From NCBI RefSeq assembly GCF_029855045.1, contig NZ_CP123228.1, forward strand, positions 6,200,001 to 6,264,000: a stretch of 64,000 nt of DNA, read 5' to 3'. A program made the translations under genes and the position numbers. Every line of letters starts with the position of its first letter. The first letter of the stretch is position 1. Below the pieces are notes generated by a model, which was given only the letters and a program-made list of their open reading frames with translations, searched no databases and was not told where the DNA came from. This DNA is from Piscinibacter sp. XHJ-5 (GTDB lineage Bacteria; Pseudomonadota; Gammaproteobacteria; Burkholderiales; Burkholderiaceae_C). This document shows, piece by piece, positions 1 through 64,000 of the stretch.

Positions 1-664
1 TGACGGTGTCCACCGACTGCAGCAGCTCGCTGTCCTCGATCGCGGCGAGTCGGTGTGCGTAGCCCGTCGGGTCGCTGACGCTGCGCTGCATGAAGGCGGC
101 GACTTCGTGCGCATCGCGCCGGCGCAGCACTTCGTCGGGCAGCGACCACAGGCGCGCGAAGGTGTGGTTGAAGCTGCGGATGCGACCGGCCAGGTCGGTG
201 ACCAGGATGCCGTCGGCCGTCGATTCGAGCGTCGCCGCGAGCTCGGCGACGCGCGACTCGAGCTCGCCTTCGATCCGGCACTGCTCGCTGCGGTCGTGCA
301 TCACCAGCACGAAGAGGCTGGACCCGCCGGCGGCGGACAGGCGGCTCACGCGGCGCAGCACCGGCACGCAGGTGCCGTCGTTGCGCCGCAGCCAGGTCTG
401 CGACTCGATCGCCTGCTCGAGGCCTCCCGCCGCGTCGCTCCAGAACTGGAAATCCTCCGGCGTGGCGCACAGGCCTTTCACGTCGCGCCCGCGCAGACCC
501 GGCACGTCCGCGCCGAGCAGGTCCGCGGCGGCGGCGTTGGCCGCGACCACGCGCAGGGAGGCACCGTCGACGAGGCACACCGCGTCCAGCATGCCCTCGA
601 TCAGGCCGGCGGTCAGTGCCGTCGCGGCGACTGCGGCGTGTTCGTCTGCCTGCGGCGGCTTCAT
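1..664 (-). CDS. PAS-domain signalling protein (N-terminal part, runs off the window)
   Basis: The reading frame opens with ATG at 664, whose ATGA overlaps the stop of the HD-GYP gene, and stays open to the window edge (221 codons visible). Two PAS-like segments are visible: roughly residues 18-125, with a typical 'W..R.DG..V' input stretch, and roughly 137-221, starting 'LESTADGILVTDLAGRI'. Such tandem PAS modules sit in front of histidine kinase, GGDEF or EAL output domains, but the output domain lies outside the window. The coupling to an HD-GYP gene favours cyclic-di-GMP signalling. That is inference from context only. Confidence 0.8.
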   Translation of the reverse strand, partial: MKPPQADEHAAVAATALTAGLIEGMLDAVCLVDGASLRVVAANAAAADLLGADVPGLRGRDVKGLCATPEDFQFWSDAAGGLEQAIESQTWLRRNDGTCVPVLRRVSRLSAAGGSSLFVLVMHDRSEQCRIEGELESRVAELAATLESTADGILVTDLAGRIRSFNHTFARLWSLPDEVLRRRDAHEVAAFMQRSVSDPTGYAHRLAAIEDSELLQSVDTV

Positions 665-1926
665 GCCATGGCCTCCTCGGCGGCGGGTTCGAAGAAGTAG
701 GCGACGCGCGGCCGCGACTCCAGCGTGGCCTGGGCCTCGCGCGGCAGCTGCGACGCGCGCAGGCTGCGCCGGATGCCCAGCGTCGGATGCCGCTCGAGGT
801 CGATCGCCAGGCCCTCGTCGGCCGGATGACGGGGGTCGCACACCACGACCCGCGGCTTCAGCGGCCGCGTGGAGTTCACGCCGACCACTGTCGCGTAGCG
901 GTCGTCGGTCAGCTGCACCACCGAGCCGGGCGGGTACACGCCCATCATCCGGATGAAGGCGCCGAGGATTGCCGTGTCGTACCGGTTTCGGCCCTGTGAA
1001 AACAGCAGCGACAGCGCCTCGTGCGGCGTCAGCGCCTTTGCCGGCAGGTGTGGATTGCAGAGATTGTCGTAGCGATCGACCAGCGCGACGATGCTCGACG
1101 CCGGCGTCATGCGCTCGCTGCCGAGCCTGAGCGGGAAGCCGCTGCCGTCGGCCGTCTCATGGTGCTGCGCGATGACGAGCGACGCACCCGGCGACAGACC
1201 CATCTTCAGCGCGTGCGCCACTCCGTGCGCCACGTGCTGCTCGTAGAAGCGGGCCTCCGCCGGCGTGAAATGATCCTCGCGGTGGCGCACGCGCGCGGGC
1301 AGGTCCAGCTTGCCCATGTCGTGCAGCAGCGCGCCGACGCCGAGGTCGAGCATGTCGGTGTCGCCGAAGCCGAGCGTGCGGCCCATCAGCAGCGAGATCA
1401 GGGCCACGTTCACCGCGTGCGCAGAAGCCTTGTCGCCGGCGGCCTCGGTGAGCAGCCGGATGCAGAGTTCGCCGTCGCCGGCCATCTTGTCGACCAGCGC
1501 GCGAGACAGTGCCTGCGCCTGGTCGCGGGCAGCGATGGGTTGGGTGGTGACCAGGTCGGTGAGCCGGCGGCAGTCGCGGGCGGCCTCGGCAAATTGACGC
1601 TCGCACACGGCGAGCGAGGCGCGCTGCGCCGACAGCGCTTCGCGGCCGCGTCGGCGCTCCGCCGCTTCGGGCGTCTCGCACGGCGCTGCGGCAGGCGGCG
1701 CGACGGCGGCGGCCTGCGCAGTCGCGTCGGCCAGCAGGCTGTGCTCGGGGCTCCAGCGCAGCTTGCCCAGACCCAGGGATCGGATGATGGCGATCTGCTC
1801 GGCCGAGGCGATGCGAAAGCTGGACAGCGGAAACGGGTGCGACATCCAGCCCACATCGAGATGCACGAACATCCCGACACGCAGCGCGTCGACTTCGATC
1901 TGAATGGTGGATCCGGTGTTTTTCAT
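661..1926 (-). CDS. HD-GYP domain protein, probable cyclic-di-GMP phosphodiesterase
   Basis: This is a protein of about 421 aa from ATG 1926; an in-frame ATG at 1944 would add six residues. The N-terminus (IEVDALRVGMFVHLD) matches the DUF3391 module that often precedes HD-GYP. The HD-GYP core is complete, counting from the upstream ATG: HD of HDMGK at about 208-209, His at about 237 and 240, HH at 261-262 and the HHExxDGSGFP motif. These are the metal ligands and signature of the family, which hydrolyses c-di-GMP to GMP. The middle (75-140) is Ala-rich and probably a linker. The gene overlaps the downstream PAS gene by four bases, so the two are almost certainly co-transcribed. Confidence 0.9.
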   Translation of the reverse strand: MKNTGSTIQIEVDALRVGMFVHLDVGWMSHPFPLSSFRIASAEQIAIIRSLGLGKLRWSPEHSLLADATAQAAAVAPPAAAPCETPEAAERRRGREALSAQRASLAVCERQFAEAARDCRRLTDLVTTQPIAARDQAQALSRALVDKMAGDGELCIRLLTEAAGDKASAHAVNVALISLLMGRTLGFGDTDMLDLGVGALLHDMGKLDLPARVRHREDHFTPAEARFYEQHVAHGVAHALKMGLSPGASLVIAQHHETADGSGFPLRLGSERMTPASSIVALVDRYDNLCNPHLPAKALTPHEALSLLFSQGRNRYDTAILGAFIRMMGVYPPGSVVQLTDDRYATVVGVNSTRPLKPRVVVCDPRHPADEGLAIDLERHPTLGIRRSLRASQLPREAQATLESRPRVAYFFEPAAEEAMA

Positions 1927-2011
1927 CCCTGCAGGCGACCGCATTCGAGGCGGACGGCCTGGCCAGGACTATCGGCAAGCAGCGCTGAAGCTTGAGAGAT
2001 CGGTGGAAACC

Positions 2012-2452
2012 CTAGCGCTCGATCCGTGTGGACAGGACGATCGCGGAAGTCGTGCGCTCCACGCCGTCGAGTGCGCCGATGCGATCGATCAGGGCGTCCA
2101 GCTCGCCGATGGACGTGGCGGCCACCACGGCAATCAGGTCGAAGGGCCCGCTGACCGAATGCAGCACGCGCACCTCGGGAATCTTGCGCAGCGCCAGCTC
2201 GATGGCGGCGCTCTGCTTGGGCACGAGCGTGATCAGGACATGGGCGCGCACCAGCGACTGCTCGAGCTCGTCGGGCACGGTGATCGTGTAGCCGGCGATG
2301 ACCCGCTGGCGCTGCAGTCGTTCCATGCGGCTTTGCACCGTGGTGCGCGACAGCTTCAGCTTGCGCGCCAGGACCGCCGTCGGCGCGCGGGCGTCCTCGC
2401 GCAGCAGCGCGAGGAGCTCGCGATCGGTGGCGTCGAGAACGGGCTTTCGCAT
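2012..2452 (-). CDS. Lrp/AsnC family transcriptional regulator
   Basis: A 146-aa protein from ATG 2452, chosen because family members start a few residues before the 'DATDRELLALLREDARAP' helix; an upstream ATG would add an untypical 25-residue tail. Residues 5-60 form the winged helix-turn-helix (LARKLKLSRTTVQSRMERLQ). Residues 70-140 are the RAM ligand-binding and oligomerisation domain. It is divergent from the saccharopine-dehydrogenase-like gene starting at 2581, with 128 bp between. By the usual Lrp logic it probably controls that gene in response to an amino acid, with lysine or a related compound as an inference. Confidence 0.88.
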   Translation of the reverse strand: MRKPVLDATDRELLALLREDARAPTAVLARKLKLSRTTVQSRMERLQRQRVIAGYTITVPDELEQSLVRAHVLITLVPKQSAAIELALRKIPEVRVLHSVSGPFDLIAVVAATSIGELDALIDRIGALDGVERTTSAIVLSTRIER

Positions 2453-2580
2453 ATCGACGAAGTTTAGTCGGCAGTTCGCCGACGAGCGCACCGCTGATCG
2501 TCGAGTGAGTGGCTGCGCTTTGCGCAAAGCGGCACGAGAATTGCCCCGTTCTTAACGACAACCTGCGCGAGGGCGACTCC

Positions 2581-3699
2581 ATGAAAAGCATCCTGGTCAT
2601 CGGCGGCGGCAAGATCGGGTCGGTGGTCGCCGACCTGCTGGTGCAGACACCGGAGGACACGGGCTACCGGGTCACGGTCGCCGACCGCTCGGCGGCCCAA
2701 TTGGCCGAAATCGATGCCGATGCGCGCAAGTCGGCGCGCCTGTCGACGCTGTGCCTGGACGTCACCGACGCCGTGGCGCTGCGCGGCGCGATGAAGGGCC
2801 GCTTCGCGGTGCTCAGCGCCGCGCCGTACCACCTGACCGTCAAGGTGGCCGAAGCGGCGCGCGAACTGGGCGTGCACTACCTCGACCTGACGGAGGACGT
2901 CGCCAGCACCCGCCGCATCCGCCAGCTGTCTGCCGGCGCGAACACCGCCTTCATCCCGCAGTGCGGCCTTGCCCCCGGCTTCATCTCCATCGTCGCCGCC
3001 GACCTCGCGCGCCAGTTCGACAAGCTCGATTCGGTGCGCATGCGCGTCGGAGCGCTGCCGGCGTATCCCAGCAACGCGCTGAACTACAACCTGACCTGGA
3101 GCACCGAGGGCGTCATCAACGAGTATTGCGAGCCCTGCGAGGCCATCGTCGACGGCCAGCTTCGCGAGGTGCCGGCCCTCGAGGAACGCGAGGAGTTCGC
3201 GCTCGACGGCGTGCAATACGAGGCGTTCAACACCTCGGGCGGCCTGGGCACGCTGTGCGAGACGCTCAAGGGCAACGTGCGCACGCTGAACTACCGCACC
3301 ATCCGCTACCCCGGCCACGCCGCGATCATGAAGGCGCTGCTGCACGACCTGCGCCTGCGCGACCGCCGCGACGTGCTCAAGGACATCCTGGAGAGGGCCG
3401 TTCCCGCGACCATGCAGGACGTCGTCATCGTCTTCGTCACCGTCGCCGGACTGAAGGACGGCAAGCTGCTTCAGGACAGCTACGCCCGCAAGATCTACAG
3501 CCACGTGCTGGCGGGCAAGATGCGCAGCGCGATCCAGATCACGACGGCCAGCAGCTTGTGCGCGATGCTGGACATGCTCGCCGCAGGCAGCCTGCCGCAA
3601 GCGGGCTTCGTGAAGCAGGAGGATGTGCCGCTCGAAGCCTTCCTGGCCAACCGGTTCGGGCGGGTCTACGCCATGGAAGAGCTCTCCAAGGCCGCCTGA
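2581..3699 (+). CDS. Saccharopine dehydrogenase family oxidoreductase
   Basis: A 372-aa protein. ATG 2581 lies directly before the Rossmann motif (VIGGGKIG, residues 6-13), which binds NAD(P). The N-terminal nucleotide-binding half is followed by the saccharopine dehydrogenase C-terminal domain, with typical stretches 'CGLAPGFISI' and 'YPGHAAIMKAL'. The family reduces or oxidises the saccharopine linkage in lysine metabolism, although many bacterial members have unknown substrates. Divergent pairing with an Lrp regulator points to a catabolic amino-acid role. The exact substrate cannot be read from sequence. Confidence 0.82.
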   Translation: MKSILVIGGGKIGSVVADLLVQTPEDTGYRVTVADRSAAQLAEIDADARKSARLSTLCLDVTDAVALRGAMKGRFAVLSAAPYHLTVKVAEAARELGVHYLDLTEDVASTRRIRQLSAGANTAFIPQCGLAPGFISIVAADLARQFDKLDSVRMRVGALPAYPSNALNYNLTWSTEGVINEYCEPCEAIVDGQLREVPALEEREEFALDGVQYEAFNTSGGLGTLCETLKGNVRTLNYRTIRYPGHAAIMKALLHDLRLRDRRDVLKDILERAVPATMQDVVIVFVTVAGLKDGKLLQDSYARKIYSHVLAGKMRSAIQITTASSLCAMLDMLAAGSLPQAGFVKQEDVPLEAFLANRFGRVYAMEELSKAA

Positions 3700-3748
3700 G
3701 CCTTTCGGCTCGAGCCGCCTTGAAGGCTCGGCCACACACCGCTCCCCA

Positions 3749-3769
3749 AAGCCCCTCCTGGAGGGGCTT
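3749..3769. terminator. Hairpin downstream of the saccharopine-dehydrogenase-like gene
   Basis: A perfect inverted repeat AAGCCCCTCC-T-GGAGGGGCTT lies 50 bp after the stop. It has no U-run, so it is a candidate terminator or RNA-stability hairpin, not a proven intrinsic terminator. A second one (CTGGGGCC-GGA-GGCCCCAG) follows at 3809-3827. The rest of 3700-3873 shows no gene. Confidence 0.4.
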
Positions 3770-3873
3770 CAGCATGAGGACGAGCCGCCATGGCGGCGTT
3801 CAAAGGACCTGGGGCCGGAGGCCCCAGTCCGCCCATGGCCACGACCCTGCTTTGTCGGGCTTCTCTGTATACT

Positions 3874-3907
3874 GTTCCCTAATCGAACGCTTGTTCTATT
3901 AGAGAAC
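3874..3907. promoter_or_regulatory. Long inverted-repeat operator in front of pcaI
   Basis: A 34-bp imperfect palindrome is centred at 3890/3891. Its core arms are CTAAT-x-GAAC and GTTC-x-ATTAG, and its outer arms are GTTC and GAAC; 13 of 17 positions in each arm are complementary. It is A+T-rich in a GC-rich background and ends 14 bp before the pcaI start. It therefore overlaps or closely follows the promoter, and TATACT at 3868-3873 could be the -10 box. IclR-family PcaR/PobR regulators bind comparable palindromes, and an IclR gene lies at 10483. The assignment of regulator to site is inference. Confidence 0.6.
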
Positions 3908-3921
3908 AAAAGGAGATACCC

Positions 3922-4623
3922 GTGATCGACAAGATCTCGCCCAGCGTCGAAGCGGCGCTGCAGGGCATTCCCGATGGTGCCACCGTGATGATCGGTGGCT
4001 TCGGTGGCGCAGGACAGCCGGCCGAGCTGATCGACGGGCTGATCGCCCAGGGCGCGCGTGAGCTCACCATCGTCAACAACAACGCCGGCAACGGCGAGGT
4101 CGGACTGGCCGCGCTGCTGAAAACCGGCCGGGTGCGCAAGATCATCTGCAGCTTCCCCCGCCAGGTCGACTCGCAGGTGTTCGACGGCCTGTACCGCGCC
4201 GGCAAGATCGAGCTGGAGCTGGTGCCGCAGGGCAACCTCGCCGAGCGCATCCGCGCCGCCGGCGCCGGCATCGGCGGCTTCTTCACACCCACCGGCTACG
4301 GCACCGATCTGGCCAAGGGCAAGGAAACGCGCGAGATCGACGGCCGCATGTACGTGCTCGAGGCGCCGATCCACGCCGACGTGGCGCTGATCAAGGCCGA
4401 GCGGGGCGACCGCTGGGGCAACCTCGTGTACCGCAAGACCGCGCGCAACTTCGGTCCCATCATGGCCATGGCCGCCAGGCGCACGGTCGCGTCGGTGCAC
4501 GACATCGTGGAACTCGGCGCCCTGGACCCCGAGCACATCGTGACGCCGGGCATCTTCGTGCAGAGCGTCGTCCTGGTGCCCCGCACCGCCACCGGCCCCG
4601 CCGGCTTCCGCCAGGCCGCATGA
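3922..4623 (+). CDS. pcaI: 3-oxoadipate CoA-transferase subunit A
   Basis: A 233-aa protein, normal for the alpha subunit of class I CoA transferases. It starts with GTG or the ATG-like 'gtgatcgac' after AGGAG. Conserved features are the glycine-rich 'GGFGGAGQPAELI' near residues 24-36 and 'GFFTPTGYGT' near 118. With subunit B it transfers CoA from succinyl-CoA to 3-oxoadipate, the penultimate step of the beta-ketoadipate pathway. It overlaps or abuts pcaJ, and pcaF follows, so pcaIJF form one operon. Other short-chain CoA transferases look similar, but the thiolase neighbour supports pcaI. Confidence 0.88.
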   Translation: MIDKISPSVEAALQGIPDGATVMIGGFGGAGQPAELIDGLIAQGARELTIVNNNAGNGEVGLAALLKTGRVRKIICSFPRQVDSQVFDGLYRAGKIELELVPQGNLAERIRAAGAGIGGFFTPTGYGTDLAKGKETREIDGRMYVLEAPIHADVALIKAERGDRWGNLVYRKTARNFGPIMAMAARRTVASVHDIVELGALDPEHIVTPGIFVQSVVLVPRTATGPAGFRQAA

Positions 4624-4631
4624 GGACTCCC

Positions 4632-5267
4632 ATGCAAAAGCTCAACCGTGATCAGATGGCCGCCCGCGTGGCCCGCGACATTCCCGAAGGTGCCTACGTC
4701 AACCTGGGCATCGGCCTGCCGACGCTGGTGGCCAATCACCTGCCGAAGGAGCGCGAGATCTTCCTGCACAGCGAGAACGGCCTGCTCGGCATGGGTCCGG
4801 CGCCGGCGCCCGGCGACGAGGATTACGACCTCATCAATGCCGGCAAGCAGCCGGTCACCCTGCTCAAGGGAGGTGCCTTTTTTCACCACGCAGACAGCTT
4901 CGCGATGATGCGCGGCGGCCACCTCGACATCTGCGTGCTCGGCGCGTTCCAGGTGTCCGCCGGCGGCGATCTGGCCAACTGGCACACCGGCGCACCCGAC
5001 GCCATCCCGGCCGTCGGCGGCGCGATGGACCTGGCCATAGGCGCGAAGCGGACTTTCGTGATGATGGAGCACCTCACCAAGGCCGGCGAGAGCAAGATCG
5101 TCGAGCGCTGCACGTATCCGCTGACCGGCATCGGCTGCGTGAGCCGCATCTACACCGACCTCGCGGTGCTCGACGTGACGCCGCAAGGTCTCAGGGTGGT
5201 CGAGACCTTCAACGGCCTCGGCTTCGAGGAATTGCAGCGGCTCACCGGCGTGCCGCTCAGCCACTGA
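4632..5267 (+). CDS. pcaJ: 3-oxoadipate CoA-transferase subunit B
   Basis: A 211-aa protein from ATG 4632, preceded by GAGGA at a proper distance. An ATG at 4620 overlapping the pcaI stop would add four residues. The family starts with 'KLxRDQMAARVARDIPEGAYVNLGIGLPTLVANHLP', seen here. The catalytic glutamate that forms the CoA thioester lies in SENG (E48). It forms a heteromer with PcaI and carries the active site. The stop is followed after 11 bp by pcaF. Confidence 0.9.
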   Translation: MQKLNRDQMAARVARDIPEGAYVNLGIGLPTLVANHLPKEREIFLHSENGLLGMGPAPAPGDEDYDLINAGKQPVTLLKGGAFFHHADSFAMMRGGHLDICVLGAFQVSAGGDLANWHTGAPDAIPAVGGAMDLAIGAKRTFVMMEHLTKAGESKIVERCTYPLTGIGCVSRIYTDLAVLDVTPQGLRVVETFNGLGFEELQRLTGVPLSH

Positions 5268-5278
5268 AGGAACGAACC

Positions 5279-6484
<1,206 letters not shown>

Positions 6485-6560
6485 AGATCCCCTAACACGC
6501 CGGGCTTCCGCGCGGGCGTGCGCCTCCTACACTGGTGAGCTCTTCACCGGGGGAGGCGCC

Positions 6561-8381
6561 ATGTCGTACGACTACAGTTCCGAGTCCAAGCTGCTGGAGC
6601 TGCCCAATCCGTACCAGCTGCAGAACCGGCTCCTGTGGGCTTGCGCCGTGCTGCTCGTCGCCGCCGGCGTGACCAGCCTGTGGTGGGCGCGCACCGCGAT
6701 GCAGGACCAGTCGGTGCGGCTCGCCGCGGCACCGCTCATCACCGGCCTGCTGCTGCTCGCAGCCGGCATCACCTGCGCCGCGACGGCCGCGCGCCGCCTG
6801 CGCTTCTTCTTCGGCCGGGGCCGTCCAGCCTCGCTGGCGCCGGAGATTCCGGTCGGCGCCAGCGGGGGATCGCCGGCGGCCGACCAGGTCAAGGAGATTC
6901 TTCGTCAGGGCGGCCTGACCTATCCCGAGCCGCAAGGTGCGATCGAAGGCGTGCTGTACCACTGGATGCCCACCTTGATCACGGCGCCGCGAGAAGTGCA
7001 GACGCTGGCCCGGCGCTTCGTCTTCAATCTCGCGGCCGTCGCGGCGACGCTGATCAGCTTCCTGTTCTCGTGGTGGGTGTTCGGCACCGACGCCACGCGT
7101 CCGTGGATCGGGTTCCTGTACTTCGCCTTCGGCGTCTTCTTTCTGCTCAAGCCGGTGCTGTCACAGGACCGCGCACGGCTCACCAGCGCTTCGCTGATCG
7201 GATTGATCGCGGTCGCCATCCTCGGTCCGGTGGCGATCGGCCTGTTCGCCCCGAGCCTGCCCCGTCTGGGCGAGTTCTCGCTCAACACGCAGACCTTCGT
7301 GATGCTGGCCACCGCACTGGTCGCCTGCGGCCTGGCGATGGCAGCGGTGCTCGCGCAGGTCGACAGCGCGCCGCAGACGCGCGCCAGCGTCGAGCAGGGA
7401 CGCCTGTCGATGAACGCGCCGCCGGCAAGCCTCATGGACGAGCTCGATCGCCAGTTGCAGTCCGAATGGACCGAGCGCATTCCCAACCGCCGCTACGGAC
7501 GCATCGAGCCGGCGACGCCCGCGGCCACACCGGCCGGCAGCTTTGCCGGCGAGCTGTTCGAGGAGACGCAGCCCTTGCCGGTGGCCGGCACGAAGGCCCC
7601 CAGCTTCGCCGCGGCGATCGCCGATCGACGCCACCGGCCGCTGCTGTTGCTCGATTTGTACGCGGTGCTGCTGGTGCTGGTGGCCGCCGGCATGGCGCTG
7701 GCCTTCGTGCGCGGCTTCGACGCGCTCGCCGGCTGGCAGAACAACCGCATCTCGCTGCTGGGCAACTCGGCCATCCTCGCGTTCGTCGCCGCGTTCTGCT
7801 TCCAGTCGTCGGCGCGGCTGTGGGGCCGCTTCAACTTCGAGTCGGTGCTCGTCTGGGTGGAAATGATCGGCAATTACCAGACCTCGCGCATCGGCACCGG
7901 CAACAACCTGACCAGCCGGATGAACACCCAGAACGACGTGGTGCGCACCGAGGCGATGACCTTGCGCATCTGGCGTGCGCGCATCGAGTCGGTCGTGTTC
8001 GGCAAGGACGATGCGCGCCAGGTGACCGCGATGTTTTCCACCGAGCGCGAGGCCAAGGCGCTGGCCTTGCACCTGATGCAGTTCGCGCGCAGCCAGAGCG
8101 TGCTCGTTGCGCCGGGCTCGACCGAGGACCAGGCGCGCATCGCGGCGCTGAACACCGGCGAGCGATCGCTGACCGGGGCCGCCGACACCCGCTCGGCCGC
8201 CCAGCTCAGCCGGCAGATCCACACCGCGGCCGCGCTGCAATCGGTGGAGCCGCCGTCGCTGGTCGACCTCGACCTGGAAGCCGATGCACCGACGCCGCGC
8301 CTGCACTGCACGCAGTGCGGCGCGGCGGCGACCCCGAACGCGCGCTTCTGCGCGAACTGCGGGACGCCGCTGACCCGCTAG
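6561..8381 (+). CDS. Membrane protein with C-terminal zinc ribbon, function unknown
   Basis: A 606-aa protein from ATG 6561, preceded by GGGGGAGG. Hydrophobic segments stand out near residues 25-45, 55-75, 150-200, 215-240, 245-270 and 370-430, so there are several membrane spans in two groups. A soluble region between them contains Pro-rich linkers. The C-terminus carries CxxC...CxxC (LHCTQCGAAATPNARFCANCGTP), a double-zinc-ribbon-type metal site. I do not recognise a family. Its neighbours (pcaF before, rocD convergent after) do not suggest a role. Confidence 0.8.
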   Translation: MSYDYSSESKLLELPNPYQLQNRLLWACAVLLVAAGVTSLWWARTAMQDQSVRLAAAPLITGLLLLAAGITCAATAARRLRFFFGRGRPASLAPEIPVGASGGSPAADQVKEILRQGGLTYPEPQGAIEGVLYHWMPTLITAPREVQTLARRFVFNLAAVAATLISFLFSWWVFGTDATRPWIGFLYFAFGVFFLLKPVLSQDRARLTSASLIGLIAVAILGPVAIGLFAPSLPRLGEFSLNTQTFVMLATALVACGLAMAAVLAQVDSAPQTRASVEQGRLSMNAPPASLMDELDRQLQSEWTERIPNRRYGRIEPATPAATPAGSFAGELFEETQPLPVAGTKAPSFAAAIADRRHRPLLLLDLYAVLLVLVAAGMALAFVRGFDALAGWQNNRISLLGNSAILAFVAAFCFQSSARLWGRFNFESVLVWVEMIGNYQTSRIGTGNNLTSRMNTQNDVVRTEAMTLRIWRARIESVVFGKDDARQVTAMFSTEREAKALALHLMQFARSQSVLVAPGSTEDQARIAALNTGERSLTGAADTRSAAQLSRQIHTAAALQSVEPPSLVDLDLEADAPTPRLHCTQCGAAATPNARFCANCGTPLTR

Positions 8382-8399
8382 CGCGACGGGGGCGGGCCC

Positions 8400-9680
8400 T
8401 CAGGCCGCGACGCTCTCGGCGCGGCACACGCGCGGCCTGCTGTCCAGGGCCTTCAGCACACGGCCCAGCGCCGCCACGGCGTCGTCGATCTGTGCCCGCT
8501 CGATGACCAGCGGCGGTGCCAGGCGCACCACCGTGCCGTGCGTGTCCTTGGTCAGCACGCCTTCGGCCATCAGCGCCTCGCAGACGGCGCGCGCGCTGGC
8601 GAACGACGGATCGATCTCGACCCCGATCAGAAGCCCCTGTCCTCGCACCTCCTTGATGGCGGGGTGCGCCAGGCGGCGCAGCTGCGCCATCAGGTGGTCG
8701 CCGTGCTCCTGCGCGCGACGCGCCAGCTGTTCGCGCTCGAGCAACTCCAGCGCGGCCAGGCCGACGGCCGCGGCGAGCGGATTGCCGCCGAAGGTGCTGC
8801 CATGGTCACCGGGCGTGAACTGGGACATCACGTCCTCGCGGGCGAGAAAGGCGCTGACCGGCAGCAGGCCGCCGCCGAGCGCCTTGCCCAGCGTGAGCCC
8901 GTCGGGGCGCACGCCTTCGTGGTCGCAGGCCAGCATGCGCCCCGTGCGGCCGAGGCCGGTCTGCACCTCGTCGCAGATCATCAGGACGTTGTGCCGCGTG
9001 CAGATGTCGCGCACGGCCTTCAGGTACCCGGCAGGCGGCACGACGATGCCTGCCTCGCCCTGGATGGGCTCCACGATGAAGGCGGCGGTATGCGGCGTGA
9101 TCGCCGCCTCGAGCGCCTTGGCGTCACCGAAGGGCACGCTTGCGAAGCCTGGTGCGAACGGCCCGAAGCCGTCGCGGTACTGCGCTTCGGTGGAGAAGCC
9201 GACGATGGTGGTGGTGCGGCCGGCGAAGTTGCCTTCCGCGACGAGGATCTGGGCCTGGCCGTCCGGCACGCGCTTGACCTTGTAAGCCCATTTGCGGGCG
9301 GCCTTGATCGCGGTCTCGACCGCTTCGGCGCCGCTGTTCATCGGCAGCGCTCGCGCCATGCCGGTCACGCGGCACAGCGCGGCGAGGAAGGGACCGAGGC
9401 GGTCGGTGTGGAAGGCCCGGCTGGTGACCGACAGGCGGCCGGCCTGCTCGGTCAGCGCCTGCACCAGCGCGGGATGGCTGTGGCCGAAACTGACCGCCGA
9501 GTAGGCGGACATCATGTCCAGGTAGCGGCGGCCTTGCTCGTCGAACAGGTAGACGCCAGCGCCGCGGTTGAGCACGACCGGCAGCGGTTGGTAGTTGTGG
9601 GCGCCGTGGCGGTTCTCGAGCTCGATGGCGTGGGTCGCGGCTCGGGCTTGGAGCGCGGCGGCTCGGGCAGCGGTGGTCAT
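8400..9680 (-). CDS. rocD: Ornithine aminotransferase (class III)
   Basis: A 426-aa protein. ATG 9680 is chosen because AAGGAAG precedes it and the typical N-terminus 'ELENRHGAHNYQPLPVVLNRGAGVYLFDEQGRRYLDM' follows. Class III PLP motifs are present: 'MNSGAEAVETAIKAARKW', the PLP-ring Asp in 'LMICDEVQTGLGRTG' and the PLP lysine in 'LTLGKALGGG'. It converts ornithine and 2-oxoglutarate to glutamate semialdehyde and glutamate, the arginine/ornithine to proline/glutamate route. It is divergent from an Lrp regulator starting at 9813, a common arrangement for amino-acid-responsive control. Confidence 0.9.
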   Translation of the reverse strand: MTTAARAAALQARAATHAIELENRHGAHNYQPLPVVLNRGAGVYLFDEQGRRYLDMMSAYSAVSFGHSHPALVQALTEQAGRLSVTSRAFHTDRLGPFLAALCRVTGMARALPMNSGAEAVETAIKAARKWAYKVKRVPDGQAQILVAEGNFAGRTTTIVGFSTEAQYRDGFGPFAPGFASVPFGDAKALEAAITPHTAAFIVEPIQGEAGIVVPPAGYLKAVRDICTRHNVLMICDEVQTGLGRTGRMLACDHEGVRPDGLTLGKALGGGLLPVSAFLAREDVMSQFTPGDHGSTFGGNPLAAAVGLAALELLEREQLARRAQEHGDHLMAQLRRLAHPAIKEVRGQGLLIGVEIDPSFASARAVCEALMAEGVLTKDTHGTVVRLAPPLVIERAQIDDAVAALGRVLKALDSRPRVCRAESVAA

Positions 9681-9812
9681 GAGACTTCCTTGAATGTGTG
9701 TATGGACTGACTGTCCGGGCAGTCTAGTGCCGACCGGACGAAATTTGCTTTCCAAAAGTTGCGTGAGATGACACATAGGTGCATGATTCGTTCTTCTGAC
9801 CCCGACCGCGCC

Positions 9813-10289
9813 ATGACACCATCGTCCATCGACACCCTGGACCGCAAGATTCTTGATGTGCTGCAAGCGGACGGCCGCGCCTCCAATGTCGAGCTGTCCG
9901 CCAAGGTTCACCTGTCCGCGCCGCAATGCTTTCGCCGGGTGCGCGCGCTGGAAGAGCGCGGGGTGATCCGAAGCTACCGCGCCGACGTGCAGCCGGCCGC
10001 GCTCGGGCTGGGCGTGATGGCCTACGTGAGCCTCAACATCGACGGAGGCCAATTCGGACGCGTGCGCGAGATCGAGGCGAGCATCCGCGACTTCCCCCAG
10101 ATCCTCGAGTGCCACACGGTGTCCGGCGACTACGACTACCTTCTCAAGGTGGTGGCGCGGGACCTGAAGAGCCTGAGCCAGTTCCTCACCGACCGCCTCA
10201 TGCAGGTGCCGGGCGTCGACGACGTGCGCTCCATGATCTGCATGGAAGAGGTGAAGGCCCCGGCGGCCCTCCCGGTGGACTTGGCATGA
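9813..10289 (+). CDS. Lrp/AsnC family regulator, divergent from rocD
   Basis: A 158-aa protein from ATG 9813 (MTPSSIDTLDRKILDVLQ). In-frame ATGs at 9759 and 9783 would give untypical extensions. The HTH lies around residues 20-55 (NVELSAKVHLSAPQCFRRVRALEE) and the RAM domain around 65-150 with the conserved 'TVSGDYDYLLKVVARDL'. It faces rocD across 132 bp, which must hold both promoters. Likely it activates rocD in response to ornithine or arginine; that effector is inference. Confidence 0.88.
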   Translation: MTPSSIDTLDRKILDVLQADGRASNVELSAKVHLSAPQCFRRVRALEERGVIRSYRADVQPAALGLGVMAYVSLNIDGGQFGRVREIEASIRDFPQILECHTVSGDYDYLLKVVARDLKSLSQFLTDRLMQVPGVDDVRSMICMEEVKAPAALPVDLA

Positions 10290-12485
<2,196 letters not shown>

Positions 12486-12505
12486 GGCTTGTCCTACCAT
12501 GGGGC

Positions 12506-13030
12506 ATGCCTCGCAGCGAACATCGCAAAGCCATCGCCGCGCGCTTCAGCCGCGAAGCGCAGCGCTTTGTCGAATGGGCCGACGGCAGCGCGATCGGTGA
12601 CCGCCTGACCGCGCCGCTGGCGCTGCGGCGCGTCGTGCTGCTCTACACCGCGGCCCTCGAGCTGCCGCAGCCGTGGAGCGAAGGCGTGTCCGCGCGCGCC
12701 GAGGAGGTGCCGGTGTTCCTCGAGGCGCGGCTCAACCAGGTGCGGCTGCGCGCGGCGGCGATACCGCTGCAGCACTACAGCGAGATCTTCAGCCCGCTGG
12801 TGCCGCCCGACCAGCCGGTGGTGGGCGACCTGGCGGACGACCTGGTCGCCATCTATCGCGACGTCGCGCTGGGGCAGCACCTGCACGCCGGCGGACGTGT
12901 CGACGACGCGCTGTGGCAGTGGGGCTTCGGCTTCCAGATGCGTTGGGGCCAGCACGCCTCCTCCGCCATCCGGGCACTCCACTGTTACCTGGCGCAGGAA
13001 GATCCGAGCGGGCTGTGCGCATCGGACTGA
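12506..13030 (+). CDS. DUF5063-type protein, function unknown
   Basis: A 174-aa protein from ATG 12506. The pattern 'LLYTAALELP', 'YSEIFSPLVP', 'LADDLVAIYRDVALGQHLHAGGRVDDALWQWGFGFQMRWGQHASSAIRALH' matches the DUF5063 layout (small, helical, conserved Trp and His near the C-terminus). No function is established that I know of. The last 16 bases overlap the next gene, so the two are translationally coupled. Confidence 0.7.
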   Translation: MPRSEHRKAIAARFSREAQRFVEWADGSAIGDRLTAPLALRRVVLLYTAALELPQPWSEGVSARAEEVPVFLEARLNQVRLRAAAIPLQHYSEIFSPLVPPDQPVVGDLADDLVAIYRDVALGQHLHAGGRVDDALWQWGFGFQMRWGQHASSAIRALHCYLAQEDPSGLCASD

Positions 13031-13473
13031 TCTCCGACACCCACGGTCTGCTGCGCGAGGAAGCGGTCGCCGCGCTGCAGGGCAGCGAGCGGATCGTGCA
13101 TGCCGGCGACATCGTCGATCCGCAGATTCTGGAAGCGCTCGCGCGCATCGCGCCGGTGACCGCCGTGCGCGGCAACAACGACCAGGGCGCGTGGGCGCTG
13201 GCGCTGCCGGAAACGGCCGTGCTGCAGGCCGGCGCGATCAGCATCCTCGTCATCCACGACCTCAAGACCCTGCGCGCCGGCGCCGCGGCGGGACACCAGG
13301 TCGTCGTGTCGGGTCATTCGCACCAGCCGAAGGTGGAACGGCGCGCCGGCGTGCTTCATGTGAATCCGGGCAGCGCGGGACCGAGGAGGTTCAGGCTGCC
13401 GATCTCGCTGGGACGTCTGGACATCGACGGCGCCGAGGTCAGCGCAGCGCTGATTCACCTGCAGGTCGGCTGA
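13015..13473 (+). CDS. YfcE-type metallophosphoesterase
   Basis: A 152-aa protein with a GTG start at 13015. The frame has no ATG near the conserved N-terminus, and (V)RIGLISDTHG follows at once. All metal-ligand motifs are present: SDTH, GDIVD, GNND, IHD and GHSHQ. This is the small single-domain calcineurin-like phosphodiesterase family (YfcE/MJ0936). These enzymes hydrolyse phosphodiesters in vitro, and their physiological substrates are mostly unknown. It overlaps the DUF5063 gene by 16 bp. Confidence 0.88.
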   Translation: MRIGLISDTHGLLREEAVAALQGSERIVHAGDIVDPQILEALARIAPVTAVRGNNDQGAWALALPETAVLQAGAISILVIHDLKTLRAGAAAGHQVVVSGHSHQPKVERRAGVLHVNPGSAGPRRFRLPISLGRLDIDGAEVSAALIHLQVG

Positions 13474-13488
13474 AGCGCGGAAAGCACG

Positions 13489-14919
13489 CTACGAAGACAC
13501 CAGGGCATCGTCCGCTTCGGCGTGCCGCCGCGATGCCGGCGCTGCGATGATGCGCTGCACCTTGCCGCTGCGTCCGCGTGTGAGCGCGCGGTCGCACTCC
13601 AGGACGACCTCGAGGGGCGCCAGCCCGTGGCGCCGGGCGAACGAGCGCAGCGCCTCGGCTCCGCGCGCCAACGCCGCCTCGCCTTCGACGCCTGCGAGAG
13701 GCAGCCGCAGCACCAGCGTGCTCGCATCGCGCTGCTCCAGCTGGAAATGGAAGAGCTGCGCATCGTCCTCGAGCACCGTGGTCAGCGCGAGCGGCAGCAG
13801 GGTGGCCAGCCGACCATCGCCACCGAGCAGTCGCAGCGGCTCGTCATGGCGGCCATGAACCTCGATCACCGGGAAGGGCGAGCCGCAGCCGCAAGGTTCG
13901 TCGTGCACCCGGATCCGGTCGCCGATGTCGAAGCGGATGATCGGCTGCACCTCGTTGCCCAGGTTGGTGATCAGCGTCGAATGCGACATCTCGCCGGCGG
14001 GCACCGGCCGCTGCTGCGCATCCACGGGCTCGATGAGCACCCAGTCCGTGTTGGCATGCATCCGGCCATGGCTGCACTCCCAGCCGATCGGCAGGAACTC
14101 CGACGTGCCGTAGCTGTTGCTGACCGTGCAGCCGAAGGTCTGTGCCACACGGCGGCGCACCGTCGGGCTCAGCGTCTCGCCGCCGGTCCACACCTCCTTC
14201 GGCTTGATGACCAGCGTGCCGCGGCCGAACTCTTCGGCCAGCAGCGCGGCCGCCGTCGGATAGGTCACGATCACGGTCGGCTCGAAGCGGTTGAGGTCGG
14301 CGACGAGATCGGCGGTGGGCGACAGGATGGAGAAGCTGCGCATCGCGTTGGCCATCCATCGATTGATGCGCCGCAGCCGCTGCGCCGACACCTCGCTGGC
14401 GAAATGCCCCGTGGTGGCGCCGATGAAGGCGATGCGCTCGGCGATGCACAGCGGATCGAGCATGCGCTGCCACGGCCGCGGCAGCGGACGCCGCAGCGCT
14501 TCCAGGGCGTCGTAGATGGCCAGCGTCTGCACGTCCTGCACGAAGATGCCCGGCTCGCCGCTGGTGCCCGAGCTCTCCCACACCAGATAGCGATCGAGGT
14601 AGGGCTCGCCGATGCGCCGGCGATCGGAGATGAAGGCCTGGAGCTCATTCAGCTTGAGACGCGGATCGGTCACCCAGTCGTCGAATCGCTGCATCAGTTC
14701 CGGCTTGGACACCACCGGCAGCTCCTGCAGGCGCACCGTGGACGGATCGCGTCCGCGCAGCAGCGGCCGGTAGTACGCCGAGCTCGCCCCGACCGATTGC
14801 AGCAGGCGTGCCAGGCGCGTGGCCTGCAGCGCTGCGAGGCGCTGCGGCGTCTGCTGCGCGGCCGTCAGCACCTTGAGGCCGAGCGATCCGAACAGCACGG
14901 GATCGAAGACCGTGGACAC
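13489..14919 (-). CDS. Phenylacetate-CoA ligase-like adenylate-forming enzyme
   Basis: A 476-aa protein. The AMP-binding loop is 'ESSGTSGEPGIF' near residues 114-125, and the A5-type motif is 'NSYGTSEFLPIGWEC'. A short C-terminal domain ends in a GKV lysine stretch ('RGRSGKVQRI'). The architecture is the short PaaK branch of acyl-CoA synthetases, as in F390-synthetase or coenzyme-F390-like members, not a canonical PaaK. It sits ten bases downstream of a UspA gene and near boxR, suggesting activation of an aromatic acid. The substrate is unknown. Confidence 0.72.
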   Translation of the reverse strand: MSTVFDPVLFGSLGLKVLTAAQQTPQRLAALQATRLARLLQSVGASSAYYRPLLRGRDPSTVRLQELPVVSKPELMQRFDDWVTDPRLKLNELQAFISDRRRIGEPYLDRYLVWESSGTSGEPGIFVQDVQTLAIYDALEALRRPLPRPWQRMLDPLCIAERIAFIGATTGHFASEVSAQRLRRINRWMANAMRSFSILSPTADLVADLNRFEPTVIVTYPTAAALLAEEFGRGTLVIKPKEVWTGGETLSPTVRRRVAQTFGCTVSNSYGTSEFLPIGWECSHGRMHANTDWVLIEPVDAQQRPVPAGEMSHSTLITNLGNEVQPIIRFDIGDRIRVHDEPCGCGSPFPVIEVHGRHDEPLRLLGGDGRLATLLPLALTTVLEDDAQLFHFQLEQRDASTLVLRLPLAGVEGEAALARGAEALRSFARRHGLAPLEVVLECDRALTRGRSGKVQRIIAAPASRRHAEADDALVSS

Positions 14920-14928
14920 GGCAGTCTC

Positions 14929-15420
14929 TCAAGGCGGGTTGTCGGGCTGCTCCTGCACGCCGCCTTCGAGCGTGTCGGCCGCGCCCTCGGCTCGCTCGCC
15001 AGGTCGCACGATCATCACCGGCACGGGCGCGTGGCGCAGCAGCTCCTGCGCCACCGCACCGAATGCAGCGCTGCCCTCACCCATGCCGTGGGCGCCCATG
15101 ATGACCACGTCGCAGCCGTAGTTGTCGATGAGGTCGATCAGCGTGTGCGCCGGATCGCCGGTGGCGACCTCCATCTCGTGGTCGATGTCGGCTTCGTTCA
15201 GCAGCGCATCGGCGGCGGCCAACGCATGCGTGCCTGCCTCCGCGGCCATGCGGCGCAACGCCTGCGGATCGTGGACGACGACCATCTCGTACAGCGAGCT
15301 CGGCTCCTGCACGTTGGCGAGCACGAATTCCGCCTGCAGGCCGTCGCGCACGAGGCGGATCGCGTGGCGCACCGCCTCCAGGGACAGCGCCGAGCCATCG
15401 ACAGGCAGCAGGATCTTCAT
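14929..15420 (-). CDS. Universal stress protein (UspA family)
   Basis: A 163-aa protein with the single Usp fold: 'ILLPVDGSALSLEAVRHAI' at the start and the ATP-binding type 'GAHGMGEGSAAFGAVAQELLRHAPVPVMIVRP' at residues 108-140. It is followed by an acidic tail. Usp genes are often found in box-type benzoate clusters. This one lies between boxR and the ligase-like gene on the same strand, so it may be co-transcribed with the latter. Confidence 0.88.
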   Translation of the reverse strand: MKILLPVDGSALSLEAVRHAIRLVRDGLQAEFVLANVQEPSSLYEMVVVHDPQALRRMAAEAGTHALAAADALLNEADIDHEMEVATGDPAHTLIDLIDNYGCDVVIMGAHGMGEGSAAFGAVAQELLRHAPVPVMIVRPGERAEGAADTLEGGVQEQPDNPP

Positions 15421-15543
15421 CGCTCAACACCTCGCGCGGGAGTGGGAGGGGCGAGCTTGAGCGCGGTGGCGACCCCACGTCAAGTGCGGGCTCGCCTCGG
15501 ACCGAGGTGCATCCGGATGTGAGAAAGCCGGGTCAGGCCGACC

Positions 15544-16446
15544 CTAGGTCAGGCTGGCGCGCAGCTGCTCGCTCAGGCCGGCGAACGCCGCCTCCATCGT
15601 CTTGTCGCTCGTGTCGCAGACCGCGTCGGCCTTCGCGTAGAACGCCGCCCGGCTGTCGAGGATTCGCCGCAGATCGGCCATGGCCTCGACGTTGCCGTTC
15701 ATCGGTCGGGTGTCGCCCTGAGCGAGCACGCGGCTCATGTGCTCTTCGGGCGTGGCACGCACCCACACGGTGTAGCAGTGCGCCAGCAGCAGGTTGAAGG
15801 TGGCCGGCTCGGAGACGATGCCGCCGGGCGTCGCGATCACTGCGCGCGGAAAGCGCTGGATGGTGTCTTCCAGGGCGCGCCGCTCGTAGCGGCGATAGGC
15901 CTGCGGTCCGTACAGCGAATGGATCTCCGACAGGCTGCAGCCGGCCACGCCCTCGATCTGCCGGTTCAGCTCGACGAAAGGCACCACCCAGCTTTCGGCC
16001 AGCATGCGGCCCAGCGTGCTCTTGCCGGCACCGCGCAGGCCGATGAGCGCCACGCGCTGGCGCCGTGCCGACGCGCTGGCCGGTGCGCCGAACATCTCGG
16101 CCAGCGAGCCGCGCGCCTGCGCCAGCTCCGACTCGCTGCGGCCGCGCAGCAACTCGCGGATCATCAGCCACTCCGGCGAGCTGCTGTCGTCGCCGATCAG
16201 CTCGGCGAGCGTGCAATTGAGCGCCTGGGCCACCTGCCGCAGGAACTGGATCGACGCATTGCCCACGCCCATCTCGACGTTGGCCAGGTGCCGCTCGGAC
16301 ACGTCGGCGGCTCTCGCCAGCCCCTTGCGCGTGAGACCGCGACGCGCCCGCAGCGCGCGGGTGCGTTCGCCGAGGGCCTGCAGGAAGGGATCTTTCTCGA
16401 CGCCGAGGACCGGCTCGGGCGAGCTGACGGAGAGCTTGGCGGCCAC
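15544..16446 (-). CDS. boxR: Benzoyl-CoA-responsive repressor BoxR
   Basis: A 300-aa protein of very specific architecture. An XRE-type HTH lies at residues 23-80 ('RALRARRGLTRKGLARAADVSERHLANVEMG') followed by a shikimate-kinase-like domain from about 125. The P-loop is 'LIGLRGAGKSTLGRMLA', and 'VELNRQIEGVAGCSLSEIHSLYG' follows. This fusion is diagnostic of the BzdR/BoxR family, in which the kinase-like domain senses benzoyl-CoA. It faces benzoate-CoA ligase across 120 bp containing TGCA repeats, as expected for its operator. Confidence 0.92.
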   Translation of the reverse strand: MAAKLSVSSPEPVLGVEKDPFLQALGERTRALRARRGLTRKGLARAADVSERHLANVEMGVGNASIQFLRQVAQALNCTLAELIGDDSSSPEWLMIRELLRGRSESELAQARGSLAEMFGAPASASARRQRVALIGLRGAGKSTLGRMLAESWVVPFVELNRQIEGVAGCSLSEIHSLYGPQAYRRYERRALEDTIQRFPRAVIATPGGIVSEPATFNLLLAHCYTVWVRATPEEHMSRVLAQGDTRPMNGNVEAMADLRRILDSRAAFYAKADAVCDTSDKTMEAAFAGLSEQLRASLT

Positions 16447-16499
16447 GGGTTTGTCCGGTTCTTGAGCGCCAGGAGGCCTGGACTACACTGGGGTGGCAG

Positions 16500-16513
16500 T
16501 GCAACATATTGCA
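16500..16513. promoter_or_regulatory. Probable BoxR operator (TGCA-N6-TGCA)
   Basis: TGCAACATATTGCA is a palindrome of the form TGCA-N6-TGCA, located between the divergent boxR and bclA. Further TGCA tetramers follow at 16527-16530 and 16542-16545, so four half sites occur within 46 bp. The BzdR family is reported to bind TGCA-containing repeats. This match was recognised by eye only. Confidence 0.6.
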
Positions 16514-16566
16514 TTGCCACGCCGATTGCAAGCGCGTCGCCTGCATTATCCGGGAGGACCCCCGCG

Positions 16567-18096
16567 ATGGACACGATCGCTGCCGCGCCGCCGTCACGGT
16601 TCAACGTCGCACGCCACCTGCTCTCGGCCCACGGCGCCCGGCCCGGCAAGATCGCCTACATCGACGACAGCCGCCGCATCAGCTATGGCGAGCTCGACGC
16701 GCTGGTGCGGCGTTGCGCCGCCGGCCTGCTGCGCCTCGGGTTGCGGCCGGAGGAGCGGGTCCTGGTCCTGCTGCATGACAGCGTTCATTTCCCGATCGCC
16801 TTCCTCGGCGCGCTGTATGCAGGCGTCGTGCCGGTGCCCGTGAACACGCTGCTGACGGCCGCCGACTACGCCTACATGCTTCAGCACTGCCATGCGCAGG
16901 CAGTGCTCGCGTCGCCCGCGCTGCTCGACACCGCGCGGCAGGCCCTGTCGCTGGCGCGGCTCGACGTGCCGCTGATCGTGTCCGGCACGCCCGAGTTCGA
17001 CGCGCTGCTCGAAGCACCGCCCCTGGCCGACGCCGCCGACACCGGCGCCGACGACTTCGCCTTCTGGCTGTACTCGTCGGGCTCCACCGGCCGCCCCAAG
17101 GGCACGGTGCACACGCACGCCAATCTCTACTGGACCGCAGAGCTTTACGGCAAGGCAGTGCTCGACCTGCGCGACGACGACGTCGTGTTCTCCGCCGCGA
17201 AGTTGTTCTTCGCCTACGGCCTGGGCAACGCGCTGAGCTTTCCGTTGAGCGTCGGCGCGACGACCGTGCTGATGGCCGAGCGGCCCACCCCGGCGGCGGT
17301 GTTCCGGCGCTGGACCGAGCACGGCGTGACGGTGTTCTGCGGCGCACCCACCGGCTATGCGGGCATGCTGGCGTCGCCCGACCTGCCGGCGCGCTCGCAG
17401 GTGCGGCTGCGGCTGTGCTCGTCGGCCGGCGAAGCGCTGCCGCGCGACATCGGCGAGCGCTTCAGCGCGCATTTCGGCTGCGAGATCGTCGACGGCCTCG
17501 GTTCGACCGAGATGCTGCACATCTTCCTGTCGAACCGGCCGGGCGACGTGCACTACGGCAGCTCGGGACGCGTGGTGCCGGGCTATCGCCTGCGCCTGTG
17601 CGACGAGGCCGGCCGCGACGCGGCGCCCGGCGAGATCGGCGACCTTTTCGTCAGCGGCCCGAGCGCGGCGGTGATGTACTGGGGCAATCGCGAGCAGTCG
17701 CAGCGTACCTTCCAGGGCGAATGGACGCGCACAGGCGACAAGTACACGCGCGACGCCGACGGCCTGTACACCTACGCCGGGCGCAGCGACGACATGCTGA
17801 AGGTGAGCGGCATGTACGTCTCGCCGTTCGAGGTGGAGGCCACGCTGATGCAGCACGGCTCGGTCCTCGAGGCGGCGGTGATCGGCAAGCCGGACGAGCA
17901 CGGGCTGACACGAACCAAGGCCTTCGTCGTGCTGCGCCCGGGACAACAGGCGAGCGAGGCCGAGCTCAAGGCCTTCGTGAAGGACCGGCTCGCGCCCTAC
18001 AAGTACCCACGCGAGATCGAGTTCATCGCCGAGCTGCCGAAGACCGCCACCGGAAAGATCCAGCGCTTCCGGCTGCGCGAGCGGGAGCGCGCCTGA
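16567..18096 (+). CDS. bclA: Benzoate-CoA ligase
   Basis: A 509-aa protein. The AMP-binding signature is 'LYSSGSTGRPKGTVHTHANLYWTAELY', the ATP/acyl motif 'DGLGSTEMLHIFLSNRPGDVHYGSSG', the hinge 'YAGRSDDMLKVSGMYVSPFEVE' and the C-terminal lysine in 'KTATGKIQRFRLR'. The STEMLHIFLS and KLFFAYGLGN stretches are typical of benzoate/4-hydroxybenzoate-CoA ligases. It activates benzoate to benzoyl-CoA with ATP and CoA. It is divergent from boxR and followed by a Liv-type transporter in the same direction, which is the expected aerobic box arrangement. boxABCD are not in the window. Confidence 0.9.
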   Translation: MDTIAAAPPSRFNVARHLLSAHGARPGKIAYIDDSRRISYGELDALVRRCAAGLLRLGLRPEERVLVLLHDSVHFPIAFLGALYAGVVPVPVNTLLTAADYAYMLQHCHAQAVLASPALLDTARQALSLARLDVPLIVSGTPEFDALLEAPPLADAADTGADDFAFWLYSSGSTGRPKGTVHTHANLYWTAELYGKAVLDLRDDDVVFSAAKLFFAYGLGNALSFPLSVGATTVLMAERPTPAAVFRRWTEHGVTVFCGAPTGYAGMLASPDLPARSQVRLRLCSSAGEALPRDIGERFSAHFGCEIVDGLGSTEMLHIFLSNRPGDVHYGSSGRVVPGYRLRLCDEAGRDAAPGEIGDLFVSGPSAAVMYWGNREQSQRTFQGEWTRTGDKYTRDADGLYTYAGRSDDMLKVSGMYVSPFEVEATLMQHGSVLEAAVIGKPDEHGLTRTKAFVVLRPGQQASEAELKAFVKDRLAPYKYPREIEFIAELPKTATGKIQRFRLRERERA

Positions 18097-18184
18097 CGTT
18101 GGCCGATGAAACCACCGATTCGCGGCGTCCGCCCCGCTCGCTACCATGCGGCGGCACCCTGAATCGAAGCCACTGGAGAACTCG

Positions 18185-19345
18185 ATGAAGACCCTTTCGA
18201 CGCTCACGGCCGCGGCGCTGCTCGGCCTTGCGGTCAACGTGCACGCACAGTCCGCCGCACCGATCAAGGTGGGCCTGATGCTGCCCTACACCGGCACCTA
18301 CGCGGCGCTCGGCAACATGATCGAGAACGGCTTCAAGCTGTATGTGCAGGAGCAGGGCGGCAAGCTCGCCGGCCGCGAGATCCAGTACTTCAAGGTCGAC
18401 GATGAATCCGAGCCGTCCAAGGCCACCGACAACGTCAACAAGCTGATCAAGCGCGACCAGGTCGACGTGCTCGTCGGCACCGTGCACTCCGGCGTGGCGC
18501 TGGCGATGGCCAAGGCAGCCAAGGAAAGCAACACGCTGCTCATCATTCCCAACGCCGGCGCCGGCGCGATCACCGGGCCGATGTGCGGGCCCAACATCGT
18601 GCGCAGCTCGTTCTCCAACTGGCAGCCGGGCTACGCCATGGGCGTCGTCGCCGGCCAGCGCGGCCACAAGCGCGCAATGACGATCACCTGGAACTACGCC
18701 GCTGGCGCCGAGACGGTCAAGGGCTTCACCGAAGGCTTCGAGAAGGGCGGCGGCAAGGTGATCAAGGACCTCACGCTGCCCTTCCCCAATGTCGAGTTCC
18801 AGGCCCTGCTCACCGAGATCGCGGCACAGAAGCCTGACGCGGTGTATGCGTTCTTCGCCGGCGGCGGTGCGGTCAAGTTCGTCAAGGACTACGCCGCGGC
18901 CGGCCTCAACAAGTCGATCCCGCTCTACGGCCCCGGCTTCCTGACCGACGGCACGCTGGAGGCGCAGGGTCCGGCGGCGCAGGGCCTGCTGACCACGCTG
19001 CACTACGCCGACAACCTCGACACGCCGCGCAACAACGCCTTCCGCAAGAGTTTCGCGTTGACCTACAAGACCAACGCCGACGTCTACGCCGTGCAGGGCT
19101 ACGACGCGGCGCAGCTGCTCGGCGCCGGTCTCGCGGCCGCCAAGGGCGACCTGGGCAAGCGCGACGTGGTCACGGCCGCGATGCGCAAGGCGGTGGTCGA
19201 CAGCCCGCGCGGCAAGTTCACCATCTCGGCGGCAGGCAACCCGGTGCAGGACATGTACCTGCGAGAAGCCAAGGGCGTGAACAACGAGTTCAAGAGCATC
19301 GCCGTGAAATCGCTGTCGGATCCGGCGCAGGGCTGCAGGATGTGA
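18185..19345 (+). CDS. Liv-type ABC transporter substrate-binding protein (probably aromatic acid)
   Basis: A 386-aa protein from ATG 18185, chosen because a clean signal peptide follows ('KTLSTLTAAALLGLAVNVHAQS', cleavage after about residue 22). The mature part is a periplasmic binding protein of the peripla_BP_6 family ('IKVGLMLPYTGTYAALGNMIENGFKLYVQEQGGKLAGREIQY'). It is the first gene of a complete importer encoded after bclA. The context suggests benzoate or a related aromatic acid as ligand in place of branched-chain amino acids. That is inference. Confidence 0.85.
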   Translation: MKTLSTLTAAALLGLAVNVHAQSAAPIKVGLMLPYTGTYAALGNMIENGFKLYVQEQGGKLAGREIQYFKVDDESEPSKATDNVNKLIKRDQVDVLVGTVHSGVALAMAKAAKESNTLLIIPNAGAGAITGPMCGPNIVRSSFSNWQPGYAMGVVAGQRGHKRAMTITWNYAAGAETVKGFTEGFEKGGGKVIKDLTLPFPNVEFQALLTEIAAQKPDAVYAFFAGGGAVKFVKDYAAAGLNKSIPLYGPGFLTDGTLEAQGPAAQGLLTTLHYADNLDTPRNNAFRKSFALTYKTNADVYAVQGYDAAQLLGAGLAAAKGDLGKRDVVTAAMRKAVVDSPRGKFTISAAGNPVQDMYLREAKGVNNEFKSIAVKSLSDPAQGCRM

Positions 19346-19421
19346 GCCCCCCAGTCGCTGCGCTCCGGCCCCCCAGGGGCTCCGCCTGGCGGACCGGCGG
19401 AGCCGGATCCGCGGGCGTGGC
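19346..19421. repeat. Intergenic repeat, copy 1 (core GGACCGGC-NN-AGCCGGATCCGCGG)
   Basis: The gap between the binding-protein and permease genes holds a GC-rich element with the 24-bp core at 19391-19414. The same core recurs at 38176-38199 with 22 of 24 positions identical. In both places a C-run and G-run (ccccccaggggc / cccccgcagggg) lie 15-25 bp before the core. It looks like a dispersed intergenic repeat of this lineage. Confidence 0.65.
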
Positions 19422-19466
19422 TTGAGGGGTGCTCGCTTTGCTTCGCTTGCTTTTCTGGCCACTGCC

Positions 19467-20339
19467 TTGGATCTCGCCACTTTTCTTGTCCAGTGCCTGA
19501 ATGCGGTTCAGTACGGGCTGCTGCTGTTCCTGGTGGCCAGCGGGCTGACGCTGATCTTCGGGATCATGGGGGTCATCAATCTCGCGCACGGCAGCTTCTA
19601 CATGCTGGGCGCGTACCTCGCGTTCGTGCTGGCGCCGTTCTTCGCCGACAGCTTCCTGCTGATGCTGCTGGTCGGGGTGGCGCTGTCGGCGGTGTTCGGC
19701 TTCGTGCTCGAGTGGGTCTTCTTCAGCTTTCTCTACCAGCGTGAGCACCTGCAGCAGGTGCTCATGACCTATGCGCTGATCCTCGTGTTCGAGGAGGCCC
19801 GCTCCATGCTCGTCGGCAACGACGTGCACGGCGTGCCCATTCCGGCATGGCTGGCCGGCAGCTTCGAGCTGGGCGCGCTGATGTCGTACCCCTGGTACCG
19901 GCTCTTCGCGTCGGCGGCGTGCATCGTGCTCGCCGCCCTGCTGTACCTGGTCGTCCACAAGACGCGCCTGGGCATGATGATCCGCGCCGGGGCCAGCAAC
20001 CGCGACATGGTGCGCGGGCTGGGGATCGACATCACCCTGCTGTATCGCATCGTCTTCGCCGGCGGCGTCGCGCTGGCGGCCCTCGCCGGCATGATCGCCG
20101 CGCCGATGTCCTCGGTGTACCCCGGCATGGGATCGAGCGTGCTCATCATCTGCTTCGTCGTCGTCGTGATCGGCGGCATCGGCTCGATCACCGGCGCGCT
20201 CGTCGCCTCGCTGCTGGTCGGCTTCGTCGACACCTTCGGCAAGGTGTTCTTCGCCGAGGTCAGCGGCATCGGCGTGTATCTGCTGATGGCGATCATCCTC
20301 GTGTGGCGGCCGGAGGGGCTGATGAAGGGCCGGGCATGA
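19467..20339 (+). CDS. Liv-type ABC transporter permease (LivH family)
   Basis: A 290-aa protein. TTG 19467 is favoured because family members start '(M)DLATFLVQCLNAVQYGLLLFLVASGLTLIFGIMGVINLAHGSFYMLGAY', exactly what follows. An earlier TTG at 19422 falls at the end of the repeat element. About eight membrane spans are visible. The permease forms the inner-membrane channel with the next permease gene. The non-ATG start and the inserted repeat suggest reduced or uncoupled translation relative to the binding protein. Confidence 0.85.
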   Translation: MDLATFLVQCLNAVQYGLLLFLVASGLTLIFGIMGVINLAHGSFYMLGAYLAFVLAPFFADSFLLMLLVGVALSAVFGFVLEWVFFSFLYQREHLQQVLMTYALILVFEEARSMLVGNDVHGVPIPAWLAGSFELGALMSYPWYRLFASAACIVLAALLYLVVHKTRLGMMIRAGASNRDMVRGLGIDITLLYRIVFAGGVALAALAGMIAAPMSSVYPGMGSSVLIICFVVVVIGGIGSITGALVASLLVGFVDTFGKVFFAEVSGIGVYLLMAIILVWRPEGLMKGRA

Positions 20340-20376
20340 GCACTCATGCCGCAGCCCGCAGCGCGGAGGCATTCCG

Positions 20377-21435
20377 ATGAACCCGAGGTTCGCCTGGGTG
20401 CTTCCGGTCATCGTCGCGGTGATGCTCGCTGCGCTGCCGGCCGTGCTCACGCCGTACACCCACGACCTCGTCGTCAAGATCGCGATCTACGCGGTGTTCG
20501 CGCTGAGCCTCGAGCTGCTGGTCGGCATGACCGGCCTGGTGAGCCTGGGCCACGCGGCCTTTCTCGGCATCGGCGCCTACCTCACAGTGCTCGCCTCGGG
20601 CGCGTCCGGGAGCGCCTCGGTCCTGTGGCTGCTGCCGGCGGCGGTCGGCGCTTCGGCGCTCTACGCATTGTTCGTCGGCGCGCTGAGCCTGCGCACCAAG
20701 GGCGTGTACTTCATCATGGTCACGCTGGCGTTCGCGCAGATGGCGTACTTCGTGTTCCACGACACCAAGCTGGGCGGCGGCAGCGACGGCATCTTCCTGT
20801 ACGCCAAGCCGGTGCTCGACGTGGGCGGGCGCGCCTGGCTCCGACTCGACGACAAGCAGCACGTCTACTACACGGTGCTCGCGGCACTGGTCATCACCTA
20901 CGGCGTGCTGGCGCTGATCCGGCGCTCGCGCTTCGGACACGCGCTGGCGGGCATCCGCGTCAACGAGCAGCGCATGCGCGCCGCCGGCTTTCGAACCTAT
21001 GGCTACAAGCTCGCGGCCTTCGTCATCGCCGGCGCGCTCGCGGGCCTGGCCGGCTTCCTGCTCGCGGTCAAGGACGGCGCGGTCAACCCCGAGCTGCTGA
21101 GCTGGCACGAATCGGGCGCCGTGCTGCTGATGCTGATCCTGGGCGGCATCGGCCACCTGCGCGGCGCGGTCATCGGTGCCGTCGTGTTCACGCTGCTGCG
21201 CGAGCTGTTCCAGACCGAGGCGCTCGTCGGCTCGCTGGCCGCGCACTGGCAGATGACGCTGGGCTTCACGATCATCGCCTTCGTCGCGCTGATGCCGCAC
21301 GGACTCATCGGCTCGGGCATACGGCGCTCGCAGCGCCTGCGCCAGCCGCCGCGGCGGCCGCATGTGGAGCTGCCGGCCGACGCCGAGAGCACCATCCTGC
21401 AGACGCGGCCCAGCCCGGAGGTGCGCGATGCATGA
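20377..21435 (+). CDS. Liv-type ABC transporter permease (LivM family)
   Basis: A 352-aa protein with multiple membrane spans and the LivM signature 'YAVFALSLELLVGMTGLVSLGHAAFLGIGAYLTVLAS'. It also has the cytoplasmic EAA-like loop 'RRSRFGHALAGIRVNEQRMRAAGFRTYGYKLAAFVIAGALAGLAGFLLA'. A hydrophilic C-terminal tail of about 40 residues extends past the usual end. It overlaps the following ATPase gene by eight bases. Confidence 0.9.
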   Translation: MNPRFAWVLPVIVAVMLAALPAVLTPYTHDLVVKIAIYAVFALSLELLVGMTGLVSLGHAAFLGIGAYLTVLASGASGSASVLWLLPAAVGASALYALFVGALSLRTKGVYFIMVTLAFAQMAYFVFHDTKLGGGSDGIFLYAKPVLDVGGRAWLRLDDKQHVYYTVLAALVITYGVLALIRRSRFGHALAGIRVNEQRMRAAGFRTYGYKLAAFVIAGALAGLAGFLLAVKDGAVNPELLSWHESGAVLLMLILGGIGHLRGAVIGAVVFTLLRELFQTEALVGSLAAHWQMTLGFTIIAFVALMPHGLIGSGIRRSQRLRQPPRRPHVELPADAESTILQTRPSPEVRDA

Positions 21436-22216
21436 CACGCAGCCCGCCGAGGGCATGCCGCTGCTGCGCGCCTCGGGCCTCACGCGGCGATTCGGCGGGC
21501 TGACCGCGGTCGACAGCGTGGCGCTCGATCTCGACGTGGGCGAGGTGCATGCGGTGATCGGCACCAACGGCGCGGGCAAATCCACGCTCATCAACATGCT
21601 GTCGGGGGAACTGCCGGCGTCGGCCGGCCGCACGCACTTCGCGGGCCGCGACATCAGCAGCTGGTCGCAGCCGCAGCGCGCCCGCGCGGGCATCGGACGC
21701 AGCTACCAGCGCACCACGATCTTTGCCGAGTTCAGCGTGCTCGAGAACTGCCGGCTCGCCGCGCAGGCCATGCACCCGCGGCCCTGGGCCGTGTGGGAGG
21801 CCGCCGCGCGCTGCAACGCGAGCCTGCGCGCGGCGCACCAGGCGCTCGAGTCGGCCGGCCTGGACGATGACGCGGACCGGCTTGCCGGCACCCTGAGCCA
21901 CGGCGGCAAGCGGCAGCTGGAGATCGCGATGTGCCTGGCCACGCGGCCGCGCGTGCTGCTGCTCGACGAGCCGCTGGCCGGAATGGGCGCAGAGGAGACC
22001 GAGCGCATGCTGGCGCTGCTGGACCAGCTCAAGCGCGAGCACGCCGTGCTGCTCGTCGAGCACGACATGGACGCGGTGTTCCGCGTCGCCGACCGCATCA
22101 CGGTGATGGTCAACGGCGAGGTGATCGCAAGCGACGTGCCGCAGCGCATCCGCAGCAGCCCCGAGGTGCAGATCGCCTACCTCGGCGAGGACGCGGCCTC
22201 CGCCGCGCAAGCCTGA
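21428..22216 (+). CDS. Liv-type ABC transporter ATPase (LivG family)
   Basis: A 262-aa protein. ATG 21428 lies inside the end of the preceding permease gene. The Walker A motif is GTNGAGKST, the signature LSHGGKRQLEIA (where LSGG is usual) and Walker B VLLLDEPLAGMG. The C-terminal LivG extension contains 'VMVNGEVIASDVPQRIRSSPEVQIAYLG'. It energises uptake together with the LivF-type ATPase that begins at its stop codon. Confidence 0.9.
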   Translation: MHDTQPAEGMPLLRASGLTRRFGGLTAVDSVALDLDVGEVHAVIGTNGAGKSTLINMLSGELPASAGRTHFAGRDISSWSQPQRARAGIGRSYQRTTIFAEFSVLENCRLAAQAMHPRPWAVWEAAARCNASLRAAHQALESAGLDDDADRLAGTLSHGGKRQLEIAMCLATRPRVLLLDEPLAGMGAEETERMLALLDQLKREHAVLLVEHDMDAVFRVADRITVMVNGEVIASDVPQRIRSSPEVQIAYLGEDAASAAQA

Positions 22217-22917
22217 TGCTGTCCATCGACGACCTCCACACCTACTACGGCGACAGCCACATCCTGCGCGGCGTCGCCCTGTCGCTGCCGGTCGGCGTGT
22301 CGCTGGGCCTGCTCGGCCGCAACGGCATGGGCAAGACGACGCTGATCCGCACGCTGATGGGCTATGTGCGTCCGGCCGCCGGTCGCGTGCAATGGCACGA
22401 GCGCGACATCACCGCGCAGCCGCCGGAGCGCATCGCCAGGCTGGGGGTCGGCTACGTGCCCGAGGGGCGAGGCATCTTTCCGAATCTGTCGGTGCTCGAG
22501 AACCTCGTGATGAGCGCCCGCGCCGGCCTCGACGGCCGCAAGGCGTGGACGCTGGAGCGCGTGCTGGCCACCTTTCCGCGCCTGGCCGAGCGGCTGCGCC
22601 ACGGCGGCCAGCAGCTGTCCGGCGGCGAGCAGCAGATGCTCGCGATCGGCCGCGCGCTGATGACCAACCCGCGGCTGCTGATCCTCGACGAAGCGACCGA
22701 AGGGCTCGCGCCGCTGATCGTCGCCGAGATCTGGCGCGTCATCTCCGAGGTTCGCGCCACCGGCATCAGCACGCTGATCGTCGACCGCAACTACCGGGCC
22801 GTGCTCGCCCACACCGATCGCGCGGTGGTGCTGGAAAAGGGCAAGATCGTGCTGGACGGCGAGTCGTCGGACCTGGCGCGCGATGCGGCGGCGCTGACGG
22901 CGTTTCTCGGGGTGTAG
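22216..22917 (+). CDS. Liv-type ABC transporter ATPase (LivF family)
   Basis: A 233-aa protein whose ATG overlaps the LivG stop by one base. It has Walker A GRNGMGKTT, the LivF hallmark 'GYVPEGRGIFPNLSVLENL', signature LSGGEQQM and Walker B LLILDEATEGLAP. It is the last gene of the five-gene transporter. A small ABM-domain gene follows after 53 bp on the same strand. Confidence 0.92.
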   Translation: MLSIDDLHTYYGDSHILRGVALSLPVGVSLGLLGRNGMGKTTLIRTLMGYVRPAAGRVQWHERDITAQPPERIARLGVGYVPEGRGIFPNLSVLENLVMSARAGLDGRKAWTLERVLATFPRLAERLRHGGQQLSGGEQQMLAIGRALMTNPRLLILDEATEGLAPLIVAEIWRVISEVRATGISTLIVDRNYRAVLAHTDRAVVLEKGKIVLDGESSDLARDAAALTAFLGV

Positions 22918-22970
22918 CCGGAGCCTGTCGGGGTTACGCTGCGCTTCCACCTCAACCTGCGAAGGAACCC

Positions 22971-23273
22971 ATGATCCTCGAGCTCGCGGACATCCGCATT
23001 CCGCCCGGCAAGCAAGCCGAATTCGACGCCGCCATCCGCCATGGCGTGGAGACCGTGATCGCCCAGGCCCGGGGCTTTCGCGGCTACAAGGTCAACAAGG
23101 GCGTCGAATCGCCCGAGCGATACATCCTGATGATCTATTGGGAGACGCTCGAGGACCACACCGTCGCCTTCCGCGGCGGGCCGCTGTTCGCGCAATGGCG
23201 CGCCATCGTCGGGCCGTATTTCGCGCAGCCGCCGGTGGTGGAGCACTTCACGCTGGTCGCGAAGTCCGCCTGA
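22971..23273 (+). CDS. Small ABM-domain (dimeric alpha/beta barrel) protein
   Basis: A 100-aa protein from ATG 22971 with GAAGGA before it. The sequence 'PPGKQAEFDAAIRHGVETVIAQARGFRGYKVNKGVESPERYILMIYWETLEDHTVAFRGGPLFAQWRAIVGPYF' fits the antibiotic biosynthesis monooxygenase-like fold, used by small monooxygenases and many proteins of unknown role. Its place at the end of the benzoate-type importer suggests a link to aromatic metabolism. Its stop codon abuts that of the convergent histidine kinase. Confidence 0.75.
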   Translation: MILELADIRIPPGKQAEFDAAIRHGVETVIAQARGFRGYKVNKGVESPERYILMIYWETLEDHTVAFRGGPLFAQWRAIVGPYFAQPPVVEHFTLVAKSA

Positions 23274-25805
<2,532 letters not shown>

Positions 25806-26004
25806 GCCCGCCCTCCCGTTCGGAACACCCGAGGTGCCCGTCGCCCAGTATGAACCCCGGCGCGCCGGCAGGCTGACTCGGATTTCCCCTGCACGTCTTC
25901 GCCCCGCCTGCCACCCGGAGCCGCCCAATTCCATGCGGGCATTGCGCATTGCTGCCCGGCGAAGAGCAGTCGCAAAATGGTTCGAAACCACCCAGGAGAC
26001 AGAC

Positions 26005-28329
26005 ATGAGCGAATCCATGCCCAAGGGTCCGAAGGTGGCGCTGTCCGCCGCCGAGCAGGCTCTGCGCGACGCAGCGCTCGAATACCACCGCTCGCCGGTG
26101 CGCGGCAAGATCGCCGTCAAGCCCACCAAGGCGCTGTCCAACCAGCGCGACCTGTCGCTCGCCTATTCGCCCGGCGTGGCCTACGCCTGCCTGGCGATCG
26201 AGGAGGACCCCGCGCTGGCGGCCGACTTCACCTCGCGCGCCAACCTGGTCGGCGTGGTGACCAACGGCACGGCGGTGCTGGGGCTGGGCGACATCGGGCC
26301 GCTGGCCGGCAAGCCCGTCATGGAAGGCAAGGGCTGCCTGTTCCAGAAGTTCGCGGGCATCGACGTGTTCGACATCGAGCTGGCGGAGCGCGATCCCGAC
26401 AAGCTGGTCGACATCATCGCCGCGCTCGAGCCGACGCTGGGAGGGGTCAATCTCGAGGACATCAAGGCGCCGGAGTGCTTCTACATCGAGCGCAAGCTGC
26501 GCGAGCGGATGAACATCCCCGTGTTCCACGACGACCAGCACGGCACCGCGATCATCTCGGCCGCCGCGCTGCTCAACGGCCTGGAGCTGGTGGGCAAGAA
26601 GATCGGCGACGTGAAGATCGCCGTCTCGGGCGCCGGCGCGGCCGCCATCGCCTGCCTCGACCTGATGGTCGAGCTGGGCGTCAGGCGCGAGAACGTCTTC
26701 GTCTGCGATTCGAAGGGCGTCATCCACGACCGCCGCGAGGACCGCCTCGACGAATCGAAGCGGCGCTACCTGCAGAAGACCTCGGCGCGCACGCTGGCCG
26801 ACGTGATGCAGGGCGCCGACGTGCTGCTCGGCTGCTCGGCCGCCGGCTGCGTGTCGCCCGACATGGTGGCCAGCATGGCCGACAAGCCGATCATCCTGGC
26901 GCTCGCCAACCCCGAGCCGGAGATCCGCCCCGAGCTCGCGCAGAGCGTGCGCCCCGACTGCATCATCGCCACCGGCCGCTCCGACTATCCGAACCAGGTC
27001 AACAACGTCCTGTGCTTCCCGTACATCTTCCGCGGCGCACTCGATTGCGGCGCGACGCGCATCACCGAGGCGATGAAGGTGGCCTGCGTACGCGAGATCG
27101 CCGACCTGGCCAAGGCCGAGATCAGCGCGGAGGTGGCCGCCGCCTACGCCGGCCGCGAGCTGCGCTTCGGTCCCGACTACCTGATCCCGACGCCGTTCGA
27201 TTCGCGCCTCATCCTGCGCATCGCGCCGGCCGTGGCCAAGGCCGCCGAAGCCTCGGGCGTGGCCACGCGGCCCATCGCCGACCTGGAGGCGTACCGCCAA
27301 TCACTGACCCGCTTCGTCACGCACACCGGCATGTTCATGCGCCCGGTGTTCCAGGCCGCGCGCGAGGCGCCGCGGCGCGTGGTGTACGCCGAAGGCGAGG
27401 ACGAGCGCGTGCTGCGTGCGGTGCAGGTGGCGCGAGACGAAGGCCTGGTGAGGCCGATCCTGGTCGGCCGCCCCGCGGTGATCGCCTCGCGCATCGAGCG
27501 CGCGGGCCTTCGCCTCATGTCCGGCCGCGACTTCGAGCTGTGCAACCCGGAGGACGATCCGCGCTTTCGCCAGTACTGGGAGGCCTACCACCGGCTGTGC
27601 GCGCGCGACGGTGTGACGCCGGAGATGGCCAAGGCGACGCTGCGCCGTTCGAACACGACCATCGGCGCGATGATGGTCCACCTGGGCGACGCCGACGGCA
27701 TGCTGTGCGGCCTGGTCGGCCGCTTCGACGGCCACTTCGACCATGTGCGCGAGGTCATCGGCCTGCGCGAGGGCTGCGGCAGCTTCGCCGCGGTCAACGC
27801 GCTGATGCTCGACAAGCACACGCTTTTCATCGCCGACACCTTCGTCAACGACGACCCCAGCGCCGAGCAGCTGGCCGAGATCGCCGCGATGGCCGCCGAG
27901 GAGGTGCGCCGCTTCGGCGTGACGCCCAAGGTGGCCTTCCTTTCGCATTCGATGTACGGCAGCAGCAAGCGCGCGTCGGCGGTCAAGATGCGCGCGGCGC
28001 GCGACCTGTTCGCCCGGCGCATGCCGGATGTCGAGGCCGACGGCGAGATGCAGGGCGATGCGGCGTTGAGCGAGGAGGTGCGCCAGCAGTTCCTGCCCGG
28101 CGGCACGCTCGCCGGCTCGGCCAACGTCCTGATCCTGCCCAACATCGACGCCGCCAACATCCTGTTCAACGTGCTCAAGATGACGGGCGGGCAAGGCGTC
28201 ACGGTCGGTCCCATCCTGCTCGGCGCTGCCGCGCCCGTGCACATCCTCACGCCGTCGGCCACGGTGCGGCGCGTCGTCAACATGACGGCGCTGACGGTGG
28301 CCGATGCCGGGGCGCGCGCCCGCGGCTGA
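26005..28329 (+). CDS. maeB: NADP-dependent malic enzyme with phosphotransacetylase-like C-terminus
   Basis: A 774-aa protein from ATG 26005, preceded by CAGGAG. Residues 1-430 are malic enzyme ('[10 protein letters not shown]...LAYSPGVA', '[21 protein letters not shown]', Rossmann '[14 protein letters not shown]'). Residues 440-774 are a phosphotransacetylase-like domain ('[23 protein letters not shown]', '[24 protein letters not shown]'). This fusion is the standard MaeB form, and the C-terminal half is usually regulatory. It makes pyruvate, CO2 and NADPH from malate. The 199-bp gap before it is shared with the divergent kinase and shows no other gene. Confidence 0.95.
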
Positions 28330-28331
28330 GC

Positions 28332-29867
28332 ATGCGCAGCGGGCTCGCCGCCCTGGTGATCGCGCTCGCCGTCGCCGCCTGCGGGGGCGGCGGGGGCGGG
28401 GGCGCGGCCGGCCCGACGCCGCCGGGCCCTGACGGCTCGCTGCACGACACCACCGTGTACTCGAGTGCCCCCGGCGGCTCGTTGCCCGCGACGGTCGTCG
28501 AAGCGGCTGCGGTGACGCGGCACACGCTGACGATCCGCGGGGCGGCCATCCCCTACACCGCGACTGCCGGCCACCTGACCGCCCGGCATCCGGTGAGCGG
28601 CGAGGCCGAAGCGTCCTTCTTCTACGTCGCCTACACCGCAGACGGCGGCGACGCCGCCACGCGGCCGGTGACCTTCTTCTACAACGGCGGCCCGGGCTCG
28701 GCCTCGGTGTGGCTGCACCTCGGCTCCTTCGGCCCCAAGCGACTGGCCACCGGCAATCCGGCGTCCGACCCGCCCACCCCGTTCCCGCTGGTCGACAACG
28801 CCGAGAGCCTGCTCGACGTATCGGACCTGGTGTTCGTCGACGCGGTCGGCAGCGGCTATTCGCAGGCCATCGCGCCGTACACCAACCAGAGCTTCTGGGG
28901 CGTGGACCGCGACGCGGCCGTGTTCCGCGATTTCGTGATGCGCTACCTGCAGGCCAACGGGCGTGAGGACTCGCCGAAGTTCCTGTTCGGCGAGTCGTAC
29001 GGCACGGCACGCACCGCCGTCCTCGCCCATCTGCTGGAGACGGCCGGCGTCGCGCTGAACGGCATCGTGCTCCAGTCGGCGGTGATGAACTACGGCAGCA
29101 ACTGCGGCGTCGTGTCGGCCACCATCTCGTGCGCCGGCTACCTGCCGAGCTACGGCGCGATCGGCGCGCACTACACGCTGGTCACGCCGCCGCCGGCCGA
29201 CCTGCCCTCGTTCATGACGCAGATGCGCGGCCTCACGAGCGCGAGCTACGACCCGGCCGTCGCGCTGTGGATCGCCAGCGGCACGCTGCCCGGCGACGCG
29301 ACGCTGTCGCAGCTGTCGGCGAGCACGGGCGTGCCGGCCAGCCGCTGGCAAAGCCGCTTCAACCTCGACCCCGGCACGTTCCAGACGACATTGCTGCCCC
29401 ACGTGCTGATCGGCCGCTACGACGCCCGCGTGTCCGCAGCGGCGGACAGCGATCTGGCGCGCGGCGGCGACCCGTCGAGCGCCGTCATCGGCGGCCAGTT
29501 CCGCACCGCGATCGACAACCACCTGCGCAACACCCTGCGCTACGCGAGCGCATCGACCTACGTGCTGCTGAGCAACGCGATCGCGAGCTGGGACTTCAGC
29601 CATGACGGGGCGGGCCTGCCCGACACGGTGCCCGATCTCGCGGCCGCGATGGCGCAGAACCCCGCCCTCGAGGTCCTCGCCATCGGCGGCTACCACGACC
29701 TGGCGACGCCGTTCCACCAGACCGAGCGCGACCTCGGCCGGCTGGGCGGCCCGACCCGGCTGACCATCCGCAACTACGCCGGCGGCCACATGACCTACCT
29801 CGACGACCGCACGCGCGCCGCGCAGAAGGCGGACCTGCTCGGCTTCTACCGGCAGGCGATGCCATGA
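28332..29867 (+). CDS. S10 serine carboxypeptidase-like lipoprotein
   Basis: A 511-aa protein from ATG 28332, two bases after maeB. The signal peptide ends in a lipobox (LAVAAC, Cys17) followed by seven glycines and a Pro/Gly linker, so the protein should be lipid-anchored. S10 motifs are present: 'FFYNGGPGSASVW' (oxyanion), catalytic Ser222 in FGESYGTAR, Asp in 'GGYHDLATP' and His in 'YAGGHMTYLDD'. The family releases C-terminal residues from peptides at acidic pH in eukaryotes; bacterial roles are little known. It overlaps the next small exported gene by four bases. Confidence 0.85.
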   Translation: MRSGLAALVIALAVAACGGGGGGGAAGPTPPGPDGSLHDTTVYSSAPGGSLPATVVEAAAVTRHTLTIRGAAIPYTATAGHLTARHPVSGEAEASFFYVAYTADGGDAATRPVTFFYNGGPGSASVWLHLGSFGPKRLATGNPASDPPTPFPLVDNAESLLDVSDLVFVDAVGSGYSQAIAPYTNQSFWGVDRDAAVFRDFVMRYLQANGREDSPKFLFGESYGTARTAVLAHLLETAGVALNGIVLQSAVMNYGSNCGVVSATISCAGYLPSYGAIGAHYTLVTPPPADLPSFMTQMRGLTSASYDPAVALWIASGTLPGDATLSQLSASTGVPASRWQSRFNLDPGTFQTTLLPHVLIGRYDARVSAAADSDLARGGDPSSAVIGGQFRTAIDNHLRNTLRYASASTYVLLSNAIASWDFSHDGAGLPDTVPDLAAAMAQNPALEVLAIGGYHDLATPFHQTERDLGRLGGPTRLTIRNYAGGHMTYLDDRTRAAQKADLLGFYRQAMP

Positions 29868-30202
29868 AGCGCCTCGCCCTCGGGCTGATGCTTCCGCTGG
29901 CCGCCGCGGCGAACGATGCTGCCCTGCAGACGCCGATGCGCGATCCGTGGGTGCCGCCGGCCGTGCGCCAGGCCGCGTCCGCGCCCGAAACGCGCGGGGC
30001 GGCGCTGCAGGCTCAGGTGGAGCGCAAGCTGCGGGCCGCATTCGAGGCGGCCGGCAAGAACACCCTCACCCGGGACGAGGCGCGGGCGGCGGGGCTGGGA
30101 TGGGTCGCACGCGATTTCGAGCGCATCGACCGCGGGCAGACCGGGCGGGTGAGCTTCGAGGACGTGAAGCGCCACCTGAGGGAACGCGGTGCGCGCTTGT
30201 GA
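29864..30202 (+). CDS. Small exported protein with EF-hand-like C-terminus
   Basis: A 112-aa protein whose ATGA overlaps the stop of the S10 peptidase gene. The first 17 residues look like a signal peptide ('KRLALGLMLPLAAAA'). The C-terminal half contains 'RDFERIDRGQTGRVSFEDVKRHL', the spacing of an EF-hand loop. The first position is Asp and the motif ends in Glu-Asp, but several ligand positions (Arg, Gly, Gln) are poor. Calcium binding is therefore uncertain. Tight coupling suggests it works with the peptidase, perhaps as a structural or regulatory partner. Confidence 0.65.
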   Translation: MKRLALGLMLPLAAAANDAALQTPMRDPWVPPAVRQAASAPETRGAALQAQVERKLRAAFEAAGKNTLTRDEARAAGLGWVARDFERIDRGQTGRVSFEDVKRHLRERGARL

Positions 30203-30232
30203 CGCGACAGCGGGGGTGTGAATCCACCCCGC

Positions 30233-30964
30233 TCACACGAGATGCAGGGAGCTCTGCATCCGCCACGACGCCTTCACCGCGTTGCGCGTCAGCCGCCGCG
30301 CGATCTCCACGGCCACCGCCTTGCTGGGCGCGGCGCGTCCCAGGTGATGCAGCCAGGCTGCCACCACCGGGTTGCGATTGGCCAAAGCCTTCCAGCTCGA
30401 GCGCCAGCAGCGCGACAGGTCGGAGTACGGCAGCAGTGTCGCGTCGGCGCCGCGCGGCCTGTCCTCGGAAGGCAGCGGATCGAACACCTTGCCAATGTCG
30501 AACAGGAAGGCGGCGACCGAGCAGACCTGCTCGATGTCGTCGACCTCCGCCGGCAGCGGCTGCAGGCTCCGCGGATCGTGACGCGGATTCATCACCAGCT
30601 CGGCGGCGGTGATGCTCGCCTCGAGCAGCCCGTGCGGTCCGTGGTGGTGGTCGACGGCAGCCGACTGGACCAGGAAATTGTCGAGATTGCCGGTATGGCG
30701 CAGCACCTGCGCGACGAAGGTCTGCAGGTCGGGCGACCAGCGCCCGCACAGGCTGGCCCAGCGGTACACCAGCGGCGCCGGCACACGCAGATAGGCGAGG
30801 CTGCCGGCGTTGATGCGCATGATCAGCTCCTGCAGCGCATGGTCGTCCGCGAATTTGATCTTGCCGGGCGCGACGATGAAACCCGACACCGGCAGCAGTT
30901 GGGCCGGCATCACGCCACGGGACAGGTCGGGGGCATGAGAGTTCACTAGCGCCTCGCTTCGCAC
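30233..30964 (-). CDS. TraI_2-like HD-fold protein
   Basis: A 243-aa protein; the start is uncertain because ATG 30964 and ATG 30910 both lack a clear Shine-Dalgarno sequence. The sequence 'SAAVDHHHGPHGLLEASITAAELVMNPRHDP' resembles the metal-binding region of TraI_2, the N-terminal HD-like domain of MOBH relaxases of conjugative elements. 'VAAFLFDIGKVFDP' supplies the second His/Asp-like stretch, with FDIGK in place of HDxGK. No relaxase or ATPase domain follows. Stand-alone copies are known on chromosomes without assigned function. It is convergent with the EF-hand-like gene. Confidence 0.55.
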   Translation of the reverse strand: MRSEALVNSHAPDLSRGVMPAQLLPVSGFIVAPGKIKFADDHALQELIMRINAGSLAYLRVPAPLVYRWASLCGRWSPDLQTFVAQVLRHTGNLDNFLVQSAAVDHHHGPHGLLEASITAAELVMNPRHDPRSLQPLPAEVDDIEQVCSVAAFLFDIGKVFDPLPSEDRPRGADATLLPYSDLSRCWRSSWKALANRNPVVAAWLHHLGRAAPSKAVAVEIARRLTRNAVKASWRMQSSLHLV

Positions 30965-31061
30965 ATCCAGACCAAATTCTGGTGTGCGCGCACCGGATCG
31001 AGGCGCTCAACAGACCGCCAATGACGGGCCTTTTCTCACGGAAGCGCCGCGAATCGCGCGC

Positions 31062-31649
31062 TCAGGGCGCTCCCCACAGCTGCTTGAGGCGCGCGTCGCG
31101 CCCGCAGTTGCTGCGATAGAACTTGTAGCGCACCGGATTCTTCGTGTAGTAGTCCTGGTGGTAGTCCTCGGCCGCGTAGAACGGGCCGGCGGCGACGATC
31201 TCGGTGACGATCGGCTCCTTGAACGGCTTGGATTTCTCCAGCGCTTCACGCGACGCCAGCGCCGCCTTCATCTGCGCGTCGCCGTGCGCGAAGATGGCCG
31301 TCCGGTACGGCGATCCGACGTCGCAGAACTGGCGGTCCTTGGTCGTCGGGTCGATGCTGTGCCAGTAGTGCTGCAGCAGCTGCTCGTAGCTCACCTTCGC
31401 CGGGTCGTAGACGATCTCCACCGCCTCGGCATGGCCGGTCAGCTTGGCCGACACCTGCTCGTAGGTCGGGTTGGCCAGGCGCCCCCCGGTGTAGCCCGAG
31501 GTGGTGGAAATGACGCCCGGTACCTTGTCGAAATCGGCCTCCACGCACCAGAAGCACCCGCCGGCGAAGGTCGCCTTGGCCGTCGTCTGGGCCGCCGCCG
31601 GCCCGGCCAGCGCGGCCAGCGCCAGCATCGCTGCAGCCAGCAGCTTCAT
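31062..31649 (-). CDS. msrA: Exported methionine-S-sulfoxide reductase
   Basis: A 195-aa protein from ATG 31649, which overlaps the msrB stop (ATGA). The N-terminus is a signal peptide ('KLLAAAMLALAALAGPAAAQ', cleavage after about 20), so the enzyme should be periplasmic. The catalytic Cys32 is in GGCFWC. The resolving-type C-terminus has 'NCGRDARLKQLWG' and the conserved 'GYTGG', 'GHAEAVEIVYDP', 'YHQDYY'. It reduces methionine-S-sulfoxide in proteins. Confidence 0.93.
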   Translation of the reverse strand: MKLLAAAMLALAALAGPAAAQTTAKATFAGGCFWCVEADFDKVPGVISTTSGYTGGRLANPTYEQVSAKLTGHAEAVEIVYDPAKVSYEQLLQHYWHSIDPTTKDRQFCDVGSPYRTAIFAHGDAQMKAALASREALEKSKPFKEPIVTEIVAAGPFYAAEDYHQDYYTKNPVRYKFYRSNCGRDARLKQLWGAP

Positions 31650-32134
31650 GCGGCGCCCTCCACGAACTTGAGCGCCACGCCGTTGTTGCAATAGCGCTTG
31701 CGCGTCGGCGGCGGGCCGTCGTCGAACACGTGGCCGTGGTGGCCGCCGCAGCGCGCGCAGTGGTATTCCGTGCGCGGCAGGACGAGCTTGTAGTCGGTGG
31801 AGGTCTCGAAGGCGGCCGGCAGCGTGGTGAAGAAGCTGGGCCAGCCGGTGCCGCTGTCGAACTTCATCTCCGAGCTGAACAGCGGGTGGCCGCAGGCGGC
31901 GCACACAAAGCGGCCGCGCCGCTTCTCGTCGTTCAGCGGACTGCTGAACGGCCGCTCGGTGCCTTCGCGGCGCAGCACGTCGTACTGCGCAGGGGTCAGT
32001 CGCTTCTTCCACTCGGCGTCCGGCAGCTGCAGGCGTTCGATGCCGGCGGGGACGGAGCGCTCGGCGGCGGGTGCCGGATCGGGAGCGATGCCGATGGCAG
32101 ACAGCAGGGTCAACAGGGATCGACGGGTCATCAC
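31646..32134 (-). CDS. msrB: Exported methionine-R-sulfoxide reductase
   Basis: A 162-aa protein; starts at 32134 and 32131 are adjacent. The N-terminus 'MTRRSLLTLLSAIGIAPDPAPAAE' is a signal peptide with twin Arg before a hydrophobic core, compatible with Tat or Sec. Zinc cysteines are in CAAC and CARC, the substrate motif is GTGWPSF, and the catalytic Cys149 sits in RYCNNG where RYCINS is common. It pairs with the overlapping msrA. Together they would repair both sulfoxide diastereomers outside the cytoplasm. Confidence 0.93.
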   Translation of the reverse strand: MMTRRSLLTLLSAIGIAPDPAPAAERSVPAGIERLQLPDAEWKKRLTPAQYDVLRREGTERPFSSPLNDEKRRGRFVCAACGHPLFSSEMKFDSGTGWPSFFTTLPAAFETSTDYKLVLPRTEYHCARCGGHHGHVFDDGPPPTRKRYCNNGVALKFVEGAA

Positions 32135-32215
32135 AGGGCCTCCTGTTCGGTTGAGGCTTGGTCGTGTGCGCGTGCCGATTCTTTCCTTTCTGCGCCACTG
32201 AAAAAACTACACCGC

Positions 32216-32593
32216 TCAGCCGCCGAAGCCGTCGCCGCCGCGCCGCGCCCAGTCGTTGCCGACCTGCTGCTGCAGGCGCTGCACCAGGGCGTCGACCACG
32301 GGGGCCGGAACGCAGCGGTCGAAGCGCGCGTGCAGCACCTCGTCGGCATGGAACGGTCCGTCGTCCTCCGCGAACGCCCGCCGGCCCTGGCCATCGTGCG
32401 GGCCGGCCGTCTCGGGATCGTTTGGATCCTCGTACCGCGTGGCGAACCAGCGCCACATCGCGGTCTTCTGCTCGTCGGCGGAGGCGCGGCGCAGCCAGTC
32501 GTCGTCGGGGTCGAAGCGCGGGGCGTTCACGTCGCCGGCTTCGGGCGGGAGCTGGATCAGTTCGCCGTCGGTGAGAAGGTCGGTCGCAGGCAT
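32216..32593 (-). CDS. Hypothetical acidic protein
   Basis: A 125-aa protein from ATG 32593, chosen for the AGGAG six bases upstream. It is acidic and Trp-rich ('RFDPDDDWLRRASADEQKTAMWRWFATRYEDPNDPE'), with a conserved-looking helical C-terminus ('VVDALVQRLQQQVGNDWARR'). There is no signal peptide or membrane segment. I do not recognise a family. It lies between msrB and the StbB-like ATPase on the same strand with gaps of 60-80 bp. Confidence 0.6.
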   Translation of the reverse strand: MPATDLLTDGELIQLPPEAGDVNAPRFDPDDDWLRRASADEQKTAMWRWFATRYEDPNDPETAGPHDGQGRRAFAEDDGPFHADEVLHARFDRCVPAPVVDALVQRLQQQVGNDWARRGGDGFGG

Positions 32594-32657
32594 GGCGGGC
32601 TCCTGGGAAACATCGCTTGCCTCGACGGGCAAGCGCCGCGCCCGCGCACGCCCGGGT

Positions 32658-33392
32658 TCATCCCACGCGCTCGACCTGCGTCGACGGCTGGCCCATCACC
32701 GCGGCGTCGAACACCGAGCGCAGGTGGATGCAGGCATCGCGCGCCATGTCGCGCACGACGATGCGCCGCCCGATGTCCGTGGCGGAGGCGCGCTCCCCCT
32801 TGCGGCGCAGCTTTTCGCGGTAGTCGGTGTCGTCGGCCGCGATGTCGAACAGCGACTCGTCGGCGCTGCGCGTCATGTCGTAGATCTTGCTGGCCGGCAC
32901 GCCGTGGTCGCACAGGCGGAATCCCATCTCGGCGGCGGCCATCCCCAGGCGCTTGAAATCGAGCTCGAACTGGCTGAGGTCGGTGATGTTGTTCGGCACC
33001 ACCACGATGCGATGCGGCTCGACACCGATGTCGATCAGCTTCTGGATGGTGTTGATCGTGTCGGCGCACTGCTTTGACAGCGGTGTCACCGGCACCAGCC
33101 ACACGTCGATGTCGGAGCGCGTCGTGGCCAGCCGCGTGAAGTGGCCCACCATCTCCTTGGCGCTGGATGCGCCGATGTCGAGGACGACGTGCTTGTCCTC
33201 CTCGAAGGCGTTGATCTCGGCGGCCAGCGACGGAAACATGCTGGCGGTGATCATCGCGTCGGAGTGCCCGCCGGGATCGTTCAGGTCCTCGATGGAGATC
33301 CGCTTGGCACCGGCCAGCAGCGGCACGAGCATGTTCTTCGACAGCATGCTCTTGCCGGTGTTGCCGGAGAAGTTGATGACCGCGATCTTCAT
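32658..33392 (-). CDS. ParA/MinD-type P-loop ATPase, StbB-like
   Basis: A 244-aa protein from ATG 33392, with GAGGAGGTGAGG directly upstream. The N-terminus 'MKIAVINFSGNTGKSMLSKNMLVPLL' is the deviant Walker A (GNTGKS, residues 10-15) seen in StbB-type plasmid stability ATPases. 'VVLDIGASSAKEMVGHF' is the Walker B-like region. There is no StbA- or ParB-like partner beside it. The gene may be a plasmid-derived or repurposed chromosomal ATPase; a partition role is unproven. Confidence 0.6.
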   Translation of the reverse strand: MKIAVINFSGNTGKSMLSKNMLVPLLAGAKRISIEDLNDPGGHSDAMITASMFPSLAAEINAFEEDKHVVLDIGASSAKEMVGHFTRLATTRSDIDVWLVPVTPLSKQCADTINTIQKLIDIGVEPHRIVVVPNNITDLSQFELDFKRLGMAAAEMGFRLCDHGVPASKIYDMTRSADESLFDIAADDTDYREKLRRKGERASATDIGRRIVVRDMARDACIHLRSVFDAAVMGQPSTQVERVG

Positions 33393-33495
33393 CCTCACCT
33401 CCTCGCGAGACGTGAATCCTGGTTCTTCTTCGGCCGATGCTAGCGTGGTCTGCAAGCCCGCAACCCGCGCATCGGCTTCGCGCGGCGCGACACGC

Positions 33496-34143
33496 TCAGC
33501 CGGCGCGGCGCAAGGTGAGGTTGATCCGCTGCTCGCCGAGCAGCGGATGCGTGGCCGCCTTCACCGGCGCCACACCGTGGTAGCTGAGCCGCGCCGGCCC
33601 GCCCCACACCACGACGTCGCCATGCCGCAGCTCGATCCGCCGCACCGGGTCGGCGCGGCGCGCGCCGCCGAACAGGAACACCGCGGGCACGCCCAGCGAC
33701 ACCGAGACGATGGGTGCGCGCATGTCGCGCTCGTCCTTGTCCTGGTGCAGCGACAGCCTGGCGCCGGCGTCGTAGCGATTGATCAGGCAGGCATCCGGCA
33801 CGAAGCCTTCGAAGCCGGCGCTGGCGGCCGCTTCGCGGGCCAGCGTCGCAAGCGGCGCCGGCATCGCCGGCCACGGCCGGCCGCTCTCGGGATCCGCCGG
33901 GTCGTAGCGATAGCCTCGCTCGTCGCTCACCCAGCCGAGCGCACCGCAGTTGGTCATCGCGACCGACATGCGATAGCCGCCCGGCGTGACCAGATGGCGC
34001 CACGGCGCCTGCGCCACCACCTGTCGCAGGTCGGCCAGCAGCGCCGGCGCCTGCTCGCGCGCGAATGCCCGCAGCACCACGGCGCCTGGCGCGAGCGGCT
34101 CGGTGCGCGGCGGCGAATCGGCATCGAACAGCGGCAGCGTCAT
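33496..34143 (-). CDS. alkB: DNA/RNA alkylation repair dioxygenase AlkB
   Basis: A 215-aa protein, matching E. coli AlkB in length. Iron ligands are H133 and D135 (HQDKDE) and H189 (SYHGVAPV). The 2-oxoglutarate/base-binding arginines lie in RINLTLRR (R206 and R212), and 'CLINRYDAGARLSLHQD' is typical. It oxidatively removes methyl groups from 1-methyladenine and 3-methylcytosine. It overlaps the upstream dioxygenase gene by four bases, so it is the third gene of an ada operon. Confidence 0.95.
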   Translation of the reverse strand: MTLPLFDADSPPRTEPLAPGAVVLRAFAREQAPALLADLRQVVAQAPWRHLVTPGGYRMSVAMTNCGALGWVSDERGYRYDPADPESGRPWPAMPAPLATLAREAAASAGFEGFVPDACLINRYDAGARLSLHQDKDERDMRAPIVSVSLGVPAVFLFGGARRADPVRRIELRHGDVVVWGGPARLSYHGVAPVKAATHPLLGEQRINLTLRRAG

Positions 34144-34868
34144 GCAGCGTCGTGGAAGATCAGGCCGAGGGTGTGCCGGCGCCCGCTGCGCACTTCGCTG
34201 ACGCCGTGCCGCAGCTGCACCCGGTACACCCCGCGGCTGCCCTGCACCGGGCGATGGTGAACCGCGATCACCGCGGCGTCGCCTTGCCGCAGCGGCACCA
34301 CCATCGGCCGCGACTGCATGCGCGGCCGCTGCTCCGTCATCACCAGCTCGCCGCCGGTGAAATCGCGCTCCGGCTGCGCCAGCAGGACCACCACCTGCAA
34401 CGGAAACACGTGCTCGCCGTACAGGTCCTGGTGCAGGCAGTTGTAGTCGCCGGCGCCGTACTGCAGCAGCAGCGGCGTGGGTCGCGTCTGTCCGGCCGCA
34501 TGACAGCGCTGGAGGAAGTCGGCATGGGCGGCGGGAAAGCGCGTCGCCAGGCCCAGCGCCGCGTGCCAGCGGTTGGCCACCGTGGCCAGCCTCGCGTACA
34601 GCATGGTGCGCAGTCCGCTCACCAGCGGCGGCAGCGGATGGTCGAAGTACTTGTATTCGCCCCGGCCGAAGCCGTGGCGAGCCATCACCACCCGGCTGCG
34701 AAAGCGCGCGTCCTCGCCGTACATCGCGGCCATCGCCTCGCACTCGGCCGGCTCGAGCAGGCCGGGGAGGACCGTTGCGCCTTGTGCGTCCAGGCGCTCG
34801 GCGACACCCGCCCAGTCGACGGCGTCGACACGCCGGGCGGCATCCAGCGGCCGTTCGCGCATGTTCAT
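34140..34868 (-). CDS. 2OG-Fe(II) oxygenase in the ada operon
   Basis: A 242-aa protein. The HxD motif is H146/D148 (CLHQDLYGEHVFPLQ), the distal His is in 'QLRHGVSEV' and the Arg follows in 'RSGRRHTLGLIFHDA'. Together these form a complete 2-oxoglutarate/iron site of the prolyl-4-hydroxylase-like fold. Its ATGA overlaps the ada stop and its own stop overlaps alkB, so all three are translationally coupled. The family is frequent between ada and alkB in proteobacteria, which implies a role in alkylation damage. The substrate is not known to me. Confidence 0.88.
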   Translation of the reverse strand: MNMRERPLDAARRVDAVDWAGVAERLDAQGATVLPGLLEPAECEAMAAMYGEDARFRSRVVMARHGFGRGEYKYFDHPLPPLVSGLRTMLYARLATVANRWHAALGLATRFPAAHADFLQRCHAAGQTRPTPLLLQYGAGDYNCLHQDLYGEHVFPLQVVVLLAQPERDFTGGELVMTEQRPRMQSRPMVVPLRQGDAAVIAVHHRPVQGSRGVYRVQLRHGVSEVRSGRRHTLGLIFHDAA

Positions 34869-35950
34869 GCGCCGGCCTCACGCTCCAGCAGGGCCCGCTT
34901 GCGCTCCACGCCCCAGCGGTAGCCCGACACGGCGCCGTCGCGTCGCACGACGCGGTGGCACGGGATGGCCACCGCCAGCGAGTTGGCGCCGCACGCCTGG
35001 GCCACCGCACGCACCGACAACGGCGCGCCGATGCGATCGGCCAGCTCCGCATAGCTCACCGTGCACCCAGGAGGAATCGCGCGCAGTGCCTGCCACACCC
35101 GCTGCTGGAAGGCCGTGCCGCGCACGTCGAGCGGCAGATCGAGGCCGCGCTTCGGCGCTTCGACGAAGCCGACGACGCGTGCGACGAGCCGCTCGAACGC
35201 CGCGTCGCCGCCGGTCAGGCGTGCATTCGGGAAGCGGTCCTGCAGGTCGCGCGCCAGCGTGTCGGCATCGTCGCCCAGGGCGATGGCGCAAATGCCGCGA
35301 CCGCTCTGCGCCACGAGGATCGCGCCGAGCGAGCACTCGCCGATGGCAAAGCGGATGTCGGTGTCCGCGCCGCCTTCGCGGTAGGCGCCCGGGGTCATGC
35401 CGAGCACCGCGTCCGCCTCGGCGTAGAAGCGCCCGTTGGAGTTGTAGCCGGCGTCGTAGACGGCCTGCGTGACCGAGTCGCTGCCGCCCGGGGCCAGCGC
35501 CCGGCGCACGCGCTCGGCGCGATGGGCGGCGGCGTAGGCGCGAGGGGTCACGCCGGTGACCTGCTTGAAGACGCGGTGCAGGTGCCAGGCGCTCAGCCCG
35601 GCGCGCTGCGCCAGCTCGGCCAGGGACGGGATGCCCTCGGCCTGCTCGATGAAGCGGCACAGCTCGGCGACCAGGGCAGACTGCGCCTCGGCGGGCGACG
35701 AGCGGTCGGGGCGGCAGCGCTTGCAGGGCCTGAACCCGGCGCGCTCGGCATCGGCGGGAGTGTCGTGGAACGCCACGTTCTCGGGGCGCGCCGGGCGCGC
35801 CGCGCACGACGGGCGGCAGTACACGCCGGTGGTCTTCACCGAATAGAAGAAGCGGCCGTCGGCCTGCGGGTCGCGCGCCATCACGGCGGCCCAGCGTGGA
35901 TCGCTGACGGTCGCGGTCGCGAGACGTTCGCGGGAGGTGGTCATGTTCAT
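34865..35950 (-). CDS. ada: Ada: methyltransferase and transcriptional activator of the adaptive response
   Basis: A 361-aa full-length Ada. The N-terminal zinc domain has C45 (methyl acceptor) and C49 in TGVYCRPSC, plus C76 and C79 in PCKRC. An AraC-type HTH lies at about 90-190. The C-terminal O6-methylguanine transferase has C331 in IPCHRVV and the 'GTAFQQRVWQALRAIPPG' motif. Methyl transfer to the N-terminal Cys converts Ada into an activator of its own operon. AAAGGACT precedes ATG 35950. Confidence 0.96.
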   Translation of the reverse strand: MNMTTSRERLATATVSDPRWAAVMARDPQADGRFFYSVKTTGVYCRPSCAARPARPENVAFHDTPADAERAGFRPCKRCRPDRSSPAEAQSALVAELCRFIEQAEGIPSLAELAQRAGLSAWHLHRVFKQVTGVTPRAYAAAHRAERVRRALAPGGSDSVTQAVYDAGYNSNGRFYAEADAVLGMTPGAYREGGADTDIRFAIGECSLGAILVAQSGRGICAIALGDDADTLARDLQDRFPNARLTGGDAAFERLVARVVGFVEAPKRGLDLPLDVRGTAFQQRVWQALRAIPPGCTVSYAELADRIGAPLSVRAVAQACGANSLAVAIPCHRVVRRDGAVSGYRWGVERKRALLEREAGA

Positions 35951-36040
35951 CGGAGTCCTTTCATCGAACGGGGTTCGACGGAAGGACTGTAGGGAGCGGT
36001 GCGGGTCGGCGCACTCCGCGGCTTGCGGTCGAATTCGCCG

Positions 36041-36973
36041 TCACCCGACCGGCAGTTCCGCCCGCCGCGGCAAGTCGGCGCCGCGCCGGGAGCAGGTGAT
36101 CGCCGCGGCCTGCGCGGCGAAGCCCAACGCCGCGCGCAGCTGCGCCGCATTCAATGCGAGCAAGGCAGCCGCGGACAACACCCCCCGCTCGGCGAGCCAC
36201 GCCAGCAGGGCGGCCTGGAACGTGTCGCCCGCCCCTACGGTGTCCACCAGCACCGAAGGCGCCGCCGGCACGTCGACATGCTCGCGCGCGGTCCATGCCC
36301 ACGCGCCGTCGCCGCCGCGGGTGACGACCACCAGCGCCACGCCCTGCGCGATCCACTGCGCCGCCAAGGTCGCCGGCGCGGCGCCCGGCGCCAGCAACGC
36401 CAGGTCCTCCTCGCTGATCTTGAGCAGATGGGCTCGTGCCGCCATCCACTGCAGCACCTCGCGCCAACGCCCGATGTCGGGCTCGACGTTGAGCCGGATG
36501 TTCGGGTCGTAGGCGATCAAGGCGCGGCCGCGTTCGCGCTCCACCAGCGCGCGCAGCGTCTGCGCCACCGGCTCGACGACCATGGTGTACGAGCCGAAGT
36601 GGAACGCCCTCGCCGTCGACGGCACCTGCGCCAGCGCCGAGGCGGGCAGCAGCCGGTCGGCGCAGCCCTCGCCGTAGAACGCATACGACGGCACGCCGTG
36701 CGCATCGAGCCCGATCAGCGACAGCGTGGTCGGCGCGTCCAGCGGCACCACCGTGTCGCCCCCGATGCCTTCGTCGCGCAGCGCGCGCTGCAGCCGCTCG
36801 CCGACGAAGCCGCGCGAGATGCCGCCGAAGAAGGACACCGGCTGGCCGAGCCGCGCCAGACCCATGGCCACGTTGAAAGGCGATCCGCCGATGCGCGCGT
36901 CCAGCGCCATGCCCCCGGGCGTGTCGCCCTGCCCGAATACATCCATCAGCGCCTCGCCGCACACCACGAACAT
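36041..36973 (-). CDS. Fructokinase-like PfkB sugar kinase
   Basis: A 310-aa protein from ATG 36973, with CAGGAG upstream. PfkB signature 1 is 'GGSPFNVAMGLARLG' near residues 28-42. Signature 2 is 'VDTVGAGDTFQAALLAWL' near 243-260, containing the catalytic Asp in GAGD. Divergence from a fructose-type ABC system, with a shared palindrome between them, makes fructose the likely substrate. Its function would be to phosphorylate the imported sugar. Confidence 0.88.
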   Translation of the reverse strand: MFVVCGEALMDVFGQGDTPGGMALDARIGGSPFNVAMGLARLGQPVSFFGGISRGFVGERLQRALRDEGIGGDTVVPLDAPTTLSLIGLDAHGVPSYAFYGEGCADRLLPASALAQVPSTARAFHFGSYTMVVEPVAQTLRALVERERGRALIAYDPNIRLNVEPDIGRWREVLQWMAARAHLLKISEEDLALLAPGAAPATLAAQWIAQGVALVVVTRGGDGAWAWTAREHVDVPAAPSVLVDTVGAGDTFQAALLAWLAERGVLSAAALLALNAAQLRAALGFAAQAAAITCSRRGADLPRRAELPVG

Positions 36974-37039
36974 CGCACTTCTCCTGCTTGCAGGGGCGGA
37001 GGATGCCGTTCGTCGTGTCGTTTCGCCACAGGGTAAACC

Positions 37040-37062
37040 ATAAATCAATCAGGTTGATTTAT
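37040..37062. promoter_or_regulatory. Palindromic operator between the kinase and frcB
   Basis: ATAAATCAA-TCAGG-TTGATTTAT is a perfect inverted repeat with nine-base arms. It is strikingly A+T-rich in a 70% GC genome. It lies 67 bp from the kinase start and 55 bp from frcB, ideal for controlling both directions. The ROK regulator encoded at the end of the frc operon is the obvious candidate to bind it; that is inference. Confidence 0.7.
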
Positions 37063-37117
37063 TAAATACGACCGCCCAAAATGAAGGCATCGCTCAGCCA
37101 CCCAAAGGAGACAAGAG

Positions 37118-38125
37118 ATGCGTTTGACCACCGCCATGATGCTGGCAGCCCTGACGACCACCGGCGCCGCCTACGCCGCCGACGAGCCGGTCATCGGCCT
37201 GATCACCAAGACCGAGACCAACCCCTTCTTCGTGAAGATGAAGGAAGGCGCGCAGCAGGCCGCCAAGGCCAAGGGCGCGAAGCTGCTCACCGGCGCCGGC
37301 AAGGCCGACGGCGACAACGCCGGGCAGGTGACGGCCATGGAGAACATGATCGCCGGAGGGGCCAAGACCATCCTCATCACGCCGAGTGATTCGAAAGCCA
37401 TCGTCCCGGCCATCCAGAAGGCGCGCGCCAAGGGCGTGCTCGTCATCGCGCTGGACAGCCCGACCGACCCGGCCGACGCCACCGATGCGCTGTTCGCCAC
37501 CGACAACTACCAGGCCGGCGTGCTGATCGGCCAGTACGCCAAGGCCGCCTTCGCGGCGACGAGCGGCGGCAAGCCGGCCAAGATCGCGATGCTCGACCTG
37601 TTTCCCGGCCACCCGGTCGGCGCGCAGCGCCACAACGGCTTCCTGAAGGGCTTTGGCCTTGCGGCCCCGGACGCCAAGAGCAACGAGCTGGGGCGCGGCA
37701 GCGAGGTGGTGTGCATGGCTGACAGCTTCGGCGACCAGGCCAAGGGCCAGACGGCGATGGAAAACTGCCTGCAGAAGAGCGGCGACATCAACATCGTCTA
37801 CACGATCAACGAGCCGGCCGCCGCCGGCGCCTTCAAGGCGCTCAAGACCGCCGGCAAGGACAAGGGCGTGATGATCGTCTCCGTGGACGGCGGCTGCCAG
37901 GGCGTGAAGGACGTCGCCGCCGGCCAGATCGCCGCCACCTCGCAGCAGTACCCGCTGCGCATGGCCGCGATGGGCGTGGAAGCCGGCGTGGAGTACGCCA
38001 AGACCGGCAAGAAGCCCAGCGGCTACACCGACACCGGCGTGACGCTCATCGCGGCCAAGTCGGTGGACGGCGTCACCAGCAAGGACACCAAGGTCGGCAC
38101 CGAGCTGTGCTGGGGCAAGAAATGA
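37118..38125 (+). CDS. frcB: Sugar ABC transporter substrate-binding protein (fructose type)
   Basis: A 335-aa protein with a signal peptide (residues 1-20, ending TTTGAAYAAD) and a type I periplasmic sugar-binding domain: 'VIGLITKTETNPFFVKMKEGAQQAAKAKGAKLLTGAGKADGDNAGQVTAMENMI'. The sequence and the gene order (binding protein, permease, single-domain ATPase, ROK regulator) follow the Frc fructose importer of alpha- and betaproteobacteria. AAAGGAG precedes the ATG. Confidence 0.87.
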   Translation: MRLTTAMMLAALTTTGAAYAADEPVIGLITKTETNPFFVKMKEGAQQAAKAKGAKLLTGAGKADGDNAGQVTAMENMIAGGAKTILITPSDSKAIVPAIQKARAKGVLVIALDSPTDPADATDALFATDNYQAGVLIGQYAKAAFAATSGGKPAKIAMLDLFPGHPVGAQRHNGFLKGFGLAAPDAKSNELGRGSEVVCMADSFGDQAKGQTAMENCLQKSGDINIVYTINEPAAAGAFKALKTAGKDKGVMIVSVDGGCQGVKDVAAGQIAATSQQYPLRMAAMGVEAGVEYAKTGKKPSGYTDTGVTLIAAKSVDGVTSKDTKVGTELCWGKK

Positions 38126-39168
38126 CCCACCCCCGCAGCGTCGTGGGCGCTCCCCCGCAGGGGGGCGCCGCCAGCGGACCGGCCCAGCCGGATCCGCGGC
38201 GTCTGACGGACAAGGCCATGCCGCGCGTGCACGTGCCTCTCGCCACGCTCGGACCGCTGCTCGCACTGCTGGCCGCCTGCATCTTCTTCGCCTCGCAGAG
38301 CGACCGCTTCCTGAGCGGCGCGAACCTGTCTCTGGTGCTGCAGCAGGTGATGGTGGTCGGCGTCATCGCGATCGGCCAGACGCTGGTGATCCTCACCGCC
38401 GGCATCGACCTGAGCTGCGGCATGGTGATGGCGCTGGGCGGCATCGTGATGAGCAAGTTCGCGACCGATCTCGGCCTGCCGCCTGCCCTGGCCATCGCCG
38501 CCGGCCTGGGCGTGACGGCGCTGTTCGGCCTGGCCAACGGCCTGCTGGTCACCAAGGTGCGGCTGCCCGCCTTCATCGTCACGCTCGGCACGATGAACAT
38601 CGCCTTTGCCGCGACGCAGCTGTACTCGGGCTCGCAGACGGTGACCGATCTGCCGCCCGCGCTCACTGCGCTGGGCAATACCTTCGCGATCGGCGGCACC
38701 GAGGTCGCCTGGGGCACGGTGCTGATGCTCGCGCTGTATGCGCTGGTGTGGTTCGCGCTGCGCGAGACCGCCGCCGGGCGCCACGTCTACGCGGTGGGCA
38801 ACAACCGCGAGGCGACGCGGCTGACCGGCATCTCGCCGGACCGGGTGCTGCTCGGCGTGTACGTGCTCGCCGGTCTGTTCTACGGCATCGCTTCGCTGCT
38901 GTCGGTGTCGCGCACCGGCGTCGGCGATCCGAACGCGGGGCAGACGGAGAACCTCGACGCCATCACGGCCGTGGTGCTGGGCGGCACCAGCCTGTTCGGC
39001 GGCCGCGGCTGGATCGTCGGCTCGCTGATCGGCGCGCTGATCGTCGGCGTGTTCCGCAACGGCCTCACCTTGATGGGCGTGTCGTCGATCTACCAGATCC
39101 TGGTCACCGGCGTGCTCGTCATCCTGGCGGTCGCCACCGACCAGCTCTCGCACAGGAGCGCTCGATGA
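38125..39168 (+). CDS. frcC: Sugar ABC transporter permease (fructose type)
   Basis: 347 aa from ATG 38125, which overlaps the frcB stop, or 316 aa from ATG 38218. The first 31 residues (to 'PRRLTDKA') are the translation of an intergenic repeat and are hydrophilic. The family-like sequence begins at 'MPRVHVPLATLGPLLALLAACIFF'. About eight to ten membrane spans follow with 'AIGQTLVILTAGIDLSCGMVMALGG', typical of the RbsC/FrcC family. ATG 38218 may be the ancestral start. Confidence 0.87.
   Translation, partial: THPRSVVGAPPQGGAASGPAQPDPRRLTDKAMPRVHVPLATLGPLLALLAACIFFASQSDRFLSGANLSLVLQQVMVVGVIAIGQTLVILTAGIDLSCGMVMALGGIVMSKFATDLGLPPALAIAAGLGVTALFGLANGLLVTKVRLPAFIVTLGTMNIAFAATQLYSGSQTVTDLPPALTALGNTFAIGGTEVAWGTVLMLALYALVWFALRETAAGRHVYAVGNNREATRLTGISPDRVLLGVYVLAGLFYGIASLLSVSRTGVGDPNAGQTENLDAITAVVLGGTSLFGGRGWIVGSLIGALIVGVFRNGLTLMGVSSIYQILVTGVLVILAVATDQLSHRSAR
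38128..38205. repeat. Intergenic repeat, copy 2, in frame at the 5' end of frcC
   Basis: It contains the core GGACCGGC-NN-AGCCGGATCCGCGG at 38176-38199, matching copy 1 (19391-19414) in 22 of 24 positions, and is preceded by a C/G-run (cccccgcagggggg). It is inserted between the frcB stop and the family-typical frcC start, and it stays open as coding sequence. Confidence 0.65.
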
Positions 39169-39959
39169 ACCCGAATCCCGAACTCGTGATGCAGGCGCGC
39201 GGCCTGGTCAAGCGCTACGGCCATGTCACGGCGCTGGACGGCGCCGACTTCGAGCTGCGCGCCGGCGAGATCCTCGCGGTGATCGGCGACAACGGCGCCG
39301 GCAAGTCCTCCCTGATCAAGGCGCTGTCCGGCGCGCTGGTGCCCGACGAGGGCGAGATCCAGCTCGACGGCCGGCCCGTGCACTTCCGCAGCCCGGCCGA
39401 TGCGCGGCGCGCCGGCATCGAGACCGTGTACCAGGAGCTCGCGGTCGCGCCGGCCATGACCATTGCGGAGAATCTGTTCCTCGGACGCGAGCTGCGCCGC
39501 GGCGGCGTCTTCGGCCGTTTCCTCGGCCTGCTCGACAAGCCGCGCATGCTGCGCGAGAGCGAGCGCCACATGAGCGACCTGAAGATCGGCATCCGCTCGA
39601 TGACGCAGCCGGTGGAAACGCTGTCGGGCGGCCAGCGCCAGGGGGTGGCGGTGGCGCGCAGCGCGGCCTTCGCGCGGCACGTCGTCATCATGGACGAGCC
39701 CACCGCGGCGCTCGGCGTGAAGGAAGGCAACATGGTGCTCGACCTGATCCGCCGCGTGCGCGACAAGGGCCTGCCGGTGGTGCTGATCAGCCACAACATG
39801 CCGCATGTGTTCGAGGTGGCCGACCGCATCCACATCGCCCGGCTCGGCAAGCGCGCAGCGGTGGTGAATCCCAGGAAGATCGGCATGAGCGAGACGGTGG
39901 CGGTCATGACGGGCGCGATGCGGCCGGAGGACATCCCCCCGGAATGCCTCGCGCATTGA
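39165..39959 (+). CDS. frcA: Sugar ABC transporter ATPase (fructose type)
   Basis: A 264-aa protein, a single ATPase domain where ribose-type systems have two. Walker A is GDNGAGKSS, signature LSGGQRQGVAVAR, Walker B VVIMDEPTAALG. ATG 39165 overlaps the frcC stop. The single-domain size is a hallmark of FrcA. Translation is coupled through the whole frcBCA operon. Confidence 0.9.
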   Translation: MNPNPELVMQARGLVKRYGHVTALDGADFELRAGEILAVIGDNGAGKSSLIKALSGALVPDEGEIQLDGRPVHFRSPADARRAGIETVYQELAVAPAMTIAENLFLGRELRRGGVFGRFLGLLDKPRMLRESERHMSDLKIGIRSMTQPVETLSGGQRQGVAVARSAAFARHVVIMDEPTAALGVKEGNMVLDLIRRVRDKGLPVVLISHNMPHVFEVADRIHIARLGKRAAVVNPRKIGMSETVAVMTGAMRPEDIPPECLAH

Positions 39960-39983
39960 GCTCGTTCAGCGCCATCCTGACCC

Positions 39984-41216
39984 ATGGATCCTGAGCCCGC
40001 CGCGGAACGAGCCGACCCGCCATCGCAACTGCGTCCGCGCGGCTCCAGCCAGGGCGGCCTGCGGCAGTACAACGAGCGGGTCGTGCTGCAGGCGATCCGA
40101 CTGCACGGCAGCCTGCCGAGCGCCGAGATCGCCCGCCTGACGCAGCTCACCGCGCAGACGGTGTCGATGATCACCAAGCGGCTGCTCGACGACGGCCTGC
40201 TGCTCAAGCGCGAGCCGCAGCGCGGCAAGGTGGGGCAGCCCTCGGTGCCCTTGTCGCTCGATCCCGACGGGGCGTTCGCGGTCGGCATCAAGGTCGGCCG
40301 GCGAAGCATGGACCTGCTGCTGGTCGACTTCACCGGCGCGGTGCGGGAGCGCTGGTCGATGGACTACCGCTTTCCCGATCCCGACGTGCTGCACGCCGAG
40401 ATCGGGCTGCGGCTCAAGGAGCTGCGGCGCAAGCTCGGGCCGCAGCAGCGCGAGCGCGTGCAGGGGGTGGGCATCGCGGCGCCGCTGTCGCTCGGCGGCT
40501 GGCAGACCCTGCTGGACATGCCGGCCCCGGTGGCGCAGAAGTGGCAGCGCACCGATCTTCGCGCCGACGTGGCCGCGCTCACCGACTGGCCGGTCGATCT
40601 GCTGAAGGACACGGCCGCTGCCTGCGTCGCCGAGCTGGTGTCGGGTCGCGGTCGCAGCGTGAAGAGCTTTCTGTACATCTTCGTCGACACCTTCATCGGC
40701 GGCGGCCTGGTCATCGACAGCCACCTGCGCGCCGGCCTCCACGGCAACGCCGGGGCGATCGGATCGCTGCCGCTCGGCCTGGCGGACGGCGCGACGCCGC
40801 CGGCCCAGTTGCTGAGCGTCGCCTCGCTGCTCAACCTGGAGCAGCTGTACGCGAAGGCGCAGCTCGATCCGACCGCGGCCTCCGATGCGCGTGCGATGGA
40901 GCCGCCGTGGCGCCCTCATACCGACGCCTGGCTGCGCGAGGCGAGCGCCGCCATGGCCTTCTCGATCAACGGCGCGGCCTGCCTGCTCGACCTCGACGGC
41001 GTGATCCTCGACGGCTCGTTCAGCCGCGATCTGCTCGCGGCGCTGGTCGCTTCCGTGGGCGAGGCCCTCGACGGCTACAGCTGGGAAGGCGTGGTGCGGC
41101 CACGACTGCTGCCGGGCACGATCGGCTCGGATGCCCGCGCCATCGGTGGAGCGATGCTGCCGCTGTACGCCAACTTCGCGCCCGATCGGGAGCTGTTCCT
41201 GAAGGTCGAGCGGTAG
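39984..41216 (+). CDS. frcR: ROK-family transcriptional regulator of the fructose operon
   Basis: A 410-aa protein. An N-terminal winged HTH lies at about 30-85 ('YNERVVLQAIRLHGSLPSAEIARLTQLTAQTVSMITKRLLDDGLL'). A ROK (NagC/Mlc-like) sugar-binding domain follows, including 'AGLHGNAGAIGSLPLG', the ROK signature region. The usual zinc-ligand CxCGxxGC motif is absent. It lies 24 bp after frcA in the same direction, and the A+T-rich palindrome at 37040 is its likely target. Confidence 0.85.
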   Translation: MDPEPAAERADPPSQLRPRGSSQGGLRQYNERVVLQAIRLHGSLPSAEIARLTQLTAQTVSMITKRLLDDGLLLKREPQRGKVGQPSVPLSLDPDGAFAVGIKVGRRSMDLLLVDFTGAVRERWSMDYRFPDPDVLHAEIGLRLKELRRKLGPQQRERVQGVGIAAPLSLGGWQTLLDMPAPVAQKWQRTDLRADVAALTDWPVDLLKDTAAACVAELVSGRGRSVKSFLYIFVDTFIGGGLVIDSHLRAGLHGNAGAIGSLPLGLADGATPPAQLLSVASLLNLEQLYAKAQLDPTAASDARAMEPPWRPHTDAWLREASAAMAFSINGAACLLDLDGVILDGSFSRDLLAALVASVGEALDGYSWEGVVRPRLLPGTIGSDARAIGGAMLPLYANFAPDRELFLKVER

Positions 41217-41257
41217 ACCCCACCTGCAAGCAAACGCGACGTCGCGATTCGGTCATC

Positions 41258-41274
41258 GCACGCGCATCGCGTGC
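41258..41274. terminator. Hairpin after frcR
   Basis: GCACGCG-CAT-CGCGTGC is a perfect seven-base-pair stem in the 112-bp gap between frcR and the autotransporter gene. It has no U-run, so it is a possible factor-dependent end or mRNA stabiliser. Confidence 0.35.
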
Positions 41275-41328
41275 ACCCGGCTCGCCCCGAGCATCGCGAT
41301 CCTCGATCGATCGCCTTGGCAGAGCCCG

Positions 41329-44300
41329 ATGTCCTTCTCCCACACTCGCCCGCCGCGCACCGCGGTCCCTGGTCGCAAGACGGTGATCGCGCGCGCTGGC
41401 GCGCTGGCGCTGGGCTCGACTTCCCGCGTGCTGCTGGCCGGCCATTGCGCGCTCGCCGCAGTGTCCTCGGCCCAGGCGGCCGTCTTCGACGTGGCCAACG
41501 AAGCGCAACTTCGCAGCTCGCTCGTCGCCGCGGCCGCCGGCGACACCATCCGCTTCCAGCAGGACATCACCGTGACCGCCGCCGGCGGGGGTGACCTGCC
41601 CGCCGTCGTCGTCAGCCTGACGATCGACGGCAACGGTCGCAGGCTCAGCGGCAACGGCGAGAACCGCGGCCTGTTCGTGCATGCCGGAGCGGTCGCGGTG
41701 AACGACCTCACGATCGCCAACACGCTGGCCAAAGGGGGCGACAGTTCCGCGGGCGGTGCAGGCGCCGGTCTCGGCCGGGCGCTGTTCGTCAGGGAAGGGG
41801 CGCACGTCACGGTATCGAACGTCGCCGTCCATGCCAGCGCGGCGCAAGGCGGACACGCGAGCCTGTCGCTGCCGCTTGCGGGTGGCGGTGGCCTGGGCGG
41901 CAACGGCGGCACGGGCACGCCGGGCGGCGGCGGGGGCATCGGCAAGCGGGCCGCAGGCGGCAGCGGATTCACCGGCTATTGCGACTCCGGCCTGTGCGAC
42001 GGCATCGTCACCGGTGCCGCTCCGGGCGGATCTGCGCCGCTCAAGGCCGGGGGGACCGGCGGTGGGGGCGGGGCCGCGGGCAACGGAATGGGCGCCGGCG
42101 GCGGCAGTGTCGCCGGCGGCGCCGGAGGCCCCGACGACGGCGGGGCGGGCGGCTTCGGCGGCGGTGGAGGCACGGGCGGCCACCACGGCGGCAAGGGCGG
42201 ATTCGGCGGCGGCGGCGGCACGGCCCTGTTCAGGGCCGATGGGGGATACGGCGGCGGCGGCGCCGGCAACCTGCTTCCCGGCCAGATCGCGGCCGGTGCA
42301 GGCGGCTTCGGCGGCGGCCGAGCCAGCCCCGGCACCGTCATGGGCAGCGGCGGCGCGGGTGCCGGCATGGGCGGCGGCGTGTTTGTCATGCAAGGCGGCA
42401 CCCTCATCGTGTCGGGGCGCTTCACGGTCGAGGGCGGCTCGGTGGCCGGCGGCACGAGCGGCGCCGGCGGACACGGCGAAGGCTTCGGCTCGGGCTTCTT
42501 CCTGCAAGGCAGCGGCAGCCTGCAGTTCCAGCCCGGTGCGGGGCAGTCGCAGGTGATCCGCGACGCCATCGCCGACGAGGCCGGCGTGGTCGCCGGCGGG
42601 TACACGCCGCCCGCCGGATTCGGCACACCCGGCTCGTGGAACATCACCAAGGCCGGCAGCGGCGTCCTCGCGCTTGCCGGCGCCAACCTCTACACCGGCA
42701 CGACCACCGTGTCCGCCGGCACGCTGCAGGTGGGCGAGGGCGGCGCCGCAGGGCAGCTGGGCCGCGGCACCACCACCATCGCCGAGGGCGCGACGCTGGC
42801 GTTCCACCGCGGCGATGCCCACACGCACGCGGCCCGCATCGAAGGCGCCGGCCTGCTGCGCCACACCGGCAGCGGCACGACCACGCTCAGCGGCGTGCTC
42901 GACCTGTCGGGCACCCTGTCGGCCGAAGCCGGCACGCTGGTGCTGGCCAACTCGACCAACACGATCGGCACCCTGCGCGTCGACGGCGGCGTACTCGACC
43001 TGAGCGGCACCACGCAGCAGGCCGCTCAGGGCAGCCTGTCGGCCGGCACCTTGCGCAACGGCACCCTGTCCACGTCCACCGGCTTCGCCCAGTCGGGCGG
43101 CACGATGTCGGGCCGGGTCGCCGGTCCCGCCTACGAGCTGTCGGGCGGCGAGATGAGCGGCGCGCTACTCGTGGGCACGCTGCGGATGACGGGCGGCACG
43201 CTGTCGGGCAGCGCCACCGCGTCTTCGCGGTTCGAGATGGCGGCGGGCCTGGTCCCCGGCCTGCTGTCGGGCACCGCGGATCTGACGAAGACCGGCAGCG
43301 GCACGCTGACGCTGCCGGGTGCCCAGCGCTATACCGGCCGTACGGTGGTCGACGCCGGCGAGTTGCAGGTGACGGGCTCGCTCGCATCGACCGCATCTCG
43401 ATCGAGGGGGGCCGCCTGGTGGCAGCGGCCAACGCCCTGCCGCCGGCGGCGCGCGTGGACATCGCCGCGCCGGGCACGTGGCAGCTCGACAGCCCCGCCG
43501 ACGCCTCCTTTGCCGGCACCCTCGGCGGCGCGGGCAGGCTGGTCAAGACGGGCAACGCACGCCTGACGCTGAGCGGCGACTCCAGCGGATTCGCGGGCAC
43601 CACGCGCGTCGACGCCGGGACGCTGCGCCTCAACGGCGCACTCGGCGGCCTGACCACCGTCGCCGCCGGTGCCACGCTCGACGGCCTGGGCAGGCTCGGC
43701 ACGCTGCACCTCCAGCCGAACGCGACCTTGGCGCCGGGCAACTCGATCGGCACGCTGAGCGTCGCCGGCGACCTGACGCTGTCCGCGGATTCGGCGCTCG
43801 CCATCGAAGTGGATCCGTCGGGCATCGGCAGCGATCTGGTCGAGGTGGGGGGCCGCGCGATCCTCGGCGGCCGCGTCGCGCACGTGGGTCTGCTCGGTGC
43901 GTACCGACCGCAATCGACCTACACCATCCTCACCGCGCAAGGCGGCGTGAGCGGCACTTTCGACGCAGTGTCGACCGGGCTCGCGTTCCTGAATTCGCGG
44001 CTGTCGTACACGCCCACCAGCGTCACGATCGAGCTCGTGCGCAACGACGTGTCCTTCGCGGCCATCGGGAACACCGCCAACCAGCAGCAGGCCGCAAAGG
44101 CCATCGACGCGCTGGGGTTCGGCCATCCCGCCTGGGACGCCGTCGTGGGCCTGGCGCCGCAGCAGGCGCGCAGCGCGTTCGACGCCCTGTCCGGCGAGGT
44201 GCATGCCACCACGCTGAGCGCGCTCCTCGACGACAGCCGCTTCGTGCGCGAGGCCGCATTGCAGCCGCGGCGTGCTGAGCCGAGCGGAACGCAGGCGGGC

Positions 44301-45124
44301 GGCGTGGCCTGGGCGCGCGCGATCGGCTCCGAGGCGCGGCGCGAGAGCGACGGCAACGCGGCGGCGGTGCGCCGCGACATCGCCGGACTGCTGGCCGGCG
44401 CCGATGTCGAGATCAACCCGTCGCTGCGCGCCGGGGTCTTGACGGGGCAGACCCGTGCGCGACTCGATGCCGGGGCGCGCGCATCGTCGAGCCGGCGCGA
44501 CGAGGGCACCTCGGCGTGCACGGCGCGGCGGCGTGGCGCTCGCTCGACGTGCGACTGGGCGCGGCGCGCTCCTGGCACGACATCGAGACGCATCGCAGCG
44601 TCTCGCTGACCGGACTGACCGACGCGCCGACAGCCGCCTACGACGCAACCACGACGCAGGCCTTCGCCGAAGTCTCGACGCCGCTGGTCGCGACGGCTCG
44701 CACGGCGGTCGAGCCGTTCGCCGGCGTTGCCGCGGTGCGCACGCGCGCCACGGCGTTCGACGAGCGCGGCGGTTCGGTCGCCCTCCAGGGCGAGCGCGCG
44801 AGGGCGGATGTCTCCTTCGCGACGCTGGGCGCGCGCGCCTCGCACGCCCTGGCGGTGGGCGGCACCGTGGCCACGGTGCGCGGAATGTTCGCCTGGCAGC
44901 ATGCGAGCGGCGATCGCGCCCCCCTCGTCGAGCTGGCGTTCTCCGGGCGCACCGATCGCTTCGGCATCGAGGGCGCTTCGGTCGTCCAGGACGCCGCGCT
45001 GCTCGAAGGCGAGCTCGACGTCGCGCTGTCGCGCCGTGCCGGCCTGTCCTTCTCGTACACCGGCCGCATCGGCAGCGGCACGCGGGACCACGGCCTGCGC
45101 GCCCAGCTGCGGGCGACGTTCTAG
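41329..45124 (+). pseudogene. Autotransporter (type V secretion) interrupted by two -1 frameshifts
   Basis: Three consecutive frames carry one continuous protein of about 1260 aa. Frame 1 runs from ATG 41329 to about 43380. It holds the signal region, a Gly-rich stretch at about residues 180-350, and passenger repeats such as 'ITKAGSGVLALAGANLYTGTTTVSAGTLQVG'. The next frame, about 43380-44503, begins 'LARIDRISIEGGRLVAAANALP' and holds the passenger end, the 'DLVEVGGRAILGG' stretch and the linker. The third, about 44503-45124, is the beta-barrel end with the final aromatic residue (RATF). Each junction needs one missing base, in 'ctcgctcgcatc' and in 'gacgagggcacc'. It could be a real pseudogene, an assembly error in GC-rich DNA, or programmed variation. 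Confidence 0.82.
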
Positions 45125-45214
45125 GGCCGGGCCGCTGGCGAGGCCGGCACACGCGAGCCGGTCCGTCCGCCATGCGCACGCGCAGGTCGGCCCGAGCGGA
45201 ATAATCCGGGCCAG

Positions 45215-46795
45215 ATGAGCTCCACCGCCTCCATCTGGTCCCCGCTGCGCCGTCATCCCTTCCGCGGGCTGTGGACCAGCGGCGCCGTCTACTTCATCGG
45301 CAACGCCATGCAGACCATGGCAGCGGCCTGGCTGATGGTGGAGGTGACCGGCTCGTCGCTTCTCGCCGCGCTGGTGCAGACCGCGGTCTTCCTGCCGATG
45401 TTCCTGCTCGCGCTGCCGGCGGGAGTGCTCGCCGACACCACGGATCGGCGACGCCTGATCGTGCGGGGGCTGTCGACGCAGATCGTCGTCTCGCTGCTGC
45501 TGGCGCTGATGGTCGTCGCGGGCTGGGCGGGTCCCGGCGTGCTGCTGTTCTTCGTCTTCGTGTCGGGCTGCTGCACCGCGCTGCTGTCGCCGGCGTGGAA
45601 CTCCACCATCGCCGACGCCGTGCCCCGCGACGAGCTGCCACAGGCGATCACCGCGGTGGCGATCGCATTCAACGCGGCGCGGGCGCTGGGCCCGGCGCTG
45701 GCCGGCGTGGTGTTCGCGCAGGTGGGCGCCGGCTGGGTGTTCTTCATCGCGGTCGCCTGCGTGCTGACCATGCTGCAGGCGATGCGCCGCTGGCCGCCCC
45801 GGCCGCATCCGGCCTCCAGGCTGCCGGCCGAGCGCCTGTGGGGCGGCACCTTGAGCGGACTGCGCTTCGCACGACACTCGCGGATGATCCTCGCGCAGCT
45901 CGTGCGCACGGTCGCCTTCGGCGGTGCCGGCTCGGCGCTGTGGGCCTTGCTGCCGGTGATCGGCCAGCGCCAGCTCGGACTCGGCGCGCAGGGCTACGGT
46001 GTGCTGATGGGCTGCCTGGGCGGCGGGGCGGTCGCCGCGGGCCTGTTCATCGGTCGCTGGCGCGTGCAGGTCGGGCTGGAGAAGGTCGTCGGCATCTCGT
46101 GCCTGGTATTCGCGGCGACGATGGTCATTGCCGCCCTGGTTCCCTGGGCGTGGGCTGTCTATGCGGCGCTGTTGTTCGGCGGCGCGGCGTGGATGGCGAC
46201 GATGTCGACCTTCAACACCGCCACGCAGACCAGCGCCCCGCCCTGGGTGCGCTCGCGCGCGACGGCGTTGCACACGCTGTGCGCGCTGGGCTCGTTCGCC
46301 ATCGGGTCGGCCGTCTGGGGCCTGGTTTCAGCCGTCGCGGGCCTGACGTTCACCCTCTGCCTGGCCGCCGCCTGCATGGCCGGCGGCGTGCTGCTCGCCC
46401 GGCCCTTCCCGCTGCGCATGGGTGCGCAACAGGAGGTGACGCAGGCTCGTCCCTGGGAAGAACTCTTCGTCGCCACCGAACCCGACCCCGATGCAGGGCC
46501 GGTGGCCGTGGAGGTCGGCTATCGCATCCGGCCCGAGGACCAGGCCGCCTTCCTCGAGGCGGTGACCGAGCTGAAGGCGTTTCGCAAGCGCGACGGCGCG
46601 ACCTTCTGGCGCGTGTACCGCGACCTGTCGGATCCGGCGCATTTTGCCGAGCGCTTCATCGTGACCTCATGGGCGGACTACCTGCATCAGCGCGCGCGGG
46701 CCACGCTGGCGGACCAGGAAGTGGAAGCGCGGGTGCGGGCGTTCGTGTTGCCGGGGGAGGCGGTCAGGGTTCAGCATTTCATTGCGGAGCGGTGA
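45215..46795 (+). CDS. MFS exporter with C-terminal ABM-like domain
   Basis: A 526-aa protein. Residues 1-405 form an MFS_3-type (enterobactin-exporter-like) transporter with about twelve membrane spans and the motif A-like 'GVLADTTDRRRLI'. Residues 415-526 are soluble: 'VAVEVGYRIRPEDQAAFLEAVTELKAFRKRDGATFWRVYRDLSDPAHFAERFIVTSWADYLHQRARAT', resembling a dimeric alpha/beta-barrel (ABM) domain. Such fusions recur in proteobacteria annotated only as MFS transporters. The substrate is unknown. Confidence 0.85.
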   Translation: MSSTASIWSPLRRHPFRGLWTSGAVYFIGNAMQTMAAAWLMVEVTGSSLLAALVQTAVFLPMFLLALPAGVLADTTDRRRLIVRGLSTQIVVSLLLALMVVAGWAGPGVLLFFVFVSGCCTALLSPAWNSTIADAVPRDELPQAITAVAIAFNAARALGPALAGVVFAQVGAGWVFFIAVACVLTMLQAMRRWPPRPHPASRLPAERLWGGTLSGLRFARHSRMILAQLVRTVAFGGAGSALWALLPVIGQRQLGLGAQGYGVLMGCLGGGAVAAGLFIGRWRVQVGLEKVVGISCLVFAATMVIAALVPWAWAVYAALLFGGAAWMATMSTFNTATQTSAPPWVRSRATALHTLCALGSFAIGSAVWGLVSAVAGLTFTLCLAAACMAGGVLLARPFPLRMGAQQEVTQARPWEELFVATEPDPDAGPVAVEVGYRIRPEDQAAFLEAVTELKAFRKRDGATFWRVYRDLSDPAHFAERFIVTSWADYLHQRARATLADQEVEARVRAFVLPGEAVRVQHFIAER

Positions 46796-46830
46796 GCCCG
46801 GGCTTTCTTCCTTTCCGCCCTCACCCCGGT

Positions 46831-46852
46831 CCTCTCCCGCGAACGGGAGAGG
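46831..46852. repeat. REP-like hairpin, copy 1 (CTCTCCCG...CGGGAGAG)
   Basis: CCTCTCCCG-CGAA-CGGGAGAGG is a perfect nine-base-pair stem preceded by 'ccctcaccccggt'. The CCCTCACCCC...CTCTCCCGC...GGGAGAGG arrangement is a common intergenic repeat type in proteobacteria. A related element lies at 49028-49080, so the two flank dctA and its regulator. It may also terminate the MFS transcript. Confidence 0.6.
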
Positions 46853-46950
46853 AGGTCGACTCCGCGACGCCATCGAGACACCCCTGACGAAAAGCGACGG
46901 AATCCTCCGGGAAAACCCGATCCGCGCCCGGACACGGCTTGCCTACATTG

Positions 46951-46962
46951 CTTGTATGCAAG
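46951..46962. promoter_or_regulatory. Candidate GntR/FadR-type operator upstream of dctA
   Basis: CTTGTATGCAAG is a near-perfect palindrome (10 of 12 positions) of the TTGTATNCAA type typical for FadR-subfamily GntR regulators. A partial repeat CTTGCAT follows about 25 bp downstream. It is 45 bp before the dctA start. The GntR gene immediately after dctA is the likely binder. Confidence 0.55.
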
Positions 46963-47006
46963 TCTTGCGCTCAAGGCTTGCATCCCACTTTGCCGCGAGG
47001 TAGCCC

Positions 47007-48341
47007 ATGCCCAAGTTCCTGCGTTCCCTTTTCGGCCAGGTCGTCCTGGCGCTGATCGCCGGCGTGCTCGTCGGCCTCCTGTGGCCCGAGGCGGCTGTCA
47101 AGCTCAAGCCGCTCGGCGACGGCTTCATCAAGCTGATCAAGATGATCATCCCGGTGCTCGTGTTCTGCGTCGTCGTGCACGGCATTGCCGGGGCGGGCGA
47201 CCTCAAGCGCGTGGGGCGCGTGGGCGTGAAGTCGCTGATCTACTTCGAGGTGGTGACCACCATCGCGCTCGGCATCGGACTGCTGCTCGCCTTCGTCTTC
47301 CAGCCCGGCGTGGGCATGAACGTCGACCCGAAGGCGCTCGATGCGAAGGCGATGGGCGCCTATGCCGAGAACGCCAGCAAGCTCACCGGCGGCGGCACGG
47401 TGGAATTCCTGATGAAGCTCATTCCCACGACCGTGGTGGACGCCTTCGCCAAGGGTGACGTGCTGCAGGTGCTGCTGTTCGCCGTGATCTTCGGCTGCGC
47501 GCTCGCCCTGCTCGGCGACAAGGGCACGCGCATCGCCGGCCTGGTCGACGACCTGGCCCATGCGCTGTTCAAGGTGATGGGCATCATCATCAAGCTCGCG
47601 CCGCTGGGCGTGCTGGGAGCCATCGCGTTCACCGTCGGCCGGTACGGCGTCGGCTCGCTCAAGCAGCTGGGCATGCTGGTGGTGCTGTTCTACGCGGCAG
47701 TGATCTTTTTCGTCGTGGTCGTGCTGGGACTCATCATGCGGCTGTCGGGCTTCAGCCTGTTCAAGCTGCTCAAGTACCTGCGCGAGGAGCTGATGGTCGT
47801 GTTCGCGACGACGTCGTCGGACAGCGTGCTCCCGCAGATCATGGCCAAGCTCAAGCGCATGGGCATCCGCGATTCGACGGTGGGCCTGGTCATTCCGACG
47901 GGCTACTCGTTCAACCTCGATGCGTTCTCGATCTACATCACGCTGGCCGCCGTGTTCATCGCGCAGGCGACCAACACGCCGGTGTCGATGACCGATCTGC
48001 TGGCCATCCTGGCGGTGTCTCTGGTGACTTCCAAGGGCGCGCACGGCGTGCCCGGGTCGGCCATCGTGGTGCTCGCCGCGACGCTGCAGGCCATCCCGGC
48101 CATTCCGGCGATCGGGCTGGTGCTGGTGCTGTCGGTCGACTGGTTCATGGGCATCGCCCGCGCACTGGGCAACCTGATCGGCAACTGCGTCGCGACGGTG
48201 GCGATCGCCGCGTGGGAAGGCGACATCGACCGCGAACGCGCGCGCGCCACGCTGGACGGCCAGCTTCCGGCGACGATCGACGATGGCTTGATCGAGGAGG
48301 ACGCGCCGCTGGGGGTGCCGGCCACCCGCGCGGTGGCGTGA
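47007..48341 (+). CDS. dctA: C4-dicarboxylate/proton symporter
   Basis: A 444-aa protein with eight or more membrane spans. It has family motifs 'ATTSSDSVLPQIMAKLKRMG' (serine-rich hairpin), 'VIPTGYSFNLDAFSIYITLAAVFIAQA' and 'SKGAHGVPGSAIVVLAATL'. DctA imports succinate, fumarate and malate. The extension of the last 25 residues is hydrophilic. Its stop overlaps the ATG of a GntR regulator, so the two are an operon. Malic enzyme elsewhere in the window could use the imported malate. Confidence 0.93.
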   Translation: MPKFLRSLFGQVVLALIAGVLVGLLWPEAAVKLKPLGDGFIKLIKMIIPVLVFCVVVHGIAGAGDLKRVGRVGVKSLIYFEVVTTIALGIGLLLAFVFQPGVGMNVDPKALDAKAMGAYAENASKLTGGGTVEFLMKLIPTTVVDAFAKGDVLQVLLFAVIFGCALALLGDKGTRIAGLVDDLAHALFKVMGIIIKLAPLGVLGAIAFTVGRYGVGSLKQLGMLVVLFYAAVIFFVVVVLGLIMRLSGFSLFKLLKYLREELMVVFATTSSDSVLPQIMAKLKRMGIRDSTVGLVIPTGYSFNLDAFSIYITLAAVFIAQATNTPVSMTDLLAILAVSLVTSKGAHGVPGSAIVVLAATLQAIPAIPAIGLVLVLSVDWFMGIARALGNLIGNCVATVAIAAWEGDIDRERARATLDGQLPATIDDGLIEEDAPLGVPATRAVA

Positions 48342-49027
48342 TGGCCAGCCAGAGCGAAATCGCGCAACGGGTGGTCGAGTCCATCCTTGCGCAAAAGCTC
48401 GCGCCGGGCGAGCGACTGGGCGAGCAGGAGCTCGCCGACCTGTTCGGCGTGAGCCGCACGCTGGTGCGCGAGGCGCTGATGCAGCTTCAGGCGCGCGGCT
48501 TCGTCGAAGTGCGCCCGCGCAAGGGCTGGTACGTCGTCGAGCCGTCCTTCGACGAAGCGCGCGACGCCTTCGCCGCGCGCCGCGTGATCGAGACCGGCAT
48601 GCTGCGCGACGCCGGCCGGCCGCTGCAGTCGGCCATCAAGCGGCTGCGCCAGCATGTGGCGGAGGAGCGCAAGGCGATTCGCGATGGCGACGCGGCGACC
48701 CGCACCTTCCTGCTCGCGGACTTCCACGTGTGCCTGGCCGAATGCGCGGGCAACCGCCTGCTGGCCGACGTGATGCGTGACCTCACCGCCCGCACGACGC
48801 TGGTCGCGCTGCTGTACCAGTCGACGCACGACGCGCAGCAATCCTGCGAAGACCACGCCGCCATCGTCGAGGCCCTGGCGAAGGGCGACACGTCGAAGGC
48901 GGAGAAGCTGATGGTCAAGCACATCGGCAGCGTGCAGGGCGCGCTGAACGAATCGGCCGGGTCGGGCGGCGACGACCTCGCGCGGCTGCGGGCGTCGCTG
49001 ACGCCCCTGAGGCTGGCGAAGTCGTAA
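48341..49027 (+). CDS. GntR-family (FCD/FadR subfamily) regulator
   Basis: A 228-aa protein from ATG 48341, overlapping the dctA stop by one base. The winged HTH is at residues 8-70 ('LGEQELADLFGVSRTLVREALMQLQARGFVEVRPRKGWYV'). The all-helical FCD domain from about 80 to 215 carries metal-ligand-type residues ('LLADFHVCLAE', 'SCEDHAAIVEAL', 'KHIGSVQ'). It probably autoregulates the dctA operon through the palindrome upstream of dctA. Confidence 0.9.
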   Translation: MASQSEIAQRVVESILAQKLAPGERLGEQELADLFGVSRTLVREALMQLQARGFVEVRPRKGWYVVEPSFDEARDAFAARRVIETGMLRDAGRPLQSAIKRLRQHVAEERKAIRDGDAATRTFLLADFHVCLAECAGNRLLADVMRDLTARTTLVALLYQSTHDAQQSCEDHAAIVEALAKGDTSKAEKLMVKHIGSVQGALNESAGSGGDDLARLRASLTPLRLAKS

Positions 49028-49044
49028 AGCCCCCTCGTGCTCCA

Positions 49045-49071
49045 GCCCCGCTTGCGGGAGAGGAGCGGGGC
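49045..49071. terminator. Hairpin between convergent genes, within a REP-like repeat
   Basis: GCCCCGCT and AGCGGGGC form an eight-base-pair stem around an 11-nt loop containing GCGGGAGAGG, like the repeat at 46831. It occupies the 55-bp gap between convergent genes, so it can serve both as a bidirectional terminator. Confidence 0.5.
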
Positions 49072-49082
49072 GAGGTCTCACC

Positions 49083-51083
49083 CTAGACCAGGTCGTAGTG
49101 ATCCAGCTGCATCGAATACTGCGCCCGCCCGGACGACAACGCACGCAGGCTGCCGATGTAGCCGAACATCTCCTTGAGCGGCACGTGCGCGTCGATGACG
49201 CTCGCGTTGCCGCGCATGGTCTGCGCATGCACGACACCGCGCCGGCGATGCAGGTCGCCGATGCAGTCGCCGAGGTACTCGACGGGCGTGATGACCTCGA
49301 CAGCCATCACGGGCTCGAGCAGCGCGGGACCTGCCTGCGAGAGCGCCTCGCGAAACGCCGCCGCGCCCGCCAGCTCGAAGGCCAGGGTCGACGAGTCGCG
49401 CTCGTGATGGCTCCCGTCGAGCAGCGTCACGGCGACGTCCACGCACGGGTAGCCCTGCACCACCCCGGCCTGCGCCGCGCGGCGCACGCCCGCCTCCACG
49501 GCCGGAACGAATTCCTTCGGGATCGCGCCGCCAGCCACCTGGCTCTCGAAGCGCAGGCCCTCGCCGCGTGCCAGCGGCGCGACCCGCAGGGTCAGCTCGG
49601 CGAACTGGCCCGGCCCGCCGGTCTGCTTCCTGTGGAGGTGGTGCACCTGCGCGCTCTTCGTGACCGTCTCGCGGTAGGCGACCTGCGGCCGGCCCACCGT
49701 CACCTGCACGCCGTGGCGGGCGCGCAGGCTCTCGACCGCGACCTCGAGCTGCAGCTCGCCCATGCCGGAGAGGATGGTGTCGCCCGATTCGCTGTCGTGC
49801 CGGACGTGCAGGCTGGGGTCGTCGCGCTGCATGGCGTGCAGCGCCTTCGCCAGGCCCTGCTGGTCGGCCTGCGTGCGCGGCTCGATGGACACATGGATCA
49901 CCGGCTCGGGCACGCTGATCTCCTCCAGGTGAACCGGGTGGTTGCGGTCGCACAAGGTGTGGCCGGTCAGCGTGTCCTTGGGCCCGACGAGGGCCGCGAT
50001 GTCGCCGGCCACCACCTCCTCGCGCTCGATGTGGTCGTCGGCATGCACCTCGTAGATGCGCGCGGCGCGCTCGATGCGGCCGGTCGTCGTGTCGAGCATG
50101 GCGTCGCCGCGACGCAAGCGGCCGCGGTAGACGCGCACGAACACCATGGTGCCGTGGTCGTCGCTGACCACCTTGAACGCGAGCGCCGCGAACGGTCCCT
50201 TCGGATCGGCGTCGGGCTGGCCGGCCACGCCGGCCACTTCGCCGGGTCGCGGCAGATAGTCGACGACGGCGTCGAGCAGCGGCTCGATGCCGCGGTTGCG
50301 GTAGGCAGCCCCGGCGAGCACCGGCACGAAGGCCGCCGCCAGCACGCCCCGGCGAATGCACGCACGCAGCACGTCGACCGCGACCTCATCGCCCTGCAGA
50401 TAGGTCTGCAACGCCGCGTCGTCGTGCTCCACCGCCGCCTCCACGAGGCGGGCGCGCAGCCGCTGTGCGGGCTCGATCAGCTCGGGCGGCACTTCGGTCT
50501 CGCGATACGGCTCGCTGGCGTCGTCCTTGTCCCAGACGAGCGCGCGCATCGCCAGCAGGTCGACCACGCCGCGAAAGCCGCCTTCGGCGCCAATCGGCCA
50601 CTGCAGGGGCAGCGCCCTCACGCCGAGGCGCTCCTCCATCATCTCGACGACGCGCGCGAAGTCGGCGCCGACGCGATCGAGCTTGTTGACGAAGGCGATG
50701 CGCGGCACGCGGTACTTGTCGGCGAGCCGCCAGTTCGTCTCGGTCTGCGGCTCGACGCCGGCGACCCCGTCAAAGACGACGATGGCGCCGTCGAGCACGC
50801 GCAGCGAGCGGTTCACCTCGATGTTGAAGTCGATGTGACCGGGCGTGTCGATCAGGTTGATCTGCGCGTCCTTCCAGTGCACCGTGATGGCCGCGCTGTG
50901 GATGGTGATGCCGCGCTGACGCTCCTGCGGATCGAAGTCCATGCGCGTGGTGCCGTCGTCGACGTCCCCGATGCGGTGGCTCTCGCCGGTGTGGAACAGG
51001 ATGCGTTCGGTGGTCGTGGTCTTGCCCGCGTCCACGTGGGCGATGACGCCGATGTTGCGGATGTTCCCGGGGCTCGAGTTCAT
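49083..51083 (-). CDS. Elongation factor G paralogue
   Basis: A 666-aa protein, about 35 residues shorter than typical EF-G. GTPase motifs are complete: G1 [11 protein letters not shown]2 RGITI, G3 DTPGH, G4 NKLD. Domains II to V follow ('[16 protein letters not shown]', '[26 protein letters not shown]'). Neighbours are not the str operon (rpsL, rpsG, tufA), so this is an extra copy. Such paralogues act in recycling, stress or unknown roles. The surrounding genes give no hint. Confidence 0.88.
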
Positions 51084-51093
51084 GGCCGGCGCC

Positions 51094-51621
51094 TCACGTC
51101 CGGTCCGCTGCAGCCACGCATTTCCTGATCGTGTCCCAGGTCCGCGTCGTCACCTCGGTGCCGAAGGTCTTCTCGATGAGCCGCATGAACACGGCACCGC
51201 GCGCGCTGGGCACATAGGCAGTGAATACCTCGCCCGCATTCATCCCGACGATGTGCGCGCCGTCGGTCTCGATCGGCAGCGAGAGCTTGCCCGGCTGCGG
51301 CTTGCGCAGGAAGGTGACGACGCGCTTCGCCTCCGCGGGCAGGCGAAAGTCGGCAAAGGGATCGGCCTCGAGCAACTCACGCAGCGCCCGGGTCGGACGC
51401 ACGATGGTGCGGAAGCTGTGGCCCAGCTCGCCTGCCATCGCGGTCTCGGCCTTGCGCTCCAGCGTGCCGGCGGCAGCGGCCCGCGCGCCGAACACGATGT
51501 TGCCGCTCGCCAGCACCGTCTTCACCCCGGTGAAGCCGGCGGCCTCGAAGCAGCGCTGGAGTTCCGGCATCTTCGCGTTCATCGGGCTGATACCGCGCAA
51601 GAAGGCTACGTAGCTGGGCAT
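51094..51621 (-). CDS. DUF1697 protein
   Basis: A 175-aa protein. '[41 protein letters not shown]' is the characteristic N-terminus of DUF1697, and 'RTWDTIRKC' the conserved end. The family is widespread, cytoplasmic and of unknown function. It lies ten bases upstream of the EF-G paralogue in the direction of transcription, so the two may share a transcript. Confidence 0.85.
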
Positions 51622-51636
51622 GAGCGTCCTTTCCGT

Positions 51637-51663
51637 TCATCCTCAGCTTGTCGAAGGACGCGC
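51637..51663. repeat. Dispersed repeat (CGTTCATCCTCAGCTTGTCGAAGG type)
   Basis: The stretch 51639-51662 reads, on the minus strand, CCTTCGACAA-GCTGAGGATGA-ACG. This is close to a short repeat I recognise as very common between genes in many proteobacteria; one frame of it gives FDKLRMNG. It lies in the 117-bp gap between two minus-strand genes, which contains no gene. Confidence 0.6.
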
Positions 51664-51738
51664 TCGCAGTCAACGCCCGCACCAGGGGGCGGTCGTCTCT
51701 GCGGCGGAGCGCCTGCGCCCCGCCAATGCAAGCCGACT

Positions 51739-51990
51739 TCAGTGCCGCGAGGACGGCTCGCGTCGGAGGTGAACCTCGGTGCCGGCCAGCGTCATCGTGC
51801 CTTCGCGGTCGACGCTGACATGGCGGCCGTCGGGCAGCTTGTACTCTGCGAGCCCGGTGGACTCCCAATGCCCCTGCGGATCGGGAACCGCGTCGAGGCG
51901 CGCGAGGTGTTCGTAGGCCTGGATGCGATAGGTCTGGCCGTCGCTGCCGCGGGCCGTGAAGGTCTCGAGCAGGCGAAGCATCTTTTCCAT
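51739..51990 (-). CDS. Small hypothetical protein
   Basis: An 83-aa protein from ATG 51990, preceded by AAGGAG. The sequence 'FTARGSDGQTYRIQAYEHLARLDAVPDPQGHWESTGLAEYKLPDGRHVSVDREGTMTLAGTEVHLRR' looks like a small all-beta domain with repeated G-x-x-Y/H strands. No signal peptide is present. Similar short proteins are scattered through Burkholderiales without function. Confidence rests on the good ribosome site and balanced composition. Confidence 0.65.
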   Translation of the reverse strand: MEKMLRLLETFTARGSDGQTYRIQAYEHLARLDAVPDPQGHWESTGLAEYKLPDGRHVSVDREGTMTLAGTEVHLRREPSSRH

Positions 51991-52139
51991 GGAGCTTGTC
52001 TCCTTGCAAGGCATTCGAGAAATGAGGCACAGGTGGCAGGCATACAGCGTGCCTGTCCGCCCCTTCGTTTTTGCGGAGGGCAATGACGCCTCCCACGAAC
52101 TACTGTGTAGGCTCGAACAACAGCGTTTGAGGAGAGATC

Positions 52140-52805
52140 ATGCGGTGGACCCTGTCTCTCGCGGGCGCGCTGCTGGTGGCGGCAGCGCCTGTTTCAGCCC
52201 AGACCGTCTGGACCGATTGGACCAGCGCCTCGCCGGGCAGCGGAGGCTCGGCGGCGGGAACCCTGGACGGCTCGGCCGTCAGCTACAGCGGGCAGGTGCT
52301 GGGCGGCGTGACCTACACCAATGGCGGCTTCGCCTCCAGCTGGGCGCCGAGCACGTCGTTCGTCGGCGGCACCGTGACGGCGGGCCCGGCGAGCGTGGGG
52401 GACATCATCGCGTTGAACGGGGCGGCGCCCGGGACGAACACGCTGAGCTTCGCGACCCCGGTGACGAATCCGGTATTCGCCATCTGGAGCCTGGGTCAGC
52501 CGCGAACGCCGGCGTCGTTCACCTTCGACGCGACGCCGACATTCCAGGTGGGCGGCCCGAACGTCAGCTACGGCGGGAGTGCGATCACCGTTTCCGGCAA
52601 CACGGTGAGCGGGCTCGAAGGCAACGGCGTGGTGCAGTTCCTGGGGACTTTCTCGTCCTTGTCGTGGACAAACACCTTGGAGCACTACTACGGCTTCACC
52701 GTAGGGGTGGCCGGAACGACGGCGGTCATCCCGGAGCCGGGAACGTGGGCGTTGATGGGGCTCGGTCTCGCTGCGCTCGGGGTGGCCAGGCGCCGGCGTC
52801 AGTGA
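52140..52805 (+). CDS. PEP-CTERM sorting-domain protein
   Basis: A 221-aa protein. A signal peptide (residues 1-20, 'LAGALLVAAAPVSAQ') is followed by a Gly/Ser/Thr-rich beta-type mature region. The C-terminus is a textbook PEP-CTERM signal: PEP in 'VIPEPGTWALMGLGLAALGVARRRRQ', a hydrophobic stretch and an Arg cluster. Such proteins are processed by exosortase and linked to exopolysaccharide or biofilm. No exosortase is in the window. GAGGAG precedes the ATG. Confidence 0.9.
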   Translation: MRWTLSLAGALLVAAAPVSAQTVWTDWTSASPGSGGSAAGTLDGSAVSYSGQVLGGVTYTNGGFASSWAPSTSFVGGTVTAGPASVGDIIALNGAAPGTNTLSFATPVTNPVFAIWSLGQPRTPASFTFDATPTFQVGGPNVSYGGSAITVSGNTVSGLEGNGVVQFLGTFSSLSWTNTLEHYYGFTVGVAGTTAVIPEPGTWALMGLGLAALGVARRRRQ

Positions 52806-52821
52806 CGCTCGCGAGCTCGCT

Positions 52822-52908
52822 GGTGCCCGCCTGGGCACCGGCCTGATGTTGCTGCAGGCTCTCGAAGCCGCAGGGCCTGACGGATCGACATGGCTCGATG
52901 TCGATCCG
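52822..52908. terminator. Two hairpins after the PEP-CTERM gene
   Basis: GGTGCCC-GCCT-GGGCACC sits at 52822-52839. A perfect 11-base-pair stem (CGGATCGACAT, loop GGCTCG, complementary arm) is at 52881-52908. Neither has a strong U-run. They fill most of the 175-bp gap before the amidase gene and probably end the upstream transcript. Confidence 0.45.
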
Positions 52909-52980
52909 GGTATTTGACCGTGCGCCCTTCGCGTGTCAGTCTGGAAGCGCCATGCATTGTGTCGTTGCACAGCCTTCCGG

Positions 52981-54480
52981 ATGAACGAGGAACTCTGCTT
53001 CCTGCCCGCCACCCGCTTGCGCGAAGCGATCGGTCGCCGTGACGTGTCGCCTGTCGAATTGGTGCAGGCGGTGCTGCACCGAGCCGAACGATTGCAGGGG
53101 CGACTCAATTGCTTCATCACCCTCTGCCACGACGAAGCGCTGCGTGAGGCGCGAGCCGCGGAGAGTGCGCTGATGCGGGGCGAGCCGCTCGGCTTGCTGC
53201 ACGGCATCCCGTACGCCTGCAAGGACCTGGTCGACACGCGCGGCGTGCGCACGACGCTCGGCTCCAGGCTGCACGCCGCAAACGTCCCGGACCACGATGC
53301 GGTCGCCGTGCAGCGTCTTCGCGCACAAGGCGCCATCCTCATCGGCAAGACGACGACGTCGGAGTTCGGTGCCAAGTGCCTCACCGATGCACCGTTGTTC
53401 GGGCGGACGCCGAACGCGTGGAACCCGCGGCACACCAGCGGCGGGTCCAGCGGCGGCGCTGCCGTCGCAGTCGCCAGCGGCCTCGCCCCCATCGGCGTGG
53501 CCACCGACGGCGGAGGCTCCACCCGCATACCGGCTGCCTGCAACGGTGTGGTGGGGTTGAAGCAGAGCATGGGTGTCGTGCCGCATTCGCAGGCGCTCGA
53601 TGCATTCGGCAACCTGACCTACGTCACGCCGATGTCGCGGACGGTCGCCGACACGGCACTGATGCTCCAGGCGATGGCCGGTGAGCACCCCTCGGATCCA
53701 TGGTCAGCCGGGGTGCCGTCGTTCGACCCTCGCGGTGCAGCGCCCGGCGGGGGTGATCTGCACGGCAAGCGGGTGCTGTTCGCTCTCGCGCCGTCAGGCC
53801 GCCCCATCGCCGGCGACGTTCGCGCGTGCTTCTTGCGCGCCGTCGGCAGGTTGGCGGACCTGGGAGCCGAGCTGGTCGAGATGCCCACCGACGGTTGGGA
53901 CATCGAGCCGCTCTGGCGCACCATCAACCACACGGTGTGGCGTGCGCGATTCGCGGGCCTGGCGCAGCAGCATTCGGCCGAGATGAGTCCCTCATTGATT
54001 CGTCAATTGGAGCTCGCCAGCCAGTACAGCGCCGTGGACTACCAGAGCGCGAACTTCGAGCGGACTCGCCTGTTCCGTCGCGTCCAAGGCTTGCTCGCGG
54101 AGCACCACTTCATCGCCGTCCCGACGCTGTCCCGGACCGCACCATCGATCGACCAGGACCTGTTCGATCCGCTGGAGATCGACGGTCGCTCGTACGCCGA
54201 GATGCGACCGAACTGGTTTCCCTGGACGATGCCTTTCAACTTGACCGGCCATCCGGCCATCACCTTGCACTGCGGATTCGGCGGGGATGCCCTTCCCGTC
54301 GGCATGCAACTGATCGGTCGCCTGCGTGCAGAAGCCGAGTTGCTCCAGGCTTGCGCGCTTTTCGAACAGGCCAGCGATCTGCTCGATCATTGGCCCGACC
54401 CGGACGGCACTGATGGCTGCCGCGCGGGGTCCCCCGGGTCAAGCAGCCTTGAACCGCCTGGAGGAGGCCGAGCGCCATGA
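52981..54480 (+). CDS. Amidase-signature family hydrolase
   Basis: A 499-aa protein from ATG 52981. The Ser-Ser-Lys triad is visible: Lys in 'YACKDLVDT', cis-Ser in 'TSGGSSGGAAVAVASG' and nucleophilic Ser in 'TDGGGSTRIPAACNGVVGLKQS'. The length fits GatA-like amidases, but no gatB/gatC is nearby, so a catabolic amide hydrolase is likelier. Its end overlaps the hemerythrin-like gene by four bases. Confidence 0.88.
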   Translation: MNEELCFLPATRLREAIGRRDVSPVELVQAVLHRAERLQGRLNCFITLCHDEALREARAAESALMRGEPLGLLHGIPYACKDLVDTRGVRTTLGSRLHAANVPDHDAVAVQRLRAQGAILIGKTTTSEFGAKCLTDAPLFGRTPNAWNPRHTSGGSSGGAAVAVASGLAPIGVATDGGGSTRIPAACNGVVGLKQSMGVVPHSQALDAFGNLTYVTPMSRTVADTALMLQAMAGEHPSDPWSAGVPSFDPRGAAPGGGDLHGKRVLFALAPSGRPIAGDVRACFLRAVGRLADLGAELVEMPTDGWDIEPLWRTINHTVWRARFAGLAQQHSAEMSPSLIRQLELASQYSAVDYQSANFERTRLFRRVQGLLAEHHFIAVPTLSRTAPSIDQDLFDPLEIDGRSYAEMRPNWFPWTMPFNLTGHPAITLHCGFGGDALPVGMQLIGRLRAEAELLQACALFEQASDLLDHWPDPDGTDGCRAGSPGSSSLEPPGGGRAP

Positions 54481-54935
54481 CCGACATCTACGACGAACTG
54501 CGCGCCAGCCATGCCAAGCAGCGACGTCTGTGCAGCAGCATGGTGCGCACGCTGGCAAGGAATCCCGCGAAACGCGAGGCCTTGTTTCGCGAACTGCGCA
54601 TCGAGCTTGCCGCGCATGCCGCGGCAGAGGAGCGATATCTGTACGTGCCGATCCTGATGTACGACATGGGCCTGAACAGCGCACGTCACGCGCTGGCCGA
54701 GCACCACGACATGGACGAGTTGGTGGAAGATCTTCGGGCGCTGGATTCGTCCGGACAGGCCTGGGGCACCAAGGCCAGCGAGCTGGTGCACAAGGTGCGG
54801 CACCACCTGAAGGAGGAAGAGACCAAGTTCTTCCAGGTGTCGGGAAAGCTGCTGCGCCCCGCGCAGAAGGTGCGACTGGCGCAACAGTACCGAAAGGACT
54901 ACGGGAGGATGCTGGAGGTCGTGGCGCAGCGCTGA
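54477..54935 (+). CDS. Hemerythrin (HHE) domain protein
   Basis: A 152-aa four-helix protein. Iron-ligand-type residues are 'RASHAKQRRL' (H), 'IELAAHAAAEERYLYVPI' (HxxxE), 'ALAEHHDMDELV' (HxxxD) and 'VRHHLKEEETKFF' (HxxxE). Such small HHE proteins bind a di-iron centre and act in oxygen or nitrosative sensing, or iron storage. The ATGA overlap with the amidase gene indicates translation coupling, although the two activities have no obvious link. Confidence 0.85.
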   Translation: MTDIYDELRASHAKQRRLCSSMVRTLARNPAKREALFRELRIELAAHAAAEERYLYVPILMYDMGLNSARHALAEHHDMDELVEDLRALDSSGQAWGTKASELVHKVRHHLKEEETKFFQVSGKLLRPAQKVRLAQQYRKDYGRMLEVVAQR

Positions 54936-54989
54936 CATCCGACTCGAGGCGCATGCCGACGCGCACCGATTACTCGCAGGGAGAAACTC

Positions 54990-55256
54990 ATGCGCACCGT
55001 TCTGTTCCTGCTTGCCGGGCTGCTGCTGCTGGCAGCTTTCCTTGTCTTGGCCAGGCTGTTCGCCACGCACTATCCCGGCGCATCGGGCGTAGCGCTTGTC
55101 GTTTTCGTCGTGCTGTGGTTCGTCGTGGCAGCGTTCAACATGTGGGTCGGTATCGCAAAGGCCGGCTACTCCATCGCCGAAGAGCTGCCCATCTTCCTTC
55201 TCCTCTTCGGCGTCCCGGCGGCGGCAGCGGCTGTCGTCAAATGGAGGCTCCTGTGA
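54990..55256 (+). CDS. Small integral membrane protein
   Basis: An 88-aa protein, with GGGAGA before the ATG. Three hydrophobic segments span nearly the whole length (residues 4-24, 32-55, 66-83), connected by short loops ('RLFATHYPGAS', 'GIAKAGYSIAEELP'). No family is recognised. It follows the hemerythrin gene after 54 bp on the same strand. Confidence 0.7.
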   Translation: MRTVLFLLAGLLLLAAFLVLARLFATHYPGASGVALVVFVVLWFVVAAFNMWVGIAKAGYSIAEELPIFLLLFGVPAAAAAVVKWRLL

Positions 55257-55334
55257 GCCGCTGTGGCGCTTCCAGCAGGCCCGCTTCCACCGCCGCCTCG
55301 TTTCAAACGTCGGGCCGTATCAGGAGGCCAGTTC

Positions 55335-55880
55335 GTGACCGAGGTCGTTTTCAGCACTGAGCGCTTGATCGTCCGCCGCTGGCGAGACTGCGACCTTCCA
55401 GCGCTTCTCGCCGTCTATGGTGACGCCGAGACGATGCGTTGGGTGGGCGACGGCAGGCCCATCACCGAGGAAGCGTGCGTCCAGTGGATCGAGGTCACCC
55501 GCGCCAACTACGAGAAGCGCGGGTACGGCATGTTCGCCGTCGAAGAGAAGGCTGCTCCCGGTGTGATCGGCTTTTGCGGCATCGTTCATCCCGGCGGCCA
55601 GGCGGAACCCGAGATCAAGTACGCCTTTGTCCGTTCCCACTGGGGTCGCGGCGTGGCCACCGAGGCTGTCGTCGGCCTCATCGACTACGCAGCCACCTCG
55701 CTTGGTCTGCAGTACATCATCGCGACCACTGCACCGGCCAATGTCGCCTCTCATCGAGTGCTGCTCAAGGCGGGCATGGAATACGGCGTTCTGCGCGACG
55801 ACGGCGATGAAAGCCACACGCAGTTGTTTCATTGGCACCGCCAGGCGCTCGGCTCGACGTCGACAAATCGTTCACCTTGA
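55335..55880 (+). CDS. GNAT-family N-acetyltransferase (RimJ/RimL type)
   Basis: A 181-aa protein with a GTG start at 55335, chosen because AGGAGG lies seven bases upstream and 'TEVVFSTERLIVRRWRDCDLPAL' is the usual N-terminus. The acetyl-CoA motif is 'YAFVRSHWGRGVATEAVVGLIDYA', and 'ANVASHRVLLKAGMEYG' follows. This subgroup (Acetyltransf_3) acylates ribosomal protein N-termini or small amines. The substrate is unknown. Confidence 0.87.
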   Translation: MTEVVFSTERLIVRRWRDCDLPALLAVYGDAETMRWVGDGRPITEEACVQWIEVTRANYEKRGYGMFAVEEKAAPGVIGFCGIVHPGGQAEPEIKYAFVRSHWGRGVATEAVVGLIDYAATSLGLQYIIATTAPANVASHRVLLKAGMEYGVLRDDGDESHTQLFHWHRQALGSTSTNRSP

Positions 55881-55895
55881 CGCACCATTTCCAGC

Positions 55896-56318
55896 ATGAA
55901 GCCTTGCATCACGCTGCTGACCCTCGGGGTCGACGACCTCGAGCGCTCGGTGGCGTTCTACCGCGACGGTCTGGGCTTCGACACGAAGGGCATCGTCGGC
56001 ACTGAACTCGAGAACGGTGCGGTCGCCTTCTTCAATCTCCAATCCGGCCTCAAGCTTGCCCTTTGGCCGCGCAAGAGTTTGTCGGCGGACAGCGGCCTGC
56101 CCCTTCAGGCGCCAAGTGCCACCGAGTTTTCCATTGGCCACAACGTCTCCTCGCCGCAAGAGGTTGATGCAGTCATGCAGCAGGCAGAACGTGCCGGAGC
56201 CAGGATCGTCAAGCCGGCGCAGCCGACCTTCTACGGGGGGCATGCCGGCTACTTTCAAGATCCGGATGGTCACCTGTGGGAGGTCGCATTCAATCCGGGG
56301 TTCGCAGACCTGGGCTAG
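55896..56318 (+). CDS. VOC-family (glyoxalase-like) protein
   Basis: A 140-aa protein with the paired beta-alpha-beta-beta-beta fold pattern: 'LTLGVDDLERSVAFYRDGLGFDTKG' and, in the second half, 'GGHAGYFQDPDGHLWEVAFNPGF'. The metal-ligand-like Glu/His positions of the family are partly kept (E near the end, H in DGHLWE). Members include lyases, dioxygenases and resistance proteins. This one cannot be assigned. Confidence 0.85.
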   Translation: MKPCITLLTLGVDDLERSVAFYRDGLGFDTKGIVGTELENGAVAFFNLQSGLKLALWPRKSLSADSGLPLQAPSATEFSIGHNVSSPQEVDAVMQQAERAGARIVKPAQPTFYGGHAGYFQDPDGHLWEVAFNPGFADLG

Positions 56319-56394
56319 GCGACCCACCAGCGCGGCTCATGAAGCCGCCGTCCAAGCTTTCCATCGAGCGCACATCGTGGGTCCGCAACGAAAA

Positions 56395-56424
56395 CGGGGC
56401 GCCCGACTCCCGCCGAACGCCCCG
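56395..56424 (-). terminator. Intrinsic terminator of the rtcB operon
   Basis: On the minus strand CGGGGCG and CGCCCCG form a seven-base-pair stem around a 16-nt loop, followed by TTTTCGTT. It lies 18 bp after the rtcB stop, inside the 123-bp gap to the convergent VOC gene. Confidence 0.6.
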
Positions 56425-56441
56425 AACTGGCCCGCCGCCCG

Positions 56442-57659
56442 TCAGCCCTTGACACACACCACCTGCTTCAACGTGTGCACCACATCGACCAGGTCGCGCT
56501 GCGCTTCCATCACCGCGTCGATGTCCTTGTAGGCCGCTGGCGTTTCGTCGATCACGTCCTTGTCCTTGCGGCACTCGACGCCCTCGGTCGCTGCGCGGTG
56601 ATCCGCCAGCGTGAAGCGGCGCTTCGCCTCCCCGCGGCTCATCACGCGCCCCGCCCCATGCGAGCAGCTCTCGAAGCTGTCGGCGTTGCCCTTGCCGCGC
56701 ACGATGTAGCTGCGCGCGCCCATGCTGCCGGGGATGATGCCCAACTGCCCGGCCTTCGCGCTCACCGCGCCCTTGCGGGTGAGGTACACGTCTTCGCCGA
56801 AGTGGTGCTCGCGGCTCACGTAGTTGTGGTGGCAGTTCACCGCCTCGATGTGGCTCTGGAAGCTCTTGCGGATCACCGTCTTCGCGGCTTCGATCACGCG
56901 CTTCATCATCACCTCGCGGTTGATGGCGGCGAACTTCTGCGCCCAGCCCACGGCGCGCACGTAGTCTCCGAAGTAGCGGCTGCCTTCCTCGAAGTAGGCC
57001 AGGTCACGGTCGGGCAGATTGGCCTGATGGCGCATCGCGTCCTGCTTGGCCAGCTCGATGAACATCGTGCCGATGAAGTTGCCCACGCCGCGAGAGCCCG
57101 AGTGCAGCATGAACCACACGTTGCCCGCTTCGTCCAGGCACACCTCGATGAAGTGGTTGCCGGTGCCCAGCGTGCCCAGGTGCTGGAGGTGGTTGGTCTT
57201 CTCCAGCTTGGGGTAGTCGCGGCAGAGCTCGGTGAACTCCGGCTCCAGCTGCGCCCACGCGGTGTTCACCGAGCCCGGCGCCTTCTGCCACGCCCCCGGG
57301 TCGCGGCTGCCGGGTTGGCGGCCGTGCGGCACTGCACGCTCGATGGCCGAGCGCAGCGGGCCCAGGTTGTCGGGCAGGTCCTGCGCGGTCAGCGTGGTCT
57401 TGCAGGCGATCATGCCGCAGCCGATGTCCACTCCCACCGCGGCCGGGATGATGGCCTTGATGGTCGGGATCACCGAGCCCACGGTGGCGCCGATGCCGAA
57501 ATGCACGTCGGGCATGACCGCGATGTGCTTGAAGACGATGGGCAGGCGCGCGGCATTCTGCAGTTGGCGCTTGGCTTCGTCTTCGACCGGCACGCCGCGC
57601 GTCCACATCTTGAGCGGTACGCCGCCGGCGACGTCTTCGTGGATGTGGTTGGTTTCCAT
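56442..57659 (-). CDS. rtcB: RNA-splicing/repair ligase RtcB
   Basis: A 405-aa protein, near the E. coli length of 408. Metal-ligand Cys81 is in 'VGVDIGCGMIACK', guanylylated His about 334 in 'ESCSHGAGRVMSR', and 'LGTGNHFIEV', 'HSGSRGVG' and 'NCHHNYVSREHHFGED' complete the Mn/GTP site. RtcB joins 2',3'-cyclic phosphate or 3'-phosphate to 5'-OH RNA ends, as left by many tRNA-cleaving toxins. It is the last gene of a minus-strand unit running from the tRNA array through slipin. No rtcA or rtcR is visible here. Confidence 0.97.
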   Translation of the reverse strand: METNHIHEDVAGGVPLKMWTRGVPVEDEAKRQLQNAARLPIVFKHIAVMPDVHFGIGATVGSVIPTIKAIIPAAVGVDIGCGMIACKTTLTAQDLPDNLGPLRSAIERAVPHGRQPGSRDPGAWQKAPGSVNTAWAQLEPEFTELCRDYPKLEKTNHLQHLGTLGTGNHFIEVCLDEAGNVWFMLHSGSRGVGNFIGTMFIELAKQDAMRHQANLPDRDLAYFEEGSRYFGDYVRAVGWAQKFAAINREVMMKRVIEAAKTVIRKSFQSHIEAVNCHHNYVSREHHFGEDVYLTRKGAVSAKAGQLGIIPGSMGARSYIVRGKGNADSFESCSHGAGRVMSRGEAKRRFTLADHRAATEGVECRKDKDVIDETPAAYKDIDAVMEAQRDLVDVVHTLKQVVCVKG

Positions 57660-57672
57660 GGTTTTCTTTCAT

Positions 57673-58437
57673 TCAGTGGCTCAAGGCATCGAACACGGCC
57701 TCCACCATGAGCGCCAATGGCACCCCGTGGTTGCAGCGAACCTGTGTGACATGAGCGAGGAAGTCAGGGTTCAGAAGCTTGGCGGTGAATGCAGCCTTGG
57801 TGGCTGGCGCCAGCATCCAGTCTTTGACAATCGCTTGCAGCCGATCGCGGTCGCTAGCGAAAGGGTTGGACAGCGACTGCTCGGGCCAGAAGTCCCAGTA
57901 CGTGCTTCGGACGAACTGCACTGTCGAGGCAGGCCCGGGATGCGCCGTCCAGTGGTGCAGCAGCGGAGTCAACGCCAGCCCACCCGCATCCGCCATGATC
58001 AGGAGCGACAGCGGATCGGACCCGCAGCCACAACCGTCGGCGCCATTCAGATGGTGATCGAAGTAGGCCAGCATGAACTCGTCGAGCACGCTGGACTCTT
58101 CCATCGTGAAGGAACCCGCCGGGCAGCGGCCGACACGATCGAGATTCAGCTCGACGGAATGGTGGGTCTCTTCGCCCGCCGCAACCAGTTCGAGCCAGCG
58201 CGGCAGCAGGTATCGAACTTCCGCTGCAGGTTGCACCAGGTCAGCCATGGCGCCCGTGCAGTACTGATAGAAGTGGCGCGCCGTCAGCATGCGCAAGGGC
58301 CAGGTTCGCATTTCGCGCTCCAGTTCCTCGGGGATGCAGCAGGACGTGCACACGTTCAGTGGCCCGTTCGGTGCCTTGTGGCCTCCGAACACCTCGTGGG
58401 CGCGCCGAACCGCACGTTGCAGAGCAGGCGTGGTCAT
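57673..58437 (-). CDS. Unknown Cys-rich protein between slipin and rtcB
   Basis: A 254-aa protein from ATG 58437, which has AAGGAGA upstream. It contains a CxxCC motif ('NVCTSCCIPEELEREMRTW'), then a helical region with 'HFYQYCTGAM', 'ETHHSVELNLDRVGRCP', 'DHHLNGADGCGCGSDP' and 'LLHHW'. The many Cys and His residues hint at metal binding. It has no signal peptide or membrane segment. I do not recognise the family. Its position, 13 bp from rtcB and 48 bp from slipin, says it belongs to the RNA-repair operon. Confidence 0.75.
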   Translation of the reverse strand: MTTPALQRAVRRAHEVFGGHKAPNGPLNVCTSCCIPEELEREMRTWPLRMLTARHFYQYCTGAMADLVQPAAEVRYLLPRWLELVAAGEETHHSVELNLDRVGRCPAGSFTMEESSVLDEFMLAYFDHHLNGADGCGCGSDPLSLLIMADAGGLALTPLLHHWTAHPGPASTVQFVRSTYWDFWPEQSLSNPFASDRDRLQAIVKDWMLAPATKAAFTAKLLNPDFLAHVTQVRCNHGVPLALMVEAVFDALSH

Positions 58438-58485
58438 GATCTCTCCTTGGGTTGAGGGCCTGCCGGAGTACCGGCAGGCTAGCAC

Positions 58486-59631
58486 TCAACGCAGCTTCAC
58501 CAGCCCGTTGAGCACCTGGTCCAGACCTCCGAACACGGAGATCTTGTCGATGCGCTCGGCCACGCGCTCCAGCGTCTCGAGCTCCTTCAGCCGCAGGGCG
58601 ACGGGGTTGTCCTCCATCACCTTGGCGGTGTTGAGCAGCGAGCGGGTCGCGGCCGTCTCTTCACGCCGACGAATCACGTTGGCCTCGGCCGACTTCCCGG
58701 CCTCGACCACCTGGGCGAGGATGGTCTTCATCTCGCCCGGCAGCACGATGTCCTTCACGCCCACGCCGTCGAGCTGCAGACCGTAGTCCGCGAGCTTGGC
58801 CTCGACCTGGGCGGTCACGACCTCGTCGATCACCGTCTTGTTCTCGAGCAGTTCGTCGAGCGAGCGCGTGCCCACCGCGGCGCGCAGGCCGAACTGCAGC
58901 TCGCGGTACAGGTGCTCCGCGGGCTTGGCCAGTTCCTTGTAGGCCTTGAGCACATCGGTGTAGCGCCAGGTGGCCGACAGGTTCAGCCGCAGGGCCACCT
59001 TGTCGCGGGTCAGGATCTCCTGGCCCGTCACCTCGAGCGCCTGCAGCCGCAGGTCGACGAGTTCCACCGACACGTTGCGGTTGAACTTCCAGAACGCGTA
59101 CGAGCCGGCCGCGAGCAGCCGCTCGACCTTGCCGTCGACCCACAGGATGCCGGCGCCGTGCTCGGGCACCTGCACCTGCAGCACGCCGGCCAGGCCTTGC
59201 ACTGCACGTTGGCGCAGCTGGGTCTGCACGAGGCGCGCCACCACGGCCTGCGGCACCTCGGCCGACGCCGCCGGACCGTCGATGGCGATCACCTCGACCT
59301 GCACGTCGACCAGGCCCTTCCAGTACAGGCGCCGTGTGGCCGGCGCCAGCACCTCGACCAGCGCGCCGTTCTCGCTGCGCAGGCCGACCTGGGCCTCGCT
59401 GAGCTCGACGCGCACGAACTCGTCTGCGACCACCGCCGGCTCCTTGGCCATGAGGTAGTCGGCCAGGACGTGCGTGAACGCCGGCTGCTCCAGCGCGAAG
59501 AGTTCCACGCGCAGGGTGTCGAGGCCGGCGAACAGCCAGTGCGTGCCGGGTTGCAGCACGCGCTCGAAATCGCCATTGCGCAGCAGCAGGCCGCGCTCGT
59601 TCTTCTTCACGGTGACACGCTTGATCTTCAT
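58486..59631 (-). CDS. Slipin/SPFH (band 7) protein of the RtcB operon
   Basis: A 381-aa protein from ATG 59631, with AAGGAG upstream. An N-terminal beta-rich region ('VTVKKNERGLLLRNGDFERVLQPGTHWLFAG') precedes the band-7 domain ('EILTRDKVALRLNLSATWRYTDVLKAYKELAKPAEHLYRELQFGLRAAVGTRSLDELLENK', 'VEAKLADYGLQLDGVGVKDIVLPGEMKTILAQVVEAGKSAEANVIRRREETAATRSLLNTAKVME'). No strong N-terminal membrane anchor is visible, unlike many slipins. Slipins of this type recur beside rtcB. They are thought to oligomerise, and their role in RNA repair is unknown. Confidence 0.88.
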   Translation of the reverse strand: MKIKRVTVKKNERGLLLRNGDFERVLQPGTHWLFAGLDTLRVELFALEQPAFTHVLADYLMAKEPAVVADEFVRVELSEAQVGLRSENGALVEVLAPATRRLYWKGLVDVQVEVIAIDGPAASAEVPQAVVARLVQTQLRQRAVQGLAGVLQVQVPEHGAGILWVDGKVERLLAAGSYAFWKFNRNVSVELVDLRLQALEVTGQEILTRDKVALRLNLSATWRYTDVLKAYKELAKPAEHLYRELQFGLRAAVGTRSLDELLENKTVIDEVVTAQVEAKLADYGLQLDGVGVKDIVLPGEMKTILAQVVEAGKSAEANVIRRREETAATRSLLNTAKVMEDNPVALRLKELETLERVAERIDKISVFGGLDQVLNGLVKLR

Positions 59632-59820
59632 GGGTGTTCTCCTTGTCTTGAAGCGTGTGTTGAATGGGTGCCGTTACAGCAACGGCCGCGGACGACGAAT
59701 GCCTGGGCCCGGAGGCCACGGTGCGCGTCGGCGGCTCCCACGCAGAGAACCACCTCGGCTGGCCGTGGATGCGAAGCCCCGCGTGCTCGGCGCACGAGCG
59801 GCCGCCGCTGATGCACGGTC

Positions 59821-59841
59821 GGGCCATCATTAAGATGGCCC
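59821..59841. other. Perfect hairpin in the leader of the slipin gene
   Basis: GGGCCATC-ATTAA-GATGGCCC is a perfect eight-base-pair stem in the 274-bp interval between the last tRNA-like element and the slipin start. It has no U-run. A smaller hairpin (GGTC-TTTC-GACC) lies at about 59861-59872. These may mark RNA processing or translational control. No protein gene is evident in the interval. Confidence 0.4.
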
Positions 59842-59905
59842 TCGGTGCACGTTCGGCGGTGGTCTTTCGACCGTTTGTTGCTGGAGATGGCTTATCAGGC
59901 CATTC

Positions 59906-59972
59906 GTTGGGAAGGATTCGAACCTTCGACAGACTCCTTTCAGAGTTGCTCTAACCGACTGAGCTACACAAC
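59906..59972 (-). tRNA. Degenerate tRNA-Phe(GAA)-like element
   Basis: A 67-nt element with a normal D-arm (GCTC-AGTCGGTTA-GAGC) and T-arm (GAAGG-TTCGAAT-CCTTC). The anticodon arm is reduced to ACTC-TGAAAG-GAGT with a six-nt loop, so GAA is readable but one loop base is missing. The acceptor is only about six bases (GTTGTG against CCCAAC, one mismatch) and no CCA follows. It lies three bases after the CCA of the reduced element upstream. A functional charging tRNA is unlikely. Confidence 0.65.
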
Positions 59973-59974
59973 AG

Positions 59975-60028
59975 TGGTGGTCATCCGGGACTCGAACCCG
60001 GCAGCTCGCGCTGCAACCTTTGATGACC
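59975..60028 (-). ncRNA. 54-nt mini-tRNA-like RNA ending in ACCA
   Basis: It has an acceptor stem GGTCAT/ATGACC (six bp, perfect) and a canonical T-arm (CCGGG-TTCGAGT-CCCGG). Between acceptor and T-arm is a single hairpin (CAGC-GCGA-GCTG) in place of both D- and anticodon arms. The 3' end is A-CCA, encoded. The regular acceptor and T-arm with encoded CCA argue against random decay. The element resembles a tRNA minihelix with a small side hairpin, and should still be seen by CCA-end and T-arm-reading enzymes. Confidence 0.65.
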
Positions 60029-60049
60029 CATTCCGCTGCTTCCGGCGGC

Positions 60050-60170
60050 GCGGCATGTGTGGCACCCACGGACGAATCCGGATGCCGCACACCGGCGGGG
60101 CGGGCTTGCGCCCCAACCCCTGACCTGTCAGCGATCGCCTTTCACAGCAGACTCTGGAGCACCAGAGCCC
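60050..60170 (-). other. Structured interval between HNH gene and mini-tRNA
   Basis: Three strong hairpins are visible on the minus strand: CTCTGG-TGCT-CCAGAG at 60152-60167, just after the HNH stop; GGGGCG...CGCCCC around 60097-60114; and GGCATCC-GGA-TTCG-TCC-GT-GGGTGCC at about 60060-60085. The last is a seven-base-pair acceptor-like helix capped by a UUCG loop. No reading frame fits the interval. They look like RNA processing or RNA-structural elements. Confidence 0.45.
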
Positions 60171-60171
60171 T

Positions 60172-60747
60172 TCAGCTCAGGCGCGATCCCTTCGGCAGGC
60201 GCGCGGCCAGCCACTCGTGTACGTCGGCGCGGATGTGCCGGCCTTCGAGCAGAAAGTCCTCGAAGCGGCTCGGCACGTACGGCAGGTACACCAGCGGCAT
60301 GCCCGCTTCCTCCGGCGTGCGGTCGGCCTTGCGGCCGTTGCACGTGCCGCAGGCAGTGACCAGGTTCATCCAGGTCCAGCGGCCGCCGCGCGATTCCGGC
60401 ACGATGTGTTCGCACTGCAGATTGCGCTCGTGAAAGCGCTGGCCGCAGTAGGCGCACGTCATCCGGTCGCGACGGAACAGCTTCAGTTTGCTGAACGCCG
60501 GCACCACGTCGAACAGGTTGACCTTCGAGGCACCGCGCAACGCGATGATCGGAAACACGTCGATCACCGACTGCCGGCCGCGCACGACGTTGAAGCCGCC
60601 ACGCAGCGTGGCCAGCGGGCCGAGGCCGTCGACCCACGCCACCGAGCCTGTGGCCATGTGAACGGCCGCATGCTCGAGCGAGATCCACGCCTGCGGCGTG
60701 CCCTGGATGTCGAGTTGCAGCACGTGGCTGTGGTGTTGGTGGTGCAT
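60172..60747 (-). CDS. HNH endonuclease inside the tRNA array
   Basis: A 191-aa protein from ATG 60747, with AAAGGAGG upstream. The C-terminal half is an HNH nuclease with zinc cysteines: 'FRRDRMTCAYCGQ...NLQCEHIVPESRGGRWTWMNLVTACGTCNGRKADRTPEEAGM', containing C-x2-C twice, the EH of the catalytic HNH and the Asn. The N-terminal 80 residues carry the beta-type segment seen in many stand-alone bacterial HNH proteins. It lies between tRNA-Arg and the mini-tRNA on the same strand. It could cut DNA or RNA, and sequence does not tell. Confidence 0.85.
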   Translation of the reverse strand: MHHQHHSHVLQLDIQGTPQAWISLEHAAVHMATGSVAWVDGLGPLATLRGGFNVVRGRQSVIDVFPIIALRGASKVNLFDVVPAFSKLKLFRRDRMTCAYCGQRFHERNLQCEHIVPESRGGRWTWMNLVTACGTCNGRKADRTPEEAGMPLVYLPYVPSRFEDFLLEGRHIRADVHEWLAARLPKGSRLS

Positions 60748-60787
60748 GGTCGGCCTCCTTTCATGGCCGTTCTGTGATCGATCTGGT

Positions 60788-60863
60788 TGGTACGTCCAGG
60801 TGGATTCGAACCACCGACTTCGACCTTCGGAGAGTCGCGCTCTTGCCGCTGAGCTACGGACGT
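60788..60863 (-). tRNA. tRNA-Arg(CCG)
   Basis: A complete cloverleaf: acceptor ACGTCCG/TGGACGT (one G-U), D-arm GCTC-AGCGGCAA-GAGC, anticodon arm CGACT-CTCCGAA-GGTCG (anticodon CCG), five-nt variable loop, T-arm GGTGG-TTCGAAT-CCACC, discriminator A and encoded CCA. It is the most canonical member of the array and directly precedes the HNH gene. Confidence 0.85.
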
Positions 60864-60869
60864 ATGCAT

Positions 60870-60944
60870 TGGTAGCCCCTGACGATTTCGAAACGTCGGC
60901 CTTCGCTTTGTAGGAACGCTGCTCTGCCTCTGAGCTAGGGGGCT
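60870..60944 (-). tRNA. tRNA-Val(TAC)-like, atypical
   Basis: Acceptor AGCCCCC/AGGGGCT has six pairs with a C-A mismatch at 7-66. The D-arm is GCTC-AGAGGCA-GAGC. The anticodon loop CCTACAA shows TAC but with C at position 33 where U is nearly invariant. In the T-arm the usual G53-C61 pair is T-T. Discriminator A and CCA are encoded. The overall likeness to tRNA-Val is clear, but the broken invariants suggest impaired decoding. Confidence 0.75.
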
Positions 60945-60949
60945 GGTCT

Positions 60950-61025
60950 TGGCAGGGGCGACAGGATTCGAACCTGTGTGCACCGGGTCAAAGCCGGCTG
61001 TCTGATGCCTCTCGACTACACCCCG
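60950..61025 (-). tRNA. tRNA-Gln(TTG)-like
   Basis: Acceptor CGGGGTG/CGCCCCT has a C-T mismatch at 1-72 and a wobble at 6-67. The D-stem is three pairs (GTC/GAC) with a long loop. The anticodon arm GCCGG-CTTTGAC-CCGGT gives anticodon TTG, the T-arm is ACAGG-TTCGAAT-CCTGT, and discriminator G with CCA follows. It resembles bacterial tRNA-Gln. Confidence 0.75.
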
Positions 61026-61036
61026 ATGGAAGCCAT

Positions 61037-61111
61037 TGGTAGTCCGAGGTGGGCACGATCCACCGACCGTCGCCTCATGAGGGCGCCGCTCTTCCGCTGA
61101 GCTACCGGACT
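61037..61111 (-). tRNA. tRNA-Met(CAT)-like, altered T-loop
   Basis: Acceptor AGTCCGG/TCGGACT is full, the D-arm is GCTC-AGCGGAA-GAGC, and the anticodon arm GCGCC-CTCATGA-GGCGA gives anticodon CAT. The T-stem GGTGG/CCACC is intact, but the loop reads ATCGTGC in place of TTCGANN, so T54 and A58 are lost. Discriminator A and CCA are encoded. It could be an elongator Met, or an Ile tRNA if C34 is modified. Confidence 0.75.
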
Positions 61112-61117
61112 GTTGTG

Positions 61118-61203
61118 TGGTCCCCTCGGTCCGAGTCGAACGGACATGCCCTGTGGGCTCCGGTTTCTGAGACCGGTGCGTCTGCCTGTTCCGCCACGAG
61201 GGG
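61118..61203 (-). tRNA. tRNA-Leu(CAG)
   Basis: An 86-nt class II tRNA: acceptor CCCCTCG/CGAGGGG perfect, anticodon arm CCGGT-CTCAGAA-ACCGG (anticodon CAG), long variable arm GCCC-ACA-GGGC, T-arm GTCCG-TTCGACT-CGGAC, discriminator A and encoded CCA. It looks functional. Confidence 0.85.
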
Positions 61204-61211
61204 GTTGATGC

Positions 61212-61287
61212 TGGTGCGTCGCCAGGGACTTGAACCCTGACACGCCGGGTTAAGAGCCCGGTACTCTGCCGCTCGAGTTCGCGACGC
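61212..61287 (-). tRNA. tRNA-Lys(CTT)-like
   Basis: Acceptor GCGTCGC/GCGACGC is perfect, the D-arm ACTC-GAGCGGCA-GAGT, and the anticodon arm CCGGG-CTCTTAA-CCCGG gives anticodon CTT. The T-arm CAGGG-TTCAAGT-CCCTG, discriminator A and CCA follow. Position 8 is G in place of the conserved U, so the 8-14 tertiary pair is lost. Confidence 0.8.
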
Positions 61288-61309
61288 ATTGAAGTTGCAT
61301 GCGCTTGGG

Positions 61310-61380
61310 GGTGACCGGCCGGAGTCGAACCGGCACCGGCGGGGTCACATCCCGCAGCTCTGCCATTGAGCTACGGCCAC
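61310..61380 (-). tRNA. tRNA-His(GTG)
   Basis: Acceptor GTGGCCG/CGGTCAC with one G-U, D-arm GCTC-AATGGCA-GAGC, anticodon arm GCGGG-ATGTGAC-CCCGC (anticodon GTG), T-arm GCCGG-TTCGACT-CCGGC and discriminator C, as expected for His. The genome base before G1 is T, so the extra G-1 is not encoded. After the discriminator comes CCC-AA, so CCA is not cleanly encoded. It follows the PcfJ-like stop by 20 bp. Confidence 0.8.
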
Positions 61381-61400
61381 ACCCAAGCGCACGGGGTGAT

Positions 61401-62549
61401 TCACCGCAAAGTGATGCCGCGCGCCTTGGCCCAGCGCTCGATGACGTTGCGCTCGTCCTCGTGCGCCAGCCGGTTGGCGAGCCCGCGCACCTGCACTGCC
61501 CGGTGTTGCGGGTCGACTTCGATGGTCAGGAGACGATCGATCCGGTCCCTGGTGCAACGTCGCAGCGACCAGATCGATGCGTGACCGGCAATGCACTTGC
61601 CTGCGTAGGTCGACACGCAATGACGCATCGCCCGGCTTTCCATCACCAGGTCCTCGGCCTGCTTCAGCTGCTTGACCACGAAGCGCTCGCCCTTGGCCTT
61701 GGCGTCCTTGGACGAGGGCACCCACTCCCAATCTGCAAGGGGCGAGCCCGGCCACGCCGCGTTGGCCGCCCAGGTGTCTGCACCGCGCCCGTGGGCTCGG
61801 CGCCGCATCGCCTCGATGCGCTCGATGGCCGCGATCTCGTGGTGCCACTCGTGCATGCGGCGGGTGAGCGTCGGCAACGTGCGACCCTCCAGGCTGTAGT
61901 GCGGGTCCCGCCGCCGGCATGCGGCCAGGTAGTCGCACAGATCGTCGATCGTTTCCACCGGTGCCGGGTTGGCGCAGAAGAACCGCACCACCCCACGCCA
62001 GAACTCGATCTCGCCACGCGGCGCCCGGGCAATCTTCGAGCGCGCAACGCGCAGGGCCATGGCGGCGTCGCCGGCATAGGAGCGCGCGATGGCTTCCCAG
62101 AAGGCTTCATCGAAGCCCAGGCCAGCCGACGGATGGAGGAAGGCGTGGACTTCCTTGCGCGTCAACCACATGCTGGCGCCCGCCTTGTAGAGCGAGCCAC
62201 CACGCGCCGCCGTGACATACCACTGCCTGCGCAGCCGCACTTCGTCGGCGCCGAGGCCCGTGTCGTCGATCCAGATGCGCTCGAGCATCGCGGGAACCGG
62301 GTAGAGCGCGAAGAGATGCCGCGCCGCTGCGAGGCGCAGGCGCGCGGCGTCCCGCGTCTTCATCTGCGGATGCCAGGACCGGGGATCGCGCACGACTTCG
62401 CCGGAGAAGCCACGTTCAGCTTCTTCGACCGCCTTGCTGAAGTCTGGAGCGGGCCGTGCGCGGCGCACCACGCGGCGAAGCGCGGCGTCGCAAAGTTCTA
62501 TTCGTTCGCGCTCGGCGTCCTGCCTGCGCTGGATCATCGAGCGATTCAT
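61401..62549 (-). CDS. PcfJ-like protein inside the tRNA array
   Basis: A 382-aa protein from ATG 62549; there is no clear ribosome site, and ATG 62537 is an alternative. The C-terminal third holds the PcfJ-family pattern: 'ESRAMRHCVSTYAGKCIAGHASIWSLRRC', then 'LLTIEVDPQHRAVQVRGLANRL' and 'ERWAKARGITL'. The first 200 residues are helical and basic. PcfJ is named after a conjugative-plasmid gene and its biochemical role is unknown. The location between two tRNA-like elements, on the same strand as the RtcB operon, suggests RNA-related work. Confidence 0.7.
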   Translation of the reverse strand: MNRSMIQRRQDAERERIELCDAALRRVVRRARPAPDFSKAVEEAERGFSGEVVRDPRSWHPQMKTRDAARLRLAAARHLFALYPVPAMLERIWIDDTGLGADEVRLRRQWYVTAARGGSLYKAGASMWLTRKEVHAFLHPSAGLGFDEAFWEAIARSYAGDAAMALRVARSKIARAPRGEIEFWRGVVRFFCANPAPVETIDDLCDYLAACRRRDPHYSLEGRTLPTLTRRMHEWHHEIAAIERIEAMRRRAHGRGADTWAANAAWPGSPLADWEWVPSSKDAKAKGERFVVKQLKQAEDLVMESRAMRHCVSTYAGKCIAGHASIWSLRRCTRDRIDRLLTIEVDPQHRAVQVRGLANRLAHEDERNVIERWAKARGITLR

Positions 62550-62641
62550 GGTCGTTTGGGTGGGTTGAAGTGAAAAGTGAACGAAGCGAATCCATCCGGT
62601 GACGGGTTCCGGCGCCGCCCAATCGTTGCGGCCGTTTTCCA

Positions 62642-62667
62642 CCCCTGAAGCGTGAGCTCGACAGGGG
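62642..62667. other. Hairpin between tRNA-like element and pcfJ-like gene
   Basis: CCCCTG and CAGGGG pair around a 14-nt loop within the 128-bp gap 62550-62677. No other feature is seen in the gap. It could be a processing site separating the tRNA-like RNA from the mRNA. Confidence 0.35.
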
Positions 62668-62677
62668 CTTCTTGAAC

Positions 62678-62740
62678 TGGTGCCCCCGGGCGACGATTCG
62701 AACGCACGGCCTGGCGCTCTGCCTGCTGCGCACCGAGGGC
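62678..62740 (-). ncRNA. 63-nt tRNA-like RNA without anticodon arm, ending in ACCA
   Basis: Acceptor GCCCTCG/CGGGGGC pairs fully (one wobble) and is followed by A-CCA. A D-arm-like segment (GCGC-AGCAGGCA-GAGC) is present. Only about ten nt separate it from the T-loop TTCGAAT, so there is no room for an anticodon arm. The T-stem is weak (three pairs). The element keeps the ends that CCA-reading enzymes see but cannot decode. Confidence 0.6.
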
Positions 62741-62750
62741 TGGTGTGATT

Positions 62751-62817
62751 CCACTTCGGCTGTGCCCACCAACACCATGTCGCGTGGCCTCGCAGTGCAT
62801 GGACACAGCCGAAGTGG
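62751..62817. other. 14-bp inverted repeat linking tRNA-Gly to the next tRNA-like RNA
   Basis: CCACTTCGGCTGTG (minus strand, beginning with the CCA of tRNA-Gly) pairs perfectly with CACAGCCGAAGTGG 39 nt further on. An inner CCATG/CATGG pair lies in the loop. The hairpin would mask the CCA end of the tRNA precursor and could be an RNase III-type processing site. Confidence 0.6.
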
Positions 62818-62890
62818 AGCGGATGACGAGTCTCGAACTCGTGGCCTCGGCCATGGCGTGGCCGCGCTCTGCCTGCTGAGCTACATCCGC
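62815..62890 (-). tRNA. tRNA-Gly(GCC)-like, C33
   Basis: Acceptor GCGGATG/CATCCGC is perfect, the D-arm GCTC-AGCAGGCA-GAGC, and the anticodon arm CGGCC-ACGCCAT-GGCCG gives anticodon GCC. Position 33 is C where U is expected. The T-arm ACGAG-TTCGAGA-CTCGT, discriminator T and CCA follow. It is the first tRNA of the array, about 50 nt after the boxA. Confidence 0.8.
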
Positions 62891-62940
62891 AAAGGTGCAA
62901 GGCGAACCATCGGCCAGTACCGAGGTCGACTTGCGGCAAG

Positions 62941-62953
62941 TTGTTAAAGAGCA
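62941..62953 (-). promoter_or_regulatory. rRNA-type boxA antitermination element
   Basis: TGCTCTTTAACAA on the minus strand is identical to the boxA of bacterial rRNA leaders, where NusB/NusE load the antitermination complex. It lies about 50 nt before the first tRNA of the array. No rRNA gene follows. Confidence 0.75.
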
Positions 62954-62954
62954 T

Positions 62955-62988
62955 CCACCGCTGCCGGTGGCGGCGATCCATCGATCGC
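62955..62988 (-). promoter_or_regulatory. Hairpins directly before boxA (boxB-like)
   Basis: CCACCG-GCAG-CGGTGG (62955-62970) ends one base before boxA, as boxB does in rrn leaders. A second hairpin GCGATC-GATG-GATCGC lies at 62973-62988. A TTGACG at 62997-63002 could be a -35 box, but no good -10 lies at the right distance. Confidence 0.5.
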
Positions 62989-63024
62989 CAGGCCTGCGTC
63001 AACGCACAAGCCGGGTGAAGAGAC

Positions 63025-63061
63025 AAAGAAAAAGGCCCGGAACCTTTCGGATTCCGGGCCT
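63025..63061 (-). terminator. Strong intrinsic terminator upstream of the array
   Basis: On the minus strand a perfect ten-base-pair stem (AGGCCCGGAA and its complement, nine-nt loop containing CGAAAGG) is followed by TTTTTCTTT. It ends the short transcript from the promoter at 63304-63332, or acts as an attenuator in front of the array. Confidence 0.85.
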
Positions 63062-63089
63062 CTGCGAACAGAGCGTGGACCTTGCGCGG

Positions 63090-63245
63090 CTAGGCGCTGC
63101 CCTCTCCCGGATTCAACGGACCCTCGCTCCGATCAAGGCAATAGCCCGTCGGAATGGCCCCGCGCATCGCCGCCGCCAATGACGGGACGAACGCGACCCG
63201 CCCCTGCAGAGGTCGGTGGGTCCGAATGACGTTGCGCGATTTCAC
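63090..63245 (-). CDS. Possible 51-aa small protein
   Basis: GTG 63245 has AGGA about seven bases upstream and opens a frame of 51 codons ending in TAG at 63090. The product would be basic at the N-terminus ('KSRNVIRTHRPLQGRVAFVPS') and end '...GPLNPGEGSA'. It lies between a strong promoter and a strong terminator, which is the main support. No family is recognised. It may equally be a non-coding RNA. Confidence 0.35.
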   Translation of the reverse strand: MKSRNVIRTHRPLQGRVAFVPSLAAAMRGAIPTGYCLDRSEGPLNPGEGSA

Positions 63246-63303
63246 GTTGATGTCCTGTCGTCCTGACTGTGGCTCTCGCCAGCCGGTTTCTCGATGGGAG
63301 CGG

Positions 63304-63332
63304 ACTGTAAAGAGTCTTTACGCCGCCGTCAA
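63304..63332 (-). promoter_or_regulatory. Strong sigma-70 promoter, minus strand
   Basis: TTGACG (63327-63332) and TACAGT (63304-63309) are separated by exactly 17 bp, and a GC-rich discriminator (CCGCTCCC) follows. This is the look of a stable-RNA promoter. Transcription would start near 63297 and meet the terminator at 63052-63033, giving an RNA of about 265 nt unless antiterminated. Confidence 0.65.
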
Positions 63333-63783
63333 CCCCCCGCGAGAATCGAGGTATCGGACGCATCGGCTGGCGCGGTATGGGTGTGGCAGCTCGAGAATGC
63401 GGCGGGGCGTCGGCCAATCGAAGACCTGCCCAGCACCGGCGTGCCGTCGTTCCGGTGCGGCACTCGGTACGACGACGTTGGGCCACCACGTCTACGTGGC
63501 GTGGGCGTTGCCCGCGCTGCTCGATAACGCAGCAAGGGCGCTGCCGACTGAGGCGCCTGGTGAGTTGTCGCCGCAGCGTTTGCAGGCTCTGGCCGGCCGC
63601 TTCACAGTGGGCAGAGGAGCGTACCCAGCGTCCGATGGGCGTGTCCGATAAGCCTGAACACACGTGGCGGAACGCCGGGCGCCGAACGCAATGATGTCTC
63701 CGCAGGTCCCTAGATCGCCGGATTGACGTCCGCCATGTCCGGGCGTCCCATCGATTTCTCAACAGTGCACTTCGGGAGGCACC
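63333..63783. other. Gene-poor interval
   Basis: I see no convincing gene in these 450 bases. Open frames exist on both strands because of the GC content, but none has a ribosome site together with family-like sequence. GCCAC-CACGTCTAC-GTGGC near 63485 is a minor hairpin. Confidence 0.4.
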
Positions 63784-64000
63784 ATGTGGAAAGTCACCGC
63801 GCAAGGTGCAGAGGGCAAGCCCTACGAGGTCGCCACCTCGCCCCTCGATGATGACGGGCAGGCACCGCGGCCTGCCGAGATGGGGGACATTGAAAGCCCC
63901 ACTTACCGGCTCCTGATGCAGGAAGCAGCGTTGCCTGATGCCCAGCGCTTCATGCCGATTCATCAGTGGGCGGCGACCGCCGAGGAAGCGGCCAAGGAGA
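63784..64000 (+). CDS. Unknown protein, N-terminal part (runs off the window)
   Basis: ATG 63784 follows GGGAGG at the right distance. The 72 visible codons begin 'MWKVTAQGAEGKPYEVATSPLDDDGQ' and include 'IESPTYRLLMQEAALPDAQRFMPIHQWAATAEEAAKE'. The segment is acidic and soluble, with no signal peptide. I do not recognise it. The gene points away from the RNA-repair island. Confidence 0.65.
   Translation, partial: MWKVTAQGAEGKPYEVATSPLDDDGQAPRPAEMGDIESPTYRLLMQEAALPDAQRFMPIHQWAATAEEAAKE

Follow-up and report, generated by a model that had tools for sequence, protein, structure and literature searches.

The slipin-rtcB locus of Piscinibacter sp. XHJ-5 joins a tRNA array to RNA-repair genes and is headed by a candidate leader-peptide attenuator, and among related slipin loci tRNA arrays are almost confined to those without rtcR. 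RtcR is the CARF-domain sensor and activator of the rtc operon. We infer, with a probability of roughly 0.6, that stalled translation of the leader would cause read-through into the operon and thereby supply spare tRNAs along with RtcB repair.

The window analyzed here comprises 64,000 nt of contig NZ_CP123228.1, and all positions below are window positions. As the original prediction had it, one minus-strand run carries boxA, tRNAs, tRNA-like elements, a PcfJ-like gene, an HNH gene, slipin, the gene of a Cys-rich protein, rtcB and a terminator, and all of these parts are present. The run includes boxA (TGCTCTTTAACAA, 62941-62953), tRNA-Gly(GCC) (62815-62890), the PcfJ-like gene (61401-62549) and the tRNAs His(GTG) (61308-61380), Lys(CTT) (61212-61287), Leu(CAG) (61118-61203), Met(CAT) (61037-61111), Gln(TTG) (60950-61025), a Val-like tRNA (60873-60944) and Arg(CCG) (60788-60863). 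It continues with the HNH gene (60172-60747), slipin (58486-59631), the Cys-rich protein (57673-58437) and rtcB (56442-57659), and is closed by a terminator-like hairpin (56395-56424). Within the run, Pfam assigns RtcB (E 1e-128), the SPFH/Band_7 family of slipin, HNH_5 (E 3.9e-17) and PcfJ (PF14284, E 2.6e-14). The Cys-rich protein has no assigned family, with no match in Pfam, NCBIfam or PADLOC, and some loci, both with and without rtcR, have a relative of it placed between slipin and rtcB. A phage origin was considered and dropped, the sign of it being one viral-contig relative of slipin.

ARAGORN calls seven tRNAs in the 64 kb, every one within 60788-62890, and Rfam adds the Val-like tRNA (38.1 bits), which ARAGORN does not call, and a Phe-like element (37.3 bits), both above the gathering score of 29 bits. 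From His to Arg the gaps are 5-20 nt by the ARAGORN and Rfam coordinates. With eight tRNAs in about 2.1 kb, the leader element not counted, the run is a tRNA array in number and density. The 'anticodon-less RNA' described earlier is not a single element; read by eye, a tRNA-like element that lacks a normal anticodon arm (62678-62740) is preceded by a long hairpin (62752-62816). Hairpins resembling the latter were also seen in loci L031 and L273.

Slipin is preceded by a conserved leader RNA on the same strand, which consists of a 5' domain kept across loci (60031-60125), a 54-nt mini-tRNA read by eye (about 59976-60030), the Phe-like element with a variable or absent anticodon loop (59904-59973; 63.9 bits with model R1, which contained the window's own copy) and a 3' structured domain (59662-59903) ending near UGUAACGGCAC. 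A model search over 100 of the 107 loci, 20 of which had built the model, placed a tRNA-like RNA 5' of slipin in 97 of 100 slipin loci as counted by eye from the listing, the misses being L128, L158 and L164. This leader often has no anticodon loop, as in the tetraloop hairpins of Burkholderia and Acidovorax. An identity as Y RNA was rejected, since YrlA matches stayed far below the threshold (21.7 of 69 bits, 59948-60003) and the genome is without Ro60, with no TROVE or vWA_Ro60 match in it. The locus has an rtcB-family gene, an rtcB-linked SPFH/Band_7 gene and a tRNA-like RNA, three features of an SPFH-scaffold RtcB operon. In NAR in 2016, Burroughs and Aravind reportedly described RtcB systems with SPFH/Band-7 proteins and a 'novel tRNA-like molecule'; slipin, RtcB and the tRNA-like RNA are common to both, and the core found here is probably the same. 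Those systems are not known to come with a tRNA array or an attenuator, or to exclude RtcR.

The slipin-rtcB core mostly adjoins rtcR. Among 100 slipin loci, 70 have RtcR and no array, 22 have an array and no RtcR, five have neither and three have both; of these three, L050 reflects a miscounted leader element, in L124 RtcR stands beside another rtcB 6 kb off, and in L146 the tRNAs lie beyond rtcR. The named loci, 80 in number, are the best of at least 547 relatives. RtcR is present in 12 of 26 slipin genomes, and rtcA accompanies it in 7 of these 12 vs 1 of the 14 others; no match to PF06956 (rtcR) or PF01137 (rtcA) was found in the XHJ-5 genome. A sigma-54 motif lies within 1 kb of slipin in 44 of 72 loci with RtcR vs none of 31 without, and the window's locus is one of these 31. 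The loci are not independent, because 2-4 changes of locus type suffice on the tree.

The original prediction had stated that the coupling would be chance if most rtcB-slipin loci lacked the array and the tRNA-like genes were not transcribed, or not together with rtcB. Indeed, 75 of 100 are array-free, but the chance reading does not follow, since the array goes with the absence of RtcR. It is no chance neighbor, because it is found where RtcR is absent and brings its own regulatory head.

This head (63031-63332) lies outside the interval 56442-62953 to which the prediction had referred. Array loci start with a sigma-70-type promoter on a palindrome, a leader ORF of about 50 codons and a conserved terminator, the 5' arm of which is able to pair instead with the end of the leader ORF. 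In the window, all on the minus strand, these are the promoter TTGACG-N17-TACAGT (63304-63332), the sole promoter-like site in 62900-63600, an ORF of 51 codons plus stop with an eye-picked GTG start and the end NPGEGSA (63090-63245), and an intrinsic terminator (63031-63063). Related promoter sites were read by eye in relatives. The 15-bp palindrome GTAAAGA-C-TCTTTAC (63307-63321) covers the spacer and the -10 element and is a candidate repressor site. In the last codons of the ORF lies X (UCCGGG, 63106-63111), the candidate 5' strand of an antiterminator, and Y (CCCGGA, 63053-63058) could pair with either X or Z (63036-63041).

The terminator motif is found in 23 of 35 loci without RtcR vs 1 of 72 with it (L120, at -2595); ten of the 12 RtcR-free loci without the motif have less than 3 kb upstream, and the remaining two are L048 and L053. 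The exact form of boxA is present in 8 of the 35. The leader frame is open in 24 of 24 loci vs 1 and 10 for the two alternative frames, with starts picked by eye and SD-like sequences at 14 of 24. Frame and stop position are kept in these 24 loci, 11-22 nt past X. The codons themselves appear weakly constrained, with pN/pS of 0.42-0.83 for ten pairs and a value of 1.65 for L043/L046. In L043, L046 and L049, X is kept, though in different reading frames. Two ideas were abandoned here: a regulator gene upstream, where the conserved frame before the terminator is the short leader ORF instead, and a richness of the leader peptides in kinds of amino acid (16-20 in each), which was not shown above chance and was not used.

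Attenuators of the trp and his type combine a short ORF, a stalled ribosome and alternative RNA structures. By analogy, a ribosome stalled in the leader ORF would let X pair with Y before Z is made, so that no terminator forms and polymerase reads on, and spare tRNAs would be made along with RtcB repair. A ribosome reaching the stop would mask X, Y would pair with Z and transcription would end. Summed over 26 loci, X-Y pairing reaches 471.5 vs a shuffle mean of 398 and maximum of 446; at single loci the complementarity is mostly no better than GC-rich chance. The flanks of X covary with Y (34 pairs vs 18.4 permuted, 5e-5, 23 loci). An X-Y covariation of 0.136 was matched by 1 of 500 shuffles and lay at 0.064-0.070 after a one-position slide; two of five measures gave no signal, the observed value being reached by 387 of 500 shuffles for both-sides-changed pairs and by 137 for further pair types. 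The covariation of the terminator was matched by 0 of 500.

In folding predictions, X:Y exceeds 0.5 before Z exists in 14 of 24 free leaders. The count falls to 12 when a ribosome sits mid-ORF and to 1 when it sits at the stop, the last value being low partly because X is masked there. X:Y scarcely forms in L108, L110, L041, L043, L216 and L125. For the window's leader, X:Y stays at 0.08 when the ribosome has covered 60% of the ORF, and ribosomes at codons 25 and 35 give at least 0.60. The terminator prevails in every full-length equilibrium fold, so a working switch could only be kinetic.

A search of 399 genomes with a model of the attenuator gave 22 strong matches (at least 42.5 bits), 19 of which sit before rtcB, slipin, PcfJ or tRNA arrays. 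Nine strong matches are outside the model set: six stand before repair or tRNA genes (among them a near copy of the window), one is at a contig end and two have no such genes behind them. No repair gene was found behind the strong matches in G350 and G152; a small ORF follows the G152 match and a weaker match in G309. Among weak matches (36.9-39.4 bits), rtcB lies behind 4 of 9. Similar heads also front a vWA_Ro60 gene in one relative and a tRNA-Ro60-tRNA-tRNA-rtcB-HNH run in another.

An alternative of appreciable, though clearly minor, probability is that the head answers solely to a repressor at the palindrome; the terminator would then insulate or act as a constant brake, the leader ORF would be incidental, and the operon would still give tRNAs and repair. 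The palindrome overlaps the -10 element, like the TrcR sites in Anabaena (PMC10272220). It has two sites at up to one mismatch in the 6.65-Mb genome, one per island, and of 14 sites detected across 8 of 30 genomes, 13 belong to heads of the promoter-ORF-terminator type; no protein binding it was found. The weak codon constraint also agrees with an incidental ORF. However, this reading leaves unexplained the kept frame and stop, the retention of X across different frames and the covariation of its flanks with Y. Furthermore, rtcB-only heads without palindrome (L274, L276, L279, L284 and L285) keep X and the terminator.

The spare-tRNA part of the preferred reading draws on the genome context. 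Outside the islands, the genome holds 43 distinct tRNA sequences covering all 20 amino acids, and the island tRNAs, about 60-76% identical to the nearest housekeeping tRNA, are diverged duplicates of a complete set. A further island of this genome (C1:5.7-9.98 kb) again holds boxA, 12 ARAGORN tRNAs, rtcB and HNH, and the two islands account for 21 of 64 Rfam tRNA matches (9 + 12). The coupling is not chance, because a complete housekeeping set exists elsewhere and the second island repeats these parts. The original prediction had offered spare or decoy tRNAs; the former, together with RtcB repair, are favored by the diverged duplicates and by the Anabaena precedent (PMC10272220), and decoy or bait roles gained no support. 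That the tRNAs and tRNA-likes bait ribotoxins or anti-phage anticodon nucleases, with RtcB recycling them, is improbable: the tRNA-like leader often lacks the anticodon loop, and Hughes et al. suggest that YrlA may be a competitive inhibitor (PMC7790460), but the island tRNAs retain ordinary anticodons of many isotypes, as a reserve would.

The roles of HNH and PcfJ as effectors, also suggested earlier, found no backing. HNH relatives occur in 147 of 399 genomes and are common outside islands, whereas PcfJ relatives are rare (3 of 300 genomes). Within slipin loci, both keep to the RtcR-free type (HNH in 18 of 35 vs 0 of 72, PcfJ in 5 of 35 vs 0 of 72). HNH was discarded as an island-specific marker, since in most of ten neighborhoods it stood alone, and so was a defense system, the PADLOC matches being generic HNH domains. 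Least probable of all is mobile cargo, a tRNA array with a homing HNH that settled beside rtcB for historical reasons: HNH is the most widespread gene of mycobacterial arrays (PMC5966550), its family is widespread and array content varies from locus to locus, but the near-exclusion between array and RtcR, the two islands in one genome and the heads before rtcB even without arrays speak against it.

Among known systems, the RtcR-controlled rtc operons of Salmonella, E. coli and Pseudomonas share rtcB, and the P. aeruginosa locus also includes an SPFH gene (PMC13086221); the Salmonella operon is regulated by damaged tRNAs (PMC7790460). In contrast, neither RtcR nor RtcA was found in the XHJ-5 genome, and a sigma-70-type promoter, palindrome and candidate attenuator as well as a tRNA array, HNH and PcfJ are present. 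In Anabaena, a single repressor controls an operon of 26 tRNAs together with rtcB, a slipin gene and HNH genes, and antibiotics that target translation induce the tRNA operon (PMC10272220). That repressor is of the RHH type and its target genes are dispersed, whereas the genes here form a single run with leader ORF and terminator. The toiL-topAI uORF, which senses translation stress (PMC12121999), resembles the proposed switch in its short ORF, stalled ribosome and alternative RNA structures, but uses Rho instead of an intrinsic terminator, with tRNA genes and RNA repair as the proposed targets here. Mycobacterial array units likewise hold dense tRNA genes and HNH genes, but the available part of that text does not name RtcB (0 occurrences; PMC5966550), and the present array is chromosomal, with boxA and the candidate attenuator. 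The Ro60/Rsr-Y RNA-RtcBA operon also joins a scaffold protein, a tRNA-like RNA and RtcB, and a Ro60-like gene lies behind a similar head in the two relatives mentioned. A search of open-license papers gave no description of an attenuator, tRNA array and RNA-repair arrangement.

More tentatively, and somewhat short of even odds, Burkholderiales loci may have swapped RtcR for a test message of about 50 codons, which would sense the lack of any tRNA and antiterminate an operon of reserve tRNAs, RtcB, HNH and a scaffold, whether slipin or Ro60. A small SEC-C protein of the same regulon, the synthesis of which seems to require a +1 frameshift at UUU-C, would report translation failure in a second way. 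The trigger and the substrate of bacterial RNA repair are still debated, and RtcR is the one switch well studied so far. If the proposal holds, the leader should respond to the loss of single tRNAs, and the three now separate literatures on rtc operons, on antibiotic-sensing uORFs and on silent tRNA arrays, of which the Anabaena trn is an example, would be joined. Many environmental bacteria would then sense RNA damage via its consequence, failed translation, and respond with replacement by spare tRNAs and repair by RtcB together, a short test message replacing the protein sensor used by their relatives.

The window comes from a complete genome of 6.65 Mb. The original prediction of an island joining RNA-repair genes and a run of tRNAs was confirmed as an observation, and all of its listed elements are present on the minus strand at 56442-62953 (ARAGORN, Rfam, Pfam and reading by eye). 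Furthermore, the same genome harbors a second island (island B, C1:5.7-9.98 kb), which adjoins a gyrB-like reading frame recognised by eye and contains boxA, 12 ARAGORN tRNAs, an HNH gene and a second rtcB with 58% identity to the rtcB of the window. Both islands together account for 21 of the 64 Rfam tRNA matches of the genome. Since the rest of the genome encodes 43 distinct tRNA sequences, which represent all 20 amino acids, and the island tRNAs are only about 60–76% identical to their nearest non-island tRNA, the islands constitute a second, diverged tRNA set. In three island tRNAs (window 61037-61111; tRNA-Met and tRNA-Ile of island B) the usual T loop TTCGA is replaced by GATCG, and its partner base is changed as well. 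The base preceding tRNA-His (window 61308-61380; island B) is T in both islands, so that, comparing the island copies only, an encoded G-1 seems absent; an encoded CCA is likewise absent in both.

A scan of named genomes yielded at least 547 slipin relatives. The set of 107 loci consists of the best 80 of these, the window, 24 other genomes of the order, a broken copy (L053) and a viral contig, and it includes two genome duplicates (L129 repeats L034, L171 repeats L040). Slipin was found in 26 of 300 genomes of the order, and in the slipin tree the closest relatives of the window protein among these best 80 belong to the Sphaerotilaceae, e.g., Aquabacterium and Piscinibacter. In most of the 107 loci rtcB lies close to slipin, and this core is old and general. 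A structured RNA, about 500 nt long and conserved, lies 5' of slipin; one or two tRNA-like elements stand between its 5' and 3' domains. The second tRNA-like element matched a covariance model in 97 of the 100 loci searched out of the 107 (misses: L128, L158 and L164); 20 of these 100 had built the model. Its anticodon is not conserved, ARAGORN reading many identities across loci, and in several lineages the anticodon arm is a tetraloop hairpin. Burroughs and Aravind, in 2016, reportedly described RtcB systems in which SPFH proteins occur with a 'novel tRNA-like molecule', and the slipin-RtcB-tRNA-like core is therefore to be taken as already known.

For the Cys-rich protein at 57673-58437, no family match was obtained in Pfam, NCBIfam or PADLOC; its relatives lie between slipin and rtcB at loci both with and without rtcR (L110, L112, L117, L126, L133 and L143). 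The mini-tRNA of one relative (L114:9627-9678) scored below threshold against the human mascRNA/menRNA family (23.2 of 42.5 bits), a likeness that may reflect either chance or a shared minimal tRNA shape.

The tRNA array takes the place of the RtcR sensor, the activator of the rtc operon. Among 100 loci whose upstream sequence reaches 1.5 kb or more, rtcR without an array is found in 70, an array without rtcR in 22, neither in 5 and both in 3; of the latter, L050 is a miscount, L124 has rtcR beside another rtcB and in L146 the tRNAs lie beyond rtcR. Of 72 RtcR+ loci, 44 have a sigma-54 motif ahead of slipin, versus 0 of 31 RtcR- loci. Relatives of the HNH protein were found in 18 of 35 RtcR- loci and those of PcfJ in 5 of 35, compared to 0 of 72 RtcR+ loci each. 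On whole-genome level, RtcR is present in 12 of the 26 slipin genomes, with RtcA in 7 of these 12 versus 1 of the other 14. Since the slipin tree needs only 2 to 4 changes between the two locus types, these numbers represent a handful of evolutionary events and not 100.

At the head of the array, the sole promoter-like site found 5' of boxA is TTGACG-N17-TACAGT (minus strand). It is overlapped by the palindrome GTAAAGACTCTTTAC and followed by a 51-codon leader ORF and the terminator AGGCCCGGAATCCGAAAGGTTCCGGGCCTTTTT, both on the minus strand. Allowing at most one mismatch, the palindrome occurs twice in the whole genome, once per island. Among 30 genomes, 8 carry it, with 14 sites in total; 13 stand at heads of the island type, and the 14th lies away from such heads in an RtcR+ genome (G219). 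The terminator motif is present in 23 of 35 RtcR- loci (22 by a strict pattern, L042 by a looser one) versus 1 of 72 RtcR+ loci. In ten of the 12 loci lacking it, the upstream sequence is shorter than 3 kb, and the remaining two are L053 and L048, the latter with a weak attenuator-model match (27.3 bits) just ahead of its array. Because exact boxA occurs in only 8 of 35 RtcR- loci, it is a frequent extra and no rule. In L031 (about 2200-2530) and L033 (about 9265-9583, minus), a second palindrome, leader ORF and terminator sit between slipin and rtcB, thus providing rtcB with its own head.

A covariance model reaching from leader-ORF segment X to the terminator was built from 22 loci and run on 399 genomes with strict filters. 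Among the matches listed, 22 in 14 genomes reached at least 42.5 bits, and 19 of these precede rtcB, slipin, PcfJ, HNH or a tRNA array; the others lie at a contig end (G254:C32) or have no such genes behind (G350 and G152:541095). Nine of the strong matches listed were outside the model set: 6 stand ahead of repair- or tRNA-type genes, including a near copy of the window (G264), 1 at a contig end and 2 at neither. Of nine fetched matches with 36.9–39.4 bits, rtcB follows 4 and nothing recognised follows 5. Several heads precede rtcB without slipin or array (L274, L276, L279, L280, L284 and L285), which argues that the head belongs to rtcB and not to the array. The G350 match (L273, C1, 170356-170462; 80.8 bits) has the palindrome and a hairpin like that at window 62752-62816, with no repair gene behind; it is perhaps a decayed island.

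In G254, a gene with the Ro60 vWA domain (Pfam vWA_Ro60, E 1.3e-16) stands behind the same promoter, palindrome and terminator, TROVE being below the Pfam cut. G083 displays a similar, weaker head (27.2 bits), followed in a row by tRNA-Pro, Ro60, tRNA-His, tRNA-Glu, rtcB and HNH. Ro60-like genes behind an island-type head are found at L216:5740-7973 and L240 (G083:C3). Since both stand behind the same kind of head, slipin and Ro60 appear to serve as alternative scaffolds within a single scheme.

Reading by eye showed a small ORF encoding a SEC-C motif (PCPCGSG) in L031, L033, L048, L105, L216 and island B (C1 ~8.67-8.48 kb). It lies behind a strong ATG of a different frame, and in all six cases the frames join at TTTC (TTTCGA in five, by eye), a junction as in a putative programmed +1 frameshift.

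The replacement of RtcR by a candidate leader-peptide attenuator and a tRNA array was not found described in the open-licence papers searched. The nearest functional precedent is the tRNA-operon/TrcR regulon of Anabaena. There, the repressor TrcR, with sites overlapping the -10, jointly controls a 26-tRNA operon, rtcB, a slipin gene and HNH genes, and translation-targeting antibiotics induce the tRNA operon (PMC10272220). Known uORFs sense several antibiotics (PMC12121999).

For the window operon, a ribosome translating the leader as far as its stop would cover X (63106-63111), and the terminator could form. If it stalled earlier, due to a cut tRNA or a drug block, X would be free to pair with Y (63053-63058) and the polymerase would continue. 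The earlier interpretation, spare or decoy tRNAs with RtcB repairing cleaved tRNAs, is partly supported, and its spare tRNAs with RtcB repair are the favoured reading here too. Most likely, the operon works by stall-relieved termination, and read-through would then yield diverged spare tRNAs together with RtcB.
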